A DNA stretch of 37,011 bases from Atopobacter phocae ATCC BAA-285 (GTDB lineage: Bacteria > Bacillota > Bacilli > Lactobacillales > Aerococcaceae): assembly GCF_000526675.1 (NCBI RefSeq), contig NZ_JAGN01000012.1, positions 1 to 37,011 of the forward strand, written 5' to 3'. The notes beneath the pieces are model-generated. The model was not told the DNA's origin. It made no database searches and saw only the letters and a program-made list of their open reading frames with translations. The position numbers and the translations under genes are program-made. Position 1 is the first letter of the stretch, and every line of letters starts with the position of its first letter. Positions 1-37,011 of this stretch are shown here, one piece after another.

Positions 1-246
1 GTCATCAATCAAATGTTCGTCAATAATTTTCTTCTTAAAAACCTCAGAATAATTGTTATTGGTACCTTTTGATATTAAGGCCGAAGGCCCATGTAATCTA
101 TACTTATTAAGATACTTTCGAAAGTTTTTATCATTTAATTTTAAGCCATAATTTTCCTGTAATTCTACATAGGGTATTCCACTGATTAAATAGAGATCAA
201 TAAAATACATTAACTCATTAGCCGAATGACGTTTATTTTTACGCAT
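1..246 (-). CDS. IS3-family transposase orfA (helix-turn-helix), 3' truncated by window edge
   Basis: The first 82 codons of a transposase DNA-binding subunit begin with ATG at 246 and run off the window. The protein starts MRKNKRHSANEL and contains a helix-turn-helix-like stretch (about residues 13-50, with GIPYVELQENYGL followed by FRKYLNKYRLHG), as in IS3 OrfA proteins that bind the terminal repeats. OrfA is normally joined to the DDE catalytic OrfB by a programmed -1 frameshift; that part is not in view. A strong Shine-Dalgarno (AGGGGGAG, 253-260) lies 6 bases before the ATG and is part of a long hairpin described separately. Confidence 0.75.
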   Translation of the reverse strand, partial: MRKNKRHSANELMYFIDLYLISGIPYVELQENYGLKLNDKNFRKYLNKYRLHGPSALISKGTNNNYSEVFKKKIIDEHLIDD

Positions 247-251
247 GAAAA

Positions 252-300
252 ACTCCCCCTAAAATAGTTTTACTTTTTCAAGTGTCTACTTTAGGGGGAG
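252..300 (-). promoter_or_regulatory. IS-end stem-loop containing the transposase ribosome-binding site
   Basis: CTCCCCCTAAAATAG (253-267) can pair with CTACTTTAGGGGGAG (286-300), a 15-base stem with one mismatch and an 18-base loop. Read on the minus strand the promoter-proximal arm is part of the terminal repeat and the distal arm holds the transposase Shine-Dalgarno. A transcript entering from outside the element would fold the ribosome-binding site into the stem. A transcript starting inside the loop or arm would not. Function is inferred from the geometry. Confidence 0.6.
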
Positions 301-400
301 CATATCAATTCAATTCATCACTCGTTTTTTATTACTTTCACTTTCTCTTATTTTCAAAAAAGAATTGAAAGATGTACTACAATTCGAATTAGATTTAGCC

Positions 401-429
401 TTGTGAATCGCTTTCACATTAAGTATACT
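401..429 (+). promoter_or_regulatory. Sigma-A promoter of the ClC gene with a palindrome in the spacer
   Basis: TTGTGA (401-406), a 17-base spacer and TATACT (424-429) form a good vegetative promoter. Transcription would start near 436, which rules out a start codon at 434 and supports translation from ATG 455. An inverted repeat TGTGAA-TCGCT-TTCACA (402-418) occupies the -35 and spacer and is a plausible repressor or activator site. Confidence 0.6.
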
Positions 430-454
430 GATATTGAAGGAAAGAGGTGTCACT

Positions 455-1993
455 ATGTATAAAAATAAATCTCACCATTTATTTGATGCTATTCACCGTG
501 ATAAACATATTAGACGCCGTCTTGTCATTGAAGGAGTACTTGTTGGTATTGTTGCTGGAAGTGGAGCAGTTCTTTATCGGTATCTACTTTCTTATGCCGG
601 TGAATTCAGCCACTCACTTTACAGTAAACATACTGTTTCATCGATTGCAATAACCTTTACCATTCTCCTTTTGATGGGATGGATTGCGGGAACGTTATTA
701 AAACGCGCCCCATTAAGCAGCGGTAGCGGTATCCCACAAGTAACTGGAGAACTTCTTGGAGAAATGGATATGTCTCCTCGACCTGTTCTACTATCTAAAT
801 TTGTCGGTGGCTTGACGAGTATGATAGCCGGTCTATCACTAGGTCGTGAAGGTCCATCTATTCAAATTGGAGCCGTACTTGGTAAATGGGTAGCCAAACG
901 TTTAAATCTTGATTTAACAGAAGAACGCGTCCTGATAACAGCTGGAGCTAGCGCAGGATTATCGGCTGCATTCAATGCACCAATTGCTTCAACTTTATTT
1001 GTACTAGAAGAAGTTCATAAAAATTTAGCCCCACTCTTTTTAGTACCTGCTTTATTAGCTGGTATTACAGCGGACTATATTTCAAAAAATATATTCGGTT
1101 TAACGCCATCATTTGCCATTAAAATTAATCAAATGCTTCAACCGAAAGATTATATATGGCTCTTAGGACTTGGTGTATTAGCTGCTTTAGTTGGTTGTGC
1201 ATTTTCTAAAACACTTGTCTTTACGCAGTCAAAGATGAAACGTTTAACTCCCGATCCAAGAATACGTGTTATGTTAGGCTTCTTAATTGCCGGTATTATT
1301 GGCTATTTAGCAATCGATTTAACAGGAAGTGGTCATGAACTTATTTTTCATTTAATTGAACATCCTGTTGCTCTAAGTACACTTTTTCTTTTAATGATTG
1401 GTAAATTGCTTTATACCTCTATTTCATACGGCACTTCGGTACCTGGTGGTATTTTTCTTCCAGTACTTGTCATCGGCTGTTTAGCTGGTAGTTGGTTTTA
1501 CCAATCACTTCAATTATTTGGATTTGGACCGGAACAACAGCTGAATAATTTTGTTATCCTTGGAATGGTCGGTGTATTAACAGCAGTTGTGCGTTCTCCA
1601 CTAACCTCTATTGTTTTAGTTTCTGAAATGGTTGGTGATTTGCAACATATTTTAACCATTAGCTTAGTAGCTGCCATCGCCTATCTTGTTTCCGAAGCAT
1701 TACATGTTCCGCCAATTTATGAAACATTATATGAGAATATGAGGCCAACGACGATTCAACATCGTCCATCTGAAAAATTAATTATTAAACTTTCTGTCCC
1801 TCTCGTCAGCGAAATCGCTCATTTAACCGTACAAGAATTATCGTTACCCGCTGGTACATTAATTGTAGCAATTGAACGTAACGAAGTAGAAGTAGTTCCA
1901 AGTGGTACTACACAACTCAAACCATATGATGTTCTAACTATTGTGACAGATACCGAACACGTTAAGCATATTCGTGAACAATTTATTGGTTAA
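455..1993 (+). CDS. ClC-family chloride channel/H+-Cl- exchanger with C-terminal RCK_C-like domain
   Basis: A 512-residue membrane protein of the ClC family, which moves chloride across the cytoplasmic membrane, usually in exchange for protons. All three family anion-pathway motifs are visible: GSGIP (about residue 90), GREGP with the gating glutamate (about 130) and GIFLP (about 332). A VLEEVH segment near residue 180 offers the second, intracellular proton glutamate of exchangers, so an exchanger is more likely than a channel. After the hydrophobic core, the last ~70 residues (LSVPLVSEIAHLTVQELSL to the end) resemble a TrkA-C/RCK_C ligand-binding module. Start chosen at ATG 455 with Shine-Dalgarno AAAGAGGTG; a TTG at 434 in the same frame lies at the predicted transcription start. 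The gene is monocistronic, ending in a terminator. A role in acid or salt tolerance is inference. Confidence 0.9.
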   Translation: MYKNKSHHLFDAIHRDKHIRRRLVIEGVLVGIVAGSGAVLYRYLLSYAGEFSHSLYSKHTVSSIAITFTILLLMGWIAGTLLKRAPLSSGSGIPQVTGELLGEMDMSPRPVLLSKFVGGLTSMIAGLSLGREGPSIQIGAVLGKWVAKRLNLDLTEERVLITAGASAGLSAAFNAPIASTLFVLEEVHKNLAPLFLVPALLAGITADYISKNIFGLTPSFAIKINQMLQPKDYIWLLGLGVLAALVGCAFSKTLVFTQSKMKRLTPDPRIRVMLGFLIAGIIGYLAIDLTGSGHELIFHLIEHPVALSTLFLLMIGKLLYTSISYGTSVPGGIFLPVLVIGCLAGSWFYQSLQLFGFGPEQQLNNFVILGMVGVLTAVVRSPLTSIVLVSEMVGDLQHILTISLVAAIAYLVSEALHVPPIYETLYENMRPTTIQHRPSEKLIIKLSVPLVSEIAHLTVQELSLPAGTLIVAIERNEVEVVPSGTTQLKPYDVLTIVTDTEHVKHIREQFIG

Positions 1994-1999
1994 ACTCAA

Positions 2000-2037
2000 A
2001 ACAATCAACTGCCTCTTGTTGCGTTGATTGTTTTTTT
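2000..2037 (+). terminator. Rho-independent terminator after the ClC gene
   Basis: AACAATCAAC (2000-2009) pairs with GTTGATTGTT (2023-2032), followed by a run of T. It lies 6 bases after the stop codon and ends the single-gene transcript. Confidence 0.85.
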
Positions 2038-2230
2038 GTACATAAAATCACAAATTCCTTAATTTTTTTATTTTTAAAATAATAGACAATTTATTTAAAA
2101 GTATTTTGAATGATGCTAAAAATTAGACAGAAAATTTCCTCAAGTTATGTTACCATTAATACAATTCACTAAAATTTTAAGATAAAAGAGGCATGTACTT
2201 TAAACTCTTTATTATGAAAAGGAGCAGACA

Positions 2231-3652
2231 ATGAACGAACAAAAAAAAGGAATTAGTAAAACAGGATTGATTGCATTAGTTATCAGTTCGTCACTAGGTA
2301 GTGGAATTTTTGGTTTAACTGGTGATCTTGCTAAGCAAGCTGCACCCGGTCCAGCTATTTTTGCTTGGATTATCGTTAGTTTGGGCATTTTAATGCTCGT
2401 ATTATCATTAAACTATTTAGCTAATAAACGACCTGATTTAGACGGAGGCATGTTCAGTTATGCCGAAGAAACTTTTGGGCGATTAGGTGGATTTATTAGT
2501 GGCTGGGGATACTGGTTATGTTCTTGGTTGGGTAACGTTGCCTTTGCAACAATTATTATGAGTGCTATCGGTCATTTCTTTCCAATATTTGATGGTGGTC
2601 AAAATATCCCTTCTATTTTATTTGGAAGTATCCTTATTTGGACACTAACACTATTAGTTTCAAAAGGAGTAGAATCAGCTAGTTTCGTCAATATTGTAAT
2701 TACGATTTGCAAACTAGTACCATTATTCGTATTCATTATTATCATGATTATTTCCTTCAAAGTAGGTGTATTCACTGAATCATTTTTTGGACAGTTATCA
2801 GAGAATCTTTCAACACATTCATCATTGACTGTGAATGTAATGTTACAAATTAAAAATTCCATTATGATTTTAATGTGGGTATTTGTCGGAATTGAAGGAG
2901 CAAGTATGCTAGCAAACCGCGCTCAAAAGCGTTCTGATGCTCAACAAGCAACAATTATTGGGTTAATTGGGCTAATTTGTATTTATTTATTTGCATCTAT
3001 TTTACCTTACGGTGTTTTCACCCAAGATCAGTTAGCACAAATTGAACAACCAGCAGTTGCTCATATGATGAAGCTCATCGTAGGTAATTGGGGAGCTAAC
3101 TTAATCAATATTGGTTTAATTGTTTCTATTTTAGGAAGTTGGATTTCATGGACTATGTTACCAGCCGAAACAACTTTTTTAATGGCTCGTGATGGTTTAT
3201 TGCCTAAAAAATTTAGTAAATTAAATAAAAATAACGCACCGAGCTATTCATTATTCTTCACAGCAGCATTAACGAATTCTTTCTTACTAACGTTCCTAGT
3301 GACCGATTACGCCTATAAATTGGCTTATTCACTCGCTACAGCTGCTATATTAATTTGTTATTTGATGGTAAGTATTTATCAAATTCAATTTGCTTATGCT
3401 CAAGGTAATAAAAAGCAACTGACAATTGGTATAATAGCTACTTTATTCCAACTCATTGTTATTACATTAGCTGGTTTATCTTATGTTTTAATGTGTAGTA
3501 TTTCTTACATACCTGGTTTTTATTTCTATTACAAAGCAAGAAAAGAAAACGGCTATACCATTACTTCTCGTGAAAAAATAGCCATGACAGTTATTAGCTC
3601 AATTGCTTTACTTGCTATCTTCCTTTTAATAACTGGAGCTATTCATTTTTAA
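2231..3652 (+). CDS. APC-superfamily basic amino acid permease (arginine/ornithine or lysine antiporter type)
   Basis: A 473-residue polytopic permease with about 12 hydrophobic segments. The N-terminal SSSLGSGIFGL motif is the amine/carboxylate-binding loop of TM1 in amino acid-polyamine-organocation transporters. The LDGGMFSYAEETFG and GWGYWLCSWLGN stretches closely resemble the basic amino acid/polyamine antiporter subfamily (ArcD, arginine:ornithine and lysine exchangers). The exact substrate cannot be told from sequence, and no arginine deiminase or decarboxylase genes are adjacent. Start: ATG after AAAAGGAGCAGAC (Shine-Dalgarno AAGGAG). The 237 bases upstream are very AT-rich; I see no convincing -35/-10 pair beyond a TACAAT at 2160. 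The gene is head-on to replication and ends in its own terminator. Confidence 0.85.
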   Translation: MNEQKKGISKTGLIALVISSSLGSGIFGLTGDLAKQAAPGPAIFAWIIVSLGILMLVLSLNYLANKRPDLDGGMFSYAEETFGRLGGFISGWGYWLCSWLGNVAFATIIMSAIGHFFPIFDGGQNIPSILFGSILIWTLTLLVSKGVESASFVNIVITICKLVPLFVFIIIMIISFKVGVFTESFFGQLSENLSTHSSLTVNVMLQIKNSIMILMWVFVGIEGASMLANRAQKRSDAQQATIIGLIGLICIYLFASILPYGVFTQDQLAQIEQPAVAHMMKLIVGNWGANLINIGLIVSILGSWISWTMLPAETTFLMARDGLLPKKFSKLNKNNAPSYSLFFTAALTNSFLLTFLVTDYAYKLAYSLATAAILICYLMVSIYQIQFAYAQGNKKQLTIGIIATLFQLIVITLAGLSYVLMCSISYIPGFYFYYKARKENGYTITSREKIAMTVISSIALLAIFLLITGAIHF

Positions 3653-3674
3653 TTTTTATTAAAATTAATGCCTC

Positions 3675-3700
3675 AAAACGCCATAATGTGGCGTTTTTTT
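3675..3700 (+). terminator. Rho-independent terminator after the amino acid permease
   Basis: AAAACGCCA and TGGCGTTTT form a tight hairpin with a following T tract, 22 bases after the permease stop. Confidence 0.85.
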
Positions 3701-3714
3701 ATATTAAATGAGCT

Positions 3715-3753
3715 AAATCAAAAAGAGAGGGAGCCAAATGGCTTCCTCTCTTT
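3715..3753 (-). terminator. Rho-independent terminator of the nucleotidase transcript
   Basis: A 14-base stem, AAAGAGAGGGAGCC (3722-3735) with GGCTTCCTCTCTTT (3740-3753), one wobble, loop AAAT. On the minus strand it is followed by a T-rich tail reading towards 3715. It sits 50 bases past the nucleotidase stop and may also stop plus-strand readthrough. Confidence 0.8.
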
Positions 3754-3802
3754 CTATTATTCCTTTTTAAATAGGACATCATAATTCTTTTGAATAACCT
3801 AA

Positions 3803-6025
3803 TTATTCTGATTTACGTTTCTTTTGATAGATGTATGCACCTGCACCTACCGCAATTGCAATAATTCCAGCGAAAGCTAATTTACTTTCTCCTGTTTGTG
3901 GTAATGCTTGCGATGATTGAACTGGTGTTTGTTGTACTTTGTGGTTCATAGAAATAATCTTGTTTGAAGCATGTTGTTCAATGACATCTTTTTTAGGTGT
4001 TAATACTTCTGGTTGAATATCTTTTGGTAATGAAATTTCTGGTACGATATCATTATTTGAGTTAGAAGAATCTTGATCAGTTACTTCTGGTTGAGAAATT
4101 TTTGGTACATCAGTACTTGGTGCTGATTCTTTTGAATTTTGCATTGCTAAGAACTCTGCTTCATTCATTTGAATAACACGTTGATACGGAAATACGTCTT
4201 CATATTGCGTTAAATTGATTGTATAGAATGGATTCTCAATTGCTCGCATACGTTGTGACTCTTTTAAAATATCCATTACTACTTGATCAATTGATGGACC
4301 TTCTTCACGTTCGCCACCTAACATGTTGTAACCATCGCCACCGGCTGCTAAGAAGTCATTCGTTGCCATGTAATATGTCCGTTTCAAATCAACTGGTAAG
4401 AATTTTTTAGTTTCGCGATCATAGATTTGAACTTGTAAAACACGTTGACCTGGTTTTGATTCTTCAGGAACAGCATTTGATTTGTTCACATCATAAAATA
4501 CTTTAATTGAACGAGACACTTGTAAGAATCCACCATTCGCTGTTAATTGTACTTTACCTTTTTGATCTAAAACATTCTGTCCATCTTCTGCATGTTCAAC
4601 ATCAGCACGTAATGCATGTTCAAACATTGAGTATACTTGTTCTCCCGTTAAAGCGATTTGCGTAACTAAGTTACCAAATGGATTAACTTTAATTAAGTCA
4701 CCTTTTGTCACTTTTCCTGGTTGAATACTTTCTCGAATTCCTCCACCATTAACCATAGAGAAATCTGTTTTATTCTTAAATCCATCTTGTCCATAAATTA
4801 ATAATGTATCAGTTATAAGATTACCCAAGTTAGTTTCTTTTGAACGAACGTTTTCACGTTTTCCATCAAAGTAGAATTTATTATCATTGATTACAACTTC
4901 AGATGTTGCTTCTTCAAATGTTTTAGATGCTTCTTCAACTATTTGACTCACTTTTTCATCGCGTTTGTAATCTTTGAATGCATCTAGACCTAATAACTCA
5001 GCTTCATAATCTAACTTGCCGTCAACCATTTTACCAGTTACTAAACCAACGTGATTTAAATGCCCGCCTGATTGCACAACTGTTACATGTCCAAATTTTT
5101 GTCCATGTTCAATTGCTGTATGGCTATGTCCGTCAATCACTAACATAGAAGCTTCTGGAAACTGTTCGCTTAATGCGCGAGCTAATTCGTCACCTCTCCA
5201 TTTTGTTGGAGTAGTTGGATCAATCCCTAAGTGCCCAACAAAGATAAATTGATCGACTTTATCTTTTAAGTTTTTGACATTTTCGATAGCTATTGGAATA
5301 GGATCTTTAAATGTCACACCTTCGATATTTTTAGGATGTGTTTTAGTTGCTGTTTCAGGTGTAGTTAATCCGATAATACCGAATCGACGTCCTTTTTTGT
5401 TCACAATTGTATATGGTTCAAATGCTAATTTTTCATTAATAAATGTATTAGCAGATAAAATCGGGAATTTTAATTGCTCTTTATAACTTAGTGCTGTGTC
5501 TAAGCCAAAGTCAAATTCATGGTTCCCAACAGCCATCGCATCGTAGCCAAATTCATTCATTACTCTTGCCATATCTCTACCTTTGTTAATATTAGAAATT
5601 GGCAATCCTTGAAAAGCGTCTCCACCATCTAATAATAAAGTTGGTTTCTTTTGATCAATAAATGTCTTAAGCTGTGCTGTATCAATTGTTCGTTTGTCGC
5701 CTTTTAGACGGCCATGCATATCATTTGTATGAATTATGATGATGTCTTCTTGATTTGCATCTTTGTCTTCTTCTAAAGTTTTTATTGATGAATCAGTTTT
5801 ATCTACTCCATTTAAATCATCAGTTTTATTAGTAATAGAATTCGTTTGATCACTTACTCCATTACTTATTGTTTCAGTCGTTGAAACTGAATTGCTTGTT
5901 TCATCAGCAAAAATATTTGCTGACTCTGAAAATGTGCCTAGGCCCATTAATAAACTAAAGGTTAGAGCAAACGTCAATAGACGTTGTTGGATAGCTTGTA
6001 ATTTATATTGTTTCAAATGCTTCAC
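3803..6025 (-). CDS. LPXTG-anchored cell-surface 5'-nucleotidase / 2',3'-cyclic phosphodiesterase family protein
   Basis: A 740-residue exported enzyme of the UshA/CD73 family that dephosphorylates extracellular nucleotides to nucleosides. A signal peptide occupies about residues 1-41 (basic start, hydrophobic core, ANIFADE). A low-complexity Ser/Thr/Asp linker follows, then the metallophosphatase domain: HTNDMHG (99-105), DGGDAFQG, GNHEFDFG, VGHLG and DGHSHT supply the metal ligands. The C-terminal substrate domain has NGGGIRESI, NPFGN and NDFLAAGGDGY. A Pro/Ser-rich spacer leads to LPQTG (708-712), a hydrophobic helix and KKRK, the sortase sorting signal. Start is GTG at 6025 with GGAAG a few bases upstream. 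It lies 59 bases after pdp with no terminator between, so it is probably co-transcribed. Related surface nucleotidases make adenosine that dampens host immunity; whether this one does is unknown. Confidence 0.92.
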   Translation of the reverse strand: MKHLKQYKLQAIQQRLLTFALTFSLLMGLGTFSESANIFADETSNSVSTTETISNGVSDQTNSITNKTDDLNGVDKTDSSIKTLEEDKDANQEDIIIIHTNDMHGRLKGDKRTIDTAQLKTFIDQKKPTLLLDGGDAFQGLPISNINKGRDMARVMNEFGYDAMAVGNHEFDFGLDTALSYKEQLKFPILSANTFINEKLAFEPYTIVNKKGRRFGIIGLTTPETATKTHPKNIEGVTFKDPIPIAIENVKNLKDKVDQFIFVGHLGIDPTTPTKWRGDELARALSEQFPEASMLVIDGHSHTAIEHGQKFGHVTVVQSGGHLNHVGLVTGKMVDGKLDYEAELLGLDAFKDYKRDEKVSQIVEEASKTFEEATSEVVINDNKFYFDGKRENVRSKETNLGNLITDTLLIYGQDGFKNKTDFSMVNGGGIRESIQPGKVTKGDLIKVNPFGNLVTQIALTGEQVYSMFEHALRADVEHAEDGQNVLDQKGKVQLTANGGFLQVSRSIKVFYDVNKSNAVPEESKPGQRVLQVQIYDRETKKFLPVDLKRTYYMATNDFLAAGGDGYNMLGGEREEGPSIDQVVMDILKESQRMRAIENPFYTINLTQYEDVFPYQRVIQMNEAEFLAMQNSKESAPSTDVPKISQPEVTDQDSSNSNNDIVPEISLPKDIQPEVLTPKKDVIEQHASNKIISMNHKVQQTPVQSSQALPQTGESKLAFAGIIAIAVGAGAYIYQKKRKSE

Positions 6026-6084
6026 CTAGCTTCCTATTTTTTTAAACAATCAATTCATTGGTGCTAACTGAAACGAATTTATTT

Positions 6085-7383
6085 TTAGACAATAATTTGA
6101 TGAATTAATGTTGGCTTTTCACTGACGTCACCAATTTCGATACTGTCATATAAATCGGATTCAATTTCAGTTATGTCATCTTGGTTACTATAAATTGTGA
6201 CTAACGATTCTCCTTCTTTGACAGCATCCCCCACTTTCTTATTTAAGATAAAGCCAACTGCGTAATCAATTGGATCTTCTTTCTTCGCACGACCTGCACC
6301 TAGTTTCATTGCAGCTACCCCGATGTTTTCTGCAGCTAATCGAGTAACGTAACCACTTGTTTTAGCAGGCAATTCAATAACATGTTTAGTTTGAATCATT
6401 TGTTCTGGATGATCGACTGCTGAAACATCTCCGCCTTGATGTTCAACAAATTGACGGAATACTTCTAATGCATGTCCATTATTTATTTGTTCGATTAATA
6501 ATTCACGAGCTTCTTCTAAAGTCTCAGCTTTTTCAGCTAAAACAACCATTTGGCTACCTAAAGTTAGAACTAATTCTGTTAAATCTTCTGGTCCTTCACC
6601 TTTTAAAGTTTCAATCGCTTCTTTAACTTCTAATCCGTTACCGATTGCACGTCCTAAAGGTTGTGACATGTCACTTAAGACAGCCATTGTGTTACGACCA
6701 GCGCCTTTACCAATTTCTACCATTGTTTTTGCTAATTCACTAGCAGCTTGATCATCTTTCATGAATGCTCCGTCTCCAACTTTAACGTCTAAACAGATTG
6801 CATCACTACCAGAAGCAATTTTCTTACTCATAATTGAACTCGCAATTAATGGGATACTACTTACTGTTGATGTTACATCACGTAAGGCATAGATTTTTTT
6901 ATCTGCAGGGGTAATATTACCTGATTGGCCGATAATCGCAATTTTATGTTCGTTTACTAAATCAAAAAATTGTTCTTTAGAAATCTCAATATGGAATCCT
7001 GGAATAGATTCTAATTTATCAAGTGTTCCACCTGTATGTCCTAAACCACGTCCAGACATTTTTGCAACTGGAATATCTAAAGCAGCTACTAATGGTCCTA
7101 AGATTAAAGTAGTTGTATCACCTACACCACCTGTTGAGTGTTTATCCACTTTGATTCCTTTAATAGGTGATAAATCAATTTGATCACCTGAAGCAACCAT
7201 CGCTTTTGTTAAGGCTAATTGTTCTTCTTCATTCATTCCATTAATATAAATAGCCATTAACATTGCACTCATTTGGTAGTCAGCTACAACACCATTTGTA
7301 TAATTTTCTACTAGCCAATTAATTTCTTCAGTTGTTAAAACTTGTCCATCTCTTTTTTTTGCAATTAAATCAACTGTTCTCAT
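6085..7383 (-). CDS. pdp: Pyrimidine-nucleoside phosphorylase
   Basis: A 432-residue cytosolic enzyme that splits uridine, deoxyuridine and thymidine with phosphate to the free base and (deoxy)ribose-1-phosphate. The phosphate/nucleoside site KHSTGGVGD (81-89) and the family signature [16 protein letters not shown] (110-125) are intact, as is the C-terminal alpha/beta domain with the glycine-rich [17 protein letters not shown] stretch. Length is normal for the Firmicute pyrimidine-nucleoside phosphorylase (broad specificity) as opposed to the thymidine-only enzyme. It lies 19 bases after deoC; the product deoxyribose-1-phosphate, after conversion to the 5-phosphate by a mutase not encoded here, is the DeoC substrate. 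Confidence 0.93.
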
Positions 7384-7402
7384 AATATTTAGCCTTCCCT
7401 TC

Positions 7403-8059
7403 TTATAATTTTAAAGCATCTTGAACGATTTGTACACCAGCACTTGCACCAATTATTGTTGCGCCTGCTTCAATCATTATTTTTGTGTCTTCTAGTGTTC
7501 GAACACCACCTGAAGCTTTCACTTCCATTTCGGCTGGAATAGATGATTTCATTAAACGAACTGCTTCGACTGTTGCACCACCTGTAGAAAATCCTGTCGA
7601 TGTTTTAACAAATTGAGCGCCAGCACGCACAGAACATTTTGATGTTTCAATAATTTCTTCGTCTGTTAATAAACTTGTTTCTAAAATAACTTTTACTAAC
7701 GTACCATTAGCTGCTTCTACGACTGCTTTGATATCTTTTTCAACTATATCGAAACGACCGTCTTTAGCTGCACCAATATTAATAACCATATCAATTTCTT
7801 GTGCACCATTTTTAATTGCATCTTTTGTTTCAAAAGCTTTTACTTCACTTGTATTAGCACCTAGAGGGAAACCAATTACTGTACATACTAATACATCAGT
7901 ATCTTTTAACGATTGAGCGGCATGATTCACCCAGTAAGGATTTACACATACACTCTTAAATCCATATTCTTTTGCTTCTTCTAATAATTTATCGATTTGT
8001 TTGTGAGTTGTTTCAGGTTTTAATGCTGTATGATCAATATATTTTGCGTAATTTACCAT
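7403..8059 (-). CDS. deoC: Deoxyribose-phosphate aldolase
   Basis: A 218-residue class I aldolase that cleaves 2-deoxyribose-5-phosphate to acetaldehyde and glyceraldehyde-3-phosphate. The Schiff-base lysine is K152 in [14 protein letters not shown]. The proton-relay lysine K181 lies in VKASGGVR, and the active-site aspartate D90 in EIDMVINIG. Length is typical of the short Gram-positive DeoC. First gene of the unit: ATG preceded by AGAGGG on the minus strand, with an extended -10 promoter and two palindromes upstream. It provides the route from DNA-derived sugars into glycolysis. Confidence 0.95.
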
Positions 8060-8093
8060 ATAATCCCTCTTTCATTTATATTTTGTTTAGATA

Positions 8094-8149
8094 TAATCAA
8101 AAAAATGATTAAATTCTGTCATAATTATAGCACATTTTTTTGAATGTGC
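8094..8149 (-). promoter_or_regulatory. Extended -10 promoter and paired palindromes upstream of deoC
   Basis: The minus strand reads TGCTATAAT at 8132-8124, a perfect extended -10. No good -35 is visible, as is usual for such promoters. A palindrome GCACATT-N6-AATGTGC (8130-8149) touches the upstream edge of the -10. A second, TAATCA-N6-TGATTA (8094-8111), lies downstream in the leader. Their centres are 37 bases apart. They are candidate operators for a deoxynucleoside-responsive regulator, which is not encoded in the window. Confidence 0.55.
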
Positions 8150-8211
8150 TTACTTTTTTATTAGTTTTAATGATATTTTTATTCTTTGTTTTTTTCCAAA
8201 CATTTTTGTAT

Positions 8212-8246
8212 ATGAAAAACAGACCGGCTAAATAGCCGATCTGTTT
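8212..8246 (-). terminator. Rho-independent terminator of the mnmE-mnmG-rsmG transcript
   Basis: AAACAGACCGGCTA (8217-8230) pairs with TAGCCGATCTGTTT (8233-8246), one mismatch. On the minus strand a T run follows. The hairpin overlaps the rsmG stop codon. Confidence 0.85.
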
Positions 8247-8964
8247 ATTTTAATGGTTGTTTATTTGGTTTACCTGGTTGTCTTGGATATTTTTTAGGCG
8301 TATCTTTCGGTTTACTTATTTGAATTAAATAGCGTTGGCTATCCTCTTCAGGTAATGAAATATCACTAGTTTGTTCCACTTTTCCGCCTAAGAGAGCAAT
8401 GGCGCGTTTCGCTTGTTCAACTTCTTCCAAACCTTTTGCACCTTTCATCGCTAGAAATTGTCCATTTTTTTTCACTAACGGTAGACATAGTTCTGCTAAA
8501 ACATTTAATTGTGCAACTGCACGGGCAGTTACTAAATCAAATTGATTACGATAGGCTTTATTTTGACCAGCTTCTTCGGCACGCGCATGGATAAAATGAC
8601 AGTTAGACAAATTTAATTCGTCTGCGAGATGATTTAAAAAGGTAATTCGTTTATTTAACGAATCAATGATTGAAACGTTTAAATGTGGAAAGACAATTTT
8701 TAATGGCATACTTGGAAATCCAGCACCACTTCCAACATCACATAATGTTTCAATTGTCGTTAAATCAACTGCCTGAAGTAATGTTAGTGAATCATAAAAA
8801 TGTTTTTCATAAACTTCATCACGTGCTGTGATAGCAGTTAAATTCATTTTTTGATTCCACTCGACAAGTAATTCAAAATAACGTTCAAATTGATTCATTT
8901 GCTCGTCGGATAAAATTATATTAAATTGTTTCTCTACTTGCTCTTTAAAATCTGCGGGTGTCAT
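8245..8964 (-). CDS. rsmG: 16S rRNA (guanine-527 N7) methyltransferase
   Basis: A 239-residue class I SAM-dependent methyltransferase that modifies G527 of 16S rRNA in the 530 loop. The SAM-binding loop is DVGSGAGFPS (76-85). NLTAI near residue 41 and HFYDSL upstream are family landmarks, and VTARAVAQLNVLAELC is the conserved core helix. A basic tail (KPKDTPKKYPRQPGKPNK) is as in other Gram-positive RsmG proteins. It starts 11 bases after mnmG and is the last gene of the operon. In this family loss of function gives low-level streptomycin resistance. Confidence 0.95.
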   Translation of the reverse strand: MTPADFKEQVEKQFNIILSDEQMNQFERYFELLVEWNQKMNLTAITARDEVYEKHFYDSLTLLQAVDLTTIETLCDVGSGAGFPSMPLKIVFPHLNVSIIDSLNKRITFLNHLADELNLSNCHFIHARAEEAGQNKAYRNQFDLVTARAVAQLNVLAELCLPLVKKNGQFLAMKGAKGLEEVEQAKRAIALLGGKVEQTSDISLPEEDSQRYLIQISKPKDTPKKYPRQPGKPNKQPLK

Positions 8965-8975
8965 ATCCTGTCTCC

Positions 8976-10886
8976 TTATTCATTCGATTGAGCCGGTTGC
9001 TTTGGAAATTGGCCTTGTTCTAAGTATATCATTAAAACAGATATATCGGCAGGGTTTACACCAGATACTCGACTAGCTTGCGCTAAAGTTTCTGGTCGGA
9101 TTTGCTCAAGACGTTGGCGTGCCTCCATCGCCAAGGTTTCGATTTTCATATAATCAATACCATCAGGAATTCTTCGCTCTTCCATTCGACGTTGTTTTTC
9201 AACTCGTTCAATAGCTTTCTTGATATAACCTTCGTATTTTATTTCCGTTTCAACTTGCTCAATAACATCTTCTGGTAAAGTTTCATCATGTGGTGCAAAT
9301 GAAATTAAATCGTTGTAATGAATTTCTGGTCGTTTCAATAAATCACTAAATAATATACCATCTTTTAAAGGTGCAGAATCAATTGATTCAAGGAATTTTT
9401 GCAATTCCATAGTTGGTTTTAGACGAGTTTTACGAATACGTTTCAGTTCTGCTTTGATTGTTTCATGTTTTTTCTTAAAACGTTCATAGTCTTCTTCAGT
9501 TACTAATCCGATTGATCGACCAATTTCTGTTAAACGTAAATCAGCATTATCATGACGTAAAAGTAAACGGAACTCCGCTCGACTTGTTAGTAAACGATAC
9601 GGTTCAGTTGTTCCCTTAGTTACCAAATCGTCAATCATGACACCAATATATCCTTCACTTCTTTGCAGAACTAATGGTTCTTTATTATCAACTGCTAAGG
9701 CTGCATTAATACCAGCTATTAAACCTTGCCCTGCAGCTTCTTCATAACCACTAGTTCCATTCATTTGCCCAGCTGTAAATAAATTATTAATTAGTTTCGT
9801 TTCCAAACTTGGTTTTAATTGATATGGGATGACCACGTCATATTCAATCGCATACCCTGGACGCATCATTTTTGCTTGTTCCATTCCCTTGACACTGTGA
9901 ACCATTTCTATTTGAACATCTTCTGGTAAAGAAGTTGATAGACCTTGTACATACATTTCATCTGTATGTTCGCCTTCTGGTTCTAAAAAGATTTGATGAC
10001 GAGGTTTGTCACTAAAACGAACAATCTTATCTTCGATTGATGGACAATAACGCGCTCCTACGCCTTCAACAATCCCAGTAAACATTGGTGCACGATCTAA
10101 GTTTTGACGAATCACATGATGAGTCGTTTCATTGGTAAATGTTAACCAACAAGGAATTTGATTTAAACGATATGTTGCTAAATCAGAACTAAAACTAAAC
10201 AATGACGGTTTGTCATCACCTGGTTGCTCTTCCATCACTGAGTAGTCAACTGTTTTTCCGTGTACACGCATTGGTGTTCCCGTTTTAAAACGTGCCAATT
10301 CAAATCCATGCTCTAATAAATTTTCAGATAACTTAATACTTGGTTGTGTGTTGTTCGGTCCGGCTGAATACTTCAATTCACCAATAATGATTTTACCTCG
10401 ACTACTTGTCCCCGCCGTCAACACTACAGATTTGGCACGATAAGTAGCTCCTGTACTAGTAATAACACCTTGACATGTGCCATTTTCAACAATTAGTTCG
10501 TCAACTGTTCCTTGTTTTAAGTCTAAATGCTCTGTTCTTTCTAGTGTTACTTTCATTTCATGGGCATACATCGCTTTATCTGCTTGTGCTCTTAATGCAC
10601 GTACAGCTGGCCCTTTTCCGGTATTCAACATCCGCATTTGAATGTAGGTTTTATCGATATTCTTACCCATTTGTCCACCCAGTGCATCAATTTCTCGAAC
10701 AACTACTCCTTTAGCTGGTCCACCAATTGAAGGGTTACACGGCATAAAAGCTACCATTTCTAAATTCATCGTTAATAATAATGTTGATTTACCCATACGT
10801 GCACTCGCTAAAGCTGCTTCACTTCCAGCGTGTCCAGCCCCAACGACAATTACATCATATGTTCCTGCTTCAAATTTTTGACTCAT
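8976..10886 (-). CDS. mnmG: tRNA uridine-34 5-carboxymethylaminomethyl modification enzyme MnmG (GidA)
   Basis: A 636-residue FAD-dependent enzyme that with MnmE builds the cmnm5U modification at the wobble uridine of several tRNAs. The dinucleotide-binding motif [19 protein letters not shown] is at residues 14-32. [22 protein letters not shown] holds a conserved cysteine, and the second family signature [16 protein letters not shown]-like stretch follows at about residue 89. The C-terminal helical domain that binds MnmE is complete (ends around [18 protein letters not shown]). It lies 31 bases downstream of mnmE with Shine-Dalgarno AGGAAGG. Position and length are typical for the family. Confidence 0.96.
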
Positions 10887-10917
10887 TTCTTCACCTTCCT
10901 CACTTCATTTACTTGGT

Positions 10918-12309
10918 TTATTTTCCTAAACAAAATTGACTAAATAATTGTGTTAATAATTCATCTGGAGCAGCATCTCCTGTGATTTCACCTAATAAAT
11001 CCCAACAGCGAGTCAAATCGATTTGGATTAAATCAATTCCTACACTCATTTCAACACCTGCTAAAACATCGTCTAAGGCTTTATTAGCTTCTTTCAACAG
11101 ATTAATATGACGTGCATTAGATAAATAAGTAACATCTCTTTCTTGTACTTGACCACTCATAAATAATTCAGAAATAGCTTGCTCTAATGCTTCAATTCCC
11201 ATCTGCGTTAGCATTGATGTTTGAATTAAATGATCAGTTTCATTCAAAAATGAATCTAATTGCTTTTGATCAAGTACTCGCGGTAAATCAGTTTTATTTA
11301 ATATAATGATTCTTTTTTTATGACGTGTACGTTCTAGTAATTCCTGATCTTGTTCCGTTAATGTTTCGGATTGATTTAACAATAAAAGAACTAAATCACT
11401 TTGATCAATTGCTTTTTGACTTCGTTCCACTCCTATTTGTTCAACGATATCTGTCGTTTCACGAATACCTGCCGTATCAATTAATTTAAGTGGAATACCA
11501 TTAATTGTAATCGTTTCTTCAATTGTATCACGAGTTGTTCCAGCGATATCTGTAACAATTGCTTTATCTTCTTGTAGTAAAACATTTAACAAACTCGATT
11601 TTCCAACATTCGGTCGACCAACAATCGCTGTTTCTATTCCTTCACGTAAAATTTTTCCTTGTTTAGATTGCTGTAATAAACGAGTAATTTTTTTCTTTAA
11701 TGATTCAGCTGTTTGCGCTACAACTTCTAACGTCATTTCTTCGGCTTCATCATATTCTGGATAATCGATTGTCACTTCAATTTGAGCCAATGCTGTTAAC
11801 ATTTCTTGGCGCAATTCACGAATTTTATTAGACAGTTTACCTTCTAACTGTCCCATCGCTAAATCCATCGCACGATCACTTTTCGCACGTACTAAGTCCA
11901 TCACTGCTTCTGCCTGTGACAAATCAATTCGGCCATTTAAAAATGCACGTTTTGTAAATTCACCTGGCTCGGCCAAACGAGCTCCTTGCTCTAATGCTAA
12001 TTCCAAAATACGATTAACTGCTACGATTCCACCATGACAGTTAATTTCAATAACATCTTCTCGTGTGAATGTTCTTGGTGCACGCATAACACTAACCATC
12101 ACTTCATCCACTACTGTCCCAGCTTTTCGGTCTATTACATGTCCATAATTAATTGTATGCGAATCAACCGTACTAATTGTTTTCTTGCCCATCAAATCAA
12201 CTAACTTTTCAGCGATTGTAACAGCCTCTTCACCACTCAAGCGAACGATTCCGATCGCACCTTCACCTAAAGCGGTTGATATTGCCGCAATTGTATCAAA
12301 TTGAAACAT
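10918..12309 (-). CDS. mnmE: tRNA uridine-5-carboxymethylaminomethyl synthesis GTPase MnmE (TrmE)
   Basis: A 463-residue GTPase and partner of MnmG. The N-terminal tetrahydrofolate-binding domain (1 to about 120) is followed by helices. The inserted G domain has G1 GRPNVGKSS (231-239), DTAGIRE (G3) and NKTD (G4). The protein ends FCLGK, the conserved CxGK tail whose cysteine is needed for the modification. ATG at 12309 follows a purine-rich AAAGGAGAG. It heads the mnmE-mnmG-rsmG operon. In relatives mnmE commonly lies near jag; here it is separated from it by lctP and treBCR and has its own promoter and a terminator-like leader. Confidence 0.96.
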
Positions 12310-12364
12310 GAGTCTCTCCTTTCAATCCATTCATTAAATATCTCCATCGTTTTCTTATCTCCAC

Positions 12365-12408
12365 AAAAAAAGTGCATACCTCTCCCTTGTTCAGGTGGTA
12401 CACACTTT
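12365..12408 (-). terminator. Terminator-like hairpin inside the mnmE leader (candidate attenuator)
   Basis: On the minus strand AAAGTGTGTACC pairs with GGTATGCACTTT over 12 bases with no mismatch (two G-U wobbles) around a 16-base loop, and seven T follow. This is a canonical intrinsic terminator, yet it lies between the predicted mnmE promoter and the mnmE start, 55 bases before the ATG. The treR transcript has its own terminator further upstream (12541-12504), so this second one would act on mnmE. No known riboswitch consensus was recognised. Confidence 0.65.
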
Positions 12409-12433
12409 GACTGTGAACGACTTTCGTATCTAA

Positions 12434-12461
12434 ATTATAATTGAAAACCATCAAAATGCAA
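12434..12461 (-). promoter_or_regulatory. Sigma-A promoter of mnmE
   Basis: On the minus strand TTGCAT (12461-12456), a 16-base spacer and TATAAT (12439-12434). Predicted start near 12427, giving a leader of about 118 bases before mnmE that contains the hairpin at 12408-12365. Confidence 0.6.
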
Positions 12462-12503
12462 CTATTTTAAATTGCTTTTTCATATTAAAGATGATTAAAT
12501 CAT

Positions 12504-12541
12504 GCGAAATAAAAAAGTGAACGAAATGAGTTCATTCACTT
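12504..12541 (-). terminator. Rho-independent terminator of the tre operon
   Basis: AAAGTGAACGAA and TTCATTCACTTT (one mismatch) form a 12-base stem at 12513-12541; on the minus strand a T tract follows. It lies 14 bases beyond the treR stop. Confidence 0.8.
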
Positions 12542-12554
12542 TGCAAATTTATTA

Positions 12555-13274
12555 TTATACATCATGATTATATCTTCTTGAAAAATCTAAAAATTTAAAT
12601 CGATCAATTTTATGACGACTTTCAGTATATTGAAACCACGTTGTGTCGTTTAAATAAACATCTCCTTGCACCACTATGACATGCGAATCGTTCATCTGTA
12701 ATAAATCTAAATCTTCTACTGTGGCTATTTCAGCACTAATTTCTTTTTCTGCATAGCCTATTGATAACTTACATTCGTTTTCAAGATAATCATATAACGA
12801 ATTTTCTAGAATATCATCTGTTGCTGGTTTAAATGATAATCTCTTAATGTAGTCGATATCAATTATTGATGGACGATTATCAATATATCTCAATCTTTTT
12901 ATTTTCCAAATTTTTTCATCAGCTTCAATTATTTTTTTGTTAACTAAAAAAGAAGGAGGGGATACCACTTCATTAAAAAGAACTTTTGTTTGGACAGATT
13001 CACCTTTCATTCGATTTAGTTCTTTAAAACTCGTTAACTGATTAAAAGGCAAAGGATACAAATCTCTTTGAAGTACAATTGATCCTTTACCTCTTTGTTT
13101 ATTAATCATTCCTTCATCAAATAATATTTTTAAAGCTTTTCGAATTGTTTCTCTAGATGTACTATATTGTTCTGATAATTCATTTTCACTGGGCAAGTAA
13201 TCTCCTGCTTTTATTTCTTTGGTTAGAATCTTATTTTTTAAGTCACTATATATATATTTAAATTTACTGGTCAA
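12555..13274 (-). CDS. treR: GntR/HutC-family trehalose operon repressor
   Basis: A 239-residue transcription factor. The N-terminal winged helix (about residues 1-70) has the GntR pattern GDYLPSENELSEQYSTSRETIRKAL followed by EGMINKQRGKGSIV. The C-terminal UTRA effector domain (about 85-235) includes RLRYIDNRPSIIDIDYI. Linkage to treB and treC indicates TreR, which binds trehalose-6-phosphate. The frame is open upstream to an ATG at 13346 inside treC, but I choose TTG at 13274: it follows a strong GAGGTGG at 5 bases, gives a start SKFKYIYSDLKNKIL like other GntR proteins, and avoids overlapping treC. Last gene of the operon. Confidence 0.85.
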   Translation of the reverse strand: MTSKFKYIYSDLKNKILTKEIKAGDYLPSENELSEQYSTSRETIRKALKILFDEGMINKQRGKGSIVLQRDLYPLPFNQLTSFKELNRMKGESVQTKVLFNEVVSPPSFLVNKKIIEADEKIWKIKRLRYIDNRPSIIDIDYIKRLSFKPATDDILENSLYDYLENECKLSIGYAEKEISAEIATVEDLDLLQMNDSHVIVVQGDVYLNDTTWFQYTESRHKIDRFKFLDFSRRYNHDV

Positions 13275-13293
13275 TTTATCCACCTCGAAATTA

Positions 13294-13321
13294 TTTATAT
13301 ATAGTATAATTCTTTGCTCAA
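13294..13321 (-). promoter_or_regulatory. Possible internal promoter for treR
   Basis: On the minus strand TTGAGC (13321-13316), 16 bases and TATAAA (13299-13294) precede the treR ribosome-binding site. It could give basal repressor synthesis independent of the main tre promoter. The match is moderate in an AT-rich gap. Confidence 0.35.
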
Positions 13322-13332
13322 TAAAAAGAAAC

Positions 13333-15021
13333 TCATTCCAATGCATTCAATAATTGTTTTACATCTTTTATCCAAAATCCTACACTCTCAAAAGGTCTCA
13401 ATGTTAATTTATCTTCTCTTCTAATAACATTTTTATAATTTCCAATAAGTACATCACCGGTCATTTTTAGATATTTTGTAGTAATTGAATATGTTGAATT
13501 TTTAAAGTGATTAAAGACAATAATTGCTTGGTCATTATATACTCTTAAATAAGCAATTACTTCAGTATCCTCTTTTAAAATTGGAATAAATCTTCCATCT
13601 GAAATTACTTTTTCGTTATGGCGTAGTTTAATTAAACATTGATAATAATTGAATAATTTGCCATTATTTAATTCTCTTTGCACATTAATTGTTGTATAAT
13701 TTTCATTAATTTTTAACCAAGGTGTTTCTGAAGAAAATCCAGCAAATTTTCCACTAGTCCACTGCATTGGTGTACGACTATTATCTCTTGACTTAGTTTT
13801 AATAATATCAAATGCTTGTTCATCACTTAACCCTTCACAAATCAATTTATTATATGCATTATGACTTTCAATATCTTGATACTCATTAATTGATGAATAG
13901 ATTGGATCCGTCATACCTATTTCTTCACCTTGATAAATGAAAGGTGTTCCACGCATTAAATGAATCGTTGTAGCTAATAGAGAATTTGTTTCAAATGGAA
14001 AATTTACAATATCACCAAATCGTTGATTTGCTCGTGGCTGATCATGATTATTCCAAAATAAAGCATTCCATCCATTACCTTTTTCCATACCTTCTTGCCA
14101 TTCAAACAATATTTCTTTTAATACATTTAAGTCATAATTTACACTTGACCATTTATTTCCATTTTCGTAATCAACTTTTAAATGGTGAAAGCTAAAAATC
14201 ATATCAACTTCTTTTCTTTTAGGATTTGTATACAGTATGCCTTGATCAACTGTAGTAGAACTCATCTCACCCACTGTGATAGAATCTTCTATTTTAGAGA
14301 ATGTATCATTATGTAGCTCTTGTACCCACTGATGAACTATTGGTGTATCTGTGTATAGTTTTTTTTCTTGTTCACTATCTACTGAATCTACAAAATCCTG
14401 ATTTTTTCCTATCACATTTAATACATCAAAACGAAAGCCTTTAACGCCTTTATTCATCCAAAATCGTACAACTTTTTTCAATTCTTCCCTAACATTCGGA
14501 TTATGCCAATTTAAATCAGCTTGAGTTTTATCATATAAACACAAATAATATTTATTCTCTTCTAAATTCAGTTTATTCCATGCACTACCACCAAATTTTG
14601 ACTGCCAATTATTTGGTGGTAAATGCTTATTTTTACCTTCTCGTATATAGAAAAAATCTTTATAATATGAATTTCCATTTTTTGCTTTTTGAAACCATTG
14701 ATGTTCAGTCGAAACATGATTTAAAACCATATCAAGCATTAAGTCAATTTCTAGCTTTTTAGCTTCCAATACTAAATTATCGAAATCATTCATTGTTCCA
14801 AATAAAGAATCTACCTCACAGTAATTAGAAATATCATATCCGTTATCTTTTTGAGGAGAAGGATAAAATGGATTAATCCATATCATATCTATTCCTAATT
14901 TTTTCAAGTAAGGTAATTTTTCAATAATTCCTGGTAAGTCTCCTATACCATCACCATTCGTATCTTTAAAAGACTTTAAATAAATTTGATAAATCACTTT
15001 ATTTTTAAAAGATTTTGACAT
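13333..15021 (-). CDS. treC: Trehalose-6-phosphate hydrolase (GH13 alpha-glucosidase)
   Basis: A 562-residue cytosolic GH13 enzyme that splits trehalose-6-phosphate into glucose and glucose-6-phosphate. The (beta/alpha)8 barrel motifs are all present: DMVLNH (region I, about 97-102), GFRFDVLNVIG with nucleophile D199, VGEMSS with acid/base E252 and NNHDQPR with D327. YQIYLKSFKDTNGDGIGDL at the N terminus is typical of the oligo-1,6-glucosidase/TreC branch. Branch members with different substrates look alike, so the trehalose call rests mainly on the adjacent trehalose PTS and TreR. It lies 27 bases after treB; Shine-Dalgarno AAGGAG. Confidence 0.88.
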   Translation of the reverse strand: MSKSFKNKVIYQIYLKSFKDTNGDGIGDLPGIIEKLPYLKKLGIDMIWINPFYPSPQKDNGYDISNYCEVDSLFGTMNDFDNLVLEAKKLEIDLMLDMVLNHVSTEHQWFQKAKNGNSYYKDFFYIREGKNKHLPPNNWQSKFGGSAWNKLNLEENKYYLCLYDKTQADLNWHNPNVREELKKVVRFWMNKGVKGFRFDVLNVIGKNQDFVDSVDSEQEKKLYTDTPIVHQWVQELHNDTFSKIEDSITVGEMSSTTVDQGILYTNPKRKEVDMIFSFHHLKVDYENGNKWSSVNYDLNVLKEILFEWQEGMEKGNGWNALFWNNHDQPRANQRFGDIVNFPFETNSLLATTIHLMRGTPFIYQGEEIGMTDPIYSSINEYQDIESHNAYNKLICEGLSDEQAFDIIKTKSRDNSRTPMQWTSGKFAGFSSETPWLKINENYTTINVQRELNNGKLFNYYQCLIKLRHNEKVISDGRFIPILKEDTEVIAYLRVYNDQAIIVFNHFKNSTYSITTKYLKMTGDVLIGNYKNVIRREDKLTLRPFESVGFWIKDVKQLLNALE

Positions 15022-15048
15022 AGTTAACTCCTTAAAATTTTATATATA

Positions 15049-16509
15049 TTAATTATTAAAAAATGGAATATTAATATTTAAACCTGAATTTTTAAACCAT
15101 CCACGTTTTTCAAAAAAGATTGTTAATACAAAAGGAATGATAATAGCAATTCCCATACATAAGATAAATGCTAACATCGAATCTGGTTTAATTACTAAAA
15201 ATCCAGGTAATCCACCAATACCAATTGAAGAAGCAGTAACACCTAAAAGTGTTGAAGTAAATCCAGCAAAACTTGAACCAATCATAGCTGCTAAATATGG
15301 ATATGCATATTTTAAATTCACACCAAACATTGCTGGTTCAGTTACACCAAGATAACAAGAAATTGCTGATGGAATAGATATTTGTTCTTCTTTTTTATCG
15401 CCCCAGTGCAATACAATAATTGCCAAAACAGAAGAACCTTGTGCAATATTTGATAAAGCAATCATTGGCCATAACTGAGTACCTTGGTAATCTGCTATTA
15501 ATTGAAGATCAATAGCATTTGACATATGATGTAGTCCTGTAATAACAAGAGGAGCGTATAAAAAACCAAAAATTGCACCAAATAACCATGAAAATGAGCC
15601 AGTCAAACCAACAAATACACCTGTAGAAATCCATTGTCCTATTGTCCAACCAATCGGTCCCAACACTGTATGTGCTAAAATGATTGCTAAAATTAATGAG
15701 AAAAACGGAACTATAATCATCGAGATAGACTGTGGCACCCATTTTTTGAACCAAATTTCCAAATAACTTAATGAAAATCCTGCTAGCATAGCTGGAATCA
15801 CTTGTGCTTGATAACCTATTTTATCAACTGTAAATAATCCAAAATCCCAAAACGGAATAGTGTTAGTTGCCAAAGCATCAGCTGCCCCATACGCATTTAA
15901 AAGTTGCGGTGAAACTAAAGTAATCCCTAAAATAATCCCCAAAATTTCAGTTGTCTTCATTCTTTTAGTAATTGACCATGTAATTCCTACTGGTAAAAAA
16001 TGAAAAATAGCTTCTCCAGGTAACCAAAGAAAATCATTTACTCCTGACCAAAATTTAGAATATTCAACTATTGTTTGTCCATTAATGAAGCCAATTGGAA
16101 CTTGTTCTAAAATATTTCTAAAACCTAAAATCAAACCACCTGCTATAATAGCGGGAATAATCGGTGCAAAAATCTCAGCTAAAATCCCCATTATTCTTTG
16201 TAATTTATTTTGATTTTTAGCTGCCGCTTGTTTAACTACTTCTTTTGTACTTCCTTCTTTTTCAGTTATATTAGTAAATTCATTATAAAAACTTGATACA
16301 TTATTTCCAATAATTACTTGAAACTGTCCTGCCTGAGTAAATGTCCCTTTTACAGATTGTAATCTTTCAATTGCGTCTATATTAGCTATTTTGGGGTCAT
16401 TTAATACAAATCTCATTCGAGTGGCACAATGAGTAACTGCATTAATATTTTCTTCTCCTCCTATAGCCTGTAATAATGCTCGTACATCTTGTTCATAATT
16501 GTGTGTCAT
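15049..16509 (-). CDS. treB: Trehalose-specific PTS enzyme IIBC
   Basis: A 486-residue membrane permease that imports trehalose and phosphorylates it to trehalose-6-phosphate. The EIIB domain (1 to about 90) has the phosphocysteine C28 in AVTHCATRMRF. The EIIC domain (about 105-480) has some ten hydrophobic segments and the family motifs VITGLHHMSNAIDLQLIAD and YLGVTEPAMFGVNLKY (substrate glutamate), characteristic of the sucrose/trehalose branch. There is no EIIA domain or adjacent EIIA gene, so phosphate must come from an EIIA-Glc-type domain elsewhere. First gene of treB-treC-treR; strong GGAGGAG ribosome-binding site. Confidence 0.93.
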   Translation of the reverse strand: MTHNYEQDVRALLQAIGGEENINAVTHCATRMRFVLNDPKIANIDAIERLQSVKGTFTQAGQFQVIIGNNVSSFYNEFTNITEKEGSTKEVVKQAAAKNQNKLQRIMGILAEIFAPIIPAIIAGGLILGFRNILEQVPIGFINGQTIVEYSKFWSGVNDFLWLPGEAIFHFLPVGITWSITKRMKTTEILGIILGITLVSPQLLNAYGAADALATNTIPFWDFGLFTVDKIGYQAQVIPAMLAGFSLSYLEIWFKKWVPQSISMIIVPFFSLILAIILAHTVLGPIGWTIGQWISTGVFVGLTGSFSWLFGAIFGFLYAPLVITGLHHMSNAIDLQLIADYQGTQLWPMIALSNIAQGSSVLAIIVLHWGDKKEEQISIPSAISCYLGVTEPAMFGVNLKYAYPYLAAMIGSSFAGFTSTLLGVTASSIGIGGLPGFLVIKPDSMLAFILCMGIAIIIPFVLTIFFEKRGWFKNSGLNINIPFFNN

Positions 16510-16524
16510 TTTTTCTCCTCCTAT

Positions 16525-16600
16525 ACTTGTATATACATGTTATAAAACTAGTATAGACAAGTATATTATGAAAGTCAATGAATTTTTAATAACGCTTTCA
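16525..16600 (-). promoter_or_regulatory. tre operon control region: cre-like site, sigma-A promoter, two TreR-like operators
   Basis: On the minus strand, in transcription order: TGAAAGCGTTATTA (16600-16587), 13 of 14 matches to the CcpA cre consensus; TTGACT (16578-16573), 17 bases and TATACT (16555-16550), an excellent promoter; ACTTGTCTATACTAGT (16562-16547), overlapping the -10; ACATGTATATACAAGT (16540-16525), about 22 bases further. Both last sites are imperfect copies of the palindrome ACTTGTATATACAAGT and resemble Bacillus TreR operators. The arrangement predicts trehalose induction plus glucose repression. Confidence 0.75.
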
Positions 16601-16639
16601 TTCTTATATAACTTTTCAACACCTCTTCATTTTTTAAAC

Positions 16640-16681
16640 AAAAATAAAATAGGGGGGATGACTAAAACTAGTCATCCCCCT
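16640..16681 (-). terminator. Rho-independent terminator of the lactate permease transcript
   Basis: GGGGGATGACTA and TAGTCATCCCCC form a perfect 12-base stem (16653-16680) with loop AAAC; on the minus strand a TATTTTATTTTTG tail follows. Confidence 0.85.
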
Positions 16682-16707
16682 ATAATTGATTCCATTATTT
16701 TTCTATT

Positions 16708-18282
16708 TTACATTCCTAGTACAGTAATATACAGATAATTTAATACGCCATAGCCTACTAAATAAAATAACGCCCATGGCATTACTCGTTTCATGAGTTC
16801 ACTTTCTTTACCAATAGCATTTGTCGTACCTGTTGCTATCGCAATACTTTGTGGTGATAACATTTTGCCTACACTAACGCCAGCTGAATTCGATGCAGCA
16901 ATCCACTCTGGTGTATGATTTAAAGCAATAGCTGTTTGACTTTGTAAGCGTCCAAATAATACACCTGAACTTGTTCCACTTCCTGTAACAAATGTACCTA
17001 ATGCTCCAATGACTGGAGAGAATAATGGATAAAATGCCCCTGTTGTAGTCACTAAAACTGTTGTAATAGCGTCAACCATTCCACTATATCCCATTAATTT
17101 AGCAGTTGCTAAAATAGCAAACATTGTCAAAATTGTTAAACGTAAATCATAGATTGTTTTAATAAAAACATTAATAATTTCTTTAAGCGTTGCACCTTGA
17201 ATTAATCCAGCAATAATAGCAGATAAAATAATCCAAACAACTGGAGCAGAAATCCAATTGAATACATAAGGTGAAATTTCATCCACATTAACAATTTGAA
17301 CAGTTGTATTATATGTCGCTAATAATTGATGAATGGATGGCAGTAATTTTGAAGTACCTAATAACAAGACAAAAATAAAAATAAATGGACTCCATGCTTT
17401 TAAAGCATCTTTCAATGAAACAGGCGGTACCTCTTTTTGAGTAGATTCGGTAGCTTCTAATAAATATTCTGGACGAATATATGCTGGTTTTAATTTCTTA
17501 GCAGAAACAACAATTGATGCCATTGCAACTACTGAGCCAAAAACAACAGCTAAATCTGGACCAATAAACGTTCCAACTAACAATGCTGCTAAAAAGAATG
17601 TCACACCAGATAGTAGCGTTATTATTCCGACTCCTTCAAAGTAACTTTTTAGACTACCCTTACCAATAAAACTTTTACTTGTCAGAAATACCATAACAAA
17701 CGGTGATAAAATCATGAACGGCATTAATTGAATTAACGTATTGAATGTTAATGTTAAAATATTCAACTCCGTAACATTTGCTAGAGTAGTTGTAGGAATA
17801 CCGATAGACCCAAAAGAAGTGGGAGTTCCGTTAGCAATTAAACACACTAAGGCTGCTAGTACTGGATTAAATCCTAAAGCAACTAGCATGGATGCTGGAA
17901 TAGCTATCGCTGTCCCGAATCCAGCCATTCCCTCCATAAATCCTCCAAATCCCCAACCAATTAATAAAACAAGTACACGTTTATCATTAGATACACTCAC
18001 AAACATTTTTTTTATCGTTTCCATTGCACCTGTTTTCAAACAAATATTATATGTAAAAATAGCTGCAATAATTGTTGCAATAATCGGCCAAGCTGCTAAA
18101 GCTAGTCCTTCATAAATAGCTTCTACTCCAGTTAATAATGGCAATTTAAAAATAGTGACCGATAATACAAATGCAATTACAGCTGCTCCAAGAGTTGCAT
18201 AGTGTCCAGGTAACTTCAAAACAATCAAAGCTACAATCAACCACAAAATTGGAGAAAATCCCAATAAGAACATTCCAAACAT
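16708..18282 (-). CDS. lctP: L-lactate permease, LctP/LldP family
   Basis: A 524-residue membrane protein of the lactate permease family, which exchanges or co-transports L-lactate (and sometimes glycolate) with protons. Around 12-13 hydrophobic segments are spread over the full length. Conserved stretches include GGFMEGMAGFGTAIAIPASMLVALGF, NGTPTSFGSIGIPTTTLA and the C-terminal SAPVIGALGTFVTGSGTSSGVLFGRLQ-like region and AASNSAGVSVGKMLSPQSIAIATGT, all present. The start codon at 18282 has TAGGAGA upstream. It begins 39 bases after jag with no terminator between, so at least part of its transcription may come from jag. No lactate dehydrogenase or oxidase is adjacent. Confidence 0.9.
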   Translation of the reverse strand: MFGMFLLGFSPILWLIVALIVLKLPGHYATLGAAVIAFVLSVTIFKLPLLTGVEAIYEGLALAAWPIIATIIAAIFTYNICLKTGAMETIKKMFVSVSNDKRVLVLLIGWGFGGFMEGMAGFGTAIAIPASMLVALGFNPVLAALVCLIANGTPTSFGSIGIPTTTLANVTELNILTLTFNTLIQLMPFMILSPFVMVFLTSKSFIGKGSLKSYFEGVGIITLLSGVTFFLAALLVGTFIGPDLAVVFGSVVAMASIVVSAKKLKPAYIRPEYLLEATESTQKEVPPVSLKDALKAWSPFIFIFVLLLGTSKLLPSIHQLLATYNTTVQIVNVDEISPYVFNWISAPVVWIILSAIIAGLIQGATLKEIINVFIKTIYDLRLTILTMFAILATAKLMGYSGMVDAITTVLVTTTGAFYPLFSPVIGALGTFVTGSGTSSGVLFGRLQSQTAIALNHTPEWIAASNSAGVSVGKMLSPQSIAIATGTTNAIGKESELMKRVMPWALFYLVGYGVLNYLYITVLGM

Positions 18283-18321
18283 ATTCCCATCTCCTATCTT
18301 TAAATTTTTTTATAACTTAAT

Positions 18322-19149
18322 TTATAATGGCTCAACAACTAAATAACGATGCGGTTCTTTCCCTTCTGAATGTGTTTTAACTGCTTGATTTTTACTTAAT
18401 TCAGCATGAATCATTTTACGTTCGAATGCTGGAAGCGGATCTAAAATGACTGGATGATTTGTGTCTAGGACTTTACGAGCAGTATTGTGTGCTAAACGTT
18501 TCAAGATTTCTTCACGTTTTTCGCGATAGTCTGCTACATTAACTAAGACTGATACTCGACCTTTAATATCTCGGAATACCATAACTTGTGCTAAATTTTG
18601 TAATGCATCTAATATTTTTCCATGATGCCCAATAATCAAACCTGGTTTCTTGGAATCAATTTGGAAAATAATCCGATGATCTTCAATTTGAGCTGTTACT
18701 TCACTTGGAGCACCATACGCTACACAAATATCTTTAATATAACGAGCAACTGTTTCAGCAGTTTCTTCCCAATTTGAACTTTCTGTTATGATTTCTGTTG
18801 TCGATTCAGTATCTTCCTCGATTAATTCAATTGCTTCAGTTTGTTCTTCATCGTCCATTACAGCAACTTCTTCTGTTTCATGAAAGATTTCATCAACTTC
18901 CTGTTCTTCAATAACTTCATTCTCAACTGATTCATATTGTTCAAAGACAGGTTCTTCAAACGGATCCATCACAAGCTGTGTTAAGCGTACTTTGGCATTT
19001 CGACTACCAAATCCAAATAATCCTTTTTTACCTTCATCTAAAATTTCAACTGTTACATCTTTCGATTCAAGACCCAACTTTAATAAACCGCGTTGAATCG
19101 CTTTCTCAACTGTTGACTCTTCAATGACTAATTCTTTTAAATCTTTCAT
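18322..19149 (-). CDS. jag: RNA-binding protein Jag/KhpB (SpoIIIJ-associated)
   Basis: A 275-residue cytoplasmic RNA-binding protein linked to cell elongation and division in Gram-positive cocci, where it pairs with KhpA. Jag_N domain at about 1-50 (STVEKAIQRGLLKLGL, GKKGLFGFGSRNAKVRL); a long acidic Glu-rich linker (about 60-125); a KH domain with IIGHHGKILDALQNL (GxxG loop); then R3H with ERKMIHAELSKNQAVKTHSEGKEPHRYLVVEP. I start at ATG 19149, 8 bases after GGAGG; ATG 19155 is too close to it and an upstream ATG 19185 lacks support. It is separated from yidC by 322 bases containing a terminator. Confidence 0.92.
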   Translation of the reverse strand: MKDLKELVIEESTVEKAIQRGLLKLGLESKDVTVEILDEGKKGLFGFGSRNAKVRLTQLVMDPFEEPVFEQYESVENEVIEEQEVDEIFHETEEVAVMDDEEQTEAIELIEEDTESTTEIITESSNWEETAETVARYIKDICVAYGAPSEVTAQIEDHRIIFQIDSKKPGLIIGHHGKILDALQNLAQVMVFRDIKGRVSVLVNVADYREKREEILKRLAHNTARKVLDTNHPVILDPLPAFERKMIHAELSKNQAVKTHSEGKEPHRYLVVEPL

Positions 19150-19394
19150 CTTCATTTCCTCCAATATACTCCCTCCATTAAACAATCATATTTTTATATA
19201 ATTGCATCTTCAGAATATTTTCTCCTATCTTTAGTTTAGCATATATAAATAAGAGTAACACTACTAACTTTTAGCTTCGAAATGATTTGATTTATAACTC
19301 CTCATCTTTTTATTGAATCACCTATTCTATCGCTACTTTTAGCCTATTTAATGTCTAGATATATGTCAATAAAAATACACGTTAAAATATTCGC
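19150..19394 (-). promoter_or_regulatory. Long AT-rich region upstream of jag, probable jag promoter
   Basis: The yidC-jag gap is 322 bases and yidC transcription is predicted to end at about 19397, so jag needs its own promoter. On the minus strand TTGACA lies near 19364 but its best -10 partner is weak, and a TGCTAAACT extended -10-like sequence lies near 19240. Neither is convincing alone. No open reading frame or RNA motif was recognised in the gap. Confidence 0.3.
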
Positions 19395-19396
19395 TA

Positions 19397-19438
19397 CAAA
19401 ATAAAAAAAGATAGACCAAATATATCAGGTCTATCTTT
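19397..19438 (-). terminator. Rho-independent terminator after yidC
   Basis: AAAGATAGACC (19407-19417) pairs with GGTCTATCTTT (19428-19438); on the minus strand a T7 tract follows. It separates jag from the rpmH-rnpA-yidC transcript. Confidence 0.8.
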
Positions 19439-19471
19439 CAAATATTTTTTATTGCTATACAGAGTGTTTAT

Positions 19472-20323
19472 TTATTTAGCTTTTTGACGACGCCAAGCTT
19501 TTTCAATTTCGCGTTGTCTTTTTCTTTCTAAACGTAATTTTTCTTCACGTTCTGCATTAATTTTATATGGATTATTAAGTAATAATGTTTGTAGCACACT
19601 GAATATATTACGTGTTACCCAATAAAGTGATACGGCACTAGGTAAAGGGATGGCCATAAACGCAATAAATACTGGCATAATAAACGTCATACTTTTTGAC
19701 ATACTATTTTGTTGTGCTTGTGACTTCATTGATAACCAACTTGTTAAGAATGTAAATATTCCGGCTAAAATTGGTAATAAAAAGTATGGATCAGGTTTAC
19801 CTAAGTTTAACCAAAGAAAATGACCATTTCTCAAAACAGGTGAGTAATACACTGCTTGATATAAAGCCATTAAAACGGGCATTTGAGCAAAAATTGGTAA
19901 ACATCCCATTAATTGATTAATGCCATTATCTTTATACAGCTGTTGCGTTTCCTCTTGAATTTTCAACTGACTTTCACGATCATTCAAAGGATACTTTGCT
20001 TTTATTTTTTCAACTTCTGGTTGTAAATCGCCAATTCGACGCATTGATTTATATTGGATATGCATCACGGGCATTAAAATGATACTAATAATAATCGTAA
20101 ATACAATAATTCCTATACCATAGTTGCCACCAAAAATATTAGATAACCACTCAATAATTTGAATAAACGTATAAACAACACCACGTTGCCAAAATCCTGT
20201 ACTTGATTCAGTGATATCTTCACGTGCACAAGCACTTACTAGCAACAATAATGGAAGAATAATCATCAGTTTTTTAGATGATTTCCATTCATTAATTGAA
20301 TGTTTTAATGAATTGCTTATCAT
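19472..20323 (-). CDS. yidC: Membrane protein insertase YidC/OxaA/SpoIIIJ (lipoprotein)
   Basis: A 283-residue insertase that inserts and folds membrane proteins with or without SecYEG. The N terminus is a lipoprotein signal: basic region, then LLLLVSAC with lipidated C32, as in Gram-positive YidC. The five-helix core follows, with YGIGIIVFTIIISIILMPVMHIQYKSMRRI (TM1 and cytoplasmic hairpin) and QLMGCLPIFAQMPVLMALYQAVY (TM2). The tail is strongly basic (EREEKLRLERKRQREIEKAWRRQKAK), a feature of ribosome-contacting YidC proteins. Start ATG 20323 with AGAGGA. It lies 21 bases after rnpA, co-transcribed. Confidence 0.94.
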   Translation of the reverse strand: MISNSLKHSINEWKSSKKLMIILPLLLLVSACAREDITESSTGFWQRGVVYTFIQIIEWLSNIFGGNYGIGIIVFTIIISIILMPVMHIQYKSMRRIGDLQPEVEKIKAKYPLNDRESQLKIQEETQQLYKDNGINQLMGCLPIFAQMPVLMALYQAVYYSPVLRNGHFLWLNLGKPDPYFLLPILAGIFTFLTSWLSMKSQAQQNSMSKSMTFIMPVFIAFMAIPLPSAVSLYWVTRNIFSVLQTLLLNNPYKINAEREEKLRLERKRQREIEKAWRRQKAK

Positions 20324-20344
20324 TTAAATTTCCTCTTTTCATTT

Positions 20345-20689
20345 TTAATTTTCTTTAAGTACTTGAGCCAATCGTAGTACATGGTACATATTTTGTTTTA
20401 AAGTGGGAAGAGGCTGATTAACTGCATCACGTCTAGCAATAACAATTAAATCGTATGCTGGATGAATGTGATTTGATAAATCATAAATCGATTCTCTCAT
20501 ATAACGTTTAATATGATTACGTCTAACCGCATTACCTAATTTCTTGGAAACAGAAAAACCAACGCGAAAATGTTGCTGACCTTCTTTTTTTAATGTATAA
20601 ACGACAAATTGTCGATTAGCAAAAGAAGTTCCTTCTTCAAATACACGTTGAAATTCACGATCACTTTTTACACGATATACTTTTTTCAT
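20345..20689 (-). CDS. rnpA: Ribonuclease P protein component
   Basis: A 114-residue basic protein subunit of RNase P, which aids the catalytic RNA in removing 5' leaders from pre-tRNAs. The RNR signature region RVGFSVSKKLGNAVRRNHIKRYMRE (about residues 42-66) is intact, and YDLIVIARRDA is the conserved strand near residue 83. The start ATG at 20689 follows a strong GGAGG. Between it and rpmH lies an intrinsic terminator, so rnpA is probably expressed at a fraction of the rpmH level. Confidence 0.95.
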   Translation of the reverse strand: MKKVYRVKSDREFQRVFEEGTSFANRQFVVYTLKKEGQQHFRVGFSVSKKLGNAVRRNHIKRYMRESIYDLSNHIHPAYDLIVIARRDAVNQPLPTLKQNMYHVLRLAQVLKEN

Positions 20690-20721
20690 CTGTTTCCTCC
20701 TCTCTCACCAATATCCATTCT

Positions 20722-20754
20722 ATAAAAAAAAGACCACTGAGACGGTCAGTGATC
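20722..20754 (-). terminator. Intergenic terminator between rpmH and rnpA
   Basis: GATCACTGA and TCAGTGGTC (one G-U pair) form a 9-base stem on the minus strand, directly followed by eight T. The hairpin begins at the rpmH stop codon and ends about 33 bases before rnpA, so it would lower rnpA-yidC expression relative to rpmH. Confidence 0.8.
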
Positions 20755-20888
20755 TAAGCGCTTAAAACTTTTCTACCTTTACGGCGTCTACGTTGTAAAA
20801 CTCTTCTACCATTTTTAGTACTCATGCGTTTACGGAACCCATGAACTTTTTGACGATGACGTTTTTTTGGTTGATATGTGCGTTTCAT
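20754..20888 (-). CDS. rpmH: 50S ribosomal protein L34
   Basis: A 44-residue highly basic ribosomal protein. Translation of the minus strand from ATG 20888 gives [20 protein letters not shown] and ends GRKVLSA-stop, full length and almost invariant in the family. The ribosome-binding site GTAGGAGGTG lies upstream. First gene of the cluster running leftwards from oriC; preceded by a long structured leader. Confidence 0.97.
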
Positions 20889-20940
20889 TCTAAAATGACA
20901 CCTCCTACGTGCTAACAGTTATTCATTTTCATTTGTATGT

Positions 20941-21007
20941 AGAATTAATTATTTAATTAGTTCCGAATGATACATCATACATGATGTATGCTTTTAAAAT
21001 TAATTCT
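20941..21007 (-). promoter_or_regulatory. Nested inverted repeats in the rpmH leader
   Basis: An outer perfect 10-base inverted repeat (AGAATTAATT at 20941-20950, AATTAATTCT at 20998-21007) encloses an inner palindrome ATACATCAT-AC-ATGATGTAT (20970-20989). All of it lies in the predicted 5' untranslated region of rpmH, ending 53 bases before the start codon. It could be an RNA fold or a DNA-binding site. Confidence 0.5.
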
Positions 21008-21048
21008 CTTGTGTGCGACCATCAGGCCATAAAAATGACTACTTGATA

Positions 21049-21105
21049 AGTCTAGCATAAGTCCCATTAGAATGCCAATATTTTATGAGAGTTTTTTCGC
21101 TTTTT
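21049..21105 (-). promoter_or_regulatory. rpmH promoter with A-tract upstream element
   Basis: On the minus strand TTGGCA (21078-21073), 18 bases and TAGACT (21054-21049), with TG at the extended -10 position. Immediately upstream are A tracts (from the T runs around 21081-21130) like an UP element, fitting a strongly expressed ribosomal-protein promoter. Predicted leader about 150 bases. Confidence 0.55.
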
Positions 21106-21181
21106 TTTTGATTTTTAAGTCTTTTTTTTTATTTTTTTTTAAAATCTCTATTATTTTTATTATTCTTTTATTCTTTTTTTA

Positions 21182-21467
21182 TGTGGATATCTTTTTATTT
21201 TTTTAACAAGTTTCAACTTATCAACACCCTTAATCCACTACTTTTACACATATCAACAGGTCTCCTACAACTTTTTAGCATTTTTTGTGGATACTGTTGA
21301 TAATAAAATGAAAGCTTGTCATACAGGTGATTTTTAATCTTTTTATCCAAAGCATTCTGTTAGTAACTTTCAGTTATGCACATATTGAAATTAGTTATAC
21401 ACAAATTGTTAATAACTTTATACCGCATGTTAGTAACTTTATTTTGTTTATTCACACTTGTGGAAAA
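21182..21467. other. oriC: oriC, upstream DnaA-box region
   Basis: Consensus DnaA boxes (TTATNCACA) at 21374-21382 (TTATGCACA), 21395-21403 (TTATACACA) and 21448-21456 (TTATTCACA). One-mismatch boxes lie at 21182-21190, 21218-21226, 21286-21294, 21295-21303 and 21459-21467. The region is AT-rich, with long T runs at 21092-21180. Together with the downstream cluster this makes a bipartite origin as in Bacillus. Three GTTARTAACTTT repeats are interspersed (see findings). The boxes at 21448-21467 lie close to the dnaA promoter, which suggests autoregulation. Confidence 0.88.
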
Positions 21468-21483
21468 GTTATTCTAATTTTGT

Positions 21484-21489
21484 TACAAT
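21484..21489 (+). promoter_or_regulatory. Probable dnaA promoter -10
   Basis: TACAAT at 21484-21489, 34 bases before the dnaA start. No good -35 stands at 16-18 bases; TTGTGG is 20 bases away and overlaps DnaA boxes. The ribosome-binding site is an unusual run of seven G before AAATTATG. Confidence 0.4.
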
Positions 21490-21522
21490 AATCTTGTTAT
21501 TTATGTTTAAGGGGGGGAAATT

Positions 21523-22860
21523 ATGACTCAATTAGCAGCGCTGTGGGAAAAAATTCAATCTCGATTTAAAGAGCGCTTGACTGAAGTTAGTTATTCTACA
21601 TGGATTGACAAAGCACAAGCTGTTGAATTAACTGACCATTATCTCTATATTGAAGTACCTACACCTGTTCACAAAGACTATTGGATTAACTCTCTGTTAA
21701 CAGATGTCATTGAAGTTTCATATCATACAATTGGGCACGAAATTGAGCCTGTTATTATTTTAGAAAATGAAAAAAAAGAAAAACTAGCAAAAATGGATTC
21801 ATCTCATTCCATTCAGACCAATGAGATAAAAATTAATCCAAAATTGAATCCAAATTATACATTTGAAAATTTCATTATCGGTAAAGGTAATCAATTCGCT
21901 CATGCCGCAGCTTTAGTAGTTGCTGAAACAACAGGAAATATTTATAATCCATTATTTTTCTACGGTGGAGTTGGTTTAGGAAAAACTCATTTAATGCAGG
22001 CGATTGGAAACTTACTTTTAAATAATCATCCGAATGCTCGTGTTAAATATGTAACGAGTGAAACATTTACTAATGATTTAGTTAAATCCATTCGTACCAA
22101 TAGTACCGATCAATTTCGTGATGAATACCGTAATCTCGATCTTTTAATGGTCGATGATATCCAATTTTTTGCGGATAAAGAAAGTACTCAAGAAGAATTT
22201 TTCCATACATTTAATGAACTTTTTAATAATCAAAAACAAATCGTATTAACAAGTGATCGTATTCCAGAAGAAATTAAAAATCTCGAAGAACGACTTGTTT
22301 CTCGCTTTAAATCAGGTTTAGCTGTCGATATTACCCCGCCAGATTTTGAAACGCGTATTGCTATTCTATCGAAGAAAGCAGAAGCAATGAACCTTAAGAT
22401 ATCAAATGACGTCTTGTACTATATAAGTGGACAAATTGATTCCAACGTGCGTGAATTGGAAGGATCATTAACTAGTATTGGCGCATACTCTCGAATGATG
22501 AATCGAGATATTACAATTGATCTTGCTGCAGAAGCTCTAAAGAGTCTTATTCCACAACAAAATCAAAAACCACTTAATATTTTAGACATCCAAGAGGCTG
22601 TGGCGAAATTCTATCATGTCACTGTTCAAGATTTAAAAGGAAAAAAACGTCATAAAGAAATTGTTATTCCTCGACAAGTTGCTATGTACTTATCACGTGA
22701 GTTAACTACGCAATCTTTACCTAAAATAGGTGATGAATTTGGTGGAAAAGATCATTCAACTGTTATTTATGCATACGACAAAATAAAAATTGCACTTGAA
22801 GAGCCTCATTCACCATTAAAAGAGGATGTTGATCAACTAATCGAGTTATTAAAAAACTAA
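21523..22860 (+). CDS. dnaA: Chromosomal replication initiator protein DnaA
   Basis: A 445-residue AAA+ initiator that binds DnaA boxes, assembles on single-stranded trios and opens the origin. Domain I (1 to about 80) starts LAALWEKIQSRF; a short variable linker follows. Domain III holds Walker A GGVGLGKTH (about 147), Walker B LLMVDDIQFF and sensor motifs. Domain IV ends with the DNA-binding signature GDEFGGKDHSTVIYAYDKI. Length and order are normal. Flanked on both sides by DnaA boxes. Confidence 0.97.
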   Translation: MTQLAALWEKIQSRFKERLTEVSYSTWIDKAQAVELTDHYLYIEVPTPVHKDYWINSLLTDVIEVSYHTIGHEIEPVIILENEKKEKLAKMDSSHSIQTNEIKINPKLNPNYTFENFIIGKGNQFAHAAALVVAETTGNIYNPLFFYGGVGLGKTHLMQAIGNLLLNNHPNARVKYVTSETFTNDLVKSIRTNSTDQFRDEYRNLDLLMVDDIQFFADKESTQEEFFHTFNELFNNQKQIVLTSDRIPEEIKNLEERLVSRFKSGLAVDITPPDFETRIAILSKKAEAMNLKISNDVLYYISGQIDSNVRELEGSLTSIGAYSRMMNRDITIDLAAEALKSLIPQQNQKPLNILDIQEAVAKFYHVTVQDLKGKKRHKEIVIPRQVAMYLSRELTTQSLPKIGDEFGGKDHSTVIYAYDKIKIALEEPHSPLKEDVDQLIELLKN

Positions 22861-22871
22861 TCGATAATAAG

Positions 22872-23020
22872 TTATCCACATGTTAATAACTCATCTATTA
22901 TAAACTTAATTATCCACATGTTTTATACACGATGAAAACGGGGGATCATTACGGTCAGGTAATTTATCCACAGTACTAACAGCCCCTACTACTATTACTA
23001 TTTATTATTTAAAAAATATA
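22872..23020. other. oriC: oriC, downstream DnaA boxes and DnaA-trio unwinding element
   Basis: Perfect TTATCCACA boxes at 22872-22880, 22910-22918 and 22964-22972, and a near match TTATACACG at 22923. Just after the last box comes a GC-containing AGCCCC and then triplets CTA-CTA-CTA-TTA-CTA-TTT-ATT-ATT (22986-23009), the complement of the 3'-GAT-type DnaA-trio repeats, followed by an A/T-only stretch (ATATATATAA). This is the arrangement of the Bacillus unwinding site, so strand opening is predicted here, just upstream of dnaN. Confidence 0.9.
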
Positions 23021-23045
23021 TATATAACTCGAAAGGATGAATACT

Positions 23046-24215
23046 ATGAAATTTACGATAAAGCAATCTGCTTTAAGTCAAGTTTTAAATGTTGTTCAAC
23101 GCTCTATTGCTGTAAAATCTGCTTTAACTATTTTAGAAGGAATTAAATTATCAGCTACTTCTAATGAATTGATATTAACTGGTAGTGATTCTAATCTTTC
23201 AATATTAGCTGTACTTAAAGTAAATGATCCAAGTTTAGGATTAACAATTGAAACACCTGGAGAAATTGTCCTAAAAGCTCGATTCTTCAATGATATTGTT
23301 CGAAAATTACCTGGTGATTTAGTCACATTTTCAACTAACAATGATTTTGTTGCTACAATTGTTTCTGACCAAGCACAATTTTCAATTAATGGATTAAATC
23401 CAGAAAATTACCCTTATCTTCCTCAATTGAATAGTGATGAAGCCATTACTTTAAAAGGATTTACTTTAAAGCAAATTATTGGCCAAACCATTGTTTCTGT
23501 ATTTAAACAAGAATCACGTCCTATTTTAACGGGGATAAAATTTACATTAGGTCCTAGTCAATTAAAAGCTGTTTCAACCGATGCCCATCGTTTAAGTCAA
23601 CGAATTTTACGTTTAACAGAAGAAAATACACCTGAAAATGAGTTAACTGAAGAAGTTTCAGTTGTCGTTCCATCAAAAAGTTTGATGGAGTTAGTACGTA
23701 CTGTAGAAGATGATGATGATATTTCTATAGTAATTAAAGATAATCGCATTTTATTTGAAACAGGCCGTTATTCTATCTATTCACGTTTATTAGAAGGAAA
23801 TTACCCAGATACCGATCGTTTATTACCAAAAGGTGCAAAAACTCAATTAATATTAAATAGTCAAATGATGATTCAAGCAGCAGAACGTGTTTCATTATTA
23901 GCACAACATGATGAAGATCATGCCGTTCAATTAACTATTGATGAAAATAAAGTTGTTTTTTCAAGTCGTGAACAAGAAATTGGTGAAGTAACAGAAGAAT
24001 TAGATGTTATCAGTATTTCAGGTGAACCATTAGTTATTTCATTCAACCCTGCTTTTATTAAAGATGCACTAAAAACTTTCAATGGTGCTGATGTCGTATT
24101 AAACTTTACAGAAGCTGATCGTCCATTCTATATTGTTGAAAGAGAAAATGAATCAGAAGAAACAATTGAGAATAGTTTTATTCACTTAATTACCCCAATT
24201 CGCACCCAAGCTTAA
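23046..24215 (+). CDS. dnaN: DNA polymerase III beta subunit (sliding clamp)
   Basis: A 389-residue processivity clamp that encircles DNA as a dimer. It opens MKFTIKQSALSQVLNVVQRSIA and contains the conserved EGNYPDTDRLLP segment in the middle domain. The C terminus HLITPIRTQA matches the hydrophobic-pocket end of Gram-positive clamps. I start at ATG 23046, 8 bases after AAAGGA; the in-frame ATG at 23037 overlaps that ribosome-binding site. The gene is cut off from yaaA by a strong terminator. Confidence 0.96.
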   Translation: MKFTIKQSALSQVLNVVQRSIAVKSALTILEGIKLSATSNELILTGSDSNLSILAVLKVNDPSLGLTIETPGEIVLKARFFNDIVRKLPGDLVTFSTNNDFVATIVSDQAQFSINGLNPENYPYLPQLNSDEAITLKGFTLKQIIGQTIVSVFKQESRPILTGIKFTLGPSQLKAVSTDAHRLSQRILRLTEENTPENELTEEVSVVVPSKSLMELVRTVEDDDDISIVIKDNRILFETGRYSIYSRLLEGNYPDTDRLLPKGAKTQLILNSQMMIQAAERVSLLAQHDEDHAVQLTIDENKVVFSSREQEIGEVTEELDVISISGEPLVISFNPAFIKDALKTFNGADVVLNFTEADRPFYIVERENESEETIENSFIHLITPIRTQA

Positions 24216-24234
24216 ACATACTGTAGTTACATTT

Positions 24235-24272
24235 AAAAGTGATTAATGCATGATTGCATTAGTCACTTTTTT
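24235..24272 (+). terminator. Rho-independent terminator after dnaN
   Basis: AAAAGTGATTAATGCA and TGCATTAGTCACTTTT form a 16-base stem (one G-U pair) with loop TGAT and a T tail. Very strong; dnaA-dnaN transcription should end here. Confidence 0.9.
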
Positions 24273-24372
24273 ATTTAAGCCACTAATAAGCTTTATTTTC
24301 GTTTTTTTATTTAATTAATATATTTGGCCTAAAATTATAAAAATTGAAATAAAGGCATTATACTCGCTAACA

Positions 24373-24401
24373 TTGCTTATTACCTTTTAAAATAGTATAA
24401 T
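24373..24401 (+). promoter_or_regulatory. Sigma-A promoter of yaaA-recF-gyrB-gyrA
   Basis: TTGCTT (24373-24378), 17 bases, TATAAT (24396-24401). The predicted start near 24408 lies downstream of the first in-frame ATG (24406), so translation of the S4 gene must begin later. Confidence 0.7.
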
Positions 24402-24438
24402 TATAATGAGAAATTATATGAGGAAAGTCGGTGATTTA

Positions 24439-24684
24439 GTGGATATTGAAACCATTTATTTAGATAAAGAATTTATGACTTTACAACAATTATTGAAATA
24501 CATCAATGTAATTGGCAGTGGAGGTCAAGCAAAATGGTTTTTAAAAGATCATGCGGTTTTACTCAATGGTGAATTTGAAAACCGTCGCGGTAAAAAGTTA
24601 TACCCTGGAGATACAATTGAATTAGTAGACATTGGTATTTACTTAATTCGCGAAGAAATGACTAATAAAAGTCAGGAAGTTTAA
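24439..24684 (+). CDS. yaaA: S4-domain RNA-binding protein YaaA/YlmH-like
   Basis: A small (81-residue) S4 RNA-binding protein found between dnaN and recF across Firmicutes; its function is thought to lie in ribosome or RNA handling but is unproven. The S4 motif is clear: FMTLQQLLKYINVIGSGGQAKWFLKDHAVLLNGEFENRRGKKLYPGD. The frame opens at ATG 24406 and 24418, but the promoter places 24406 before the transcript start. GTG 24439, 11 bases after AGGAAAG, gives the length usual in the family. ATG 24418 remains possible. Its stop is 2 bases before recF. Confidence 0.85.
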   Translation: MDIETIYLDKEFMTLQQLLKYINVIGSGGQAKWFLKDHAVLLNGEFENRRGKKLYPGDTIELVDIGIYLIREEMTNKSQEV

Positions 24685-24686
24685 AC

Positions 24687-27745
<3,059 letters not shown>

Positions 27746-27785
27746 TGAAACAGTATGATTTGAACAAAAAAGATAGGAGAAATAA

Positions 27786-30365
27786 ATGAGCGATTCAATT
27801 GAATTTCACAATCATGGACAAAAAGAGCAAGTTGAATTGTCACACGAAATGCGCACATCTTTTTTACAATACTCGATGAGTGTTATTGTGTCACGTGCTT
27901 TACCGGATGTTCGTGATGGTTTGAAGCCAGTTCATCGCCGTATTTTATACGGTATGAATGAATTAGGTGTTACACCAGATAAACCACATAAAAAATCTGC
28001 TCGTATTGTCGGAGATGTTATGGGGAAATACCATCCCCATGGTGACTCAGCGATTTACGAGTCGATGGTTCGAATGTCACAAGATTTTAGTTATCGTTAT
28101 CCACTTGTTGATGGTCATGGAAACTTTGGCTCAATCGATGGTGATGGTGCAGCGGCGATGCGTTATACCGAGTCCCGTTTATCCAAAATTTCATTAGAGC
28201 TATTAAGAGACATAAATAAAGATACAATTGACTTTATGGATAACTACGATGGTAGTGAACGTGAACCTGTTGTATTACCTGCTCGTTTCCCCAATTTATT
28301 GGTTAACGGAACAACAGGTATTGCAGTTGGGATGGCAACAAATATTCCACCACATAATTTAGGAGAGGTAATTGATGCCCTCTTTTTAATGATGGATAAT
28401 CCAGAAGTTACAACTGAAGAACTTATGACAGCGTTACCTGGTCCAGATTTTCCAACGGGTGGATTTGTCTTAGGTAAATCGGGCATTCGTAAAGCTTATA
28501 AAACTGGACGAGGCTCAATCACGATGCGTGCTAAATTAGACATTGAGACGCTCTCTACAGGACGCGAACGCATTGTAATTACCGAGATACCATATATGGT
28601 GAATAAAGCCAAGCTGGTGGCTCGTATTGCCGAATTACATCGTGATAAGCGAATAGAAGGCCTAACTTACTTAAATGACGAATCTGATCGAAATGGTATG
28701 CGAATAGTTATTGAAGTACGTCGAGATGTTTCGGCTCACGTATTAGTAAATAATTTATATAAATTGACACCACTTCAAACGAATTTTGGGTTTAATATGC
28801 TTGCTATTGTTGGTGGCGTGCCGAAAATATTAAGTTTGAAAGAAATTTTAACATATTATTTAGAACACCAAGAGAAAGTAATTTATCGTCGTGCGGCATT
28901 TGATAAACGAAAAGCGGAAGCACGCGCACACATATTAGAAGGTTTACAAATCGCTTTAGATCATATTGATGCCATTGTATCAACTTTAAGAAGTTCAAAA
29001 ACTGGCGATGAAGCGAAACAAATTTTTATTACAGAATATCATTTAACTGATATTCAAGCACAAGCAATTTTAGATATGCGAATGGTTCGATTAACCGGTT
29101 TAGAACGAGAAAAAATTGATGCTGAGCATGCACATTTAATGGAATTAATTAAAGAATACAATGAAATTTTAGCTAGTGAAGCAAGACGTTATGAAATCAT
29201 TAAAGAAGAATTAACAGAAATCCGTTCAAAATATAACGATGAACGTCGCACAGAGTTATTAATTGGTGAAGTGCTTGATTTAGAAGATGAAGATTTGATT
29301 GAAGAAGAGCAAATTGTCGTGACAATGACTCATCATGGTTACATTAAGCGATTACCAGAGTCAGAATTCAAGACACAACGTCGTGGTGGACGAGGTGTAT
29401 TGGGAATGGCTATGCATGATAACGATTTTATAGAAAATATTTTTAGTAGTTCGACTCATGATCATATTCTCTTCTTTACAAACAAAGGTAAAGTTTATCG
29501 AATTAAAGCATACGAAATTCCAGAATATGGTCGTACAGCGAAAGGCTTGCCACTTGTCAATCTGTTACCAATTGATAATGACGAAACCGTTGAAGCAATG
29601 ATTAACGTTGGTGATTTAGATCAAACGCAAGGTGGATTTTTATTCTTTGCGACACGCAACGGAACGGTTAAACGAACACCATTAGAAGATTTCCAAAATA
29701 TTCGTCAAAATGGTATTCGAGCAATCACCTTACGTGACGATGATGAGTTGGTAAAAGTTCGTTTAACAAATGGTAATCATATTATTATCTTAGCAACTCA
29801 CAATGGTCAAGCAGCTACATTTAATGAAAGTGATGTACGTTCGATGGGACGAGTTGCAGCTGGTGTGAGAGGTATTCGATTAACATCTGACGATTATCTT
29901 ATTGGAATGGATAGTTTTGAAGAGTCTGCTGAAATATTAACTGTAACCGATAAAGGATATGGTAAACGAACACCTTCAGAGGAATACTCTGTTCACCGTC
30001 GTGGTGGTAAAGGAATTAAAGCATTGAATTTAACAGAGAAAAATGGCAAGTTAGTCGCTTTACGCTGTGTTGATGGTTCAGAAGATGCTATGTTGATTAC
30101 AAGCAAAGGTGTTGTTATTCGGATGCATGTACGTGATGTATCGCAAATCGGTCGTGCAGCGCAAGGTGTGCGGATGATGCGTATTGATGAAGATACATTG
30201 CTGCAAGCAGTTGCAATCATTGAACCGGAAGAAGAAATAGATGAAATTAATTTATCAGAAGATGAACAAGTTGAATCTAGTGAAAATCATTCTTCAGAAC
30301 AGTCCAATGAACAAATAGAACAAAATCTTAGTGATTTTGCAGATGAATTGCTTGATGAAGAATAA
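27786..30365 (+). CDS. gyrA: DNA gyrase subunit A
   Basis: An 859-residue breakage-reunion subunit. The catalytic tyrosine is Y127 in [11 protein letters not shown]. The quinolone-determining region reads [12 protein letters not shown], with serine and glutamate at the positions equivalent to E. coli 83 and 87, i.e. without the usual resistance substitutions. The C-terminal beta-pinwheel starts after about residue 500 and includes the GyrA box QRRGGRGV, which marks true gyrase rather than topoisomerase IV. A Glu/Ser-rich acidic tail (about 820-859) ends ADELLDEE. Shine-Dalgarno TAGGAGA. Confidence 0.97.
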
Positions 30366-30444
30366 TTGTCGCTAAGCATAAAAAACTATTCGAGTGATGA
30401 AATAAACAATAATGCTTTAAATAAGATATGAAAGAAGGAAGTTT

Positions 30445-31293
30445 ATGTGGGTAAGAAAGGATTTAAAGAATAAAGCAAAAAGGTTTTTGCGAAAAAATTA
30501 TTGGCAAGCTTTTTTTGCAGTATTGATCACAATTATTTTAACAGGCGGATTTGCTAATACAATTGGATTTAATGCGAGTTTTAGAGATTTAGTTACCTCC
30601 GATGCTCGAACTGAATACGAAGTGGTGGATCAGTCAGATAATTATGGTGATAGTTTAGATTTTTCAAATGATTCATCTACAGACAATTTGGAAGCAGATG
30701 ATGATAACACGTTAAGCGAGAATACTTCTACTCTCATGAAAGTATTAATAGGAGTTGGCGTAGTCGGAGTTAGTTTATTTCTTTTCTTATTAATGATTAT
30801 TTTTACTTTTATTGGATTTGTTGTTGAAGTAGGACAATCTCGTTTCTTTTTAGATGGATTTAAAGGTGACGTTAGTGTTAGTAAAGTATTATCAGGATTT
30901 AATGCTAAAGAGTATATGCCAATTATTAAGACACAACTTCTTAAAAAAATATATATCTTTCTATGGTCCTTATTATTCATCATACCAGGGATAATTAAGG
31001 CATATTCATATCGTTATGTTCCTTATATATTAGCTGAACACCCTAGAATGAAATCAAAAGATGCGATTATGCAAAGTATTAAACTAACTAAGGGTCACAA
31101 GTGGAATATTTTTGTTTTAGATTTATCATTCATTTTGTGGAATATGTTGTCTTTAGTATCATTTGGTTTTTCTAACTTATTTGTTGCTCCTTATAAGGAA
31201 GCGACAAATGCTGTGCTATATAAAGTGCTGAAGAATCAAAATAATATTGAAATAGAGATTGAAGCAGATGATGCTTTTACAGTTGAATTTTAA
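30445..31293 (+). CDS. DUF975-family membrane protein
   Basis: A 282-residue integral membrane protein of unknown function. The N terminus RKDLKNKAKRFLRKNYWQAFFAVLI, the segment EVGQSRFFLDGFKGDVSVSKVLSGF and the stretch LWSLLFIIPGIIKAYSYRYVPYILAEHP are typical of DUF975. Hydrophobic segments at about 22-42, 96-125, 168-190 and 222-250. The loop between the first two is unusually acidic (about residues 52-92, many D/E/S). The Shine-Dalgarno GAAGGAAG is good. It lies 79 bases after gyrA with no terminator between, so it probably reads through from the gyrase operon. Confidence 0.75.
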   Translation: MWVRKDLKNKAKRFLRKNYWQAFFAVLITIILTGGFANTIGFNASFRDLVTSDARTEYEVVDQSDNYGDSLDFSNDSSTDNLEADDDNTLSENTSTLMKVLIGVGVVGVSLFLFLLMIIFTFIGFVVEVGQSRFFLDGFKGDVSVSKVLSGFNAKEYMPIIKTQLLKKIYIFLWSLLFIIPGIIKAYSYRYVPYILAEHPRMKSKDAIMQSIKLTKGHKWNIFVLDLSFILWNMLSLVSFGFSNLFVAPYKEATNAVLYKVLKNQNNIEIEIEADDAFTVEF

Positions 31294-31317
31294 TTTATGA
31301 TTAATTATTTCGACAAT

Positions 31318-31359
31318 AAAAAAATCCGTTATCCTTTGTTACAAGGATAGCGGATTTTT
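31318..31359. terminator. Bidirectional terminator between DUF975 and manO
   Basis: AAAATCCGTTATCCTT pairs with AAGGATAGCGGATTTT (one G-U) with T-rich or A-rich flanks on both sides, so it can end transcription from either of the two converging genes. Confidence 0.88.
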
Positions 31360-31360
31360 A

Positions 31361-31738
31361 TTATTTGTTTCTTTTTAAAATAGAACGTATACCTTGCCAA
31401 ACAACTTGAAAAAAGCTTAGTGAATGAACAATATGATCAGGATCAATATATTGTTTCATTGTACCTAATACTTTTTTAGGTGTTTTTGCTGCAAAAGTAA
31501 ATGTGCCATTTCGTTTTGTTTTAATAGCAAATCTAGGAATCCATTTTCCTTTAAATAGAACACTTGCTATTACTAAATCGACTTCTTCCCAAGGGATTTG
31601 GATAAATTTACGAAGATCACGGTTGTGAAAAAATTCGAATCCATGATCGCCTATCATAATTTTCCCGTAGTCTGTTAGTCCCATATAGCTTGTTGCATCG
31701 ACAACTAAATCGATTTTGGAATTAATAGATTTAACCAT
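31361..31738 (-). CDS. manO: DUF956 protein, mannose-PTS-associated (ManO-like)
   Basis: A 125-residue cytosolic protein, not hydrophobic. Motifs LVVDATSYMGLTDYGKIMIGDHGFEFFHNRD and IQIPWEEVDLVIASVLFKGKWIPRFAIKT are DUF956 features. Genes of this family sit at the end of mannose-PTS operons in lactic acid bacteria and are called ManO or PTS accessory regulators, but their action is not established. It is last in the man operon, beyond a hairpin at 31770-31802 that probably lowers its expression. Confidence 0.8.
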   Translation of the reverse strand: MVKSINSKIDLVVDATSYMGLTDYGKIMIGDHGFEFFHNRDLRKFIQIPWEEVDLVIASVLFKGKWIPRFAIKTKRNGTFTFAAKTPKKVLGTMKQYIDPDHIVHSLSFFQVVWQGIRSILKRNK

Positions 31739-31769
31739 ATTGACTTCCCCTCATATATCTAAGACTAAT

Positions 31770-31802
31770 TAAAAAGAAGAATTGGAATATACATTCCAAT
31801 TC
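31770..31802 (-). terminator. Hairpin between manZ and manO (partial terminator)
   Basis: GAATTGGAAT and ATTCCAATTC (10-base perfect stem, 31779-31802, loop ATAC), followed on the minus strand by TTCTTTTT. Lies 28 bases after the manZ stop. Confidence 0.65.
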
Positions 31803-31829
31803 CTCAATTTGATAATGTTTAGTTGAATA

Positions 31830-32741
31830 TTATAGTAATCCGATTAAGTGACCACCAATACCAACAAAGAACAATCCAATGATGATAGCAATTGGAGAAA
31901 CATTTTTCTTCAATAACCACATACATAAGAATGTAAGTAATAGTCCAGCTAATCCTGGGATTAATTGGTCTAAGTTGTTTTGTAAAGTAGTTACTTTAAA
32001 TGGACTAAGTGCTAAACCTTGGTTAACTTGTGTGAATGCTTCACGAATACCTTCTGATCCTGCAGGAAGTTTATCCCATTCAATATATGCTCCATCAGCA
32101 AGTTTAACTGTTGATACTACTGGTGCAAAGCTAATGTTTACCCAACGTTGAACTAATGATGCTAGAACGAACATACCTAAAATAGAAGCACCTTTAGTAA
32201 TATCTTGGATTAAACCACCAGATAAATCTTCAGTAATTTTGCTACCTGCACGATAACCAAATTCTTGTGTATACCACATGAAACCAAAACGAATGATGTT
32301 CCAAGCAACAAAGAAGAAAATTGGTCCTAAAATATTTCCACCAAGTGCTAAAGATGCACCAATAGAACCTAACATTGGACGAACAGTGAACCAGAAAACA
32401 GGATCTCCAACCCCTGCTAGAGGTCCCATCATACCAATTTTAACCCCTTGAATTGCAACATCATCAACTGGTGCGCCATTTGCGCGTTCTTCTTCAAGAG
32501 CTAATGTTACACCCATGATAGGTGATGCAATGTATGGATGAGTGTTGAAGAATTCTAAGTGGCGTTTAAGTGCTGGAATTTGATCTTCTTTATTTGGATA
32601 CAATTTTTTAATTGCAGGAATAATAGAATAAACCCAACCACCGTTTTGCATACGTTCATAGTTCCATGAACCTTGTAGAAACTGGGAGCGCATTGCAACG
32701 GCAAAGCGATCTTTTTTAGTTAATTCAATTTTTTCAGCCAT
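31830..32741 (-). CDS. manZ: PTS mannose/fructose/sorbose-family enzyme IID
   Basis: A 303-residue membrane subunit that forms the sugar channel with IIC. It shows the IID features RSQFLQGSWNYERMQNGGWVYSIIPAI, GVTLALEEERANGAPVDD and IGMMGPLAGVGDPVFWFTVRP. The middle is amphipathic; the C-terminal segment is hydrophobic. Starts 12 bases after manY behind AAGGAGGAG. The IIC-IID pair is also the receptor for class IIa bacteriocins such as pediocin in related species. Confidence 0.93.
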   Translation of the reverse strand: MAEKIELTKKDRFAVAMRSQFLQGSWNYERMQNGGWVYSIIPAIKKLYPNKEDQIPALKRHLEFFNTHPYIASPIMGVTLALEEERANGAPVDDVAIQGVKIGMMGPLAGVGDPVFWFTVRPMLGSIGASLALGGNILGPIFFFVAWNIIRFGFMWYTQEFGYRAGSKITEDLSGGLIQDITKGASILGMFVLASLVQRWVNISFAPVVSTVKLADGAYIEWDKLPAGSEGIREAFTQVNQGLALSPFKVTTLQNNLDQLIPGLAGLLLTFLCMWLLKKNVSPIAIIIGLFFVGIGGHLIGLL

Positions 32742-32753
32742 TGTGTCTCCTCC

Positions 32754-33551
32754 TTAATAATCATTCAAAATATCGCCTAATGGGTCACCTGTTCCACTAG
32801 TTCCGTTACTTGAACTACCTTTTTTAGATAATTGTAAGTAAAGAATAGCAAGTGCAACACCGATTGCTCCTAAAGCGATTAATGTTAATTCTGAAATTGC
32901 AGCAATTACAAAACCTAAGATAAAGAATGGCCATACTTCTTTAGAAGCCATCATGTTAATAACCATTGCGTAACCAACAGCTACAACCATTCCTCCACCA
33001 ATTGCCATACCTTGGTTTAACCATGCTGGCATTGATTCTAAGGCAGATTTAACTACTTCAGCTGGAATGAATAAAAGTGCTGCAGCTGGAATAGCAATAC
33101 GAACACCTTGCATACATACCGCTAAGATATGTAATAACTCAATTTTACGAATATCACCCTTTTCAGCAGCGTTATCCATTAAATGAACGATTGGCACAGC
33201 TAATGTACGAACTAACATTGTTAGGAATAGACCAGCAATAGCTAAAGGTATCGCAACAGCAATAGCTGATGTTACACCTTTTACACCTTGTCCACCTAAA
33301 ACTAGAATAATAGCAGATGCAACTGATGCCAAAGCAGCATCTGGTGCAACAGCTGCTCCGATGTTTGCCCAACCTAGAGCAAGCATTTGTAATGAACCGC
33401 CTAAAACAATCCCAGCTTCTAAATTACCTGTAACTAAACCGATTAGTGTACAAGCAATTAATGGTTGATGAAATTGGAATTGGTCAAGAATTCCTTCCAT
33501 CCCAGCTAGGAAAGCAATCAAAATAACTAAAATCATAGAGACTAGTGACAT
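32754..33551 (-). CDS. manY: PTS mannose/fructose/sorbose-family enzyme IIC
   Basis: A 265-residue membrane protein with six or more hydrophobic segments. Family hallmarks are GNLEAGIVLGGSLQMLALGWANIGAAVAPDAALASVASAI and the C-terminal LGAIGVALAILYLQL; the tail is short and Ser/Gly-rich. It sits between manX (51 bases upstream) and manZ. Sugar specificity (mannose, glucose, or both) is inferred from close resemblance to enterococcal/listerial Mpt-type systems, not proven. Confidence 0.92.
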   Translation of the reverse strand: MSLVSMILVILIAFLAGMEGILDQFQFHQPLIACTLIGLVTGNLEAGIVLGGSLQMLALGWANIGAAVAPDAALASVASAIILVLGGQGVKGVTSAIAVAIPLAIAGLFLTMLVRTLAVPIVHLMDNAAEKGDIRKIELLHILAVCMQGVRIAIPAAALLFIPAEVVKSALESMPAWLNQGMAIGGGMVVAVGYAMVINMMASKEVWPFFILGFVIAAISELTLIALGAIGVALAILYLQLSKKGSSSNGTSGTGDPLGDILNDY

Positions 33552-33602
33552 AATTTCCCTCCTAATATTGTATTGGCAAATGACATAATAATTATTTTGT
33601 CA

Positions 33603-34589
33603 TTATTTGTTATGTAAGTTTTTTTCAGCACGCTTTAATATGTCATCCATATTGGCATCTGAATCACTTGGCACTTTACGAACATCAAATTTAATGCCCA
33701 TATCTTTTAATTCTTTAAATGTATCAACGTCATCTTGATCCATTGAAAGCACGTTATTTACTACTACTTTACCTACTGAGTGAGCCATTGAACCTAAATT
33801 GACTTCTTTTAAGTTTACTCCGCCTTTTACAGCAGCTAAGACATCTTGTGGTTTCTCGAATAATAGTAAAGCATTTGTACCACCAAAACGTGGATCCTTA
33901 GCAACTTCAATCATTTTTGAAATTGGAATAACGTTTGCAGGCACTCCAGGAGGGCTCGCTTGTTCAATTAATTTTTTACGTAATTCATCATGTGCAACTG
34001 CATCGCTAACAACGATGATACGATTTGTATTTGAAGTTTTTGCCCAAGTAGTAGCTACCTGTCCGTGTAATAAACGGGAATCGATACGCGCCAAAGCATA
34101 TTTAATCTTTCCGTCTCCAATAACTGTACCAGGAGCAATTGTTCCTTGAACTTGTTGTGGAGCAGCTTCTTTTGCTACTGGAGCTGCTGGCATTAAAGTT
34201 TCAGGAAGAACTTTCACCCCGTCTTTTGCCACATCGATTAAATGAGTAGCGATTTCTTGTGCTGAATTCATTGAAAAACGTGACGCATAAGCTTCAACTA
34301 ACATTGGTAAGTTTAAGCCAGTCACAATTGCCCATGAATCATGACCATTCATCAAACTACTTGCCTGATTAAATGGTGTACCGCCCCATAAATCGACCAA
34401 GAATAATACTTCATCTTGGCTTTTAAAAGAAGCAACAACCTCTTCTAATTTGGCTTTTAGATCATCTGGACCTTCACTAGGCATTAATGTAACTGCTGCA
34501 ACATCTTCTTGTTCGCCAAAAATCATTGCACCAGATTGTTTAATACCTTCAGCAAATTGTCCATGACTTGCTAAGATAATCCCAACCAT
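33603..34589 (-). CDS. manX: PTS mannose-family enzyme IIAB
   Basis: A 328-residue cytosolic fusion. The IIA domain (about 1-130) has phospho-acceptor H9 in [12 protein letters not shown]. An Ala/Pro linker (about 133-153) follows. The IIB domain (about 163-326) has H175 in [15 protein letters not shown]. Phosphate passes HPr to IIA to IIB to sugar. First gene of manX-manY-manZ-manO, start ATG 34589 behind AAGGAGG. The whole operon is transcribed toward the origin, against the fork. Confidence 0.93.
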
Positions 34590-35043
34590 ATATATACCTC
34601 CTTATAAATGTTTTACAGATATGCATCTGTTTTTTACTGAACAATCGAATCAATACATTCTGTCTAAAAATAGTTGTTTATATCACTATATCGGAGGTGT
34701 ATTTTATTGTTAATAATGACTACTGCAATTTTTACTAAATATAAATAATGAAAAATGTTTTGAAAAAATATCTTTTACAAACCATCACGATACACTAGTA
34801 ATAATTTTAACTATTTATAGAAGAAATAAATAAACATACGTTATTCCGATTAAGCATGTTTAGTTTGTTTCATTTGTTCTAAAAATAATTATAGCATAGA
34901 AAAATAGAAATTCACTGCAATATGGGTTATTTAATAGTAGAAAAAGTAAAGATAAAACATACATTATATATCATCTAATACAATAAAAAATATATTTTTT
35001 ATAAAGCGTTTTCTTTCTATTGTTAAATAGAATGCGAAAACTG
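34590..35043. promoter_or_regulatory. AT-rich divergent control region between manX and rpsF
   Basis: No gene of note. On the minus strand an extended -10 TGCTATAAT (34896-34888) is the best man promoter and would give a leader of about 290 bases. A small 6-base hairpin ACAGAT-ATGC-ATCTGT (34615-34630) sits near the manX ribosome-binding site. A cre-like core AAAGCGTTTTC (35003-35013; three mismatches to the 14-base consensus) may link the operon to CcpA. I found no -24/-12 sigma-54 promoter close to manX. A 13-codon TTG-started frame with a good GGAGGTG lies at 34707-34748 on the plus strand. Confidence 0.4.
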
Positions 35044-35072
35044 TTGATTAATTAGAATATATTTGTTAAACT
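35044..35072 (+). promoter_or_regulatory. Sigma-A promoter of rpsF-ssb-rpsR
   Basis: TTGATT (35044-35049), 17 bases, TAAACT (35067-35072). The predicted leader is about 80 bases and contains small hairpins: GAGT-A-CTC with GAG-A-ACTC (35083-35103) and GTCTAC with GTAGGC (35109-35134). Confidence 0.6.
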
Positions 35073-35160
35073 TATTTAATGTGAGTACTCAAGTTGAGAA
35101 CTCTCCTTGTCTACTTCAATTAATAGTTGTAGGCCAATAGTCCAAAAGGAGGTAAAAAGA

Positions 35161-35460
35161 ATGAATCAAACAACAAAATACGAAATTTTGTACATCATTC
35201 GCCCAAATATTGAAGAAGCTGCTAAGAAAGAATTAATCGAGCGCTTTGATGGTATTTTAACGAATGAAGGTGCTGAAATTATTGAGTCAAAAGACTGGGC
35301 GAAACGTCGTTTAGCTTACGAAATCAAAAAATTCCGTGAAGGAATCTATCACCTAGTTACATTGACAGCAGAAAATGCTGATGCAATCAATGAATTTGAC
35401 CGTTTAGCAAGTTTTTCAAATGACATTTTACGTCATATGATTGTTAAATTACCTAATTAA
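35161..35460 (+). CDS. rpsF: 30S ribosomal protein S6
   Basis: A 99-residue ribosomal protein with the conserved start [12 protein letters not shown], the [22 protein letters not shown] core and IVKLPN end. S6 pairs with S18 in the 30S platform. The ATG at 35161 follows AAAAGGAGG; the frame is open further upstream from a TTG at 35107, but that extension has no ribosome-binding site and lies in the leader. Head of rpsF-ssb-rpsR. Confidence 0.96.
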
Positions 35461-35491
35461 AGATACTTATCATCAAAGAAAGGTGAGTTAG

Positions 35492-36016
35492 ATGCTTAAT
35501 AGAGTCGTACTTATCGGACGCTTAACACGTGAAGTAGATTTACGTTTTACAAGTAATTCAATTGCTGTTGGTACATTTACTTTAGCAGTTAATCGTAATT
35601 TCCAAAGTAAAGATGGTCAACGCGAAGCAGATTTTATTAACTGTGTTATTTGGCGTAAATCAGCAGAAAATTTTGCGAACTTTACACGTAAGGGTTCTCT
35701 TGTTGGTGTTGAAGGACGTATTCAAACACGTAACTACGAAAATCAACAAGGACAGCGTGTTTATGTGACAGAGGTTGTCGTTGATAACTTTGCTTTATTA
35801 GAGTCACGTTCAGTTACTGAACAAAGACCTGTTGGAGATACTTCTTCAACTAATATGCCAAATAATTATCAATCGAATAGTTTTGATTCAAATAATTCAT
35901 TTAACAATAACCAATCAAGTGATTTTTCAGCAAGTAGTAAAAGTGATCAGTCTTTCACTGATCCATTTGCTGGTAGTGACTTAATTGACATTTCTGATGA
36001 TGATTTACCATTTTAA
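35492..36016 (+). CDS. ssb: Single-stranded DNA-binding protein
   Basis: A 174-residue SSB. The OB fold (1 to about 105) starts [20 protein letters not shown] and includes [34 protein letters not shown] low-complexity Asn/Ser/Gln linker follows (about 115-160). The tip DISDDDLPF is the protein-interaction tail that docks RecO, PriA and other partners. 31 bases after rpsF, Shine-Dalgarno AAAGGTGAG. Confidence 0.97.
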
Positions 36017-36059
36017 AATTTAAATTACAAATTCGAAATAAAAATTGAGGAGGGATTTC

Positions 36060-36296
36060 ATGGCTGGATTCCGTAAAGGTGGACGTAAACGCCGTAAAGT
36101 AGATTTCTTTACAGCTAACCACATTGACTATATTGATTATAAAGATGTAGAATTATTAAAACGTTTCATTTCTGAAAAAGGTAAAATTTTACCACGTCGT
36201 GTTACTGGTACAGGTGCTAAACACCAACGTCCATTAACAATGGCTATTAAACGTGCTCGTATCATGGGCTTATTACCATTTACAAACATGGATTAA
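36060..36296 (+). CDS. rpsR: 30S ribosomal protein S18
   Basis: A 78-residue ribosomal protein. [31 protein letters not shown] and [29 protein letters not shown] are hallmark stretches. ATG 36060 lies 5 bases after GAGGAGGG; an earlier in-frame candidate start at 36045 overlaps that site and is rejected. Last gene of the rpsF operon. Confidence 0.97.
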
Positions 36297-36320
36297 TTTG
36301 TTTAATTAAAGTAAAATTTA

Positions 36321-36356
36321 AAAGTTCTCCACAAATTTATGTGGAGAACTTTTTTT
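36321..36356 (+). terminator. Rho-independent terminator after rpsR
   Basis: AAAGTTCTCCACA (36321-36333) pairs with TGTGGAGAACTTT (36340-36352), followed by T residues. Strong. Confidence 0.9.
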
Positions 36357-36538
36357 GTGGATAAAATTTTTAATAACTTTTATTATTTAATATAAATTAT
36401 AAAAAATGCCAGTTTCCCTTTTAATACCAAGTAAATTAAATTATGTTATAAAAATATAATTGTGTATAACTAAGTTATTAATTCGAAATACATGCATACA
36501 TTTGGATTGTTTTTTTAAAGTTATACACATGTTGATAA
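36356..36538. other. Second DnaA-box cluster between rpsR and the IS element
   Basis: Perfect DnaA boxes at 36356-36364 (TGTGGATAA, reverse orientation), 36461-36469 (TGTGTATAA, reverse) and 36521-36529 (TTATACACA, forward), with a one-mismatch TGTTGATAA directly adjacent at 36530-36538. The surrounding 300 bases are AT-rich with no convincing gene. It lies about 13.5 kb from the dnaN-proximal origin. Confidence 0.6.
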
Positions 36539-36659
36539 ACGTTTTATTGAAAATTTGGATATAATATAAATAGAAATAAGCTGTGAAGAATTTATGAAAT
36601 CGGTCTATATCATATAAGGAAGATGATAAGTTTATATTTAAATAAACTATGAAGTGATT

Positions 36660-37011
36660 GATAAAGTCCATATAATTGTGTAAAAGATAAAAGGTCATAT
36701 AAAGCTCCTTTTACGGTACAATGTTTTTACCACAAAACATACCTAGGAGGACTTTACATGACCCAAGTACATTTTACAATGAATAGAGAAGAGGTTCAAA
36801 GCATTATTGAACATTCGGTAAAAGATGATGCCTCGAAAAGCATTTTGACAACAGTGTTCAACCAATTGATGGAGAATCAACGAACAGAATATATCCAGGC
36901 CGATAACTATGAACGAGCAGAAAGTCGTCAGAGCCAAAGAAATGGCTATTATGAACGAGACTTTACCACGCGGGTAGGTACACTTCGCTTAAAGGTACCC
37001 AGGACGCGTGA
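36660..37011 (+). mobile_element. IS256-family insertion sequence, left end (partial)
   Basis: From 36660 the sequence GATAAAGTCCATATAATTGT closely matches the left inverted repeat of IS256 as I recall it, and the following bases (AAAGCTCCTTTTACGGTACA region) match the IS256 leader before the transposase. The element continues past the window. Probable 8-9 bp target duplication would be GAAGTGATT (36651-36659), testable only with the far end. Confidence 0.88.
36758..37011 (+). CDS. IS256-family transposase (mutator type), 5' fragment
   Basis: The first 84 codons: MTQVHFTMNREEVQSIIEHS then QLMENQRTEYIQADNYERAE and RNGYYERDFTTRVGTLRLKV, ending at the window edge. Very like the N terminus of IS256 transposase of staphylococci and enterococci but with many scattered substitutions, so a diverged relative, not IS256 itself. 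The DDE catalytic core lies downstream. Shine-Dalgarno TAGGAGG is 7 bases before the ATG. The fragment appears intact as far as seen. Confidence 0.9.
   Translation, partial: MTQVHFTMNREEVQSIIEHSVKDDASKSILTTVFNQLMENQRTEYIQADNYERAESRQSQRNGYYERDFTTRVGTLRLKVPRTR

Follow-up and report, generated by a model that had tools for sequence, protein, structure and literature searches.

To our knowledge, T-boxes are the only established RNA class in which binding of a specific tRNA regulates a gene. Kissing between fully complementary 7-nt loops is well known from plasmid RNA I and RNA II. In T-box leaders, as described in parts of a review, the Stem I specifier pairs with anticodon bases 34 to 36 and the UGGN of the antiterminator bulge pairs with the 3′-NCCA end of the tRNA; whether RNA switches recognize tRNA modifications is posed there as an open question (PMC7583486). 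In a viral case, according to portions of another paper, the A-rich loop of HIV-1 pairs with the anticodon loop of tRNA-Lys3, which is modified at U34, and thiolation of U34 stabilizes this loop-loop contact (PMC3185550).

The leader described here lies ahead of mnmE in a 37,011-nucleotide stretch of the Atopobacter phocae ATCC BAA-285 genome, the whole of which is referred to as the window. It is like transcriptional T-boxes, as the same parts of the review present them, in having a leader terminator, a codon-like sequence that would meet the anticodon of one tRNA, and mutually exclusive terminator and antiterminator folds (PMC7583486). It is unlike them in that it would control a tRNA-modifying enzyme, whereas T-boxes are portrayed in those parts as controlling amino acid metabolism (PMC7583486), and in that it is only about 65 nt long in the window, with a 7-nt loop-loop match in place of a three-base specifier. 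No report of such an mnmE leader was found in the literature, including PMC2965389, PMC2864571, and PMC11109978; Term-seq tables may hold the 3′ end. Because the logic is T-box-like but the Rfam searches, the seven-base match, the size, the controlled gene, and the lack of a report all set it apart, we rate the mnmE leader as a candidate new kind of tRNA-reading leader. If this is true, it would be a second and much smaller design for tRNA sensing, and such sensing would have arisen more than once and would need little RNA.

The leader upstream of mnmE in the window

The sequence-only reading of this DNA had proposed a promoter followed by a stem with a T run before mnmE, and both are present on the minus strand between 12461 and 12365. 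The presumed mnmE promoter consists of a −35 box, TTGCAT (12456 to 12461), with 3 of 6 bases as in the consensus TTGACA, a 16-nt spacer, and a −10 box, TATAAT (12434 to 12439), which put the predicted start near 12427. The promoter was not listed by the scanner because 4 of 6 bases are needed at −35, and the terminator was not listed because the loops allowed were 3 to 8 nt only. Counts of the −10 box across leaders lend limited support because box positions vary; at least 5 of 6 bases of TATAAT were present in 169 of 201 leaders versus 152 of 201 in one shuffle, and the exact box was present in 64 leaders versus 30 in the shuffle.

The terminator stem is formed by the 5′ arm AAAGTGTGTACC (12397 to 12408) and the 3′ arm GGTATGCACTTT (12369 to 12380), with 12 pairs, two of which are G-U, around a 16-nt loop (12381 to 12396). 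The run of seven T (12365 to 12371) has three T within the stem. A short candidate antiterminator hairpin can form from the 5′ strand CACA (12412 to 12415) and the 3′ strand UGUG (12401 to 12404) around the 7-nt loop GUCAAAG (12405 to 12411), and its loop and 3′ strand overlap the 5′ arm of the terminator. For the 129-nt leader, the folding energy is −32.6 kcal/mol compared to −22.4 kcal/mol (standard deviation, 2.8) for shuffled sequences (z = −3.58; 0 of 200 shuffles as good). The hairpin alone accounts for −1.5 kcal/mol and the terminator part for −16.7 kcal/mol.

Downstream on the same strand are mnmE (10918 to 12309; 463 amino acids), which is presumed to be the first gene of an operon, mnmG (8976 to 10886; 636 amino acids), which encodes the partner subunit, and the presumed third gene, an rsmG-like gene named by reading (8245 to 8964). 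The minus strand also encodes, at 3803 to 6025, a large secreted protein resembling 5′-nucleotidases, likewise named by reading, that has an LPQTG motif close to its end.

Together, the stem and the T tract have the features of a good intrinsic terminator, which could simply guard against read-through from upstream genes. However, the upstream tre genes have a separate terminator of their own at 12542 to 12514, as had been noticed from the letters, the presumed mnmE promoter precedes the hairpin, and conserved loop bases lie outside the stem. A plain terminator is thus scarcely credible.

Rfam gave no match to the window at the gathering score, in line with the earlier failure to recognize a known riboswitch or T-box, and none of the matches obtained for the window was to RF02634 (EF3314_EF3315). 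A search of 12300 to 12480 returned only chance-like matches (E values, 3.5 to 6.1), with no T-box at an E value of ≤10. There was no T-box match at an E value of ≤1 in the loci of ten relatives, and no Rfam model fits the leaders of these relatives.

Conservation and mutually exclusive folds

A search with the leader DNA returned 29 foreign loci, and mnmE adjoined the match in 8. Named mnmE loci (401) were also fetched by protein, and the best 80 were examined, with membership in the Lactobacillales assigned by record title. The motif A-GU[C/G]AA[A/G]G-UG was present within 300 nt upstream of mnmE in 16/16 Lactobacillales loci and in 0/64 other loci among these best 80 of 401. In this pattern, G was admitted beside A at the sixth loop base once it had been seen in 2 of the 16 named loci (GUCAAGG at L073:2902-2908 and GUGAAGG at L109:2865-2871); this G still pairs with U33 as G-U, at −6.2 kcal/mol. 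Named carriers include Ligilactobacillus salivarius (L079) and a Latilactobacillus (L068), whereas the leader was absent from the Bacillus loci read. The leader is conserved before mnmE in Lactobacillales and is not local to the window genome, which speaks against the earlier suggestion that the operon gained its own control in this genome.

A covariance model (R1) built from 17 leaders, all of the GUCAAAG type, matched 71 of the 76 genomes of the family and 269 of 395 Lactobacillales genomes, a set with which the family set overlaps, mostly with one match per genome. No genome of the family coded f4 was among the 269 positive genomes in the 395 searched. Among the first 55 R1 loci that were checked, 54 were located before mnmE and 1 (L136, in G005) before mnmG. 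The mnmG gene has its own leader copy, on the minus strand, in G005 (L136) and G015 (L191), and G015 has one copy each before mnmE and mnmG. The element therefore goes with the MnmE-MnmG enzyme. The distance from the CTTTTT end to the extrapolated gene start was 23 to 77 nt in the 54 mnmE loci and 23 to 349 nt over the 207 leaders read.

These leaders (205 mnmE and 2 mnmG, from 206 genomes) were obtained from 219 loci and represent the better-scoring R1 matches; 12 loci gave none. Five of the 12 (L190, L194, L196, L197, and L199) are weak second R1 matches whose fetched sequence contained neither mnmE nor mnmG, and they were rejected as likely chance. L205 was dropped for a misplaced mnmE start, with a GUGAAAG loop visible by eye, L241 because mnmE was present but the motif was absent within 450 nt, and L245, L253, L261, L264, and L269 because the mnmE or mnmG start was not found. 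GTGAAAG is visible by eye, on one strand or the other, in L245 and L253.

In these leaders the terminator pairs AAAGUGY with RGCACUUU beside the T run. The upstream hairpin has an A-U pair closing the 7-nt loop and mostly 2 to 8 further pairs, with one leader having the closing pair only, and the AAAGUGY forming the 5′ arm of the terminator is also part of the hairpin loop and 3′ strand. The two folds are mutually exclusive; in 156 distinct leaders, hairpin pairs 1 to 3 were standard in 99 to 100% and terminator pairs 1 to 7 in 92 to 100%. A terminator together with a mutually exclusive alternative fold is what characterizes an attenuator with an intrinsic terminator, and both are found in the leader sequence. 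Stem and T tract proved to be conserved when close relatives were compared, which leaves unrefuted the sequence-only reading of an uncharacterized cis-regulatory attenuator before mnmE; that reading is further supported by conservation in Lactobacillales and by the absence of an Rfam match at the gathering score. Of the two places it had offered for a sensor, the 16-base terminator loop, which varies in sequence and length between species, is the less likely and the 5′ segment the more likely, with the 7-nt hairpin loop as the probable sensor. The CACA/TGTG alternative that it had considered weak (12415 to 12412 with 12404 to 12401) is present and turned out to be the conserved part.

Covariation was observed at hairpin pair 3, which is G-C in 138, A-U in 16, G-U in 1, and A-A in 1 of the 156 distinct leaders, and none of 500 shuffles paired as well. 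When Y is U, the terminator pair is mostly G-U, and the double change at pair 3 therefore serves the hairpin. Pair 4 was standard in 71% of these leaders (0/500 shuffles as good), and pairs 6 to 9 in 46 to 69%; pair 5, standard in 46%, was no better than shuffled (362/500 shuffles as good).

The loop is GUCAAAG in 180 and GUGAAAG in 27 of the 207 leaders. From the closing A to the closing U, 8 of 9 positions were identical in all 201 distinct leaders, and the exception, the third loop base, was C in 174 and G in 27, whereas beyond the first three stem pairs the columns had 0.0 to 0.7 bits. Part of this loop invariance reflects selection at the reading step, which tolerated up to two changes from AGTNAAAGTG; 206 of the 207 leaders had none. 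Because the terminator stem does not include the first three bases of the loop, the terminator does not explain their conservation.

Hairpins of 8 to 9 bp (median, −7.3 kcal/mol) were present in 27 of the 207 leaders. These could form without tRNA and could need a competitor; CTTATC, which could pair with the 5′ strand of the hairpin, is found upstream in 13 of the 27. The terminator part scored no better than the hairpin alone in 15 of the 207 leaders.

A short terminated leader might instead function as a small RNA acting in trans on the anticodon loops of tRNA-Gln and tRNA-Glu, with control of mnmE being secondary. RF02634 represents EF3314_EF3315, a small RNA that is abundant in Enterococcus faecalis, and it has a match in L036 (69 bits; gathering score, 100) that carries GTAGTCAAAGC in a 5′ setting as in some mnmE leaders, and deletion of EF3314_EF3315, according to parts of the study, suggested a role in the turnover of abundant proteins, especially those of the translation apparatus (PMC3166299). 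However, the element stays before mnmE or mnmG, and bases shared by hairpin and terminator would be needless for a trans-acting RNA, which makes this function very improbable. The L036 match (positions 2247 to 2379, plus strand) is located approximately 600 nt before mnmE and holds GATAAAGTAGTCAAAG. It has the same ATCATTCTTATC...GATAAAGTAGTCAAAG as the mnmE leader of L039 and, slightly changed, that of L243, but unlike them it does not directly precede mnmE, it has an ordinary terminator, and C follows GUCAAAG, with loss of the closing A-U pair. It may be a decoupled leader copy that still shows the loop for tRNA-Gln. RF02634 was rejected as the parent family of the mnmE leaders; its matches were weak, in 9 of the 76 family genomes, with none above the cutoff and none in G000 (E ≤ 0.1).

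Complementarity to tRNA anticodon loops and a proposed mechanism

Thirteen tRNA genes were found in the draft genome from which the window comes, including one for tRNA-Gln(UUG) with the anticodon loop CUUUGAC, of which the leader loop GUCAAAG is the exact reverse complement. The genomes G000 and G042, which are related, yielded 44 distinct tRNA sequences, of which only those of tRNA-Gln(UUG) matched at 7/7 positions (duplex, −6.5 kcal/mol; next best, −2.3 kcal/mol). The other loop, GUGAAAG, which is found in G074 and G075, is the exact complement of CUUUCAC, the anticodon loop of tRNA-Glu(UUC), and this duplex was also at −6.5 kcal/mol (next best of the tRNAs read in G074, −3.2 kcal/mol). The tRNA sets compared are those in the fetched loci rather than complete sets. 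Two fully complementary loops, as expected of a kissing pair, are present for tRNA-Gln(UUG) in G000 and G042 and for tRNA-Glu(UUC) in G074. The 7-nt complementary loops are like those of RNA I and RNA II, but the partner there is an antisense RNA and the partner proposed here is a tRNA. The two bases seen at the third loop position, C and G, each fit one tRNA exactly, and A or U would fit no anticodon loop read in G000, G042, and G074. This C/G alternation provides a natural specificity swap.

MnmEG substrates listed in the consulted part of one source are tRNAs for Arg, Gln, Glu, Gly, Leu, and Lys (PMC9626948), and both matched tRNAs, tRNA-Gln(UUG) and tRNA-Glu(UUC), are among them.

From the element, its conservation, its position ahead of mnmE or mnmG, the bases shared by its two folds, its complementarity, and its alternation between two tRNAs, we infer physical binding of tRNA, antitermination, and a biological signal. 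The leader is probably a tRNA-responsive transcription attenuator ahead of mnmE. RNA polymerase would start approximately 12 nt before the short hairpin with the loop GUCAAAG, or GUGAAAG in other lineages, and the anticodon loop of tRNA-Gln(UUG) or tRNA-Glu(UUC) would kiss the hairpin loop over 7 bp. The kiss would occupy AAAG and steady UGY, making AAAGUGY unavailable as the 5′ arm of the terminator, and with the terminator blocked beside the T run transcription would proceed into mnmE-mnmG-rsmG. Without tRNA, the hairpin would be too weak in most species, and the terminator would form and stop transcription. The tRNAs read would be substrates of the enzyme made, which would tie mnmE output to its own substrate pool. 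Either the level of free substrate tRNA or the state of its wobble U34, accessible or under-modified, might be the signal.

It is possible, but we hold it only tentatively, that the leader represents a new riboswitch class that reads tRNA, is widespread in Lactobacillales, and senses U34 modification of tRNA-Gln and tRNA-Glu through the anticodon loop, so that the enzyme pair would be switched by the modification state of its own substrate tRNA. The viral contact, in which U34 thiolation is stabilizing, suggests that modified tRNA might bind better, which fits simple negative feedback badly; such feedback would need under-modified tRNA to be favored, the reverse of the viral case. The HIV-1 loop also differs in serving the priming of reverse transcription, whereas the role proposed for the mnmE leader is control of a terminator. 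The mnmE leader would give a handle on the question of modification recognition, as the modification is made by the product of the controlled gene and the base that carries it is among those covered by the loop.

The loop also invites comparison with a T-box specifier, as CAA or GAA lies inside the seven complementary bases. If the leader were a reduced T-box with an additional contact to the tRNA 3′ end, the Gln (CAA) or Glu (GAA) codon would be presented for pairing with the anticodon, with read-through as the likely result. UGG, which forms the core of the T-box bulge, is present between the hairpin and the T run in 169 of the 207 leaders. Such an arrangement is nevertheless quite unlikely, given that UGG is absent from the window leader (12430 to 12365) and 37 others, that where present it is mostly in the inner arm that pairs inside the terminator and is mostly followed by A or G, that the loop match extends over seven bases rather than three, and that Rfam gave no T-box match. 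There may be a second tRNA contact at UGG within the terminator inner arm. A second contact via the 3′ strand AAGGGGUGGAGUGGGC was rejected, as the full string was not conserved by eye (window and L266). Ribosome-mediated attenuation at the CAA or GAA codon was also rejected, as there is no in-frame start codon from the predicted start to the loop in the window.

Natural variation of leader and tRNA-Gln loops

Lactobacillales lineages differ in the anticodon loop of tRNA-Gln(UUG); several have UUUUGAU, and others have CUUUGAC. A search for CUUUGAC within a tRNA context was positive in 294 of 395 genomes, and a reversed control pattern had 0 matches among the rows listed. A second tRNA pattern was run on 40 chosen genomes and gave the UUUUGAU readings, which include those of G080, G122, G213, G243, G294, G317, and G335. 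The leader loop was GUGAAAG in all nine genomes for which a UUUUGAU tRNA-Gln and a leader were read (G195, G099, G188, G125, G306, G341, G094, G101, and G143). A Glu-type leader was predicted beforehand for 11 genomes, and 110 further leader regions were fetched after the prediction. Six of the 11 leaders were read (G195, G099, G188, G125, G306, and G341), and 6/6 were GUGAAAG; the other five went unread. The leaders of the remaining three of the nine genomes (G094, G101, and G143) had already been seen before the prediction. Within one genus (g38), G307, G333, and G369 have CUUUGAC with a GUCAAAG leader, G195, G099, and G188 have UUUUGAU with a GUGAAAG leader, and G357 and G363 have CUUUGAC with a GUGAAAG leader.

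Counted by genome, CUUUGAC was present in 169 and absent in 8 genomes with GUCAAAG leaders and was present in 7 and absent in 20 with GUGAAAG leaders, with two genomes (G009 and G034, outside the 395) unsearched. Fisher's test gave 9e-16 on 203 mnmE rows, a value that is uncorrected for descent and is inflated because the genomes are not independent by descent. For a strict table, rows in which no tRNA-Gln had been read directly (18 of 203) were removed. The leader loop changes at least 10 times on an MnmE fragment tree, with only three independent pairs on well-supported branches. The tRNA-Gln difference in these pairs was, on average, in the same direction in 1.2, in the opposite direction in 0.0, and absent in 1.8, and the phylogenetic sign test, which cannot reach significance with three pairs, was not significant.

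Among the eight GUCAAAG genomes without a CUUUGAC match, G054 has CUUUGAC with another spacing, as detected by the second pattern. The second pattern found no tRNA-Gln of either kind in G036, G057, G134, G159, and G301, and G147 and G359 were searched with the first pattern only. The seven GUGAAAG genomes with CUUUGAC are not in conflict with tRNA reading because tRNA-Glu may serve there; tRNA-Glu with CUUUCAC was found in 16/16 GUGAAAG genomes examined (16 of 27) and also in G074.

Attenuators that have a short conserved hairpin and are read by a protein are common, and the hairpin and loop might be bound by MnmE, MnmG, or another RNA-binding protein, with the match to tRNA being coincidental. 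There is usually a single copy per genome, placed ahead of the gene for the enzyme itself, which would suit such autoregulation. However, a tRNA mimic should resemble the anticodon loop, and the leader loop is its complement. Furthermore, the variable third position is only C or G, both of which match substrate tRNAs, and the choice follows the tRNA-Gln loop. We consider reading by a protein unlikely.

If tRNA is read, a loop fully complementary to UUUUGAU would pair at only −3.3 kcal/mol compared to −6.5 kcal/mol for tRNA-Glu, and the weakness of this duplex may be the reason for the shift of the leader to tRNA-Glu. In G078, a genome of the coded family f4 without the leader, the tRNA-Glu anticodon loop is UUUUCAC, compared to CUUUCAC in the leader-bearing genomes read.
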